DNA from: Mesorhizobium sp. J18 | Lineage (GTDB): Bacteria > Pseudomonadota > Alphaproteobacteria > Rhizobiales > Rhizobiaceae | Direction: 5' to 3' | Length of the DNA stretch: 40,403 bases | NCBI RefSeq assembly: GCF_007829525.1 | Contig: NZ_VLJP01000004.1 | Coordinates: 109 to 40,511, forward strand | Part shown: in pieces, positions 1 to 40,403 of the stretch | How the letters are laid out: every line of letters starts with the position of its first letter | Numbering within the stretch: the stretch's first letter is position 1 | Translations under genes and position numbers: made by a program | Notes under the pieces: generated by a model | Database searches by the model: none | Told to the model about the DNA's origin: nothing | The model's input: only the letters and a program-made list of their open reading frames with translations

Positions 1-52
1 CCTGCCGAAGCTTCGTGACGATCTCGTCGGGCTTGTGTCGCTTGTTTGCCAT
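1..52 (-). CDS. IS3-family transposase OrfA, N-terminus only
   Basis: Only the first 17 residues are present (MANKRHKPDEIVTKLRQ), and the gene runs off the left edge. They match the characteristic start of IS3-family OrfA proteins, small helix-turn-helix proteins that bind the element ends and are fused by frameshifting to the DDE transposase OrfB. A strong ribosome-binding site (GGAGG, about 5 bases before the ATG at 52) supports the start. Whether the element is intact cannot be judged here. Confidence 0.7.
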   Translation of the reverse strand, partial: MANKRHKPDEIVTKLRQ

Positions 53-115
53 TGTGGTCCTCCTTCATGGTCAAAACCATACTTCAAGGTGGACCCGTTC
101 AATGGGGGTGGATCA
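1..115 (-). mobile_element. IS3-family insertion sequence, left end (partial)
   Basis: This is the end of an insertion sequence that continues beyond the left edge. Read on the minus strand, the sequence at 115 begins TGATCCACCCCCATTGAACG, a TG-starting terminus as in IS3-family inverted repeats, and leads after about 60 bases into a transposase orfA start. The other end, the second inverted repeat and the target duplication are outside the window, so the terminus at 115 is inferred rather than proven. Confidence 0.6.
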
Positions 116-518
116 CCGAGAGCGGCTGTTTCCGAACTTGTTCACCGATGCCGAAGTGACGGTGGCAGAAGCACCAGCGCTGTCATTCAGAGAGGTGTAG
201 GCAGTTGGAAGTCGCACGGGCATAGTTTGAAGGCCGCATGATCTCAGATACGTCCAAGTGTAAGAGAAACTCGGATCTCCTGTCAGGAGATCGGCGATAA
301 CGGATCTATCGAGTAGGCATTAAGCAACATAGTTGCACCAAATTCGGGTGACCGATCTCAGCGAACCGAGAGCAGGGGTAAGGCTTGCCGGCGAACGCTG
401 ATTGAAGTTGATTTGGGAACCGAACCAATCCACAGAAATATTTTGTTGGTATTTCTTTTGATTCGCAGCCCTCGCCGAACAACATCAACGATTTGAAAAA
501 CAAGAGTAATTTTCAAAT
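116..518. other. Gene-poor stretch between IS end and tRNA fragment
   Basis: No gene was recognised. An open frame reads through 117-200 and ends in residues resembling a protein C-terminus (FTDAEVTVAEAPALSFREV), which could be the tail of a gene cut by the IS, but it matches no family I know. A perfect 8-bp inverted repeat with a 3-base loop (GATCTCCT/AGGAGATC, 274-292) has no following T run. The stretch is probably decayed island DNA. Confidence 0.4.
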
Positions 519-542
519 CTTCGATTCCGCCCCTGGGCACCA
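519..542 (+). other. tRNA-Phe 3'-end fragment, probable island attachment site (attR)
   Basis: The bases CTTCGATTCCGCCCC followed by TGGGCACCA reproduce the T-loop, T-stem 3' strand, acceptor 3' strand, discriminator and CCA of an alphaproteobacterial tRNA whose acceptor 5' strand would be GCCCAGG, as in tRNA-Phe. The 5' part of the tRNA (acceptor, D-arm, anticodon) is absent upstream, so this is a fragment and not a gene. Such 3' fragments are left by tyrosine integrases at the far end of islands integrated into tRNA genes. By that geometry the island lies to the left and the ancestral chromosome to the right. Confidence 0.6.
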
Positions 543-804
543 TCCCCTCTTCTCCCGACATTCCCTTCCACCGAAGCTTCTGTGTTGCAGTTTCGTAAAT
601 GACTGAACTTGTTGGTTTTCACCTACCGACATGAAATACTGAACCTTCGTCCACGGGCAAAATCCAAAACTCTCTGATGGTGGTGGTCTTCAGCTCTGGG
701 TTCGTCCAAGACGTCGTGGCTGCGGCACTTCGCCTTTGCCAAGCTATGGCCGCTGCAAGATCAAGTATTGTTCTGAAACTGGCTGCGGCCGCCGGCTAGA
801 CCGG

Positions 805-1200
805 TCAGCATGCCCGTTCCGGGCGGCGGACAACCCTCACCTTTCCACTGTTTCCGCCGCCGCAGAGGAATTGGCCATCTCCGTCCGCTTCAAGTCCGGA
901 GACGCCTGTTCCGGTTGGCATATCCAGGCGCTCCCGCACTTCTCCCGTCTCGGGATCGATGCGCCGGACATCGCTTGCCTCGTTCTCCCAGGTGCCGTGC
1001 CAAAGTTCGCCGTCCACCCAAGTGACACCGGTCACGAAGCGGTCGGATTCGATTGTACGCAGCACGGCTCCAGCTTCGGGATCGACCTGATGGACCTTCG
1101 CCGTCATGGCATGGGTTGCGACCGTCGATACAGCACCGATCTGCTCATCAGGTTCCGGCATGCTCCCGGTGGACGTAATGGCCTGGATGTATCTGCTCAT
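805..1200 (-). pseudogene. Beta-propeller (YncE/SMP-30-like) protein, C-terminal remnant
   Basis: The 131 codons encode two propeller-like repeats: a DPEAGAVLRTI segment, then VTGVTWVDGELWHGTWE and RRIDPETGEV. They end in a Gly-rich CGGGNSGKVR strand typical of the last blade in quinoprotein or glutaminyl-cyclase-like bacterial propellers. Those proteins are usually well over 200 residues, so the N-terminal blades are missing, and the first ~35 residues do not look like the family. No clear ribosome-binding site precedes the ATG. The broken 5' end faces the broken 5' end of the DUF899 fragment, which suggests one deletion removed both starts. Function is unknown and the remnant is probably inactive. 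Confidence 0.55.
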
Positions 1201-1232
1201 GAGCCTTTTCCATGTGTCGCCATGGCTGAGCC

Positions 1233-1616
1233 TTGTTTCCCGTCGCGCCGGGATTGTTCAAAGCCTTGAAATTCAATCGAAGGAGACTGACCATAGCGGA
1301 TGGGCTGGAGGTCCCGTGGGTTTCATCGGATGATCGTGACTTCAACTATGATTTCGGCGTGTCATTTACGCCGGAGGAGCGCGCGGCCGGCCGTGCCCTC
1401 TATAATTACGGACTCACGCCAATCCGCAATGCGTCCGACATGTTCGGGCTCAGTGTCTTTGCAAAGGATGAGAAGGCTGACATCTTCCACACCTACTCGA
1501 CCTACCACCGCGGCACGGAGCTGCTGATGGGGGCATTCAACTGGCTCGATCTTGCCCCCAAGGGCCGCAACGAGAACGGTACAATGAGCTGGGTAAAGCT
1601 GCACGACGAGTACTAA
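1233..1616 (+). pseudogene. DUF899 (thioredoxin-like) family protein, frameshifted C-terminal remnant
   Basis: From about 1312 the frame encodes the conserved C-terminal part of DUF899 proteins: VPWVSSDDRDFNYDFGVSFT, then PEERAAGRALYNYG, GLSVFAKDE, FHTYSTYHRGTELLMGA and the family-typical ending LDLAPKGRNENG...VKLHDEY. Full-length members have roughly 230-260 residues with a thioredoxin-like fold, and here the N-terminal half is gone. The MGW that normally precedes the PWVSS segment is present at 1300-1308 but in another frame, directly after a TAG, so the gene carries a one-base shift as well as the deletion. The residues from 1233 to about 1300 are unrelated read-through. It is a decaying gene. 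Confidence 0.7.
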
Positions 1617-1948
1617 AACGGGTACAACCCAAGGGAGAGCGATCCCACGCAGTAGTCATTTCAGCCATGGAGCGGTCGTTCGATACACATCGGGACCGGC
1701 CCGAGCAAGGAGGCAATCGAAGCGTGTTCCCTGAAAGACGCAAGCCTTGTCGGGAACAATGTCGGGAACAATTGCCCGATCTGCCGGTTTATACCTCCCA
1801 GCGACTGGGTGATCCAATGGTCCGTCCCCCCAACCAGCCATCGCCCGTTGCTTGGGAAGGTAGCAGTAGAAGGCCTCGCTGGCTTAAGCCAGCGAGGCCC
1901 TTCATTGCTGGTGCTCCTGCGCAACACATATGAATGTATCAATGCCGA
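1617..1948. other. Intergenic stretch with small repeats, no gene seen
   Basis: No open frame here resembles a known protein. The stretch contains a 12-base tandem repeat (GTCGGGAACAAT twice, about 1748-1771) and the long palindrome listed separately at 1872-1899. The open frames on both strands look like chance. Confidence 0.4.
1872..1899. repeat. Perfect 28-bp palindrome (possible bidirectional terminator)
   Basis: GGCCTCGCTGGCTT is followed immediately by its exact reverse complement, giving a 14-bp arm palindrome. It lies between the DUF899 remnant and the convergent small gene ending at 1949, where a bidirectional terminator would be expected. No clear T run follows on either strand, so a factor-binding or extragenic repeat role is equally possible. 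Confidence 0.5.
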
Positions 1949-2158
1949 TCATCGCCCAAGCGGCTGGCTGGCAAGCGTGACGAGTTCGTCTTCGCCCCGC
2001 ACACCTGCCAGGAAGTAGCTGATTATACGGGAAGCGCGAGCCTCGCGTTCCACATCGCTTTCGTCCTGCGCAGAGGATCTTTCGAAAGCCCGCCCAAGTA
2101 ATGCAAGATCATCGGGATGGACAATGCGGGCTTCTGCGGCGTGTTGACGATAAGGCAT
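1949..2158 (-). CDS. Small hypothetical protein, 69 residues
   Basis: The start at 2158 is chosen because GGAGGGGG lies about 4 bases upstream; a longer frame would begin at 2188 without such a site. The protein is charged, soluble and probably helical, with a pattern (RIVHPDDLALLGRAFER ... ASRIISYFLAGVRGEDELV) like short rhizobial proteins of unknown function that carry a conserved 'Y/LF..G..DE' segment near the C-terminus. No catalytic motif, signal peptide or membrane segment is visible. It stands alone, pointing into the palindrome at 1872-1899. The assignment as a real gene rests on its composition and ribosome-binding site. Confidence 0.55.
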   Translation of the reverse strand: MPYRQHAAEARIVHPDDLALLGRAFERSSAQDESDVEREARASRIISYFLAGVRGEDELVTLASQPLGR

Positions 2159-3300
2159 ACCCCCTCCGGTAACCATGTGCAAAGGCAAAGACGGGGAGCC
2201 CGCCTGCTGTCGGGAACTGGACTTGGGGTCCGCTCTGCCAATCTTTCAGACAGTTTGCCTTATAGGTGAATGCTGTTGCGGGATTTTGGTTCCGGATGAA
2301 CCGTTGTTTCCAAGGGAGCGGCCGAGTGTGATGTCCGACAAGGATCATTCCTGAGGAGACGGATGATGCTGCCGGCATCCGGCCAGCGCGTCAGGCACGG
2401 GTTAAGGTGGTTTTGCGACAGAATTGGCAATTCACCCATGCCAATTCTGTCATTCAAATCCGCATCCCAATGCCCACATGAGACCGCGGCCGACCTCGCG
2501 GGTTCGGCCCGCCCCGTCGGTGGTATCGGTCCACCAAGCATGCCGCCGGCGGGGTTCTTGTGGTTCATGGAACGCCACATATCTCTTGACCGAAATGTCA
2601 CAGATACACAGATCGCAATCCTCGGCTGGTATGGTCTCCTTCCCATGTCATAATCCTTTTGTCGGAGGATGCGAAATTTAACTCAGCCCGATGGTTGAAA
2701 GAGGGTAAGCTTCAATTATCCTTTGCAGAGCTTGGTGAGTGCTACGGGAGGCACGGGTGCACAAGTCGGTCGATAAGGAATTGATCTGGACACCATGGGG
2801 ATGGCTGCCACCGTCGACCCGCTACCGCTCCTTGCAGGGAACGGTGGAGGTGTCGGAAGCGCCTCGCATGGATAGGCGTTCCTCAAGGAACATCAGGAAA
2901 TACCTGCCTCGCCACCAAAAGCGCGTTACCAGCTATCCGGATGTGATTGGTGACGACCTGGTCTTTCACAGCCCGCCGCATCCAACTTTTGCTCGTTGGC
3001 TCATATCCGCGCTGCCACGTTCTTTGCGCCACGAATGATCCGGCAGACGCCGCCGGTTGCCAGCGGGGACTTTGCAGCAACCGACGGCGTGAGGCACCAC
3101 CAAGCGAAAAGAGCCTCACAGCCAACCGTAGTATAAATCGCGCAGACGAAAAGATGACGAAAGTCATGCTGCCTTAGTGCTCTCCTTTGCTGAAGGCTCT
3201 TCTTTCGCGTTGGAAAACCGAAACACGCAGCGATGCGGTCAGCTTCCGTTCATCATTTCTCTGTATCTTCGGCGCGCGGGGACATATTGGAGACTTCATA
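2159..3300. other. 1.1-kb gene-poor region
   Basis: Several frames of 75-130 codons are open on both strands, but none has a convincing ribosome-binding site, plausible composition or known motif. The longest (2260-2646 minus, 2363-2653 plus, 2739-3038 plus, 2883-3167 minus) overlap each other. A 13-bp inverted repeat is at 2417-2451. The last ~100 bases hold the promoter region of the lipoprotein gene at 3301. The stretch looks like decayed accessory DNA. Confidence 0.4.
2417..2451. repeat. 13-bp inverted repeat with 9-base loop
   Basis: GACAGAATTGGCA (2417-2429) and its exact complement TGCCAATTCTGTC (2439-2451) flank ATTCACCCA. No T run follows on either strand and no gene adjoins it. It could be a relic of a mobile-element end or a protein-binding site. 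Confidence 0.4.
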
Positions 3301-3627
3301 ATGAACAAATTCACACTGGCAGCTCTCGCAGCCACCGTGCTTTCATTGGCTCTTGCTGGCTGCCAAGGTACAACACCGCAACAACAGCGGGCGGGTACCG
3401 GTGCTCTTATCGGCGCAGCGGGCGGCGCCTTGGCTGGCCAAGCGATTGGCCGCGACACCAAGAGCACAGTGATAGGAGCCGCCGGCGGCGCTCTGCTTGG
3501 CGCGGTCGTCGGCACTGCCACCACCCCGCAAGGACAGCGTGATGGAGATATGTGCCGCTATCGCGCCCCGGACGGTCAGATCTACGTGGCACAGTGTGAC
3601 GAGCGCTACTACAGCGGACAATACTGA
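3301..3627 (+). CDS. YMGG-like glycine-zipper lipoprotein
   Basis: The 108-residue protein starts with a lipoprotein signal (MNKFTLAALAATVLSLALAGC) whose lipobox LALAGC places the lipidated cysteine at residue 21. It continues with a Gly/Ala-rich two-helix segment (about 33-75: GTGALIGAAGGALAGQAIG, then VIGAAGGALLGAVVG) typical of glycine-zipper 2TM proteins such as the 17-kDa surface antigen and YMGG families. The C-terminus has two cysteines in a short conserved tail (MCRYRAPDGQIYVAQC). GGAG lies ~8 bases upstream of the ATG; a longer frame from 3187 would bury the signal peptide. These proteins sit at the outer membrane and are often stress induced, but the exact role is unknown. Confidence 0.85.
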   Translation: MNKFTLAALAATVLSLALAGCQGTTPQQQRAGTGALIGAAGGALAGQAIGRDTKSTVIGAAGGALLGAVVGTATTPQGQRDGDMCRYRAPDGQIYVAQCDERYYSGQY

Positions 3628-3645
3628 CCCCTCAGCACACATGGT

Positions 3646-3685
3646 GCGGCGTTCATGATCTAACAACAATAGATCAGGGCGCCGC
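3646..3685 (+). terminator. Weak hairpin after the lipoprotein gene
   Basis: GCGGCG (3646-3651) pairs with CGCCGC (3680-3685), with an inner TGATCT/AGATCA stem separated by small bulges. It lies 18 bases after the stop codon, but no T tract follows, so termination is only suggested. Confidence 0.3.
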
Positions 3686-4198
3686 GTTCAGCGTCTGGCT
3701 TAGAAGATTCCCCCCTGCCACGTCAAAAATCCCAGGGGATGCGAGATCGAGACCTGTTGTCTCGGAACCAGCCGGATTGCGAGTCGCCAGGCAGCCACCG
3801 CTTACCCGCGCGATCGGCGCAACCATGCCGTTGGGTGCCGACATCGATGTGCTGGCAGTGGTTGCCTGCGCTCGTGAGCACGGATAGGTTGCCGGAATCG
3901 TTACGAAACGAGGTTTCAATGCAGGCTGACGGCGGTCTCGAATCTCCCCAATGAGGTCTTCCCGATTTCGATATCGATAGCCCCGTTTTGAGGCCGCCAT
4001 ATCAGTCAGGCCTGGCAGATTGAGTGGGTAAATTTGCGACCAGAGGTCAAGAAACAGATATCTACCGACGCGCTTCGCAGAGCCCGGCCTTATGATCCCG
4101 GTATCCGCAAAGCCAATTATCAAGGTTGGTCAAGAGTAATCGAGGCTAGCGCATCGCCCTTGCGGCGCGTAACCTCGTGATGGGATCAGGATCAGATA
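3686..4198. other. Gene-poor stretch before the methyltransferase gene
   Basis: No gene was recognised. A 149-codon minus-strand frame (3674-4123) lacks a good ribosome-binding site and family likeness. On the plus strand, 3733-3870 reads a protein-like segment (TRAIGATMPLGADIDVLAVV) interrupted by a TAG, which may be the remains of a gene. AGGA at 4188-4191 is the ribosome-binding site of the next gene. Confidence 0.35.
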
Positions 4199-4759
4199 AT
4201 GAAAATTCAGATGTCGAAAGATGAGATTGCGCTTTTGAGCAATTTCATGCGCAAGTCCGATCATTATTTCGAATTCGGCATGGGCGGCAGCACCTGTCTC
4301 GCGGCCGAACTGGTCGCCAAAAGCGTTTCCGCAATAGATAGCAGCATCGAATGGGTGCAAAAGGTCCGCGAGAAGATAGGCGAGTCCCCCAAGGACATCA
4401 CCTTGACACATGTTGATATAGGCCCGATAGGAGCTTGGGGGTCGCCAAAGGGGAGTTCGAGCAAGCATCTCTTTCCTGCATATTCAGACACCATCAAGCA
4501 GCAGCGTCGCGATATAAACCTCTGCCTTGTCGATGGTCGTTTTCGCGTTGCGTGTTTCCTGAAGGCGCTTGCTTATCTGGACAGTGATGCTGTTTTGGCG
4601 ATGCATGACTATCGTGTACGCGACTACTACCATGTCGTCGAGGAGTTCGCCCGCCCGATCGCCGCAACAAACACCTTGGTATTCTTTGTCAGACGGAAAG
4701 GGGTGATGCCGCCAGAAATCGAAAGAAGCGCTGCCTCTTTCGTTTTCGACAGTCGATGA
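4199..4759 (+). CDS. Class I SAM-dependent methyltransferase-like protein
   Basis: The protein has 186 residues. The start of a Rossmann methyltransferase fold is seen at residues 23-32 (YFEFGMGGST, a variant of the SAM-binding Gly loop), followed by the acidic strand 2 (VSAIDSSIEWVQKV). Later come a LCLVDGRFRVACFL strand and an AMHDYRVRDYYHVVEEF segment, characteristic of a short methyltransferase-like family found beside glycosyltransferase and surface-polysaccharide genes. AGGA lies 7 bases before the ATG. It is the first of three same-strand genes with a 122-base gap to the next. The substrate is unknown; a sugar or small metabolite is inferred from context. The end at 4759 looks natural for the family. 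Confidence 0.7.
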   Translation: MKIQMSKDEIALLSNFMRKSDHYFEFGMGGSTCLAAELVAKSVSAIDSSIEWVQKVREKIGESPKDITLTHVDIGPIGAWGSPKGSSSKHLFPAYSDTIKQQRRDINLCLVDGRFRVACFLKALAYLDSDAVLAMHDYRVRDYYHVVEEFARPIAATNTLVFFVRRKGVMPPEIERSAASFVFDSR

Positions 4760-4881
4760 CTACCAGACCTTTCTGCAGGCCATCGAGAAGAATTCCAGGA
4801 CGAAGCTAACCGAACGGACGATCAAGCGGATACGACAGACAGCCACGGCTGCTGCATGGGCATTTACAATAGGGTTTGAAA

Positions 4882-5586
4882 ATGAACAACGATCTGTCAG
4901 CTAAGCCGAGTGTCGTTTACCACCTCCTTCGACAGGCTGTATTCGAACAATCGCTCATCTTCATGCAGGGGGTTCTTGGCAAGAAAGGGACCCTGATAGA
5001 TTTGGGGGCTGGTCATTGCGCCTTTTCACGCATGGCCCATGCCATGGGATGGAAAGCCACCGCCCTAGATGTCCGGAAGGAACGGGTACCTGACCTGCCG
5101 GGTGAGATCGGTTTCATCCACGGCGATATAAATTCCATGGTCTGGAACCCTGCTGACTACGATGTCATCCTTTGCCTTGGCGTATATTATCACCTCGATC
5201 AGAATATGCAGCATCGGCTTCTGGAAAGGTGCAAGGGAAAGCCGATCATCATCGATACGCATATTGCCAACCCTCCTGGCATGCCTACACGCTACGGCAG
5301 GATGCTTGGTGAGACATACGAAAAAAATGGCGAATGGGGAGCGGACTACAAGGAGGCCCCACATCTTGACGACAAGGCAAGGAAGGAAACAGGGCTGCTT
5401 GCTTCCTACGACAATCCAACAAGCTGGTGGCAAACAAAGGATTCGCTTCTTCAGACACTCCATCAATATGGATGGCCCCACGTTTGGACTTTCGACTATG
5501 ACGGACTCGATTTTGTTCAGCGAACCTTTTTCGTGTGCAACACAGTCGATCAATCCGGCACTGGGTTGAGTGGCATCCGTATCTAG
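4882..5586 (+). CDS. SAM-dependent methyltransferase
   Basis: The 234-residue protein carries motif I of class I methyltransferases (LIDLGAGHCAFSRMA, about residues 38-52), an acidic residue closing strand 2 (TALDVRKE) and a strand 4 motif (YDVILCLGVYYHL). Together these give a Rossmann fold that binds S-adenosylmethionine. The ATG at 4882 is preceded by AGGG; a TTG two codons earlier is less likely. It ends 13 bases before the sulfotransferase start, so the two are probably cotranscribed. The C-terminal part (WWQTKDSLLQTL ... FDYDGLDFVQRTFFVC) resembles methyltransferases in polysaccharide loci. The acceptor is unknown, with a sugar hydroxyl or small metabolite inferred. Confidence 0.8.
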   Translation: MNNDLSAKPSVVYHLLRQAVFEQSLIFMQGVLGKKGTLIDLGAGHCAFSRMAHAMGWKATALDVRKERVPDLPGEIGFIHGDINSMVWNPADYDVILCLGVYYHLDQNMQHRLLERCKGKPIIIDTHIANPPGMPTRYGRMLGETYEKNGEWGADYKEAPHLDDKARKETGLLASYDNPTSWWQTKDSLLQTLHQYGWPHVWTFDYDGLDFVQRTFFVCNTVDQSGTGLSGIRI

Positions 5587-5599
5587 GATCAATGCAGGA

Positions 5600-6250
5600 A
5601 TGCTTGAACAGCTCGCAAACGACGGCATCGCCTATTTCAACAACCGACCGCCCAGCGGTGGCAACACCATTATTGCGATGGGGCCGCCGCGGTCGGGCAC
5701 CAGTATGGTAATCACGACCCTTCAGGCCCTTGGCGTCTTCATCGGAGATGACCCCGTGCGCGGTACACTTGAGGATCGACGCCTGACATTAGCGTTGGAA
5801 CGGAAAAATGGTAACCCGAAAGAGGTCATCACCGACTACAACCGCCACTCCGTTTGGGCTTATAAGCGGCCTTGGGCCTATGAGTATATCGAAAGAAAGG
5901 CGCATCTTTTCAGGCGACCGCGTTATATACTGACGTTTCGCGACCCAATCGCAATCGCCAAGCGAAACGAGTTGTCTATGGGGCTGCAACTCGCTGAGCA
6001 GGTGAAGCTGGCCGCTGATAGAACGGCGGCTGTCGCTGATTTCATGCTCAACACCAGTCGACCAACCATGGCGGTCAGCTATGAGAAAGTGCTGAGCGAC
6101 CCACGCAAATTCACCATGGCACTGGCTGCGTTTTGCGGCATCGAGGCCAACACAGAGGCGATCACTGCGGCCTCGCAGAAGATCGAGAACGGCCCGGACG
6201 CCTACCTTATTGCCACTCAGACCCGCTTCCGCAAAAGCAAGGCATCTTGA
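5600..6250 (+). CDS. Sulfotransferase-family protein
   Basis: Near the N-terminus is the PAPS-binding P-loop (MGPPRSGTSMV, about residues 27-37), and further on the 3'-phosphate-binding strand (RPRYILTFRDPIAIAKRNELS). These are the two signatures of cytosolic-type sulfotransferases, which move sulfate from PAPS to hydroxyl groups of glycans, lipids or metabolites. ATG 5600 with AGGA 11 bases upstream is preferred; a GTG at 5570 would overlap the previous gene by 17 bases. At 216 residues it is compact but contains both motifs. No PAPS-synthesis gene is in the window. Beside two methyltransferases it suggests decoration of a surface glycan or Nod-factor-like molecule, which is inference. Confidence 0.75.
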   Translation: MLEQLANDGIAYFNNRPPSGGNTIIAMGPPRSGTSMVITTLQALGVFIGDDPVRGTLEDRRLTLALERKNGNPKEVITDYNRHSVWAYKRPWAYEYIERKAHLFRRPRYILTFRDPIAIAKRNELSMGLQLAEQVKLAADRTAAVADFMLNTSRPTMAVSYEKVLSDPRKFTMALAAFCGIEANTEAITAASQKIENGPDAYLIATQTRFRKSKAS

Positions 6251-6446
6251 ATGTGCCCTGCCAACCGGAAACCTTCTTCGAAGAAGGCAGCCAGTCGAGA
6301 ATTATCTACAAGCTTCCTCACAATACCTATCTAATCTTTCGATTTTACGTAAACTGTATCTCTAGACTGCGCTTTGCGCCGAAAAGACTACATTGCAACA
6401 TCGTCCTGTGCTAAAGTTCCATCTGGGCCAGGCGTCAGATACGGAA

Positions 6447-6668
6447 ATGTGCCGGTATTCTACCGAGATCACATGCGACAACGGTCAGCATGCCACAGTG
6501 GTATGGGCATGGTCGGAAACCGAGCAGTGCGCCTATATACTGGAGGCATGGGACACAGAGACGGGATACGAGATTCCGATCATGTCATTCTCGGATCATG
6601 ATGTCGCGCAATTTGCGGACTTGGTTGCGGCGCTAGATCCTTTTCCACCTTACGACTTCAGCTTTTAA
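6447..6668 (+). CDS. Small hypothetical protein, 73 residues
   Basis: The frame encodes an acidic, Trp- and Tyr-rich small protein (MCRYSTEITCDNGQHATVVW ... FADLVAALDPFPPYDFSF) whose composition looks coding rather than random. A TTG at 6393 would extend it by 18 residues. No good ribosome-binding site is visible for either start. No signal peptide or membrane segment is seen. It stands 29 bases ahead of the AraC gene on the same strand. I do not recognise the family. Confidence 0.45.
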   Translation: MCRYSTEITCDNGQHATVVWAWSETEQCAYILEAWDTETGYEIPIMSFSDHDVAQFADLVAALDPFPPYDFSF

Positions 6669-6697
6669 ACCAACTACCAACCACGATAGAGCTTTCC

Positions 6698-7324
6698 ATG
6701 TCTGTGTCCGAGATCAGCTTCGCCAGAGCCGTTGGCATGGGGCCGAATGCGCGGGCGATCCGAGAGGCACTTTCACAACCTCTCCTGATCGCAAAGCTCG
6801 AGCCGAAGCAGGCGCGACAGCTGGCGGATAACGTGGAGGGCATGCTGGAGGAGAGCCGGCAGGAATGGCCGGGAATGGATGATGCCGTACGGCACAGACT
6901 GGCGCTGTTCCTCATTGGAGCCTGGCGGCTTTTCGGGCCAGTCATGCGCGAAACACAACCCCTGCCCCGCACGATCATGCACCGCTTCCTGCACGCGGTG
7001 GAACTGCACCTGCGCGACCACTGGACGATCGCCCGCTATGCGGAAGAGGTCGGCGTGACGGCAGAGCGGCTCAATGTCACTGTCCGACGCGTTGCCGGAC
7101 GCTCGCCGCTCGCAATCATCCATGCACGGCTGGTGGAGGAGGCAATCAGCCTGCTGGAAGGGAGCAATCTTCCCGTAGCCGACATTGCCGAGACGCTCGG
7201 CTTTCAGGACCCGGCCTATTTCAGCCGTTTTTTCAAGCGCGAGACGGGCCGCTCGCCCAACAAACACCGTCAGGCCTCCGCGCTGCGCGCGCACAACCGC
7301 CATTCCTTCGCGGCATGGCCGTAA
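6698..7324 (+). CDS. AraC-family transcriptional regulator, N-terminally shortened
   Basis: The C-terminal ~85 residues form the double helix-turn-helix of AraC/XylS proteins: first HTH around IARYAEEVGVTAERLNVTVR, second HTH in LPVADIAETLGFQDPAYFSR, then FFKRETGRSPNKHR, the classical signature. Family members of this PobA-like type have about 290 residues with an N-terminal cupin sensor domain. Here only 208 residues are encoded and the front is a helical linker, so the sensor is missing. It may be the remnant of a longer gene, or a regulator working without ligand. The target is unknown. Confidence 0.8.
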   Translation: MSVSEISFARAVGMGPNARAIREALSQPLLIAKLEPKQARQLADNVEGMLEESRQEWPGMDDAVRHRLALFLIGAWRLFGPVMRETQPLPRTIMHRFLHAVELHLRDHWTIARYAEEVGVTAERLNVTVRRVAGRSPLAIIHARLVEEAISLLEGSNLPVADIAETLGFQDPAYFSRFFKRETGRSPNKHRQASALRAHNRHSFAAWP

Positions 7325-7557
7325 CTGAAGCGACCCCGCTGATATATCCGGGCTGAACAAGACGACGGAGCTGGCTGGTTGGCAGAAAGCAAAGCCGAGA
7401 GATCAAGGCAGAAAACAGAAGCATGGACGACGGCTTATCTCTCTGAGGAAACCGTTTCAGGATAGCGGTGAGTGCGATCACGTCGGATGTCTGGCAGGAA
7501 CCTTGGGACAACCCAGATAGAATGAAGTCGGGTTGATTTCTTGTCAGCGAATGTCCC

Positions 7558-7683
7558 TCACCGACAAGACGGCGGCGTTTTCAGGTATTCGATCACTTCG
7601 GGCTCCTCGCCCGACTGTCGGAGCATGACGAGCACATTGCGGGAAGTCCCGCAGGCAGGATCGTGGTAGATCGTCATCGTCAT
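7558..7683 (-). pseudogene. arsC: Glutaredoxin-type arsenate reductase ArsC, truncated after 41 residues
   Basis: The start overlaps the acr3 stop by four bases (ATGA), a sign of translational coupling. The product begins MTMTIYHDPACGTSRNVLVM and reaches VIEYLKTPPS, the true N-terminus of the glutaredoxin-coupled ArsC family with its catalytic cysteine in CGTSRN (Cys11). The frame then ends in CR-stop, whereas intact enzymes have roughly 115-140 residues and use three C-terminal arginines to bind arsenate. The C-terminal two thirds are absent, so activity is not expected. The breakpoint near 7566 is probably a deletion or insertion junction that also removed whatever lay downstream. Confidence 0.85.
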
Positions 7684-8786
7684 TCTGCAGGGCTCCTTGC
7701 CTGGGACGCGGTCACGGCCGGGGCCCGCTCGTACCAATCACGGCTACGGTTCACGATCCATACCACGGAAAGCATTACGGGAACCTCGACCAGCACCCCG
7801 ACCACGGTAGCGAGCGCGGCCCCCGAACTGAAGCCGAACAGGCTGATGGCGGCGGCCACCGCGAGCTCGAAGAAGTTCGATGCGCCGATCAATGCCGACG
7901 GTCCCGCAATGCCATGCTGCTCGCCCGAAGCGCGGTTGAGCAGATAGGCCAGACCGGAATTGAAATAGACCTGGATCAAGATCGGTACCGCCAGCAGGGC
8001 GATAATGAGAGGCTGTGCGATGATCTGCTGGCCCTGAAAGCCGAAGAGAAGAACCAGCGTTCCCAACAGCGCGACAAGGGACAGCGGCTGCGCTTTCCGC
8101 AAGAATGCCTGGAGCGCTTTCTCCCCTCCTTTTGCCAAGAGGTTTCGCCGCATGACTTGCGCGATAATGACCGGAATGACGATGTAGAGGACTACCGACA
8201 GGGCGAGTGTGCCCCAGGGGACCGTGATGGCCGACAGTCCCAACAGCAGGCCGACGATCGGCGCAAAGGCAACCACCATGATCGCGTCGTTGAGGGCGAC
8301 CTGGGACAGGGTGAAATGGGGTTCGCCCTTGGTCAGGTTCGACCATACGAATACCATCGCCGTGCAGGGGGCCGCCGCCAGGATGATCAGCCCCGCAATA
8401 TAGGAATCGATCTGCTCCCCAGGAAGATATGGCCTGAAGAGCCAGCCGACGAAGACCCAGCCGAGCACCGCCATCGAAAAAGGCTTCACGGCCCAGTTGA
8501 CGAACAGCGTCACCCAGATTCCGCGCCAGTGCCTGCCGACCTCGCCCAACGCCCCAAAATCGATTTTCAGGAGCATCGGGATGACCATCAGCCAGATGAG
8601 CATGGCAACCGGGATGTTGACCTTGGCGATCTCGGCACTGCCGATCGCATGGAAAAGTACTGGCATGAGATGACCGAGGGCGATGCCCGCGACTATGCAG
8701 AGCACAACCCAGAGGGTCAGGTATTTCTCGAAAGGGCCCATCCTGGCCGGATTTGTCTCGCGGGCCGCGGCTGCGCCTTCAGTCAT
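7680..8786 (-). CDS. acr3: Arsenite efflux permease ACR3
   Basis: The 368-residue membrane protein belongs to the ACR3 (bile-acid/arsenite symporter) family, with ten expected transmembrane helices, and extrudes arsenite using the proton-motive force. The essential cysteine of TM4 is seen in LAAAPCTAMVFVWS and the conserved glutamate of TM9 in GASNFFELAVA. The start at 8786 (MTEGAAAARE) is chosen because GGAGA lies ~6 bases upstream; a frame from 8864 would overlap arsC. It lies 16 bases after arsC and overlaps the truncated second arsC, forming one operon under ArsR control. Some annotations call this gene arsB, but ArsB is a different family. Confidence 0.93.
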   Translation of the reverse strand: MTEGAAAARETNPARMGPFEKYLTLWVVLCIVAGIALGHLMPVLFHAIGSAEIAKVNIPVAMLIWLMVIPMLLKIDFGALGEVGRHWRGIWVTLFVNWAVKPFSMAVLGWVFVGWLFRPYLPGEQIDSYIAGLIILAAAPCTAMVFVWSNLTKGEPHFTLSQVALNDAIMVVAFAPIVGLLLGLSAITVPWGTLALSVVLYIVIPVIIAQVMRRNLLAKGGEKALQAFLRKAQPLSLVALLGTLVLLFGFQGQQIIAQPLIIALLAVPILIQVYFNSGLAYLLNRASGEQHGIAGPSALIGASNFFELAVAAAISLFGFSSGAALATVVGVLVEVPVMLSVVWIVNRSRDWYERAPAVTASQARSPAE

Positions 8787-8802
8787 GGGATTCTCCGGTT
8801 GT

Positions 8803-9312
8803 TCACCCAGCTTGCGGCAGGTCGCGGCCGATCTCGTCCAGACGCTTCTTGAGCGCCAGCCCATCCAGCGTTTTCAGGGGCAGCGCAGTGAAGATCGATA
8901 TGCGGTTGTTGAGCATTCGGTAGGCTTCGGCAAATGCCAGGTGCTTTTCGGCATCCGTTCCCTCGGCCCTGGCAGGGTCAGGGACACCCCAATGGGCCGA
9001 AATCGGCTGTCCGGGCCATACTGGACAGGTTTCGTTGGCGGCATCATCACAGACCGTAAATACGAAATCCGTTTTGGGAGCACCAGGTCGTGCAAACTCA
9101 TCCCAGCTTTTGGAGCGGGCGAAGGACGTGTCGTAGCCCAGGCTTTGAAGAAGCTGGACAGTATAGGGATGGACCTCTCCTTTCGGATTGGAGCCGGCCG
9201 AAAAGGCCCGGAACTTCCCCTGCCCCGCACGGTTCAGGATCGCCTCCGCCAGGATGGACCGCGCGGAATTCCCCGTGCAGAGGAACAGCACATTCAACGC
9301 TGGTTCGCTCAT
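8803..9312 (-). CDS. arsC: Arsenate reductase, low-molecular-weight phosphatase type
   Basis: This 169-residue enzyme reduces arsenate to arsenite in the cytoplasm. It has the phosphatase P-loop CTGNSARS (nucleophile Cys12, Arg18), two further cysteines suited to the disulfide relay (Cys88 in FTVCDDA and Cys96 in ETCPVWPG), and the general acid in WGVPDPA. It is unrelated in fold to the glutaredoxin-type ArsC whose fragment lies downstream, so the operon once carried two different arsenate reductases. It sits 10 bases after arsR and 16 before acr3. A C-terminal extension (~25 residues after TALPLKTLDGL) is common in rhizobial members. Confidence 0.92.
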   Translation of the reverse strand: MSEPALNVLFLCTGNSARSILAEAILNRAGQGKFRAFSAGSNPKGEVHPYTVQLLQSLGYDTSFARSKSWDEFARPGAPKTDFVFTVCDDAANETCPVWPGQPISAHWGVPDPARAEGTDAEKHLAFAEAYRMLNNRISIFTALPLKTLDGLALKKRLDEIGRDLPQAG

Positions 9313-9322
9313 GACGAACTCC

Positions 9323-9655
9323 TCAACGGTTGCAGGTAACGGCTTCGATCACCGGGCGGCACAGTTCCACAGAGCCGTTGCAGCAGTCTTCCATCAGGAA
9401 GGCCAAGAGATCCCGGAAGCCTGTCATGTCTGCGACATAGCGGATGACGCGGCCATCGCGTTCGGCCCGCACGAGACCTGCATGCGAGAGCACCTTCAGA
9501 TGGGCTGATGCAGTGTTCTGAATCACGCCCAGACGGGACGCGATCTCTCCTGCGGGAACGCCAACCGCACCGGCACGTACCAGAAGGCGGAAGATATCAA
9601 GGCGAGTCTCCTGCCCGAGCGCAGCTAATGCGGACAAAGCCAATTTTCTATCCAT
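9323..9655 (-). CDS. arsR: ArsR-family arsenic-responsive repressor
   Basis: The 110-residue winged-helix repressor contains the ArsR DNA-recognition helix (IQNTASAHLKVLSHAGLV) and wing (ERDGRVIRYVAD). It lacks the CxC motif in the recognition helix of the plasmid R773 type. Instead it has C-terminal cysteines (EDCCNGSVELC: Cys91, Cys92, Cys99, plus Cys108), like the Acidithiobacillus ArsR type that binds As(III) near the C-terminus. Binding of arsenite would release it from the operator and switch on arsR-arsC-acr3. The upstream 60 bases are AT-rich and contain a dyad (9662-9677). No strong ribosome-binding site precedes the ATG. Confidence 0.92.
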   Translation of the reverse strand: MDRKLALSALAALGQETRLDIFRLLVRAGAVGVPAGEIASRLGVIQNTASAHLKVLSHAGLVRAERDGRVIRYVADMTGFRDLLAFLMEDCCNGSVELCRPVIEAVTCNR

Positions 9656-9661
9656 ATATCT

Positions 9662-9677
9662 ATAAATCCAGATTTAT
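9662..9677. promoter_or_regulatory. Dyad upstream of arsR, candidate ArsR operator
   Basis: ATAAATC CA GATTTAT is a perfect 7-bp inverted repeat with a 2-base spacer, placed 7 bases before the arsR start within an AT-rich promoter-like stretch. Its position and size fit an autoregulatory ArsR dimer site. This is inferred from position. Confidence 0.5.
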
Positions 9678-10212
9678 TTATTTATTGATAGCACTATCCC
9701 CTGCCCCTGTCAAAGGAGGCGGCGCAATTGCATCCTGTTCAGAGGTTGCCCATTCAGATGAGCCCGGTGCATCGTCGGGTAACAAATTGCCGTCATGGAA
9801 AAAAGAGCCGAGGAAGCCGGCTGCCAGCCAATACCCGTGCAATTCGGCGACGATCTGCCCGCCAGCGATCCTACCGAAGTCGTTTCCCGGTCAATACCGA
9901 CCAGCCCGACTCTCGCAACACACGCAGGAGACGGGGGGCACACAAGGCTGCAGCAACGACCTGGCCAGCCAGGAAGATTTCGCCGGAAATGGTCAAATTG
10001 CCATCGGGCAACAGCCAAGCCGTCAGCCAGAGAGGCAAGGCTGTGGCAATGGAAATGACGACGCCAGCATCCACAAGTCGCATCTGGTTATTATAGCCAA
10101 TCCAAGTGGACAAACAAAGGCGACATCTCCCTTGCATGCAAGAGGGCAGGCGTCGATCCTCCCCGCGCGGATGACGATCCTCAATCGGGTTACGCCTATC
10201 CCAGACGCATCC
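9678..10212. other. Region between arsR and chrA, possible membrane-protein remnant
   Basis: On the minus strand, 9871-10083 could encode about 70 residues with two hydrophobic helices (MRLVDAGVVISIATALPLWL and FLAGQVVAAALCAPRLL). It then breaks near 9872, and another frame continues with protein-like sequence to about 9690. No ribosome-binding site is visible. It may be a frameshifted small membrane-protein gene lying between the two metal(loid)-resistance units. No known family was recognised. Confidence 0.3.
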
Positions 10213-11439
10213 TCAGCCGAACCCGATCAGAACGCCTCCGATTGCGGCAATAATGACCACGATCCATGGCGGGCTTTTCCATGCTGTGAGAAGTACAAAG
10301 CAGGTCAGCGCCAGAGCGAATTCATAGCCACCGGCAATGGCGCTGGTCCAGACCGGCTGATAGAGAGCTGCCCCCAGGATACCGACAACCGCCGCATTGG
10401 CGCCGCGCATGAGCGCCTGCGCCATGGGTCGGGTTCGAAACATGTCCCAAAAGGGAATAATCCCGACCAGCAGCAGAAATCCCGGCAGAAAGACGGCGAC
10501 AAGCGCAATCGCCGCCCCGGCCAATCCGTTCGGCTCTGGACCAAGCACCGTGCCGAGATAGGCGGCGAAGGTGAAGAGCGGACCGGGCACAGCCTGCGCA
10601 GCGCCATAGCCGGCCAGGAACTGGTCGGCGTTTACCCAGCCCGAGCGGACGACTTCAGTCTCCAGCAGGGGAAGCACCACATGGCCGCCGCCAAAAACCA
10701 GCGAGCCGGCACGATAGAAAGAATCGAAAATTGCCAGACCTTGTGCAGAAACGCCCGCAGTGAGGATTGGCAGGCACAACAGCAGGACAAAGAACAGCAA
10801 TAGAGCAGCCACACCAGCGGCGCGTGAAACAGGAAAGCTGACGTGGCTCGCGATCGCCTCACCATCGGACCGGCACAACCACAGCCCGGCAAGACCGCCG
10901 ATGACAATCGCGGCGATCTGTCCGAACGAGCCGCCGACAAGCGTCACGACCAGAACCGCCCCCAGCGCAATGCTGGCGCGCTCCCGATCGGGGCAAAGAC
11001 TTCTTGCCATGCCCCAGACGGCCTGGGCAACGATAGCCACGGCGACCACTTTCAAGCCATGGACGATGCCTGAGCCGATCGGTCCATCAAATGCTGCCGC
11101 CCCGAAGGCAAACAGGACCAGCAGGATCGCCGAGGGAAGCGTGAAGCCTGTCCAGGCGGCTGCCGCCCCCAGCGCGCCGCCACGAAGAAGCCCAAGCGCA
11201 AAGCCCACCTGGCTTGAGGTAGGCCCCGGCAGAAACTGGCACAGCGCCACCAGATCCGCATAGCCTTTTTCGTCGATCCAGCCCCGGCGCACAACGAGTT
11301 CGTCGCGAAAGTAGCCGAGATGGGCAATCGGCCCGCCGAAGGATGTCACACCCAGCTTCAAAAAGGCTGCAAAGACCTCGCTTGCTCTTCCCTTCGGATT
11401 GTTCAGGCGCGGGGTTGCTTCGATCGCAGTATCATTCAT
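10213..11439 (-). CDS. chrA: Chromate transporter ChrA (two-domain)
   Basis: The 408-residue membrane protein is a long-chain CHR-family transporter that exports chromate. It shows both homologous halves: the N-terminal signature LGVTSFGGPIAHLGYFRDE with LCQFLPGPTSSQVGFALG, and the C-terminal copy SLVFGGGHVVLPLLETEVV with GAAQAVPGPLFTFAAYLG. Around a dozen hydrophobic segments are visible. The usual regulator gene chrB is not seen upstream. The 255 bases before the start hold only a short minus-strand frame ending about 11445 (AALADPDEAWIVLPSGQPSG) that may be the tail of a lost gene. Only a weak ribosome-binding site (AAGG) precedes the ATG. Confidence 0.93.
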   Translation of the reverse strand: MNDTAIEATPRLNNPKGRASEVFAAFLKLGVTSFGGPIAHLGYFRDELVVRRGWIDEKGYADLVALCQFLPGPTSSQVGFALGLLRGGALGAAAAWTGFTLPSAILLVLFAFGAAAFDGPIGSGIVHGLKVVAVAIVAQAVWGMARSLCPDRERASIALGAVLVVTLVGGSFGQIAAIVIGGLAGLWLCRSDGEAIASHVSFPVSRAAGVAALLLFFVLLLCLPILTAGVSAQGLAIFDSFYRAGSLVFGGGHVVLPLLETEVVRSGWVNADQFLAGYGAAQAVPGPLFTFAAYLGTVLGPEPNGLAGAAIALVAVFLPGFLLLVGIIPFWDMFRTRPMAQALMRGANAAVVGILGAALYQPVWTSAIAGGYEFALALTCFVLLTAWKSPPWIVVIIAAIGGVLIGFG

Positions 11440-11694
11440 CGGTCACGGCCTTGCCCCGAACTTCCACTTGGCTGTCCTGACGGAAGCACAATCCACGCCT
11501 CATCGGGATCGGCCAATGCCGCCATCTTGGGCCGGACCCCTTGCGCGTATTTTTGGGCCGGAATGCCGCCCTGCTTGGCGGTGCAGGCATTCGGGAGGAA
11601 TCCATATTCGCCGCTTCCTGGTCAAATCGGCGCCGCAAAGGGACCCGAGAAACTGCATATGGAACTTCCCTTTAACTTGTGGTTGTATAAGTGA

Positions 11695-12183
11695 ATGAAA
11701 TACAATTTATCTACGCATGATCATGCGCTGACATTCGCACATTCAGGTCTTTCGGGGCAGGGCTTGCTGGTTCAGATCGACACGGTGACGGAAGTGGAAA
11801 ATGACCCCTCTTCCGGCGCAATAGAGATTTCAGGAATGACCGGACAGGACCGTTGCAAGGTCCGGATACCGACGAGCGCGCTTGGCGAAATTCTGCAGGC
11901 TTCGATCCGGGCCGAAGAATCGGGCTACCTGCTGGAAGACGATTTCCAGGTCGAAATGCCGATGCTCGTCCCGGAGAGCGTCACGATCGAAGCAGCAAAG
12001 GACATGGGACTGGTCTTCCGTTTTCATCTGCACGACGGAAGACAAGCCGCGTTCATCATCCCAACAGGCATCCAATTCGAGCAACTCGACAAAGCCGCCC
12101 GAACCGTCTCGGAAGGTATCCAGATGGCTGATGACGGCGTGACGGCAGATTGCGGGTCCGAACCGGGTCCAGCTTTGGTCTGA
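11695..12183 (+). CDS. Hypothetical protein, 162 residues
   Basis: The protein is soluble and acidic with alternating beta-strand-like and polar segments (LVQIDTVTEVENDPSSGAIE, RCKVRIPTSALGEILQAS, VFRFHLHDGRQAAFIIPTG). There is no signal peptide or membrane helix, and I recognise no motif or family. Composition argues for a real gene. It stands alone between chrA (divergent) and the dehydrogenase gene (convergent, 17 bases between stops). The ATG follows an in-frame-less GTG, and no clear ribosome-binding site is seen. Confidence 0.55.
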   Translation: MKYNLSTHDHALTFAHSGLSGQGLLVQIDTVTEVENDPSSGAIEISGMTGQDRCKVRIPTSALGEILQASIRAEESGYLLEDDFQVEMPMLVPESVTIEAAKDMGLVFRFHLHDGRQAAFIIPTGIQFEQLDKAARTVSEGIQMADDGVTADCGSEPGPALV

Positions 12184-12200
12184 TCTGCAAGCGTCTTTTT

Positions 12201-12935
12201 TCAGATGGTCCAGCCACCGTCGATGGCATAAGCTTGGCCGCTGGTGTAGGTGGCGCCGGCCAGGTAAAGCGCGAGATCGGCGATCTCCTCCGGCGTTCCG
12301 AGCCGCCCCATGGGCTGGCGGGCGATGAAGGCCGCGCGGGACCTTTCGTAGTCTCCTTGCGCGCGCATCCGATCCTGGAGTGACGGACTTTCCACCGTGC
12401 CCGGGCAGATGGCGTTGCACCGTATCCCCTGTCCGACATAATCGGCAGCGATTGCCTTGGTGAGGCCGATCACGGCAGCCTTGGTGACGCCGTAGGCAAA
12501 ACGGTTCGGCACGCCTTTGACGCTCGAAGCCACCGAGGACATGTTGATGATGGACCCGCCGCCGCGTTCCAGCATGCCGGGCAGCACGGCGCGGATCGTC
12601 CGCACCATCGACTTCACGTTCAGATCGAAGGCGAAATCCAGTTCCTCGTCCTTCATGTCGAGGATGGTGCCGGAATGGACGAAGCCGGCGCAGTTGAAGA
12701 GGATATCGACGGATCCGATGTCTTTCACGACCTGCCGGACCGCCGTATCATCAAGCACGTCGAGTTTCCCGATTACAATGCCTGCCTGCGAAGACAGCTC
12801 CGCCAACAGCTTTTCATTGATGTCGGTGGCATAGACCCTGGCTCCGGCCCTGGCGAAGGTGATCGCGGTCGCCTTGCCGATGCCCTGTGCGGCGGCCGTG
12901 ACCAGCGCCGTCTTTCCCTCCAGACTGATGCTCAT
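12201..12935 (-). CDS. SDR-family dehydrogenase, DHRS6/BDH2-like
   Basis: This 244-residue short-chain dehydrogenase has the NAD-binding TAAAQGIG (residues 13-20), the NCAGFVHSG strand, the catalytic Ser in NMSSVASSVKGVPN and the Tyr148-x3-Lys152 pair (YGVTK). The TAAAQGIG and VASSVKGV features and the ending YAIDGGW match the DHRS6 group, which includes cytosolic type-2 3-hydroxybutyrate dehydrogenase and bacterial 2-keto-3-deoxy-L-fuconate dehydrogenase. The start at 12935 is fixed by AGGAAG just upstream; the frame is open to 13058. No other fuconate-pathway or ketone-body gene adjoins, so the substrate stays open. Confidence 0.88.
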   Translation of the reverse strand: MSISLEGKTALVTAAAQGIGKATAITFARAGARVYATDINEKLLAELSSQAGIVIGKLDVLDDTAVRQVVKDIGSVDILFNCAGFVHSGTILDMKDEELDFAFDLNVKSMVRTIRAVLPGMLERGGGSIINMSSVASSVKGVPNRFAYGVTKAAVIGLTKAIAADYVGQGIRCNAICPGTVESPSLQDRMRAQGDYERSRAAFIARQPMGRLGTPEEIADLALYLAGATYTSGQAYAIDGGWTI

Positions 12936-13250
12936 TTCTTCCTGCCTCTTTATCCGGCTCGTCAGACCTATTTGTTTCCACATCGATAACATAGATGTGA
13001 TCGACCGCCAGGAGGATCTTGTCCCATTCGATCGACCACCTCGTAGCCCGGCAATCATTCACATGTCGAGAATCCGAGCTTGTCGTCGTATCTGCGGTGG
13101 AAATCCATCTGGACCGCAATTCCGGCCCATTTCATGGGAAGGTCACAGAAGCAATCTATGCGATGTTTATCGGACGAGGTCCCATCGCCCAGACAGGCGG
13201 CACCTGCGCACATGCGACAAAAATGCTCATCCTCTATGCATTTATGATAC
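12936..13250. other. Intergenic stretch upstream of the sRNA, no gene seen
   Basis: The stretch contains the leader and presumed promoter of the dehydrogenase gene on the minus strand and, at its right end, the approach to the sRNA promoter. An 85-codon plus-strand frame (13019-13276) has no ribosome-binding site or known likeness and runs into the sRNA promoter. Confidence 0.4.
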
Positions 13251-13278
13251 TTGCCAAAAGCTTGGGCAGATTCTAGAT
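13251..13278 (+). promoter_or_regulatory. Predicted sigma-70-type promoter of the sRNA
   Basis: TTGCCA (13251-13256) and CTAGAT (13273-13278) are separated by 16 bases. They fit the rhizobial housekeeping consensus (CTTGAC, then CTATAT) and would start transcription at about 13284-13286, just before the first sRNA hairpin. Confidence 0.55.
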
Positions 13279-13283
13279 TTGGA

Positions 13284-13401
13284 TCGTCGGTGATCTACCT
13301 CCTCCCAGAAAGCCGACAGACTGATGCGGTGCTCCTCCTCCCGCGCCGCAATTCAGATTGAAGCCCGCCGCTCCTCCTCCCGCGGCGGGCTTTTCTTTTT
13401 T
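13284..13401 (+). ncRNA. Trans-acting sRNA of the alpha-r14 type (three anti-SD loops)
   Basis: The motif CCTCCTCCC occurs three times, at 13298-13306, 13334-13342 and 13373-13381, each exposed in the loop of a hairpin. Hairpin 1 pairs GTCGG (13286-13290) with CCGAC (13313-13317). Hairpin 2 pairs 13325-13332 with 13343-13350. Hairpin 3 pairs GCCCGCCGC (13363-13371) with GCGGCGGGC (13382-13390) and is followed by TTTTCTTTTTT, an intrinsic terminator. Three anti-Shine-Dalgarno loops and a ~120-nt length are the hallmark of rhizobial alpha-r14 RNAs (Sinorhizobium NfeR1), which block ribosome binding on ABC-transporter and other mRNAs. No protein-coding frame explains this conservation-like symmetry. 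Start and exact family membership are inferred. Confidence 0.82.
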
Positions 13402-13409
13402 GTCGAAAA

Positions 13410-13553
13410 TCAGCCGACAATCCGGGTCGGAACCGGGCCAGGGTCCGGTGCCGGGTCCGGGGGGATCGGGCGCGGAATGGGCGGCTCCGGATCGGGAGTG
13501 GGAAAAGGTCTGGGCGGCGTTGCGATCATGTCCGTCCAACGCGCGGGGATCAT
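13410..13553 (-). CDS. Proline-rich mini-protein, 47 residues
   Basis: The product has an N-terminal stretch MIPARWTDMIATPP, then about 16 prolines in 35 residues in P-x-P-x-P order (PFPTPDPEPPIPRPIPPDPA), ending PVPTRIVG. It would form a rigid polyproline-II rod. GAGGA lies 7 bases before the ATG, which favours real translation. It is isolated by the terminator of the NAGGN operon upstream (13581-13620) and ends 8 bases from the terminator of the oppositely oriented sRNA, so it must have its own promoter between 13554 and 13580 or be reached by read-through. Function is unknown. Confidence 0.55.
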   Translation of the reverse strand: MIPARWTDMIATPPRPFPTPDPEPPIPRPIPPDPAPDPGPVPTRIVG

Positions 13554-13580
13554 ATTGCGTTCCTCTTTCGGAACGGTGCC

Positions 13581-13620
13581 AAAAAAGAGCGGGCCCGTAA
13601 GGGGTATCGACCGGGCCCGC
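13581..13620 (-). terminator. Intrinsic terminator of the NAGGN operon
   Basis: On the minus strand GCGGGCCCG (13620-13612) pairs with CGGGCCCGC (13597-13589) and is followed by TCTTTTTT. It lies ~155 bases after the M42 peptidase stop codon and would end the asnO-ngg-peptidase transcript. Confidence 0.8.
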
Positions 13621-13774
13621 CCAGCGGGATCATTCGATGCGACTATGGTTGCACCACAGTGACGCAACATGACTGTCACGAGACATCGCATCTATGGCCA
13701 AGGGCAGGACATGGGTCCGCAAGAGCGCGTCACCCGAACGGTAACGGCAGGCAGCCGCCCGCGCGATGCAATGG

Positions 13775-14926
13775 TCACTCCGGCAGCCTGCGGGGCTTCT
13801 CCGGCTGCTTTGCCGCTTCCGTCGGCTGCTCGGTGAAGCCCTCGATGTCCGACACCTCGCGAACGTCGCGTTCGATCTCCACAGGACTCATCACATAGGC
13901 GGTGACGAGTTCCGCCACCGAGCGCAGCGCATGGACATGAATGCGCTCATAGCCATGCGAGCCATCGACTCCAAAGGCGATCAGCGCCGTGCGCACGTCA
14001 TGGCCCGCCTCGATCGCCGAAGCCGAATCCGAACGGTAGTAGCGGAAGAGATCCTTCTGGAAACGGATGTCCTCCTCGCGGCAGAGATCCACCAGCTTCT
14101 TGGTCAGATGGTAGTCGAACGGTCCGGCCTGATCCGCCATGGCGATCGTGACACCGAATTCCGACGAGTTCTGGCCAGGCGCGGTCGTGCCGTTGTCGAT
14201 CGTCACCATGGATGCGATCTCCGGCGTAATGATGGAGGCGGCGCCGACGCCCACCTCCTCGGCAATGGTGAACAGCCAGTGCGTGTCGACCGGAGGCGTC
14301 ATGCCTTCACGCTTCACCGCCTCGAAGGCCGCAAGGGCGATCGCCACACCAGCCTTGTCGTCCAGATGGCGCGAGACGATGAAGCCGTTGTCGAGGAATT
14401 CCGGCTGCGGGTCGATGGCGACGAAATCCCCCACGTCGACGCCGAGCGCCAGCACATCCTTGCGACTCCATGCAGCCGCATCGATACGCAACTCGACATA
14501 GGGCCAGCCGACCGGCTGCGTATCCACCTCCTCGTTGAAAGTGTGGCCGGAAGCTTTCAGGGGCAGGATGGTGCCGCGATAGCTGCCCCTTTCCGTGTAA
14601 AGCGTAACTCTCGCGCCCTCCGCGAAACGGGCAGACCAATGGCCGATCGGCACTAGTTCAAGGCGGCCGTTGTCCTTGACATATTTGACCTGCGCCCCGA
14701 GCGTATCGAGATGCGTGATGATGGCCCGGGCAGCGCGGCGCCGCTCGCCCTGCCTGATGGCGCGGATCGCGCCGCGCCGGGTCAGTTCCGGCTCCATGCC
14801 GAGGCGCTGCAACTCTTCCGTCACATGGCGAACGATCGTGTCCGTGTAGCCCGTGGGACTGTCGATCGAAAGCAGCGCCTTCAACTGCTCCGTCAGATAG
14901 GAAATATCGATCTTGAGCCTCGGCAC
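13775..14926 (-). CDS. M42-family peptidase of the NAGGN osmolyte operon
   Basis: This 383-residue metallo-aminopeptidase-like protein shows the co-catalytic zinc-site pattern of M42/M20 enzymes: His72 and Asp74 (IITHLDTLGAQ), the bridging Asp in SRHLDDKAGVAIAL (189-190) and the Glu pair (223-224, FTIAEEVGVGA). A conserved subfamily is always encoded with N-acetylglutaminylglutamine amide synthesis genes, and its role there (turnover or processing of the dipeptide osmolyte) is not established. The GTG start lies 6 bases after the ngg stop, so translation is probably coupled. The terminal ~35 residues are polar and Pro/Glu-rich. A terminator follows at 13581-13620. Confidence 0.92.
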   Translation of the reverse strand: MPRLKIDISYLTEQLKALLSIDSPTGYTDTIVRHVTEELQRLGMEPELTRRGAIRAIRQGERRRAARAIITHLDTLGAQVKYVKDNGRLELVPIGHWSARFAEGARVTLYTERGSYRGTILPLKASGHTFNEEVDTQPVGWPYVELRIDAAAWSRKDVLALGVDVGDFVAIDPQPEFLDNGFIVSRHLDDKAGVAIALAAFEAVKREGMTPPVDTHWLFTIAEEVGVGAASIITPEIASMVTIDNGTTAPGQNSSEFGVTIAMADQAGPFDYHLTKKLVDLCREEDIRFQKDLFRYYRSDSASAIEAGHDVRTALIAFGVDGSHGYERIHVHALRSVAELVTAYVMSPVEIERDVREVSDIEGFTEQPTEAAKQPEKPRRLPE

Positions 14927-14932
14927 CAGCTC

Positions 14933-16744
14933 TCACCTCATGCCCAGCGCTTGGTTTGCCGTCTTTGCCCCGGAACGCGGGAACAAAAGGTCCACGAAGC
15001 GTTCGGCCGTCGGCTGCGGCTCATGATTTGCGAGTCCGGGCCGCTCATTGGCTTCAATAAAGACATAGTCCGGCCGGCTCGGTGACTGCACCATGAAGTC
15101 CACACCTACGACGGGTATGTCGATGGCACGTGCGGCCGTGCATGCTGCCCTTACCAGCTCCGGGTGCACGATCTCCGTCACGTCATGGATCGAACCGCCG
15201 GTATGCAGATTCGCCGTTTTGCGCACGACGATCTCCTCGCCTTCGCTCGGCACGGTGTCGAGCTCATGGCCGGAAGCGGCCAGGCAGCGCCGCGTCTCAT
15301 CGTCAATCGGAATCCTGCTCTCTCCGCCAGTAGCGGCTGCGCGCCGTCGCGATTGATGCTCGATCAACGCCTCTATGGTGCGCTGTCCATCGCCGACTAC
15401 GGATGGTGGCCGCCGCACGGCTGCCGCGACAAGGCGGAAATCGATGACGACCAACCGCAAGTCCTGGCCCTCGAAGCAGGCTTCAACCAGAACGCGATCC
15501 GAAACCTCCCGGGCTGCCTGGATGGCCCGTTCGGCCTCATCGACCGTCTCCAGGCCGACAGCCACGCCTCGGCCCTGCTCGCCACGGGCCGGCTTGACGA
15601 CGATGCGGCCATGTTTCTTCAGAAATTTTTCCAGCGCGGCACCATTATCGGTCGCCTCCATCTGCTCGGGCACCTTGAGCCCTGCAGAGGCAACGACCCG
15701 GCGGGTTACCGCTTTGTCGTCGCAGATCGACATGGCGACCGCCGAGGTCAGCTCCGACAGACTCTCGCGGCAGTGGATCGAGCGCCCGCCGAAGGAAAGG
15801 CGGAAGAACCCGCCTTCGGCATCGGTGATGTCCACGCCAACCCCGCGCCGATGCGCCTCGTCTACAATGATGCGGGCATAGGGGTTCAGCCGGTCGTAAT
15901 CCTCCAGCGGCTGCGTGAAGAGCTTTTCGTTGATGGGATTCTTGCGCTTCACGGCAAAGGCGGGAATCCGATGGAAGCCGAGTTTCTCGTAGAGGGCGAT
16001 CGCATGTTCATTGTCATGCATGACCGAAAGGTCCATGAAGCTTGCGCCCCGCGCCTTGAAATGCTCCGCCAGGCGGCGAACCAGCAGTTCGCCCACGCCG
16101 GGATGCCGCGTCTGCGGATCGACCGCGAGGCACCAGAGCGAACTGCCGTTCTCCGCATCGTCGAAAACACGCCTGTGGTCGACGCCGGTGACGGTGCCGA
16201 GTATGTCGCCAGTCGTCTCGTCCTCCGCGACGAAATAGGTGATTGCCCGGCTGTCGCGGTTGGTCCAGAAGAAGTCGGGGCGAACCGTGACCATCCCGCG
16301 CGTCGCATAGATGGCGTTGACCGCCTCCGCGTCGGCCTCCGAGGACAGTCTTCGGATAAAGAAACCGCGCGGCTGCCTCCGGCTCGGCCGATAGGTGGCA
16401 AGGTTCAGCCGGTATGTGTGCGACGGGTCGAGGAAGAGTTCGTGCGGCGCCAGCGAGAGCAGCACATGCGGATCGCGTATATAGAAGGCGATGTCCCTAC
16501 GGGCGGGGCCTTCCTCGCGCAAGGCTTCAGCCAGGTCCGCATTGGTTTCGAAAGTCTGGGCGAAAAGAAGCCTGCCCCAGCCGAGATCCACTGTGACGGA
16601 AGTCGGCGATCCCCCGCTTCCGTCGTCGCCGTGGCTGATCGCGGGCTTCATGGATTCATCGCGCAACCGCTTCAGCCGGTAACCAAGCGCCTTGTCGCTG
16701 CGGCTGCGCGGTGCTCGTGTCAAAGCCTCGGCCCTCTTGTTCAC
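14933..16744 (-). CDS. ngg: N-acetylglutaminylglutamine synthetase
   Basis: The 603-residue fusion enzyme joins an N-terminal GNAT acetyltransferase domain (about residues 125-270; RHPGVGELLVRRLAEHF and DNEHAIALYEKLGF) to a C-terminal ATP-grasp ligase (about 330-590; VVKPARGEQGRGVAVG, GVDFMVQ and FIEANERPGL). In rhizobia and pseudomonads Ngg makes N-acetylglutaminylglutamine, which AsnO then amidates to the compatible solute NAGGN. The start is a GTG with GGGAG upstream; the ~45-residue basic N-terminal tail could instead begin at an internal ATG (residue 32). It lies 67 bases after asnO and 6 before the peptidase gene. Cytoplasmic. Confidence 0.95.
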   Translation of the reverse strand: MNKRAEALTRAPRSRSDKALGYRLKRLRDESMKPAISHGDDGSGGSPTSVTVDLGWGRLLFAQTFETNADLAEALREEGPARRDIAFYIRDPHVLLSLAPHELFLDPSHTYRLNLATYRPSRRQPRGFFIRRLSSEADAEAVNAIYATRGMVTVRPDFFWTNRDSRAITYFVAEDETTGDILGTVTGVDHRRVFDDAENGSSLWCLAVDPQTRHPGVGELLVRRLAEHFKARGASFMDLSVMHDNEHAIALYEKLGFHRIPAFAVKRKNPINEKLFTQPLEDYDRLNPYARIIVDEAHRRGVGVDITDAEGGFFRLSFGGRSIHCRESLSELTSAVAMSICDDKAVTRRVVASAGLKVPEQMEATDNGAALEKFLKKHGRIVVKPARGEQGRGVAVGLETVDEAERAIQAAREVSDRVLVEACFEGQDLRLVVIDFRLVAAAVRRPPSVVGDGQRTIEALIEHQSRRRAAATGGESRIPIDDETRRCLAASGHELDTVPSEGEEIVVRKTANLHTGGSIHDVTEIVHPELVRAACTAARAIDIPVVGVDFMVQSPSRPDYVFIEANERPGLANHEPQPTAERFVDLLFPRSGAKTANQALGMR

Positions 16745-16811
16745 GACGAAGACTCCCGCATCTGCTGGACACAGTCAAATCTGGAAATTCTGGATGGATA
16801 TGTCTGGCTGG

Positions 16812-18587
16812 TCATATTCCGTGCGTCTGCAGCCAAAGTTCCAGGAGGCCTACCTGCCATAGCTCCGAACCCCGCAGCGGCGTGATGTGCTCGGCCGGAT
16901 CGGCAAAGAGCTTCTCAAGATAATCCTTCCGGAACAGCCCGCGCTCCCGTGCAGCTTGCGCGGTAAGCGCATCGCGAACGAGATCGAGATAAGGACCGGC
17001 GACATATTTGAGCTGCGGCACCGGGAAATATCCCTTCTTGCGGTCGATGACCTCGTGAGGGACAACGAGCCGCGCCACATCCTTCAATATGCCCTTGCCG
17101 CCATCCTTCAGCTTCTCCTCCGGCGGGATGCGGGCGGCGAGTTCGACAAGTTCATGGTCGAGGAACGGAACGCGCGCCTCCAGTCCCCAGGCCATGGTCA
17201 TGTTGTCGACCCGTTTCACCGGATCGTCGACCAGCATGACGGTGCTGTCGAGCCTGAGCGCCGCATCTACGGGCGACCCGGCACCTGGACGGTGGAGATG
17301 CCCGGCGACAAGCTGGCGGCTGAAGTCGTCTTCGGTGATCCAGTCCTCGCCTAGCTGGCCACGCAAGGTTTCGTGGCTGCGATCGAAGAACACCTTCGCA
17401 TAGTCGCTGACGACATCAGCGGAGTTCATCAGCGGCGGATACCAGTGATAACCGCCGAAGACTTCGTCGGCGCCCTGCCCCGACTGCACGACCTTGATGT
17501 GCTTCGAGACCTCCTTGGACAGGAGATAGAAGCCCACATTGTCATAGGAGACCATCGGCTCCGACATGGCCGCGAAAGTACCGGGCAATGCTTCCATGAG
17601 CTGATCCGACGGTACGAATATCTTGTGATGTTCAGTGCCGAAGCGTTCGGCGATCAGGTCGGAATAGACGAATTCGTCGCCCTTCTCGCCGTTCGCCTCC
17701 TCGAAGCCGACGGAAAAGCTCATCAGGCCGGTCTGCCCGGCTTCCGCCAAGAGCCCGACGATAAGGCTGGAATCGACGCCGCCCGACAAAAGCACACCAA
17801 CCGGCACGTCGGCCACCATGCGACGCTTGACCGCCAGCCGCAGCGCCTCGAAAACCCTGTCACGCCATTCTTCCGGGGAAAGGCCGGAATATTGCGGATC
17901 TCGGTCGAAGGGTGGATTCCAGAAAATCCGATCCTTCACCGCACCGTCGGGTTCGATCATGCGAATCGTGGCCGGCGGCAGCTTCTTCACTCCGTTAAGG
18001 ATGGTGCGCGGCGGCGGCACCACGGCATGGAAGGTCATGTAGTTGTGCAGCGCGTGTCGGTCTATCGATGTGTCGACGTCACCGGCCTTCAGGAGCGCGG
18101 GAAGCGAGGAGGCAAAGCGGATCGTCTTGCCTTTCTGTGACAGGTAAAGCGGCTTGATGCCGAAACGATCGCGCGCCATCACGATGCGGCCGGTGTCGCG
18201 CTCCTGAATGACGAAGGCGAACATGCCGTGGAAGCGCTCGACGCATCTGTCACCCCAGGCATGCCATGCCTTGAGGATCACTTCCGTGTCTCCGGTGGAG
18301 AAGAAACGGTAACCTTCGTCCTTCAGTTCGGCGCGCAATTCAGGATAGTTGTAGATGCAGCCGTTGAAGGCGATGGTCAGGCCAAGTTCCGGATCGGCCA
18401 TCGGTTGCTGGGCCTTCTCCGAAAGATCGATGATCTTGAGCCGGCGATGACCAAAGGCGGCGTTGCCATGCACCACGACACCCGCTCCGTCCGGCCCTCG
18501 CGGCGCGAGACAATCCATCATCTTCGCAACGACGACGGGCGATGGCTGTCCGCCGTCGAAACGCAATTCTCCGCATATTCCGCACAT
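16812..18587 (-). CDS. asnO: N-acetylglutaminylglutamine amidotransferase
   Basis: The 591-residue protein is an asparagine-synthetase-type amidotransferase. Cys2 (MCGICGEL) is the glutaminase nucleophile of the class II domain (residues 1 to ~200, with RGPDG, FGHRRL, IAFNG and ARDRFGIKPLY). SGGVDS (268-273) is the ATP-pyrophosphatase loop of the synthetase domain. In Sinorhizobium and Pseudomonas AsnO amidates the C-terminus of acetyl-Gln-Gln to give NAGGN, accumulated under salt stress. It is the first gene of the operon. A TTGACA-17-TAATTA promoter overlaps TAATTA repeats at 18635-18669, suggesting control by the divergent MarR protein. AGAGGAA lies 11-13 bases before the ATG. Confidence 0.95.
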   Translation of the reverse strand: MCGICGELRFDGGQPSPVVVAKMMDCLAPRGPDGAGVVVHGNAAFGHRRLKIIDLSEKAQQPMADPELGLTIAFNGCIYNYPELRAELKDEGYRFFSTGDTEVILKAWHAWGDRCVERFHGMFAFVIQERDTGRIVMARDRFGIKPLYLSQKGKTIRFASSLPALLKAGDVDTSIDRHALHNYMTFHAVVPPPRTILNGVKKLPPATIRMIEPDGAVKDRIFWNPPFDRDPQYSGLSPEEWRDRVFEALRLAVKRRMVADVPVGVLLSGGVDSSLIVGLLAEAGQTGLMSFSVGFEEANGEKGDEFVYSDLIAERFGTEHHKIFVPSDQLMEALPGTFAAMSEPMVSYDNVGFYLLSKEVSKHIKVVQSGQGADEVFGGYHWYPPLMNSADVVSDYAKVFFDRSHETLRGQLGEDWITEDDFSRQLVAGHLHRPGAGSPVDAALRLDSTVMLVDDPVKRVDNMTMAWGLEARVPFLDHELVELAARIPPEEKLKDGGKGILKDVARLVVPHEVIDRKKGYFPVPQLKYVAGPYLDLVRDALTAQAARERGLFRKDYLEKLFADPAEHITPLRGSELWQVGLLELWLQTHGI

Positions 18588-18634
18588 GAAGTGTGCCGGT
18601 TCCTCTTAGTTCAATTCGTTTGCAGCTTGCCGTA

Positions 18635-18669
18635 ATAATTAGAGTTCATATAATTAGATGTCAAATTAA
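18635..18669. promoter_or_regulatory. asnO promoter overlapped by TAATTA repeats (candidate MarR operator)
   Basis: On the minus strand TTGACA (18664-18659) and TAATTA (18641-18636) are 17 bases apart, a good promoter for asnO. The same bases contain two exact copies of ATAATTAGA, at 18635-18643 and 18650-18658, and a third related AAATTAA (18663-18669), spaced about 15 bases apart. TAATTA is self-complementary, as expected for a dimeric regulator. The site lies 13-47 bases before the marR start, so one regulator bound here could control both directions. Confidence 0.6.
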
Positions 18670-18681
18670 TGAGCATGGCCC

Positions 18682-19224
18682 ATGTCCGAGAATGTTGCGA
18701 ACGCGGGGCGCAAACGAAGGTTCCGACCGGAAGAATTGCGCACCGTCGAAAAGGCGATCCGCCGCATCGTGCGCGCCAATGACCTTCAATCGAAGGCGCT
18801 GGTCAAGGCGGTCGGCCTGACATCGGCCCAGCTGGTCATTCTGAAGGCGATCGCCAATCTCGGCGAGGTGACGACGACGGCACTATCCGCTCATGCCGAT
18901 CTCAGTGCGGCCACGGTCATCACCATTCTGGACAATCTCGAGGAGCGCGGGCTCATCGAGCGCTACCGCTCCATGAGCGACCGTCGCATCGTGCATACGC
19001 GGCTGACAGGCTCCGGCAAGGCCCTCGTCGCCAAGGCACCGGAACCGTTGGGGGCGACATTCGTGGAGCGCTTTGCCGCCCTGCCCGACGAGCGCCGCCG
19101 GGAGATCGTGGCGGCCGTCATGGAGCTTGGGGACATGCTGGCAAGAGACGGAGGGACTGGCGCGGAGCCTGCCGATCTGTTGCCTCCCGGCCAAAAGACC
19201 GGTGCGTCCCAGGAAAGGCCATGA
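18682..19224 (+). CDS. MarR-family regulator, CosR/EctR-like
   Basis: The 180-residue winged-helix protein shows the MarR core: LTSAQLVILKAIANLGEVTT, recognition helix SAATVITILDNLEERGLIER and the wing with DRRIVHTRLT. The N-terminal segment RRIVRANDLQSKALVKAVGL resembles the CosR/EctR branch, known to regulate ectoine and other osmolyte genes. It is divergent from asnO across 94 bases that hold the shared candidate operator, so autoregulated control of NAGGN synthesis is likely but inferred. The ~20-residue C-terminus is a low-complexity tail. A small hairpin follows the stop (GGCGGAT/ATCCGCC, 19227-19243) without a T run. Confidence 0.88.
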   Translation: MSENVANAGRKRRFRPEELRTVEKAIRRIVRANDLQSKALVKAVGLTSAQLVILKAIANLGEVTTTALSAHADLSAATVITILDNLEERGLIERYRSMSDRRIVHTRLTGSGKALVAKAPEPLGATFVERFAALPDERRREIVAAVMELGDMLARDGGTGAEPADLLPPGQKTGASQERP

Positions 19225-19348
19225 ATGGCGGATGAAATCCGCCCGATCCGTCGTTTTACAGCGGCAGCCGTGGCAATTTGACCGAAGGGCAGCCGTGGAC
19301 GGAAGGGGAGCCGGACATTATGATCCGGCGTAAATTCAGGAAGGTCAG

Positions 19349-20626
19349 ATGGACTATCAACGGTTTTTCGAGGACGCGATCGACCAGTTGCACGCCGAGC
19401 GTCGCTACAGGGTCTTCGCCGACCTGGAGCGCATCGCGGGCGAGTTCCCGCGCGCGATCTGGCGCGCCAATGGCGAGGCGAAAGAGATCACCGTCTGGTG
19501 CTCCAACGACTATCTCGGCATGGGCCAGCACCCTAACGTGATCGCCGCCATGCAGAGCGCGGCGGGCAGCATGGGCTCCGGCGCCGGCGGCACGCGCAAT
19601 ATCTCCGGCACCAACCATCCGCTGGTCGAGCTGGAACTGGAACTGGCCGATCTGCACGGGAAGGAGGCCGGGTTGGTGTTCACCTCCGGCTTCGTCTCCA
19701 ACGAGGCCTCCATCTCGACCATTGCACGGCTCTTGCCGAATTGCCTGATACTTTCGGACGAACTCAACCACGCCTCCATGATCGAGGGCGTGCGCCGCTC
19801 CGGCGCGGAGAAGAAGATTTTCCGCCACAATGACGTGGCGCATCTGGAAAGCCTGCTGCAGGCGGCTGGGCGCGAGCGCGCCAAGCTCATTGTATTCGAA
19901 AGCGTCTATTCCATGGACGGCGACATCGCGCCCATCGAGGCGATCGCCGACCTTGCCGACAAGTACAATGCCATGACCTATATCGACGAGGTCCATGCCG
20001 TTGGCATGTATGGGGCCCGTGGTGGCGGCATTACGGAGCGTGACGGGCTTGCCCACAGGATAGACGTCATCGAAGGTACCCTCGCCAAGGCATATGGCGT
20101 AATCGGCGGCTATATCACCGGCTCGGCGGCGCTGATCGATGCGGTGCGCTCCTACGCCCCGGGCTTCATTTTCACCACGGCCTTGCCGCCGGCGATCGCC
20201 AGCGCCGCGACTGCCTCGATCCGCCATCTGAAAGCTTCATCCGCGGAACGGACCGAACATCAGCGCCAGGCGCAGCGCACGAAGGACGTGCTTTCGGCTG
20301 CGGGCCTGCCGGTCATGCCGTCCGAGACGCATATCGTGCCGGTGCTTGTCGGCGATCCGGAGCTCTGCAAGATGGCCAGCGACCGGCTTCTCGGCAAGCA
20401 TGGCATCTACATCCAGCCGATCAATTATCCCACCGTACCACGCGGTACGGAGCGGCTGCGCATAACCCCGACCCCGTTCCATTCCGACGCTTTGATCGAG
20501 ACTCTGAAGGATGCTCTTCTGGAGACCTGGCAGGCGCTGGGTATCCCATTCACCGAAACACAGCAACCGGAAATAGCGAAGTCCGAACGGATCGTCCCGT
20601 TGCTGGTCTCGAAATCGGGCGGCTGA
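19349..20626 (+). CDS. hemA: 5-Aminolevulinate synthase
   Basis: The 425-residue PLP enzyme condenses glycine and succinyl-CoA to 5-aminolevulinate, the C4 entry to haem used by alphaproteobacteria. It has the alpha-oxoamine synthase features [52 protein letters not shown] and the PLP-binding lysine at Lys247 in [14 protein letters not shown]. Phe is replaced by Tyr just after the lysine, which is conservative. AGGAAGG lies ~6 bases before the ATG. It is monocistronic, with marR upstream on the same strand and a strong hairpin at its stop. No Fnr/FixK box (TTGAT-N4-ATCAA) was noticed upstream. Confidence 0.97.
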
Positions 20627-20648
20627 ACCGTACCGTTCGGTACGGTTC
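20625..20648. terminator. 10-bp-stem hairpin at the hemA stop codon
   Basis: GAACCGTACC (20625-20634) and GGTACGGTTC (20639-20648) form a perfect stem with a GTTC loop that begins inside the hemA stop codon. No T run follows, so termination would be imperfect. The GTACGGT half-sites and a related imperfect copy at about 20720-20738 also resemble an operator-type palindrome. Confidence 0.45.
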
Positions 20649-20751
20649 GTCGAATCCGCAAGGGCGAGCGCCGGAAAGCCGGAAGACCGGCCACCAAATC
20701 CGTCGGAATAACGATTTGAGCCGTACCGGCGGGTACGCCTTCCTTGTCAAT

Positions 20752-20783
20752 CCTCGAACATATCGGGCCTCGAACATATCGGG
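20752..20783. repeat. Exact 16-bp tandem duplication
   Basis: CCTCGAACATATCGGG occurs twice head to tail (20752-20767 and 20768-20783) in the gap between the convergent hemA and aminotransferase genes. It is probably a recent slippage duplication. Confidence 0.8.
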
Positions 20784-20804
20784 AATGGGCCCTGATCGGA
20801 CCCT

Positions 20805-21977
20805 TTAACTCTGGCGTGCAGCGATCCAGCCGGCAAGACGGCTGGCGGCTTCCTCAAGCTGATCCAGCCGGCGATTGAAGCAAAGCCGGAAGAAGCCTTC
20901 ACCGCCCGGACCGAATGCGCTGCCCGGGGCGAGACCCACGCCCGTTTCGTCGACGATCTCTATCGCGGCCTGAGCGGTGTCCTTCACTCCGTCAATCGCG
21001 AAGAAGAGGTAGAAGGCGCCGGCCGGTCGGGCAAAACGCACGCGGCCGGTTTGGCTGAGAATGCTACTGACAATGTCCCGCCCCTTCCTGGCGCGCTCCA
21101 CCTGTCCGGTGACGAAGCCGTCACCGTGATCAAGAGCGGCGACCGCTCCCCGCTGCATGAACTGCGCCACGCCGGAAGTGGAATATTGGATCAGGTTTTC
21201 AAAGACTTGCTGCAGTGACGGATCGGTGCGAAGCCAGCCAATGCGCCAGCCCGTCATCGCCCAGTTCTTGGAGAAGCTGTTGACGAAGATAATGCGGTCA
21301 TCCGCCTCCATCACGTCCATGAAGGAAGGCGCCCGCCCACCAGCATAGTGGAACAGGGCATAGATCTCATCGGCCACAATCCAAAGACCGCGACGCCGGG
21401 CAAGGTCCAGAACGGCCTTCAGAGTCTCGCGGTCAGCGGTCCATCCGGTAGGGTTGGAGGGCGAATTGAGGAAAATGGCACGGGTTCTGGGCGTGATCGC
21501 TGCTTCCAGACGGCCGGGATCAAGGCTCCATCCGTTCTCCGAGAAATCGAGTTGAACGGGCACCGGCGTGCCGCCTGCAATGCCGAATGCCGCCGGGAAA
21601 TTCGGCCATGCCGGCGAAAGGTAGATGATCTCGTCCCCGGCCCCTGCGACCGCATCGATCGCAAGCTGGATCGATTGCATGCCGCCACCTGTCACGATGA
21701 ATTCTTCCGGCGCGAAACCCTGCCCGAAATGCCGCTGGTGGTACCGTGCCAAGGCCGCTCGCAGATCAGGCGTGCCACGCTGCCAAGTATAGAAGGTCTC
21801 ACCTCCGGCGAGACCGGCTGTCGCCTCTTCATGGATGAAGGCCGGGGTCGGCCGGTCTCCCTCACCGACCCACAGCGGGATGAGGCCCTCGCGGCCGCGC
21901 GCATGGTTCACTACCGCGACAATGCCGCTTTCCGGCGCGGAACGCGCTTCGCGCCGAAGAGATTCTGCAAAAGACAT
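20805..21977 (-). CDS. Class I/II PLP-dependent aminotransferase
   Basis: The product (390 residues from 21977) is a fold-type I aminotransferase. It shows the substrate-side GEGDRPTP, the cofactor-ring segment VTGGGMQSIQLAIDA, FLNSPSNPTGW, IVADEIYALFHY (Asp binding the pyridine nitrogen) and the Schiff-base lysine in NSFSKNWAMTGWRIGW. This pattern fits aspartate/aromatic-type enzymes. The start at MSFAESLRRE is chosen by comparison with the family; the frame is open to 22067 and no strong ribosome-binding site decides. It is convergent with hemA and ends 3 bases after... the mscL gene lies upstream on the same strand. The physiological substrate is undetermined. Confidence 0.88.
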   Translation of the reverse strand: MSFAESLRREARSAPESGIVAVVNHARGREGLIPLWVGEGDRPTPAFIHEEATAGLAGGETFYTWQRGTPDLRAALARYHQRHFGQGFAPEEFIVTGGGMQSIQLAIDAVAGAGDEIIYLSPAWPNFPAAFGIAGGTPVPVQLDFSENGWSLDPGRLEAAITPRTRAIFLNSPSNPTGWTADRETLKAVLDLARRRGLWIVADEIYALFHYAGGRAPSFMDVMEADDRIIFVNSFSKNWAMTGWRIGWLRTDPSLQQVFENLIQYSTSGVAQFMQRGAVAALDHGDGFVTGQVERARKGRDIVSSILSQTGRVRFARPAGAFYLFFAIDGVKDTAQAAIEIVDETGVGLAPGSAFGPGGEGFFRLCFNRRLDQLEEAASRLAGWIAARQS

Positions 21978-22070
21978 CGGTACCGTATGGACTAATTCGG
22001 AAAGCGGCGGGGCGCCGCTTCCGAATGTGCTGCATCCAGCCTCTGCTTCAAAAGCCGGAAAAGACAACCC

Positions 22071-22499
22071 TTAGACTGCCTTGCGACTGGCGAGTAGATC
22101 ACGGATTTCGGTCAGAAGCTGCACATCAGCGGGCGCCGCCTCGGGCTCCGCTTCCTGTTCCTTTTCGAAGCGCCGGCGGATGTTGTTAACCCCCTTGACC
22201 ATGAGAAAGATGATCCAGGCGAGAATAAGAAAGTTGATGATGACCGTGATGAAGTTGCCGTAGGCGAGCACTGCTCCCTGCTCGCGTGCAGCTTCAAGAG
22301 TGCCGGCGTTCACGCCGGAAGCAAGCGGAAGGAAGTAGTTGGAGAAATCCAAGCCGCCGAATATGGCCCCGACGATCGGCATGATGATGTCGTCGGTGAG
22401 GGATGACACTATCAATCCGAATGCACCGCCGATGATGACACCCACGGCAAGGTCCATGACATTACCGCGAGCGATGAATTCCTGAAATTCCCTCAACAT
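22071..22499 (-). CDS. mscL: Large-conductance mechanosensitive channel MscL
   Basis: The 142-residue inner-membrane channel opens under membrane tension to release solutes on hypo-osmotic shock. It shows the N-terminal amphipathic helix ([20 protein letters not shown]), pore-lining TM1 ([22 protein letters not shown]), the periplasmic loop, TM2 ([20 protein letters not shown]) and the C-terminal helix after [13 protein letters not shown]. Length fits the family (E. coli 136). GGAGG precedes the ATG. It is divergent from the sensor-kinase gene; the gap holds a hairpin (GCTCCGTC/GACGGAGC, 22531-22561). Its placement near the NAGGN operon suits a role in dumping osmolytes. Confidence 0.96.
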
Positions 22500-22688
22500 C
22501 CCGATGGCCTCCTTGAACGAGGTTGCGACAGCTCCGTCAAAAACGAATCCCCCGACGGAGCCTTCCTATGAAAAGCGCAAACTGGGCCGACTCGCAAGCA
22601 AGGGTGGAAGCAAAGCATTGGACAGCGGGTTTGAGCTGTGCTTGCCTGAAAGTGCATGAATTGGCTGACATGGGAGGGTTTGGCTGTC

Positions 22689-25600
22689 GTGCAAGGCTGG
22701 GCCATAGGCATTATCGCGATCGCCTATGTCACGCTGCTGTTCGCCATAGCGAGCATCGGCGATCGCCGTGCCGCGGCTAACGGAAACATCCATTCGCGTC
22801 CCCTCATCTATTCCCTCAGCCTTGCCATCTATTGCACTTCCTGGACCTTCTTCGGATCGGTCGGACTGGCGACCGAACGCGGACTGGAGTTCCTGACGAT
22901 CTATATCGGGCCGATCCTGGTTTTCCTCTTCGGCTTTCCACTGCTCAAGCGCATCATCCGGCTCGCCAGGACCGAGAGGATCACCTCGATCGCTGACTTC
23001 CTCGCCGCGCGTTACGGGAAAAGCTTCGCCGTCGCTTCCATTGCGACGCTGATCGCGACCTTCGGAACGGTTCCCTATATCGCGCTCCAGCTCAAGGCGA
23101 TCTCCGATTCTGTGAGCCTGATGGTGAAGCATTATGACGGCGCGCCGCCTTCGATCGACTTCCTCATCGGCGACATCTCGCTCATCGTCGCGATATTGCT
23201 GGCGCTTTTCGCGGTGCTCTTCGGCACGCGCCATGCCGACGCAACGGAGCATCAGGACGGGCTGGTGCTGGCGGTGGCGGTGGAATCGATCGTCAAGCTT
23301 GCCGCTTTTCTTGCTGCCGGCATGGCGGTGAGCTTCTTCCTGTTTGCCAATCCGGCCGAGTTGATACGGTCCGTCAGCGCCAATCCCGCCGTCGTGGATG
23401 CTTTCAATTATCCGACATCGCTTGCCACCTGGATCGTGCTGACCACGCTCAGCGCCTTCGCGATCATCATGCTGCCGCGCCAGTTCTACGTCACCATAGT
23501 CGAAAACCGCGATCTAGCCGAACTGAAGAAAGCAAGCTGGATCTTTCCTCTCTACCTCGTTCTCATCAATCTCTTTGTGCTGCCAATCGCTTTTACCGGC
23601 ATGACGATGATCGGCGACCAGCGTCATGCAGATCTCTACGTGCTGGCTATACCACTCGCCGAGGGGCAAGAACTGCTGGCGCTTCTCGTCTTCATCGGCG
23701 GTCTTTCGGCCGCGACTGCGATGGTGGTGGTGGCCAGCGTGGCGCTCTCGATCATGATTTCCAATGATCTCGTCATCCCGCTTTTCGTGCGCCGGCTCCT
23801 CCGGCCCGACCGGCGAGAAAAGGAAGACTGGTCGGTGGTAATTCTCAATATCCGCCGCGCCGCAATCTTCCTCATACTGTTTGCAAGCTTTCTCTACTAT
23901 CGCGAGGCAACCAGCAATACGCGACTGGCTTCCATCGGCCTGATCTCCTTCGCCGCCATCGCACAATTCGCACCGGCTTTCTTTGGCGGCCTGATATGGC
24001 GGGGAGCCAACAGCCGTGGCGCCGTCCTGGGGATGTGCACCGGCTTCGGCATGTGGTTCTACACGCTTTTGTTCCCATCCCTGGCACCGCCGGATGCAGA
24101 TATCCTCCTGCACGGTCTTTTCGGGCTCGAGGCGCTGCGCCCGCAAGCGCTATTCGGCACCGTGGGCGAGCCGCTCAATCACGGCGTGTTCTGGAGCCTT
24201 TCGGTCAATACCCTGTTCTTTGTCCTCGGTTCGCTGTCGCGCGAAGCAATGCCTCTCGAAAGAATCCAGGCAGCCATTTTCGTGCCCCGCGACGTAAACC
24301 CGATGCCCAGTCTTCGACGGTTCCGCACAGCCGTGACGGTGGATGACCTGAAAGAGACGATCGCACGCTATCTCGGCGTCGAGCGGATGGAACGGTCCTT
24401 CCAGACTTTCGAGGCCAACAATGGCATTCGCCTGGACGGACACGCACAGGCAAGCATGCCGCTGATCAGGTTTTCCGAGCAGCTACTGGCAAGCGCGGTG
24501 GGCTCGTCCTCGGCCCGACTGATCCTGTCGCTCCTTCTCCAGCGCAACGACCGTTCGCCGCGTGAGGCCAAGCGCCTGCTCGATGACGCTTCCGAGGCGC
24601 TGCAGCAGAATCGCGACCTCTTGCAGACAGCACTCGACCAGATGGAGCAGGGTATCACGGTCTTCGATCGTGACTATCGCCTCATCTGCTGGAACCGGCG
24701 TTATCGCGCATTGTTCGAACTGCCCGACGAGATGGGCCAGGTCGGGGTCTCGCTCGATCAGATCCTCGACCATCTTGCAAAGCGAGGCGATCTGGAGCTG
24801 GGCACCGAGGCTGCAGTGCTCAACCGGTTCACGCCGTCGGACACGCCGTGGCAGATTGAACTCGTCAATAGCGGCCGCATCATAGAATTGCGTTCTAATG
24901 CAATGCCCGACGGCGGCATCGTGGCGACCTATACGGATATCACAGCACGCGTCGAGGCGGAGACGGCGCTCAAGCGTCTCAACGAAACCCTGGAGCAGCG
25001 GGTGAGCAGCCGCACCGCCGAACTGATGCGCGTCAACGAGGAACTCGCGCTCGCGCAAATGCTCGCCGACGAAGCAAATCTCGGCAAGACGCGCTTCCTG
25101 GCGGCGGTCGGCCATGACATCCTGCAGCCGCTGAACGCGGCCCGGCTCTATTGTTCCGCACTCAAGGAAAAGCTACGCGGGGGCGGAGAAAGCAATCTGA
25201 TCGTAAATATAGAATCTTCGCTCGATTCCGTTGACACCATTCTCAGTGCCGTGCTGGACATTTCGCGGCTCGATACCGGAGCATTCAAACCGAACGAAAC
25301 CACTTTCAGGCTGGATGCCCTTTTGAGACAGATCGGCACCGATTTCCAGCCTCTCGCAGCGTCGAAGAATCTTGATTTGCGGATCGTGCCTTCCTCCCTC
25401 GCCGTCAGAACCGACCGCAATCTCTTTCGCCGGTTGGTACAGAACCTCGTTTCCAACGCCATCAAATACACGCGCAAGGGCCGCGTTTTGATAGGCGTCA
25501 GGCGGCGTGGGGACCTCGTCGAACTACAGGTATTCGATACCGGCATCGGCATCGCGGAAAACGAGCTCAACACCGTATTCCGCGAATTCACCAGGCTGGA

Positions 25601-26174
25601 TGACGGCATGAGGGAAGCGGAAGGGCTGGGTCTCGGTCTATCCATCGTCGACCGTATCGCACGGGTCTTGCGGCGCGAAATACAGTTGCAATCGCGCCTG
25701 GGGTCCGGAACACGTTTCTCCGTGATCCTGCCGGTTACGGAAGCCATAGAAGCCATGCGGGCAGAAGGCATCCAGCCGCCCGTGCACGGCAACATGATGC
25801 TGAAGGGCATGAGCGTATTGTGCATAGACAACGACCCACGCATCCTCGATGGAATGCGGCTGCTTCTGGCCGGCTGGGGCTGCGAGGTCACCACCATTGC
25901 CGGTTCGTCAGATGCGGACGCGCTGGCGACCGCGCCGTCGCTCATACTTGCTGACTATCACCTCGACAGGGAAGATGGGCTGGAAGCGATCGCCAGGCTG
26001 CGCGCACGCTTCGGGTCGGATATCCCGGCGATCCTGATCACGGCAGACCGTTCGAACGAAGTGCGCAGGGCGGCAGAAAAAATGGGCATTCCCATCCTTA
26101 ACAAACCCGTGCGGCCGGCGGTTCTCAGAACCATCCTGACGCAACAGCGCAAAATGCCGGCTGCCGCCGAATGA
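22689..26174 (+). CDS. Hybrid sensor kinase with sodium/solute-symporter-like sensor, PAS and receiver domains
   Basis: The 1161-residue protein has, in order: about 500 residues of transmembrane helices of the SSS (Na+/solute symporter) family as in CbrA; a coiled linker; a PAS domain (MEQGITVFDRDYRLICWNRR); a second coiled segment; a HisKA domain with phospho-accepting His809 (VGHDILQPLNAARLY); an ATPase domain (NLVSNAIKYTRKGR, DTGIGI, GLGLGLSIVDRI); and a C-terminal receiver with Asp1089 (ILADYHLDREDG). The GTG at 22689 is favoured by GGGAGGG ten bases upstream; an ATG at 22656 would add 11 residues. Its stop directly touches the stop of a convergent LuxR-type regulator, its likely partner. 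The signal is unknown; transported or sensed small nutrients are inferred from SSS kinases. Confidence 0.93.
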   Translation: MQGWAIGIIAIAYVTLLFAIASIGDRRAAANGNIHSRPLIYSLSLAIYCTSWTFFGSVGLATERGLEFLTIYIGPILVFLFGFPLLKRIIRLARTERITSIADFLAARYGKSFAVASIATLIATFGTVPYIALQLKAISDSVSLMVKHYDGAPPSIDFLIGDISLIVAILLALFAVLFGTRHADATEHQDGLVLAVAVESIVKLAAFLAAGMAVSFFLFANPAELIRSVSANPAVVDAFNYPTSLATWIVLTTLSAFAIIMLPRQFYVTIVENRDLAELKKASWIFPLYLVLINLFVLPIAFTGMTMIGDQRHADLYVLAIPLAEGQELLALLVFIGGLSAATAMVVVASVALSIMISNDLVIPLFVRRLLRPDRREKEDWSVVILNIRRAAIFLILFASFLYYREATSNTRLASIGLISFAAIAQFAPAFFGGLIWRGANSRGAVLGMCTGFGMWFYTLLFPSLAPPDADILLHGLFGLEALRPQALFGTVGEPLNHGVFWSLSVNTLFFVLGSLSREAMPLERIQAAIFVPRDVNPMPSLRRFRTAVTVDDLKETIARYLGVERMERSFQTFEANNGIRLDGHAQASMPLIRFSEQLLASAVGSSSARLILSLLLQRNDRSPREAKRLLDDASEALQQNRDLLQTALDQMEQGITVFDRDYRLICWNRRYRALFELPDEMGQVGVSLDQILDHLAKRGDLELGTEAAVLNRFTPSDTPWQIELVNSGRIIELRSNAMPDGGIVATYTDITARVEAETALKRLNETLEQRVSSRTAELMRVNEELALAQMLADEANLGKTRFLAAVGHDILQPLNAARLYCSALKEKLRGGGESNLIVNIESSLDSVDTILSAVLDISRLDTGAFKPNETTFRLDALLRQIGTDFQPLAASKNLDLRIVPSSLAVRTDRNLFRRLVQNLVSNAIKYTRKGRVLIGVRRRGDLVELQVFDTGIGIAENELNTVFREFTRLDDGMREAEGLGLGLSIVDRIARVLRREIQLQSRLGSGTRFSVILPVTEAIEAMRAEGIQPPVHGNMMLKGMSVLCIDNDPRILDGMRLLLAGWGCEVTTIAGSSDADALATAPSLILADYHLDREDGLEAIARLRARFGSDIPAILITADRSNEVRRAAEKMGIPILNKPVRPAVLRTILTQQRKMPAAAE

Positions 26175-26834
26175 CTATCTTGCGACAAGTAGCTTGTCGC
26201 CGCTGATACGCGAAAGGCGAATGACGGCCTGTGTGCGGCTATCCACGCCCAGCTTCTGCAGAATCGCGGAGACATGCGCTTTGATGGTCGCCTCCGAAAC
26301 ATTGAGTTCATAGGCGATCTGTTTGTTCAGAAGGCCTTCCGCCAGCATGGCGAGCACGCGCGCTTGTTGCGGCGTGAGCGTCTGGATACGCTGGACCAGG
26401 TCGGAAATCTCGTGATCGCTCTCGACGCCGAATTCGATCCCTTCCGGCACATAGATCTCCCCGTCGAGCATAAGCCTGACAGCCTGTCGAATCTCATCCA
26501 TTCCCGCCGACTTGGGGATGAAACCCGAAGCACCAAGATCGAGTGCCCGGCGTATGGTTTCGCCATCGTCATAAGCTGAGATGACGGCAATCGGTGTGGT
26601 CGAATGGATGCCACGCAACGCGATGAAGCCAGAAAGGCCTCGGGTGCCGGGCATGGCCAGATCGAGGAGTACAAGGTCTATCTCCTCATTTTCCGTCATT
26701 AGTGCCCTGACGCTGTCGAAATCGCCAGCTTCCAGAATTTCAGAGCCTCCGCCGATCCCGGAGAGCGCCTCCCTGAGCGCGCCGCGAAAGAGGGGATGAT
26801 CATCGGCGATCACAAATCTGTAGCTTGACGGCAA
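26175..26834 (-). CDS. LuxR/NarL-family response regulator
   Basis: The 219-residue regulator has a receiver domain (FVIADDHPLFRGALREAL, phospho-acceptor Asp in VLLDLAMPG, KS in GFIPKSAGMDEI) and a C-terminal LuxR helix-turn-helix (LTPQQARVLAMLAEGLLNKQ, then VSEATIKAHVSAILQKLGV). A TTG at 26834 is chosen as start because AGGGAGG lies 5 bases upstream and it gives the usual family length; ATGs at 26861 or a codon at 26894 would extend it. Its TAG is directly adjacent to the TGA of the convergent hybrid kinase, a likely two-component pair. Confidence 0.92.
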   Translation of the reverse strand: MPSSYRFVIADDHPLFRGALREALSGIGGGSEILEAGDFDSVRALMTENEEIDLVLLDLAMPGTRGLSGFIALRGIHSTTPIAVISAYDDGETIRRALDLGASGFIPKSAGMDEIRQAVRLMLDGEIYVPEGIEFGVESDHEISDLVQRIQTLTPQQARVLAMLAEGLLNKQIAYELNVSEATIKAHVSAILQKLGVDSRTQAVIRLSRISGDKLLVAR

Positions 26835-27020
26835 GCCATCCTCCCTTTGATCCCGCCGCATGTGTTTGTTCTGATCGAGCAACGGGACGAACACGCGGAT
26901 TATGCGCCGCAGCAGGCGGTTTTCAAGATGAAAGCGACAGGCTTGATCCAGCTATGGATTTCCGGCCGTGGATAATGCAAAGCTTCGCGCCCCTCCTCCA
27001 ATTTTACAGGACCGTTCGAC

Positions 27021-27869
27021 TTGCAAGATATGCTGGAAACGCACCGATCCTTTGTCAATTCATGGGAATCCGACGAAAATGACCATATGAACGTGCAGTT
27101 CTATTTCAGGCGTTTTGACGAGGCAGCACGGATTTTCAGTCTTCTTTCAGCGGAGGGCGCGCAGCAAACGACGCTGCCACGCGACCGGCATGTCAGATAT
27201 CATGCGGAACTCCACGCGGGCGCGCGGACCCTTGTCCGCTCCGCTGTGATAGCGGGCGGATATTATAACGGCCGCGTCGTTCATTTGCTGGAAAATGCCG
27301 AGACCGGCGCGCTTGCCGCCATCGCGCTCGAGGCCACGTCCGGCCTTGCTTACAGGCACCAGATTTCGCCCGAACAGGCCGAAGCCGCGCTGCCGCGCAG
27401 CGCCGGCAGTGATCCGTTGCAGCCGATCGCCGCGGATCGGATCCTCGCGGAAGGTGGCCTGCTTGCCAATGCATCCGTGGTGAGTCCCGCCGAGTGCGAC
27501 GTCGATGGCGAGATGAATGCACAATACTATATCGCTCGCTTTTCCGATGCCGCTCCGCATGTATGGGCTTGCGCCGGTCTCGATACCAGCTGGCTGCGCG
27601 AGCGCGGACTGGGGCGCGTCGCGGTTGAAATGAAAATCACCCACCATCTTCCCGCTCGAGCCGGGGAAGCGATCGCGCTTTATTCCGTCCCCAGGATCAA
27701 TGGCGCAAAGACCTTGCTGCTGCGGCACGAGATTGTGCGGATAGCCGACCGGGAACCGATCGCCAGCGGAGAGGTGGTCGTGCTCATGCTCGACCTGAAA
27801 ACGCGACGTTCGCAGGCATTGCCCGATGCACTGGTCGAGCGCATGGGCACAAAACCCGCCTCGGACTAA
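27021..27869 (+). CDS. Double-hotdog acyl-CoA thioesterase-like protein
   Basis: The 282-residue protein contains two hotdog domains of the 4HBT type. The first begins SWESDENDHMNVQFYFRRFDEA and the second DVDGEMNAQYYIARFSDAA; both keep the D-x-x-x-H/E-M-N-x-x-Y signature of thioesterase active sites (the second has Glu for His). Such proteins hydrolyse acyl- or carnitine-type thioesters in the cytoplasm. A TTG start at 27021 is preferred because AGGA lies 9 bases upstream; an ATG at 27030 is the alternative. The stop overlaps the convergent next gene by 4 bases. The substrate cannot be read from the sequence. Confidence 0.83.
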   Translation: MQDMLETHRSFVNSWESDENDHMNVQFYFRRFDEAARIFSLLSAEGAQQTTLPRDRHVRYHAELHAGARTLVRSAVIAGGYYNGRVVHLLENAETGALAAIALEATSGLAYRHQISPEQAEAALPRSAGSDPLQPIAADRILAEGGLLANASVVSPAECDVDGEMNAQYYIARFSDAAPHVWACAGLDTSWLRERGLGRVAVEMKITHHLPARAGEAIALYSVPRINGAKTLLLRHEIVRIADREPIASGEVVVLMLDLKTRRSQALPDALVERMGTKPASD

Positions 27870-28306
27870 GTGCGATCCTGCGTCGGCGGTGCAGGCTCCT
27901 CTTCCTGACGGAACTCCCGCTCCAGATCCCTCGCAATATCCATGAAACGTCGGAAGAAGCGCTCCATCAGCCCCAGCGTCTTCTCGACCTCCTCGTCGGA
28001 AGGCAGGTCTTCACTCTTCGCCGCGGCGCCGCCTTCTTCCAGCGCAGCGATCCGATCCTCCAGCGCATCGAGGCGGGACTGGAGGGAGTCGATCTCGTCC
28101 TGATAAGCCTGACGTTCTTCCGTCGCCAGCCTGCAAACCAGCTGGCCGTTGCTTTCAGTGCAGGTCGATATCTGGCCCGTTCGCGTATCCATGCGGACAT
28201 AGCCGTTTTCCGTTCTCTCGATAGTATAGTGTTCGGTTTCCTGCGCCGGAGCGGCAACGGCCGTTCCGACGAGCAAAATGGCCGCAGCCGGAATGATATT
28301 TCGCAT
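27866..28306 (-). CDS. Secreted coiled-coil protein of unknown function
   Basis: The 146-residue product starts with a Sec signal (MRNIIPAAAILLVGTAVAAP, likely cut after AAPA-Q). Next comes a small domain with two cysteines (YVRMDTRTGQISTCTESNGQ then LVCRL), a heptad-like coiled coil (YQDEIDSLQSRLDALEDRIA) and an acidic/basic helical tail ending EEEPAPPTQDRT. GGGAG lies 8 bases before the ATG at 28306. The combination is common in rhizobial periplasmic hypotheticals. It overlaps the stop of the thioesterase gene and is divergent from the DUF952 gene. Confidence 0.75.
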   Translation of the reverse strand: MRNIIPAAAILLVGTAVAAPAQETEHYTIERTENGYVRMDTRTGQISTCTESNGQLVCRLATEERQAYQDEIDSLQSRLDALEDRIAALEEGGAAAKSEDLPSDEEVEKTLGLMERFFRRFMDIARDLEREFRQEEEPAPPTQDRT

Positions 28307-28417
28307 CTGCATCGCTCCCAGCATGATCACCGATATGTTGCAGCCGATTGCGCCATAATTTCGATTGCGACCGCATCGGCACTTTCGCCGATCCGGCGTT
28401 GCGACTATAGCCGGACC

Positions 28418-28765
28418 ATGACGACACTCATCTACAAGATCTGCACGAAGGCCTTGTGGCGGCAGGCCGAAGAGGACGGTATTTTCCGGGGTGCTCCGGT
28501 CGATGTCGAGGATGGCTATATCCATTTCTCGACCGCCGCGCAGGTCAGGGAGACGGCGGCCAAGCATTTTGGCGGACAGAGCGGTCTGGTGCTCGTCGCT
28601 GTTGACGCGGAAGCCCTCGGCGATGACCTCAGATATGAAGTGTCACGCGGCGGCGCGCTGTTTCCGCATCTTTATGCGCCGCTGCCGCTTAGTGCGGTGC
28701 GCTGGGCCGTACCCTTGCCGCTCGACAAGAACGGGCTGCATGTCTTTCCGGATCTCGCCGCATGA
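28418..28765 (+). CDS. DUF952 family protein
   Basis: The 115-residue protein shows the DUF952 pattern: IYKICTKALWRQAEEDG, the HFSTAAQVRETAAKHF core with Asp-Gly-Tyr-Ile-His before it, and the closing FPHLYAPLPLSAV. The family is small, cytoplasmic and of unknown function, structurally related to a glutathione-S-transferase-like or ADP-ribosyl fold according to annotations. It overlaps pyrD by ATGA (28762-28765), which indicates translational coupling, an arrangement frequent in rhizobia. A longer frame from 28229 lacks a ribosome-binding site. Confidence 0.88.
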   Translation: MTTLIYKICTKALWRQAEEDGIFRGAPVDVEDGYIHFSTAAQVRETAAKHFGGQSGLVLVAVDAEALGDDLRYEVSRGGALFPHLYAPLPLSAVRWAVPLPLDKNGLHVFPDLAA

Positions 28766-29841
28766 TGCGCCTTTTCGATGCAGCCGCACGGGGAGTGCTG
28801 TTTTCCTTTGATCCGGAGACGGCGCACGGTCTTTCCATCGCTGCGCTGAAAACAGGCTTCCCCGTCTGCCGTCCGCCCAGACCAAGCACCCGACTGGCAA
28901 CGACCGTGGCCGGCATCGCCTTCCCGAACCCGATCGGCATGGCGGCCGGCTATGACAAGAATGGCGAGGTGCCGGACGCCCTGTTAGCGCTCGGCTTCGG
29001 CTTTGCCGAATGCGGGACGGTGACGCCGCTGCCCCAACCGGGCAATCCGCGTCCGCGCATTTTCAGGCTGGAAGCGCATGAAGGTGTCATCAACCGGCTC
29101 GGCTTCAACAATGAGGGCAATCAGCCCTGCCTGGAGCGCCTGAAAGCGCGCAATGGCCGTCCGGGCATCGTCGGGGTCAATATCGGCGCCAATAAGGACA
29201 GCGCCGACCGGATCGCCGATTACGAGGCCGGCGTGCGGACTTTCGCCGGCATTGCTTCCTATCTGACGGTGAACATCTCCTCGCCCAACACCGCCGGCCT
29301 GCGCAATCTGCAGGACCGGGACAATCTTTCCGAACTGCTGAATCGGGTCGTCGCAGCAAGAAGTGAGACTGGGGCGCAGGTTCCGATTTTCCTCAAGATC
29401 GCGCCGGATCTCGATGACGAAGCACTCGGCGATATTGCCCGCATCGTGAAGGAATACAGGCTGGACGGGCTCATCGTCTCCAATACCACCCTTTCCAGGC
29501 ATAATGTCTCCGGTCCATATGCGCAGGAAGCTGGCGGTCTTTCCGGGCGGCCTCTCTTCGAGCAGTCGACGATCATGCTGGCGAGAATGCGCCTGCTGGC
29601 CGGGCCCGACCTGCCTCTGATCGGGGTCGGTGGTGTAAATTCCGCCGAAACAGCACTCGAAAAGATCCGTGCCGGAGCCGATCTGGTGCAGCTCTATACC
29701 GGTATGATCTATGCCGGCCCGTCCCTTCCCGGCCGGATCCTGCGCGGGATGGAAGCTTTCATGCGCACCGAAAGAATCGAGAATCTGCGGCAGATTCGAG
29801 ATAGCCGAGCCGGCTTCTGGGCAGAACGCAAGGCGGATTAA
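28762..29841 (+). CDS. pyrD: Dihydroorotate dehydrogenase (quinone), class 2
   Basis: The 359-residue flavoenzyme oxidises dihydroorotate to orotate in pyrimidine synthesis, passing electrons to quinone at the inner membrane. It has FMN-site motifs PNPIGMAAGYDKNGE, CGTVTPLPQPGNPRPRIFR, INRLGFNNEG, the class 2 catalytic serine region VNISSPNTAGLRNLQ, FLKIAPDL and GVGGVNSAETALEKIRAGA. The ~50-residue N-terminal helix characteristic of membrane-associated class 2 enzymes is present. It is coupled to the DUF952 gene. The stop TAA lies inside TTAA shared with the stop of the convergent MATE gene. Confidence 0.97.
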   Translation: MMRLFDAAARGVLFSFDPETAHGLSIAALKTGFPVCRPPRPSTRLATTVAGIAFPNPIGMAAGYDKNGEVPDALLALGFGFAECGTVTPLPQPGNPRPRIFRLEAHEGVINRLGFNNEGNQPCLERLKARNGRPGIVGVNIGANKDSADRIADYEAGVRTFAGIASYLTVNISSPNTAGLRNLQDRDNLSELLNRVVAARSETGAQVPIFLKIAPDLDDEALGDIARIVKEYRLDGLIVSNTTLSRHNVSGPYAQEAGGLSGRPLFEQSTIMLARMRLLAGPDLPLIGVGGVNSAETALEKIRAGADLVQLYTGMIYAGPSLPGRILRGMEAFMRTERIENLRQIRDSRAGFWAERKAD

Positions 29842-31187
29842 CTTTCCCGGAAGACCACCTGCCGCCGCGACGGCAGCACAGCAAGCAGGCTCAGACCGCG
29901 CACGATCAGGAATATGTGGAGCGCAATCCAGAGTCCCGTATTGCCGAATGCAGCGGCGAGGCCATAAAGGCAGGCGAGATAGACGCCAAGCGACAACAGC
30001 ATCATGTTGCGCATGTCGCGCGACCATGTGGCGCCGATGAACACGCCGTCCATCTGGAAAGCCAGAACGCCACTGACACCTGTCAGCGCGGCAAAGGGAA
30101 GATAGCGGATCGCCATGTCCCTCACCTCCTCGGCATTCGTCATGAAGGAGACAAGCGCTTCACCAAAGAAGAGGCAGATGGCGGCGGCTGCAAAGGCGAG
30201 GGCAAAGCCCCAACCGGCCGTCAGCCAAATAGTCTTGTCGAAAGCTGGCCTGTAGTGCGCTCCCACGGAGCGGCCGGCCAGTTGCTCGGCGGCGCTGGCG
30301 AAACCATCCAGGAAATAGCTGGACACGAGGAAGAAGTTCAGCAGAACTGCATTGGCGGCGAGCGTCTCTGTACCGAGTTGAGCGCCCTGGCGTGTGAAGA
30401 GTGCGAAGGCCGCCAGCAGGGAGAACGAACGGATCACGATGTCCCTGTTCATCGCGAACATGCGCCTGACAGGTTCCAGATCGAAAACGCGCCTAAGCGC
30501 CAGCGGCGGAGCGTGGCGGAAACGCGTGAGCACAACTGCCATTCCGAAAATGGCGCCGACCAGTTCGCCTCCGACCGTTCCCCAGGCAACGCCCTCGATC
30601 CCCCAGCCGAGAACCAGGCCGAGATAGATCGACAGGACGATATTGGTACCGTTGAGGACCGCCTGCAGCAGCAGGCCGAGAACACCTTCACCCCGCCCCA
30701 GCACATAGCCGAGAACGGAATAATTCACGAGCGTCAGAGGCGCGGCCAGCATGCGGATCGCGATATATGTCTGCATCGCTTCTGCCACGCGCGGTTCCGG
30801 ATCGACGAACAGCTTGCCGCCGCCGGCGATCAACGGTGCGAGCAGGATCAGCAGGATACCGAGCACAACTGCAACGAGAAAGGCACGCCAGAAGACGGCC
30901 TGCTCTTCCGCCGTATCGCCGCTGCCGAAGGCCTGGGCGACGAGACCGGTGGTCCCGGAACGCAGAAAATTGAATGTCGTGAAAACAACATCGAAAACGA
31001 CCGCGCCGGCGGCCAAACCGCCGAGAAGGGCAGCATCGCCGAATTGGCCTACTACGGCCATGTCTGTGACGCCGAGCAGAGGCGTGGTCAGAAAGCCCAG
31101 CGTCATGGGCACGGAAATCGCCAGTACGCTGCGATGTGTGACCTCGAAAGGGCGGACGGAAGGGAGTTGCTGGCGTACCTGATCCAC
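29838..31187 (-). CDS. MATE-family efflux transporter (DinF-like)
   Basis: The 449-residue membrane protein has twelve hydrophobic segments and MATE features in both halves: SVPMTLGFLTTPLLGVTDMA, FNFLRSGTTGLVAQAFGSGD, and in the second half GAQLGTETLAANAVLLNF with DGFASAAEQLAGRSVGA. These exporters expel drugs or metabolites in exchange for protons or sodium. The sequence resembles the DinF branch. The start is a GTG with AGGA ~8 bases upstream. The stop overlaps the pyrD stop within TTAA. The substrate is unknown. Confidence 0.9.
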   Translation of the reverse strand: MDQVRQQLPSVRPFEVTHRSVLAISVPMTLGFLTTPLLGVTDMAVVGQFGDAALLGGLAAGAVVFDVVFTTFNFLRSGTTGLVAQAFGSGDTAEEQAVFWRAFLVAVVLGILLILLAPLIAGGGKLFVDPEPRVAEAMQTYIAIRMLAAPLTLVNYSVLGYVLGRGEGVLGLLLQAVLNGTNIVLSIYLGLVLGWGIEGVAWGTVGGELVGAIFGMAVVLTRFRHAPPLALRRVFDLEPVRRMFAMNRDIVIRSFSLLAAFALFTRQGAQLGTETLAANAVLLNFFLVSSYFLDGFASAAEQLAGRSVGAHYRPAFDKTIWLTAGWGFALAFAAAAICLFFGEALVSFMTNAEEVRDMAIRYLPFAALTGVSGVLAFQMDGVFIGATWSRDMRNMMLLSLGVYLACLYGLAAAFGNTGLWIALHIFLIVRGLSLLAVLPSRRQVVFRES

Positions 31188-31285
31188 GTCTGTATCCTGG
31201 GACGAATGGGGCTACCGAAGAGGCCACAGATCCGTATGGAAACGGATCATGTCGCCCGCAACGGCCGCCGGCCGCATCCAATCTG

Positions 31286-31549
31286 CTATTTGCGGTAGCT
31301 CAGGAGCCGCAGGATAAGGAAGGCCGGAATGACGATCACTGCGCCAAGCAGGATATAGCCGAGGAAGCGGTCTATCGCGGCAAAGCCCAGATTCCAGATG
31401 CGCAAGAGGCCGTCCCGTATGCCATAGAGGACATCGAAGGGAGACCAGTCGAAAGCCGCCATGATCATGCCGACGATGAAGGACAGGACGAGCAGCTTCA
31501 GCGCTATTCGCAGCGGACTGTCGCCGAGGAAGCGGGTTATGGCCGACAA
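31286..31549 (-). CDS. Small integral membrane protein, DUF6460-like
   Basis: The 87-residue protein has two membrane helices (LKLLVLSFIVGMIMAAF and FLGYILLGAVIVIPAFLILR) flanking a conserved middle WSPFDVLYGIRDGLLRIWNLG, as in small rhizobial membrane proteins of unknown function. No ATG is present near the conserved start. A TTG at 31549 with AAGGAG nine bases upstream best fits the family start (SAITRFLGDSPLRIALK). The frame is open to 31687. It stands between kpsT and the MATE gene on the same strand. Confidence 0.75.
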   Translation of the reverse strand: MSAITRFLGDSPLRIALKLLVLSFIVGMIMAAFDWSPFDVLYGIRDGLLRIWNLGFAAIDRFLGYILLGAVIVIPAFLILRLLSYRK

Positions 31550-31604
31550 CGGGCACACTCCTTTGCCGTTTTCGCACCCCAGATACGCGCTCAACCGTCC
31601 CGAT

Positions 31605-32276
31605 TCAACTCTTTCGCGCCGACCGTGCCATGCTTGCCGAATATGCGTCAATGAGATCCTCCACAGCATCATAGTACCAGATGCCACCTGCAGTCAGCAG
31701 CAGGCCGCAATCGCAATAAGCGCGGATCTGGCTCATGGAGTGCGAAATCATGACGATGCGGGAGTTCGGCAATTTCTCCTTGAAGACGGCCTGCGACTTC
31801 TTCTTGAAGCTCTCGTCGCCCACCGCCGTAATCTCATCGATGAGATAACAATCGAAGTCGATGGCCATGCTCATCCCGAAGGCGAGACGGGCCTTCATGC
31901 CGCTGGAATAAGTCCTGATCGGCAGGTTGAGCGACCGGCCGAGTTCGGAGAAATCACGCACATAGTCTATGACCGCTTCGGTATCGGCTCCGTAGATGCG
32001 CGCCACGAAGCGAACATTCTCTATGCCGGTCATCGAGCCGTTGAAACCGCCTGAGAAACCCAGCGGCCAGGAGACGCGGACGTGGCGAATGATCCGCCCT
32101 TCATCCGGCTGTTCAGAGCCGGATATCAATCGCATCAAAGTCGATTTCCCGGCTCCGTTCGGCCCTATGATGGCGACATTCCGATCGCGAGGGAAAGTGA
32201 AGGAAAGGCGATTGAGGACATGCTTCCTGACAGCCTTCACCTTGTAGCTCTTCGAAACGCCGTGCAGCTCGATCAT
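31605..32276 (-). CDS. kpsT: Capsular polysaccharide ABC exporter, ATPase (KpsT)
   Basis: The 223-residue ATPase powers polysaccharide export through KpsM at the inner membrane. Walker A GPNGAGKS (38-45), the signature YSSGMKARLAFGM and Walker B CYLIDEITAVGD are intact, with the switch histidine in VMISHS. The segment IRTYSSGMKARLAFG is typical of KpsT/RkpS-type exporters, and length fits (E. coli KpsT 219). The ATG overlaps the kpsM stop (ATGA). It is the last gene of the capsule operon. Confidence 0.94.
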   Translation of the reverse strand: MIELHGVSKSYKVKAVRKHVLNRLSFTFPRDRNVAIIGPNGAGKSTLMRLISGSEQPDEGRIIRHVRVSWPLGFSGGFNGSMTGIENVRFVARIYGADTEAVIDYVRDFSELGRSLNLPIRTYSSGMKARLAFGMSMAIDFDCYLIDEITAVGDESFKKKSQAVFKEKLPNSRIVMISHSMSQIRAYCDCGLLLTAGGIWYYDAVEDLIDAYSASMARSARKS

Positions 32277-33064
32277 GCGCTGCTTCTCCTGATGCGGGTG
32301 AGCCTTTCCCCCGCAAGTCCTAGAAAGGTCAGGAGCAGCGCGACCCATAGGATATAGCTCTTGTCGAGCACGGTGCTGTCGTAATTGACGTAGTAGCCGC
32401 TCCGCACCCATTCGACGGCGTGCAGCACGGGGTTCCATTCGAGCCACTCGATCGCACGTCGCGGAAGATAGCTCGGAACATAGAAGACACCCGACACGAA
32501 AAACAACGGACGGGTCAAGATTTTCTCTACATGTCGCCAGCTCTCCCAAAGCGAGAGGATGACGGCATTGACGGTCCCGAAGCCGAACCCGAGAAGGGAG
32601 GTGGTCGCAAAGGCAGTCATCAGCTCGCCCGGATGGGCAGGCGGACCGGCCAGGCCAAAAAGCATCAGGCCCGAGAAGAAGACGGCCATGATCAGCACAT
32701 AGGTGACAGCGATCAGGATCGCGCGGGCGAAGAGAACATCCGTCTCCTTGATCGGCGGATAGGTCAGCAGCGCCTTATTGGCGTCGAATACCGTCATCAG
32801 GGAGTTGCCGAGTTTGTTGAAGAGCTCCAGCGTCAGGACGCCGGTAGCGAAAAACAGCGCAAGGCTTGCGCCGAAAGGCGGTTGCCGGCCTATGGCGGAA
32901 AAGATAGCGACCAGAACCGCCGTGCTGGCCGCAGGCGTGATGATGGCCCAGAGATAGCCAATCTGCGTCGTGCCGAAGGTGGCCCGCGTCTCGCGCAGCA
33001 CCAGCGCGGCCAGGACACGGAACTGCAGCGCAAGCACCGCCTGCATCAATGCCTCACGAGACAT
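32273..33064 (-). CDS. kpsM: Capsular polysaccharide ABC exporter, permease (KpsM)
   Basis: The 263-residue ABC-2-type permease has six hydrophobic helices and the family motif RETRATFGTTQIGYLWAIITP near the N-terminus. The C-terminal part NPVLHAVEWVRSGYY is typical of KpsM/RkpT proteins. With KpsT it moves the lipid-linked capsule polymer across the inner membrane. It overlaps kpsE by 11 bases and kpsT by 4, which indicates coupled translation. Confidence 0.94.
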   Translation of the reverse strand: MSREALMQAVLALQFRVLAALVLRETRATFGTTQIGYLWAIITPAASTAVLVAIFSAIGRQPPFGASLALFFATGVLTLELFNKLGNSLMTVFDANKALLTYPPIKETDVLFARAILIAVTYVLIMAVFFSGLMLFGLAGPPAHPGELMTAFATTSLLGFGFGTVNAVILSLWESWRHVEKILTRPLFFVSGVFYVPSYLPRRAIEWLEWNPVLHAVEWVRSGYYVNYDSTVLDKSYILWVALLLTFLGLAGERLTRIRRSSA

Positions 33065-34253
33065 GGTCGCGTACGGCGTAGACGATGAGCGTGCCTATGC
33101 CCCAGATCAGCGACAGCCCGGCGAATATCAGGAAGGAATTCAGCACGCGCCTGGGATAGAGGGGATATTGCGGCACTGCAGGTGTCGAATAGACCGCCAG
33201 ATATCGCTGCTGCCGGTCAGCTTCGACGCGCGCCTTTTCGAGCGAAGACAGGGCAGACGTATATGCCTGTTGAGCGAAATTGCGCTCGACCTCCAATGTC
33301 TCGAAAGTCGCAAGCTGTCCCGTCAGAGCCCCGCCTGATGCCTCGTCGGGAGCACTGGTCTCCGACCTTTGCGCAGCGATCTGTGCCTCCAGTGCCTCGG
33401 CCTGCCGGATCAGATTGCGCAGCGACGGTGAACTTACATCGACTGTTTCCCTGAGCGCTGCAATACGGGCGCGGTATTCGGCAAGCTGCTTTTCCAGGTT
33501 CCCGATCAGTTCGAGTTGGATGCGCGCACTGCTCGCCGGATCAAGCGCCCTTTCGTCCTCGCGGAAACGGCGCACGGAATCGAGCGCCGCCTTGAGGCGC
33601 TCCTCCGCCCGCTCCACCTCCATATTGGCATAGGCAACGGCGTCATTGCGCGCCTGGCGCGAGAGTTCGTTCACAAGAGCCTTGCTGTAGTCGAGCACAA
33701 GCGCGGCAATGTGCCGGGCATCCTGCGGCGTGAATGCCTCGACCTCGAAGGTGATGATGCCGGAGGTGTTGTCAAAGGCGGTGTGAATGCGGCGCTGCCA
33801 GTATTCGACAACCTGCTCGATTTCCAGATCAGGGTCCATGCGGGAGAGGATATCGGCGTCATCCGTTCCATAGCTTTGCCGGAAGGGGAAATCCGCTTCG
33901 AGGTTTTCGACAATGTCGCGGCTTTCGAGATATTTGAGCAGGATGTAGGAATCGGATGTCGTCGATCCATTGCTCGCAAGCCCGGTGAAAGAACCAAGAA
34001 GATCGACGCCCGAGCCCCCATCCATGCCACGCACGGCAAAGCCCGCGCCAGCCACATAGCGATCGGATGCAACAAAGGCATAGTAGAGCACGCCCAGCAA
34101 GGAAGGAAGAAGGACACAGAGCGCGAAGGAGGCCGCCAGGATACGCCGACGCAGATCGCGCGGACGGAGCGCAGAGGTCGAAGCGGGCGCAAGTAATTCG
34201 CCCTCCCGACGCTCGGGGAGAGGGACGAGTTTTGGCTTTCTGTCATCGGCCAT
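33054..34253 (-). CDS. kpsE: Capsule export inner-membrane/periplasmic protein (KpsE/RkpR)
   Basis: The 399-residue polysaccharide co-polymerase-like protein has a cytoplasmic N-terminal tail, TM1 (ILAASFALCVLLPSLLGVLYY), a large periplasmic domain with long coiled coil (about residues 200-345, AEERLKAALDSVRRFREDER ... ARIAALRETV) and C-terminal TM2 (FLIFAGLSLIWGIGTLIVY). The PxxP-like YPLYPRR before TM2 is usual. It bridges KpsMT to the outer-membrane protein KpsD. It overlaps kpsC and kpsM by 11 bases each. Confidence 0.93.
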   Translation of the reverse strand: MADDRKPKLVPLPERREGELLAPASTSALRPRDLRRRILAASFALCVLLPSLLGVLYYAFVASDRYVAGAGFAVRGMDGGSGVDLLGSFTGLASNGSTTSDSYILLKYLESRDIVENLEADFPFRQSYGTDDADILSRMDPDLEIEQVVEYWQRRIHTAFDNTSGIITFEVEAFTPQDARHIAALVLDYSKALVNELSRQARNDAVAYANMEVERAEERLKAALDSVRRFREDERALDPASSARIQLELIGNLEKQLAEYRARIAALRETVDVSSPSLRNLIRQAEALEAQIAAQRSETSAPDEASGGALTGQLATFETLEVERNFAQQAYTSALSSLEKARVEADRQQRYLAVYSTPAVPQYPLYPRRVLNSFLIFAGLSLIWGIGTLIVYAVRDHVS

Positions 34254-36276
34254 GATTTGTCTCCATGACTGCAGCCGATGCTGACTTTGTCCAAGGGACT
34301 TGTGGAGAAGTCAGCTTCTTCGACAGAGAAAAGAGGGGCCGCAAGGTCCTCCGCCAAAGCGGGAGCCCTCCACCTCCCGCCGCACGCCATGCGATCAGTT
34401 CCTCTACTGCCCGTTCCGGCGTCGTGAAGCGGCCGGTGACGCGGCTGACATAGGCCGGATAGAGGATGAGGCTTCCCGCAACGAGTTCGTCGAGGCTAAG
34501 CCTGCGACGGCGATGCCCGATGGGATACATATCCCTGGTCAGTCCCCATCCGGCATAGAAGGGCTGGCCGTAACAGACAACATTGCGTCCGCGCATCAGA
34601 GCCTCAAAACCCGTCAGCGACGTGAGCGTATGAACCGCATCCACCTGCTCCAGCAGATGCGCCATGGAGGGGCCGACGACGATCTCGTCGCACCAGGAGG
34701 CAACCTCCCCTTCGTCGCGTCCTGCCGTGCGCAAACCGGCGGCGACATCCGGATGTGGCTTGTAGACAAGATACGCATCCGGTTCGGCAACTCGTACGGC
34801 GCGCACCAGATCGATATTGGTTCTGGGCCCCAATGTGCCAAGGCGTAGGGAGGCGTCATCCTCCACTTGACCGGGGACAAGGATCACCTGCCTGCGCGTA
34901 TCCGGCCTTTTCCAGGGAACCGTCCCGATATTGTATTTGGTGATCCCCGCTTCCGAAATCCGCAGACGCAACCTGCGCGCCCGGGCGACCAGCCCTGCGT
35001 CGAAATCGGTCTCCTGCAAAATGCGATCGAGCCGCGATGGAGACCGGGAATTGTAATATATGCCAAGATCGTCCGAGACCCAGGACAGAGGATGCGTGAG
35101 ATCGGCGCCCAATCCGACCGAGCGGAGAAATCCGTCCTCGATCCTCAGGACAGTGGAATCCGCCGGCAGCCCTTGCGGCTTGCCAGAGCCCCAGACGGCA
35201 ACAGTCGCGCTTGCCGGAAGGTTGGAGGGATGCCGTGTGAAACGGATATCGGAGCCGGCCAAAAAGCGCCGCAGGATCGGCCTTTTCCACAGCGAGAAGC
35301 CGACCGCATGGACCTTTCTCGCAAAACGCTCCCGCATCTGCCGCTGCAGCGCGAGATGAGCAAGAAACCTCTCGACCTCGCAGCGCCCACCGGTTTCGGG
35401 ATCGACATAGCGGGGATAGGCCACGAGCGCGGCATGGACGAGTTGTTCGAGGTCAGCCTTCCCTCGACGCGCAGGAGCCGGCAGCTCGTCCCCGGTCAGG
35501 CCCCAGCCGGCATAGAATGGCATTCCGAAGCAACGAACCTTCCGGCCCCAGATCAGTGCCTCGAAGCCCATCTGTGAGGTAACGGTGTAGACGGCTTCCG
35601 CTCCCTCGATGAGGCCAACCGGATGACAGTCTTCTGCTACAAGGACGATGCGGGGGTTTTTCCCCAGCACGGAATGATCGAAATAGCCGCGCTTCTTCCT
35701 CGCAAAGGCGTCCGGATGCGTCTTTATCACGACCGCGCAATCTGGATTTTCGGCAATTGCCGCGTCCAGCATGCGGGTGAAGCTCGACTTGTCAGCCTGA
35801 CCGTAGCCGATGGAAGCGTCGCCGAAGGTCTGGTCGCATACGAGGACGTATCGGGCCAAACGGTGCAGGAGCCTGTCCTCGCACTCCCGTGCATGGTTGT
35901 ATTTGGAAACTCGTGCCTTTCGCCAGGATTCGATCAGAGCGCGGGCGCGGATAGCCTGTTCCGCATCGAGCGGGTCGGCAATCAGCTTCTCCAGCCGCGA
36001 AGGACGACTGGCATCGTAATAGATTCCGATATCGTCGACGACGAGCGACAAAGGCGGGTCGTTGCGCTTCACCGAGCGCAAAAAGCCGTCTTCCAACAGC
36101 AGATAAGGGACACCGGCTTTCGCAGCCATGGTCCGTGCACGATCTCCCGAAGGCTTGGTGCCCCAACCGGCTGCGGCTGTCGCCCCCGCCGCAGCGCGCA
36201 TGAAGACTGCATCTTCGCCCAGGAAAACGCGAAGATGCGGAATATCTGCAATGCCCCGGGAGGCGAGCGTGATCAT
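34243..36276 (-). CDS. kpsC: Beta-Kdo transferase KpsC (tandem domains)
   Basis: The 677-residue enzyme adds alternating beta-linked Kdo residues to the lipid anchor of the capsule. It consists of two homologous halves. EDGFLRS is at 62-68 and again at 380-386, DDxGIYY with SRPSRL/RSPSRL follows each, KTHPDA and KPHPDV appear in each half, and GFEALIWGRKVRCFGMPFYA is repeated as GFEALMRGRNVVCYGQPFYA. Length matches E. coli KpsC (675). It starts 22 bases after kpsF and overlaps kpsE. Cytoplasmic, membrane associated. Confidence 0.95.
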   Translation of the reverse strand: MITLASRGIADIPHLRVFLGEDAVFMRAAAGATAAAGWGTKPSGDRARTMAAKAGVPYLLLEDGFLRSVKRNDPPLSLVVDDIGIYYDASRPSRLEKLIADPLDAEQAIRARALIESWRKARVSKYNHARECEDRLLHRLARYVLVCDQTFGDASIGYGQADKSSFTRMLDAAIAENPDCAVVIKTHPDAFARKKRGYFDHSVLGKNPRIVLVAEDCHPVGLIEGAEAVYTVTSQMGFEALIWGRKVRCFGMPFYAGWGLTGDELPAPARRGKADLEQLVHAALVAYPRYVDPETGGRCEVERFLAHLALQRQMRERFARKVHAVGFSLWKRPILRRFLAGSDIRFTRHPSNLPASATVAVWGSGKPQGLPADSTVLRIEDGFLRSVGLGADLTHPLSWVSDDLGIYYNSRSPSRLDRILQETDFDAGLVARARRLRLRISEAGITKYNIGTVPWKRPDTRRQVILVPGQVEDDASLRLGTLGPRTNIDLVRAVRVAEPDAYLVYKPHPDVAAGLRTAGRDEGEVASWCDEIVVGPSMAHLLEQVDAVHTLTSLTGFEALMRGRNVVCYGQPFYAGWGLTRDMYPIGHRRRRLSLDELVAGSLILYPAYVSRVTGRFTTPERAVEELIAWRAAGGGGLPLWRRTLRPLFSLSKKLTSPQVPWTKSASAAVMETNHGR

Positions 36277-36298
36277 CTCGCCCCCTTAATGACGGCTT

Positions 36299-37294
36299 TC
36301 ATTGCGACACTCCCGCACGGAGACAGTCATGGACATGGACCAAGCCAAGCAGCTTCCCGCCTTGATCCTCAACCGGCAGGCAGGTGATGCCATTGGCGCT
36401 CATGATTTCCAGCGCCTCTGAAGCCAGACAATCCGGCTCGATCGAAAGAGGTTTGCCGAGCGAAACATCCCGCGCGCGGGACTGCCACAAGCGGTCCACA
36501 TTGCGGCGCATATCGCCGTCGGTGATTATTCCGCAAACAGCTTCGTCTTCGACCACGAGCGCCACTCCGAAGCCCTTGGCGGACATGGTGATGACGACCT
36601 CCTGCATCATAAGGTCCGGATCAACGATCGGCAGGCTGTCTCCCATATGCATGATGTCGCAGACACGCAGGAGTTTTGCTCCCAGCTTTCCTCCGGGATG
36701 GTAACGTCTGAAATCCTCCGGCGTCGTACCGATCATCCTGACGAGCCCGACGGCCAGCGCATCGCCTATCGCCAAGGCCAGGGTAGTGGAGGTAGTCGGG
36801 GCTAGGCCATTCGGACAGGCTTCCTCGATCGTTCCATAGGCAAGTACGACATCAGAATGCTTCCCCAGCGTGCTTTCGGCATTCGATACGATCGCGATCA
36901 TCGGCACGGCGTTCAGGTTGCAATAACGGATAAGATCCGACAGTTCCGCCGTCTCGCCGGAATTGGAGAGGACGACGACCGCACTCTGCGGACCTACAAG
37001 GCCAAGGTCGCCGTGGCTCGCTTCCGCCGCATGGAGAAAAACCGCGCTGCGGCCAATCGAGCGGAAGGTCGAGGCGATCTTGCGTGCGATGTGGCCGGAT
37101 TTGCCGATACCGGCGACGACTACCGGCTCCCGTGCATCACGAAGGATCTTGAGGGCGGCCAGAAACTCGTTGCCCAAGGTCTCCGAATAGTCAGCGATGG
37201 CAGCGGCTTCCAGCCTCAGCGAAGCCTTGCAGAGGGAGAGCAGGGTCCGATCGGAAATGTCGAAACTGTTTTTGGTCGTTACATGAGTGTTCAT
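36299..37294 (-). CDS. kpsF: Arabinose-5-phosphate isomerase (KpsF/KdsD)
   Basis: The 331-residue enzyme makes D-arabinose 5-phosphate for Kdo synthesis. It has an N-terminal SIS domain (about 40-170; VAGIGKSGHIARKIASTFRS, HAAEASHGDLGLV, LSNSGETAEL and APTTSTTLALAIGDALA) and two CBS domains (about 205-325; VCGIITDGDMRR and GLVHVHDCL). ATG 37294 is preferred to the in-frame TTG at 37300. It lies 2 bases after the kpsD-like gene. Being in the capsule operon, it supplies Kdo for the KpsC/KpsS linker. Confidence 0.94.
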   Translation of the reverse strand: MNTHVTTKNSFDISDRTLLSLCKASLRLEAAAIADYSETLGNEFLAALKILRDAREPVVVAGIGKSGHIARKIASTFRSIGRSAVFLHAAEASHGDLGLVGPQSAVVVLSNSGETAELSDLIRYCNLNAVPMIAIVSNAESTLGKHSDVVLAYGTIEEACPNGLAPTTSTTLALAIGDALAVGLVRMIGTTPEDFRRYHPGGKLGAKLLRVCDIMHMGDSLPIVDPDLMMQEVVITMSAKGFGVALVVEDEAVCGIITDGDMRRNVDRLWQSRARDVSLGKPLSIEPDCLASEALEIMSANGITCLPVEDQGGKLLGLVHVHDCLRAGVSQ

Positions 37295-37296
37295 GG

Positions 37297-38463
37297 TCAA
37301 TTTCCGATCGATGAAGCCGACCTCGCCGTCCCCAGGAGCGGCGAGACAATGGTTGCAAGGAACTTGCCGAGTTCGGCGGTCGGATGGTTGGCGACGTAGA
37401 GCACATCCTTGTCGCGCATCCGGAAGCCCTGGGCGGTGAAGAAAGCCTGCGGGTTCTTGAAGTCGAGCCGGTAGATCACCGGCGTAACACCTGGCGCATA
37501 GCTATCGAGCTTGCCGATGCCCTGGCCGGTTTCGACCAGCCACTGGGCGAGCAGACGGTCCTCCAGGCGCAGCAGGAAGACCCCGCCGGCATCGGCCCGC
37601 GTGTCGATCAGCCCGCCGACTTGCGCCAGCGCCTCGGCAAGCGAAACAGACTCGCTCTTGAAGGGAATAAGGCCGCTCGTCTTGACTGCTCCAAAGGCGG
37701 AATAGGTGCGGGGCTTGTGCAGGACCAGCACATTGTCGCCCGGGGCCAGCCAGATATTGTTGGATGGATGGCTGACCACCTCGTCGAGCCGCACGGCGCC
37801 GGAATGATCGCCGCGGGTGATCGTGGCAACCGTTTCGTAGGTAGCCTCGCGTGTTCCGCCAGCCAGCGCAATCGCCTCCACCAGCCTCAGGCCACGGATG
37901 GGAACGGGCAGTTGGCCCGGCCGGGCAACATCCCCCACCACCACAACGGAATTGGCCTGATTGTCCTCGAGAAGCACCTGGACCTGCGGTTCGACGGCCT
38001 TGCCCCTCAGCCCCTCCTCTATGGCCGAGCGCAGCTCCTCCACCTTGCGGCCGGCAGCCCGAATCCTCCCAGCATAGGGAATATAAACCTTGCCATCCTC
38101 GTCAACGACAGCCCTGAGCGAAGTTTGCTTGTGCTCGGCCGTGGCGAATACACCATCCTGGGAAGGCTCCCAGATATTGATCACAAGCCGGTCGCCGACG
38201 CCGATCCTCGGACGCCATTGCCCGCCCAAAGCCCTGAACTCGCGGGGAAACGAAACCGGCTGGAAAAAGTTGATCTTGTCGAGCGCTGCCGTATCGAGCC
38301 GCACCATCACATAGGCATTTGGGGCAGCCTTGCCGTCAGCTTGATGCAAAGCGATGTCCATCGCGGTTGGTCCGTTACCCGGCAGGGTCGAGCACGCAGC
38401 GATGGCGAGCAGAACCGCGGCCGCCATGGCCAAACGGCAGCAGTCGAAAATCTTACTCAGCAT
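37297..38463 (-). CDS. Outer-membrane polysaccharide export lipoprotein (KpsD/Wza-like)
   Basis: The 388-residue protein has a lipoprotein signal with Cys24 in LLAIAACS. Next comes the polysaccharide export domain (RIGVGDRLVINIWEPSQDGVF, DEDGKVYIPYAGRIRAAGR, ELRSAIEEGL) and SLBB-type repeats (VVGDVARPGQLPVPIRGLRL and SAFGAVKTSGLIPFKSESVS). It would form the periplasmic and outer-membrane channel. E. coli KpsD is longer and lacks a lipobox; this one is closer to Wza in size. It overlaps kpsS by 7 bases and precedes kpsF by 2. Confidence 0.92.
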   Translation of the reverse strand: MLSKIFDCCRLAMAAAVLLAIAACSTLPGNGPTAMDIALHQADGKAAPNAYVMVRLDTAALDKINFFQPVSFPREFRALGGQWRPRIGVGDRLVINIWEPSQDGVFATAEHKQTSLRAVVDEDGKVYIPYAGRIRAAGRKVEELRSAIEEGLRGKAVEPQVQVLLEDNQANSVVVVGDVARPGQLPVPIRGLRLVEAIALAGGTREATYETVATITRGDHSGAVRLDEVVSHPSNNIWLAPGDNVLVLHKPRTYSAFGAVKTSGLIPFKSESVSLAEALAQVGGLIDTRADAGGVFLLRLEDRLLAQWLVETGQGIGKLDSYAPGVTPVIYRLDFKNPQAFFTAQGFRMRDKDVLYVANHPTAELGKFLATIVSPLLGTARSASSIGN

Positions 38464-39968
38464 GCTTGTGCCAGGACCTCGTCGAGTATGGCGTCATGCG
38501 CCCTCGAGGCAGCCTGACGAAGCCTCTCCACAATGCCGTCACTGGCGAGCGCCATCCCTTCAGCAGAATAGAAGTCGCCGGGAATCAGGGCTTCCCATGC
38601 AATCCAGGCTAGATAGCGCCTGCGTGTTTCCACGTCGGCCACAGGCCCGCCAGCCCAGAACGCGTTGAAATCAGGGGCGCCATGCGCGCATGTCGCCAAT
38701 GCCTCATTAGCGTAAAGCGCATTGCCGATCACCAGCAGCGGCGCGCCGTGGTAGATCGCCGACAGACCCGAAGTGGAATTGATGGTTATCATTCCCGCCG
38801 AATGACGCGTCAGGAGGCCGATGGAACCCGTTTCCACGACATCGACCCTGTCCCCGACGCCGAGCGCTTCGGCAATCTCGCGCACCAACTGTCTGGCATT
38901 GCTGTGACCACGCTCAAGCGGATGGATTTTGAAGACCAGTCGATGGGTCTTCGGGGCGGAGCGGGCAAAGGATCGAAGCGTTTCGATTATCAGCCGCATG
39001 CTGTTCCAGCCATAGGCGGATCGGCTCAACTGGCTGTCGGCGGAAACCTGAAGCGGCACCAGAAAATACCGGCTGTCGTAAATCTCCAGCAGGCGCTCGA
39101 TCGTGCGGAAATCCCGCGACCGCCCCCGAAAGTGCCGCCAATAGTTGCGAGCCCATAAAAACGGCTCCACGAGCGCCGCGAAGCGTCGGTGGAAGAGCTG
39201 CCGCTCCCGCGGGCGGCTGAATAGGGCGCGAATGGCATAATAGGCAGCACCATATCTGCACATGACCTGAAAGGATTGAAAGTCCCTCGGTGCCTGAGGA
39301 AGCTGGCGCCTGTCGAAGGAACGGGGAGGCATCCTGCCGGCCAGCGGCGAATAGGCATTGTTGCCACCTGCCTCAGCCGTCACGAAACCGGGACGGATAT
39401 AACCTTCCTCCAAACACAGGGCGTGAATCCCCGCCTTGGCAGCTACTCTCCGGGCGACCTCGTGCGCCGGCCGCGAGCTACCGAAAAGGATGATGTGATC
39501 GACCTCATTGCCTGTGATGAAGGAGTCCAGCCACGTCTGCCATTCCCCGGCGGTTCCGGCAAAACCGATCCATTTTCTACCACGGATGAAAAAACGGTCT
39601 CCGGCATTGAAGGAGATCCGCCAGGCATCGAATCCCGCGCTTTCCAGTCTTTCCTGCAACAGGGAGAAAAACGGCCCGACGGGCCCTTGGAGCAAGACCA
39701 CGCGCGGCTTTGTCTTTGCCGGAAGGCGGGAACGCGGAGAGAAGCCGCTGCGTACAAGACCAAGACGTCCTGGCAACAACCAATCCCGCCTGGGAAAAAG
39801 GCGGGACGGGGGCGTGGACAGGGGAACCGCTGGTTCCTTCGAATAGTCTCGGTAATTTTCCTGGAGGTCGGCAGGGGGAATCCAGATGGCTTGAGTACCG
39901 TCTGACCAATCATTGGCTGGGCGGGCAGCTCTTATGGATTCCGCCTGCAAATAGATGCCAGTAGACAC
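38457..39968 (-). CDS. kpsS: Capsule beta-Kdo transferase KpsS
   Basis: The 503-residue protein shows the KpsS/LipB pattern: VVLLQGPVGPFFSLLQERLE, the GRKWIGFAGTAGEWQTWLD segment, ALCLEEGYIRPGFVTAE, RLVFKIHPLERGHSN and the C-terminal ITINSTSGLSAIYHGAPLLV. KpsS adds the first Kdo to phosphatidylglycerol, after which KpsC extends it. It is longer than E. coli KpsS (389) by an N-terminal ~85-residue polar extension of unknown role. GTG 39968 has GGGGGAAG just upstream; an internal start cannot be excluded. It is the first gene of the operon. Confidence 0.92.
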   Translation of the reverse strand: MSTGIYLQAESIRAARPANDWSDGTQAIWIPPADLQENYRDYSKEPAVPLSTPPSRLFPRRDWLLPGRLGLVRSGFSPRSRLPAKTKPRVVLLQGPVGPFFSLLQERLESAGFDAWRISFNAGDRFFIRGRKWIGFAGTAGEWQTWLDSFITGNEVDHIILFGSSRPAHEVARRVAAKAGIHALCLEEGYIRPGFVTAEAGGNNAYSPLAGRMPPRSFDRRQLPQAPRDFQSFQVMCRYGAAYYAIRALFSRPRERQLFHRRFAALVEPFLWARNYWRHFRGRSRDFRTIERLLEIYDSRYFLVPLQVSADSQLSRSAYGWNSMRLIIETLRSFARSAPKTHRLVFKIHPLERGHSNARQLVREIAEALGVGDRVDVVETGSIGLLTRHSAGMITINSTSGLSAIYHGAPLLVIGNALYANEALATCAHGAPDFNAFWAGGPVADVETRRRYLAWIAWEALIPGDFYSAEGMALASDGIVERLRQAASRAHDAILDEVLAQAC

Positions 39969-40021
39969 CTGGCTTCCCCCTATGCCCGTTCCCCAATGCC
40001 TTGCCCCTTATATACAACTCC

Positions 40022-40050
40022 TGATTACGATTAGAGCCCCGTATAGTCAA
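40022..40050 (-). promoter_or_regulatory. Candidate promoter of the capsule operon
   Basis: On the minus strand TTGACT (40050-40045) and TAATCA (40027-40022) are 17 bases apart, ~55 bases before the kpsS start. The -10 is weak, and another AT-rich block (TATATAAG near 40008-40015) could serve instead. The surrounding region 39969-40201 has no gene. Confidence 0.35.
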
Positions 40051-40201
40051 CCTATAAGTGTGTATCTGCCTGTCACTGGATAGTCAGCCGAGAAACAGAG
40101 CTGACCTCCTGACAAGGAAAACACAACGAGTTCCGGTGAAATGCTGTGGGTGCCCCGGGTCGGATCGCAAACGCCTTCGCGCAACCATAACGTGCATATA
40201 G

Positions 40202-40403
40202 TTAGCGATCCGGCAGCGCGGCGATAGCCCGGATCTCCACCAGCCCACCTGGCACGATCAATTCTGCGACACCGATTGCAGTCCAGGCTGGCCACGGCTC
40301 CGACAGATAATGATCCCGGACCTTAATGAAGGTTGGCATGTGCCGTGCAATATCGACATGATAAGTGGTAATCTCGACCAGATCGGAGAGACTGGCTCCT
40401 GCC
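40202..40403 (-). CDS. RidA (YjgF/YER057c/UK114) family protein, C-terminal part
   Basis: The last 67 residues of a RidA-type protein are encoded before the TAA at 40204; the N-terminus lies beyond the right edge. The ending WPAWTAIGVAELIVPGGLVE followed by IRAIAALPDR, with an earlier GASLSDLVEITTYHVD, is the family pattern. RidA proteins deaminate reactive enamine/imine intermediates, but many paralogues have other or unknown tasks. The arginine that binds the substrate carboxylate (usually just before the WPAWT segment, in the family's R.A. motif) lies at a position where this copy has EP, so it may belong to a non-RidA subgroup. Confidence 0.8.
   Translation of the reverse strand, partial: AGASLSDLVEITTYHVDIARHMPTFIKVRDHYLSEPWPAWTAIGVAELIVPGGLVEIRAIAALPDR

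Follow-up and report, generated by a model that had tools for sequence, protein, structure and literature searches.

The window RNA is a further member of the αr14 family

The closest described system to the RNA studied here is NfeR1 (Smr14C2/SmelC397, RF02344) of Sinorhizobium meliloti, which has three hairpins and three CCUCCUCCC loops. According to the parts of the published reports on which we draw, NfeR1 silences mRNAs via these loops, ntrB among them, and its predicted targets are mostly transporter mRNAs (PMC10746234). It affects both osmoadaptation and nitrogen metabolism (PMC10746234, PMC7143759). Sites in its promoter were published at -116 and -72, and the same passages state that the promoters of Agrobacterium and Brucella show no evident NtrC-type site (PMC10746234). 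Of the six αr14 copies of S. meliloti, only one is reported to be reliably detected by northern blot (PMC7143759). SmelA075 and SmelA099, as described in sections of PMC3927594, are multicopy RNAs with three or four CCUCCUCCC-loop hairpins, fragmented microsynteny and variable stems. Hairpins sharing a conserved loop motif are also found in the cuckoo RNAs (PMC4504443, PMC10253847) of the CIN1 locus, which consists of DUF1127 plus CcsR-like RNAs; an example is ccaF1-CcsR1-4 of Rhodobacter sphaeroides. A text search for αr14 found nothing in the available parts of PMC12218461 or PMC11975290.

We analyzed a 40,403-nt stretch of the Mesorhizobium sp. J18 genome, referred to here as the window. 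A preliminary description had proposed an αr14-like RNA in it and suggested a covariance-model search. That search (cmscan against Rfam 15) matched ar14 (RF02344) at 13279-13397 on the + strand with 78.1 bits, above the gathering score of 58.8 (E 1.4e-12). The match is full length, covering model positions 1-123, and it was the sole match above gathering score in the whole window. We conclude that the window RNA is an ordinary αr14 sRNA and a further member of a known family.

The genome itself (4.26 Mb) has three αr14 copies above the cut-off, scoring 97.2, 78.1 (the window copy) and 64.1 bits, as well as four weaker ar14 matches (E 0.01 to 9.4). When relatives were searched, with this genome included, 46 of 61 genomes had an ar14 match at E <= 0.1 and 37 had one above the cut-off. 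All 20 genomes reached via 20 of the 80 NAGGN loci discussed below also had a copy above the cut-off, whereas none of the 14 control genomes did, nine of them having a match at E <= 10. Judged by its NAGGN peptidase, the genome is nearest to Chelativorans and Nitratireductor among named relatives, at 79-87% identity. Tandem arrays of 2 to ~5 αr14 copies were present in several genomes (G020, G023, G027, G035) and loci (L120, L122-L126, L133; here and below, G numbers denote genomes, L numbers loci and C numbers contigs).

Three motif loops lie in three hairpins with covarying stems

The motif CCTCCTCCC occurs three times on the + strand, with starts at 13298, 13334 and 13373 and a span of 13298-13381, and in the predicted fold each copy occupies the loop of a separate hairpin. 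Hairpin 1 extends over 13286-13317 with its motif loop at 13298-13306, hairpin 2 over 13321-13356 with the loop at 13334-13342, and hairpin 3 together with its T tract over 13360-13401 with the loop at 13373-13381 (all + strand). The core of the motif, CTCCTCCC, had no further occurrence in the window when both strands were searched. The CTCCTCCC count itself is not unusual (1.73 expected per window; three or more in 31 of 100 shuffles), but the triple cluster, defined as three copies that share a 100-nt stretch and are separated by 20 nt or more, did not appear when the window was shuffled 300 times with dinucleotides preserved. For the 118-nt segment the predicted folding energy is -52.6 kcal/mol (z = -6.6); none of 200 shuffles folded as well, and the motif bases have an unpaired probability of 1.00 (rounded) in the predicted ensemble. 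The three loops in three hairpins that the preliminary description had reported are thus borne out by coordinates, fold and shuffles alike. It had also placed a terminator at the end of the RNA, and the predicted third hairpin (13360-13393) is terminator-like, with a 12-bp stem followed by a TTTTCTTTTTT tract. This hairpin looks like one that doubles as an intrinsic terminator in the modeled structure; a generic terminator scan had a loop limit of 8, and therefore hairpin 3, with its 10-nt loop, was unlisted.

The stems of αr14 RNAs are variable yet covarying across relatives. We extracted 22 αr14 copies and aligned 15, including the window copy, leaving out seven of the L117 type, and RNAalifold on this alignment gave the same three hairpins. 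Over the 22 pairs, 93.3% of cells were standard pairs (shuffle mean 82.9; none of 500 as high), with fewer events than cells because L024, L131 and some other copies are closely related. Sixteen of the 22 pairs were changed on both sides (shuffle mean 8.4; none of 500 as high), and the covariation score was 0.452 compared with 0.262 in shuffles, which again was matched in none of 500. Of five covariation measures, one did not stand out: the 29 further pair types were equalled or exceeded in 84 of 500 shuffles. The covariation signal was lost when the partners were slid along, a comparison biased towards the structure because this alignment also produced it. Because the alignment rows were chosen for three loop motifs, loop conservation arises partly from the selection of rows, and the independent evidence for the loops is the Rfam model matches rather than their conservation in the alignment.

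The putative promoter region differs in site layout from that of NfeR1

As the preliminary description anticipated, a promoter-like sequence precedes the RNA. This predicted element, CTTGCC-N17-CTAGAT, lies at 13250-13278 (+ strand) and has two mismatches to CTTGAC-N17-CTATAT, taken here as the promoter consensus. The literal published NfeR1 promoter string, CTTAGAC-N17-CTATAT, has five mismatches in the window. A generic promoter scan returned a single weak match at the promoter-like boxes (9/12; 0.4 expected in the region). Judging from the position of these boxes, transcription would start near 13285.

An upstream element, TGCGACAAAAATGC-N7-CTATGCATT, lies at 13213-13242 (+ strand) with the same spacing as in other standalone αr14 promoters. 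It is a weak match to a PWM for a TGCA-AT-rich-TGCA-type element, built as an EM motif from 40 other promoters sorted as standalone; the window score of 8.3 was reached by 9 of 1000 mononucleotide shuffles and exceeded by 33 of the 40 training sequences. Two TGC-N11-GCA sites are also present on the + strand. Site 1 (13224-13240) is in a register common to 13 of the 40 other standalone-sorted promoters, and site 2 (13252-13268) is 28 bp downstream of it and overlaps the -35 region. Counting the window, 14 of 41 promoters have an exact TGC-N11-GCA 70-85 nt before the first motif, where 0.13 is expected from mononucleotide shuffles. The two-site layout recurs in L170 and L172. L024, L131, L117 and L140 have the 28-bp-spaced pair too, but with the extra site on the upstream side. 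L024 hardly differs from L131, and a single genome (G061) contains both L117 and L140, so the independent 28-bp pairs are fewer.

The window RNA resembles NfeR1 in its terminator-like last hairpin, its own promoter-like sequence and its full-length match to the model. Unlike NfeR1, the promoter region of the window copy shows no exact LsrB motif TGCA-N6-GCAT; the best upstream match to it has three mismatches, and the in-register PWM match is weak. The NtrC-type site TGC-N11-GCA at -116 to -100 is likewise absent: in the window promoter region exact sites occur only at 13224 and 13252, and otherwise there is a match with one mismatch at 13186. The TGC-N11-GCA sites of the window instead lie at about -61 and -33, and the likeness to NfeR1 is one of family. 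The copy of S. meliloti 4H41 (L118) has TGC-N11-GCA and TGCA-N6-GC[AG] 44 bp apart, agreeing with published NfeR1. A tentative and, in our estimate, rather doubtful proposal is that the window copy belongs to a roaming, self-promoted αr14 subclass of Chelativorans and Nitratireductor, in which NtrC or an LsrB-type regulator would repress or activate the promoter directly at the two TGC-N11-GCA sites. If this were true, αr14 would be under nitrogen control outside the plant symbionts as well, through a site layout unlike that of NfeR1.

αr14 copies occur in three genomic settings

The three copies of this genome each have a different setting. The 97.2-bit copy (L001) immediately follows a DUF1127 gene (PF06568; 46 aa) and has tRNA-Leu(UAG) nearby, and the gene on its other side is presumably trmFO. 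The 64.1-bit copy follows a phasin gene (PF09361), starting 16 nt past its stop codon, and has tRNA-His(GUG) downstream. The window copy is standalone: its neighbours are an SDR gene on one side and the NAGGN peptidase gene on the other, and no DUF1127 gene lies just upstream among the flanking genes examined. The two other copies occupy places also seen in relatives. A single genome with DUF1127-linked, phasin-linked and standalone αr14 thus offers a convenient set for studying function copy by copy.

These settings place the window copy among the described systems. With the cuckoo/CIN1 RNAs it shares hairpins that carry a common conserved loop motif, and the DUF1127-linked copy (L001) of the same genome resembles the CIN1 layout, whereas the window copy lies elsewhere. 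It does not lie in a DUF1127 3' region and, unlike CIN1, would need no processing from an mRNA. We found no essential difference from SmelA075 and SmelA099, as far as the available sections of PMC3927594 describe them, and the window copy adds a member with three hairpins from a further genome.

We sorted 98 distinct three-motif copies by upstream regex into 41 standalone, 45 DUF1127-linked, 9 tandem and 3 phasin-linked copies, where the 41 include at least two misplaced rows (L022 and L034, DUF1127-linked in another sorting) and copies with degenerate motifs, including most of those linked to phasin, are not counted. In 11 loci selected for weak scores or phasin-like tails, a phasin gene (PF09361) was upstream of αr14 in 10 (the exception being L176), and all 10 had tRNA-His(GUG). 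The distance from phasin gene to αr14 was 9 to 22 nt in eight loci, 118 nt in L180 and 190 nt in L174. This class comprises the copy of the genome studied here (L003:1023-1613, C90) and L174, L175, L177, L178 and L180-L184, and its genera besides our own are Nitratireductor, Aquamicrobium and Corticibacterium. The phasin-linked copies, in which the third loop is often degenerate, look like products of the 3' end of the phasin mRNA. The word phasin has no occurrence in the available part of PMC3927594 and the class is unmentioned in the passages of PMC8401924 that we used; the only paper found to name phasin together with NfeR1 concerns another sRNA, MmgR.

Many DUF1127-linked copies across genera lie near tRNA-Leu(UAG) (for example L001, L014, L018, L023, L027, L120, L122-L126, L128, L132-L134, L136 and others), a location that may therefore be ancestral for the family. 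Several DUF1127-linked loci (for example L017, L021, L127, L129) had no tRNA-Leu(UAG) within the flank examined. We rejected tRNA linkage as a general αr14 trait, as it is found mainly at DUF1127- and phasin-linked loci. A few standalone loci lie beside other tRNAs (L157, L164, L166, L172, L173), none of 29 control loci showed tRNA linkage, and cmscan gave no Rfam tRNA match in the window.

The adjacent NAGGN operon does not indicate the role of the RNA

The preliminary description had placed the RNA next to the NAGGN osmolyte operon. The three NAGGN genes are indeed there and genuine, since TIGR03106, TIGR03103 and TIGR03104 each scored over the curated cut-off. The operon runs on the - strand, convergent with the RNA, with the peptidase stop codon 373 nt away. 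After the peptidase gene, a GC-rich, terminator-like hairpin with a T run lies at 13621-13588 (- strand); it was judged by eye, its segment has z = -1.3, and with a 14-nt loop it was unlisted by the generic scan.

We searched 80 NAGGN peptidase loci of other genomes and found none in which a 70-nt span of either strand contains at least two CTCCTCCC, the matching place being covered in 75 of the 80 (L047, L060, L070, L080 and L096 have <500 nt downstream) and 13 of the 80 loci being <9 kb, with a contig end cutting one flank. The place of the window copy beside NAGGN genes was not found in other genera. Comparison of 12 window proteins with the αr14 loci (~1.5 kb flanks; longer in our own L185 and L186) showed no common neighbours except an SDR paralogue; apart from the own locus, this one distant paralogue (28.8% identity) was the sole match. 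Predicted pairing of the loops with NAGGN start regions was -9.0 to -11.4 kcal/mol, compared with -10.0 for an ordinary SD and -11.6 for the SDR gene.

Because none of the 80 loci carried the RNA, the operon is convergent and the start-site pairing is ordinary, the location gives no support for an osmotic role, and the stress role that the preliminary description had read from this adjacency is not supported. The position beside salt-stress genes looks like chance. An osmotic or nutrient stress role may be considered because published NfeR1 has one (PMC10746234, PMC7143759), not because of the location. Thus, the preliminary description was right about the αr14 identity of the RNA (RF02344, above gathering), and the meaning that it drew from the neighbouring operon is not supported (0/80). 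More generally, adjacency to a stress operon says little about the role of an sRNA.

Two further features of the region were observed. Genes for an ACR3-type arsenite efflux transporter and a chromate efflux transporter lie near the sRNA on the - strand (7680-8864, 10213-11439). A 47-aa proline-rich ORF follows the NAGGN peptidase gene (13410-13553, - strand), and its last 39 aa match a similar place in Aureimonas (L060, L061, L064; best E 3e-6 among the matches listed), a result that was obtained with the low-complexity filter and composition correction off and may be due to chance.

A trans-acting sRNA is the favoured explanation

We consider it probable that the window encodes a trans-acting αr14 (NfeR1/cuckoo-type) sRNA of ~115 nt, with its own σ70-type promoter and ended by the third hairpin. 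Here this reading is based on sequence, predicted fold, covarying stems, family membership and copy number. If the RNA acts as NfeR1 does, its three exposed CCUCCUCCC loops would base-pair with the purine-rich Shine-Dalgarno sequences found in numerous mRNAs, transporter mRNAs being prominent among them, and this pairing would block translation. The three loops would be mutually redundant, and synthesis would increase under nutrient, probably nitrogen, stress. By analogy, translation blocking in trans is most likely the mechanism.

A degenerate or silent αr14 paralogue, that is, a stray copy with a decaying promoter and no regulatory role, is in our view an unlikely explanation, and several observations speak for it. 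The place of the window copy was common to none of the loci examined whereas the two other copies of the genome lie at places seen in relatives, its upstream element scores low, and it is a weaker match than the DUF1127-linked copy (78.1 and 97.2 bits, respectively). In addition, because only one of six S. meliloti copies is reported to be reliably detected by northern blot (PMC7143759), the window copy could be little expressed. Nevertheless, the three loops and all stems are intact, including the 12-bp terminator stem, and the promoter-like boxes and the in-register TGC-N11-GCA site have been retained.

We regard it as very improbable that the RNA belongs in cis to the NAGGN osmolyte operon, as its regulator or its 3' end. 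The peptidase stop codon 373 nt off and the presence of three NAGGN genes would fit such a role, but the RNA is missing from all 80 loci elsewhere (75 with the place covered), the operon is convergent and has its own terminator-like hairpin at 13621-13588, and the start-region pairing of -9.0 to -11.4 kcal/mol does not stand out from the -10.0 of an ordinary SD. The chance that the segment is a fortuitous GC-rich repeat without RNA function is negligible: CTCCTCCC is expected ~1.7 times per window, yet the triple cluster arose in none of 300 shuffles, the covariance-model E value is 1.4e-12, and relatives show compensatory changes. The trans-acting sRNA is therefore our preferred reading, and it adds one more well-formed αr14 RNA.

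Shine-Dalgarno complements and possible targets

The genome has 42 matches to GGGAGGAG-N3-9-ATG (41 distinct sites), compared with 6 for the reversed pattern. We examined 30 of the 42 sites, 22 of which precede an open reading frame of 100 aa or more, and scanned 19 of these 22 proteins. Transport proteins accounted for 5 of the 19, namely three ABC ATPases (L193, L195, L215) and two DctP solute-binding proteins (L217, L218). L197 and L205 had no match at the thresholds used, and the remaining twelve are enzymes, regulators, a sensor kinase and a beta-propeller protein. One of the matches (L203) falls on the L001 copy of the RNA, in antisense.

We rejected GGGAGGAG-ATG as a specific target signal, as it is also frequent in several order-level genomes without a copy over the cut-off. 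In G038, which has no ar14 match at E <= 0.1, there were 12 matches versus 4 in the control. Two genomes with sub-cut-off ar14 matches only gave 25 versus 4 (G041) and 36 versus 6 (G046), where the weak matches might be real relatives, so that this comparison is not clean. Because GGGAGGAG is frequent without an αr14 copy, the sites show neither targeting nor co-evolution. Nor does ntrB stand out as a target: its predicted pairing is modest (-11.7 kcal/mol, where an ordinary AAGGAGG gives -10.0 and an 8-bp site -16.3).

An SDR gene elsewhere in the genome (L219, C44:16292-16309) has a Shine-Dalgarno sequence that is a perfect 8-nt complement of αr14. Pfam identifies the protein as SDR only, and we presume that it resembles acetoacetyl-CoA reductase. 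Together with the phasin-linked copy, this gene hints at a link between αr14 and polyhydroxybutyrate storage.
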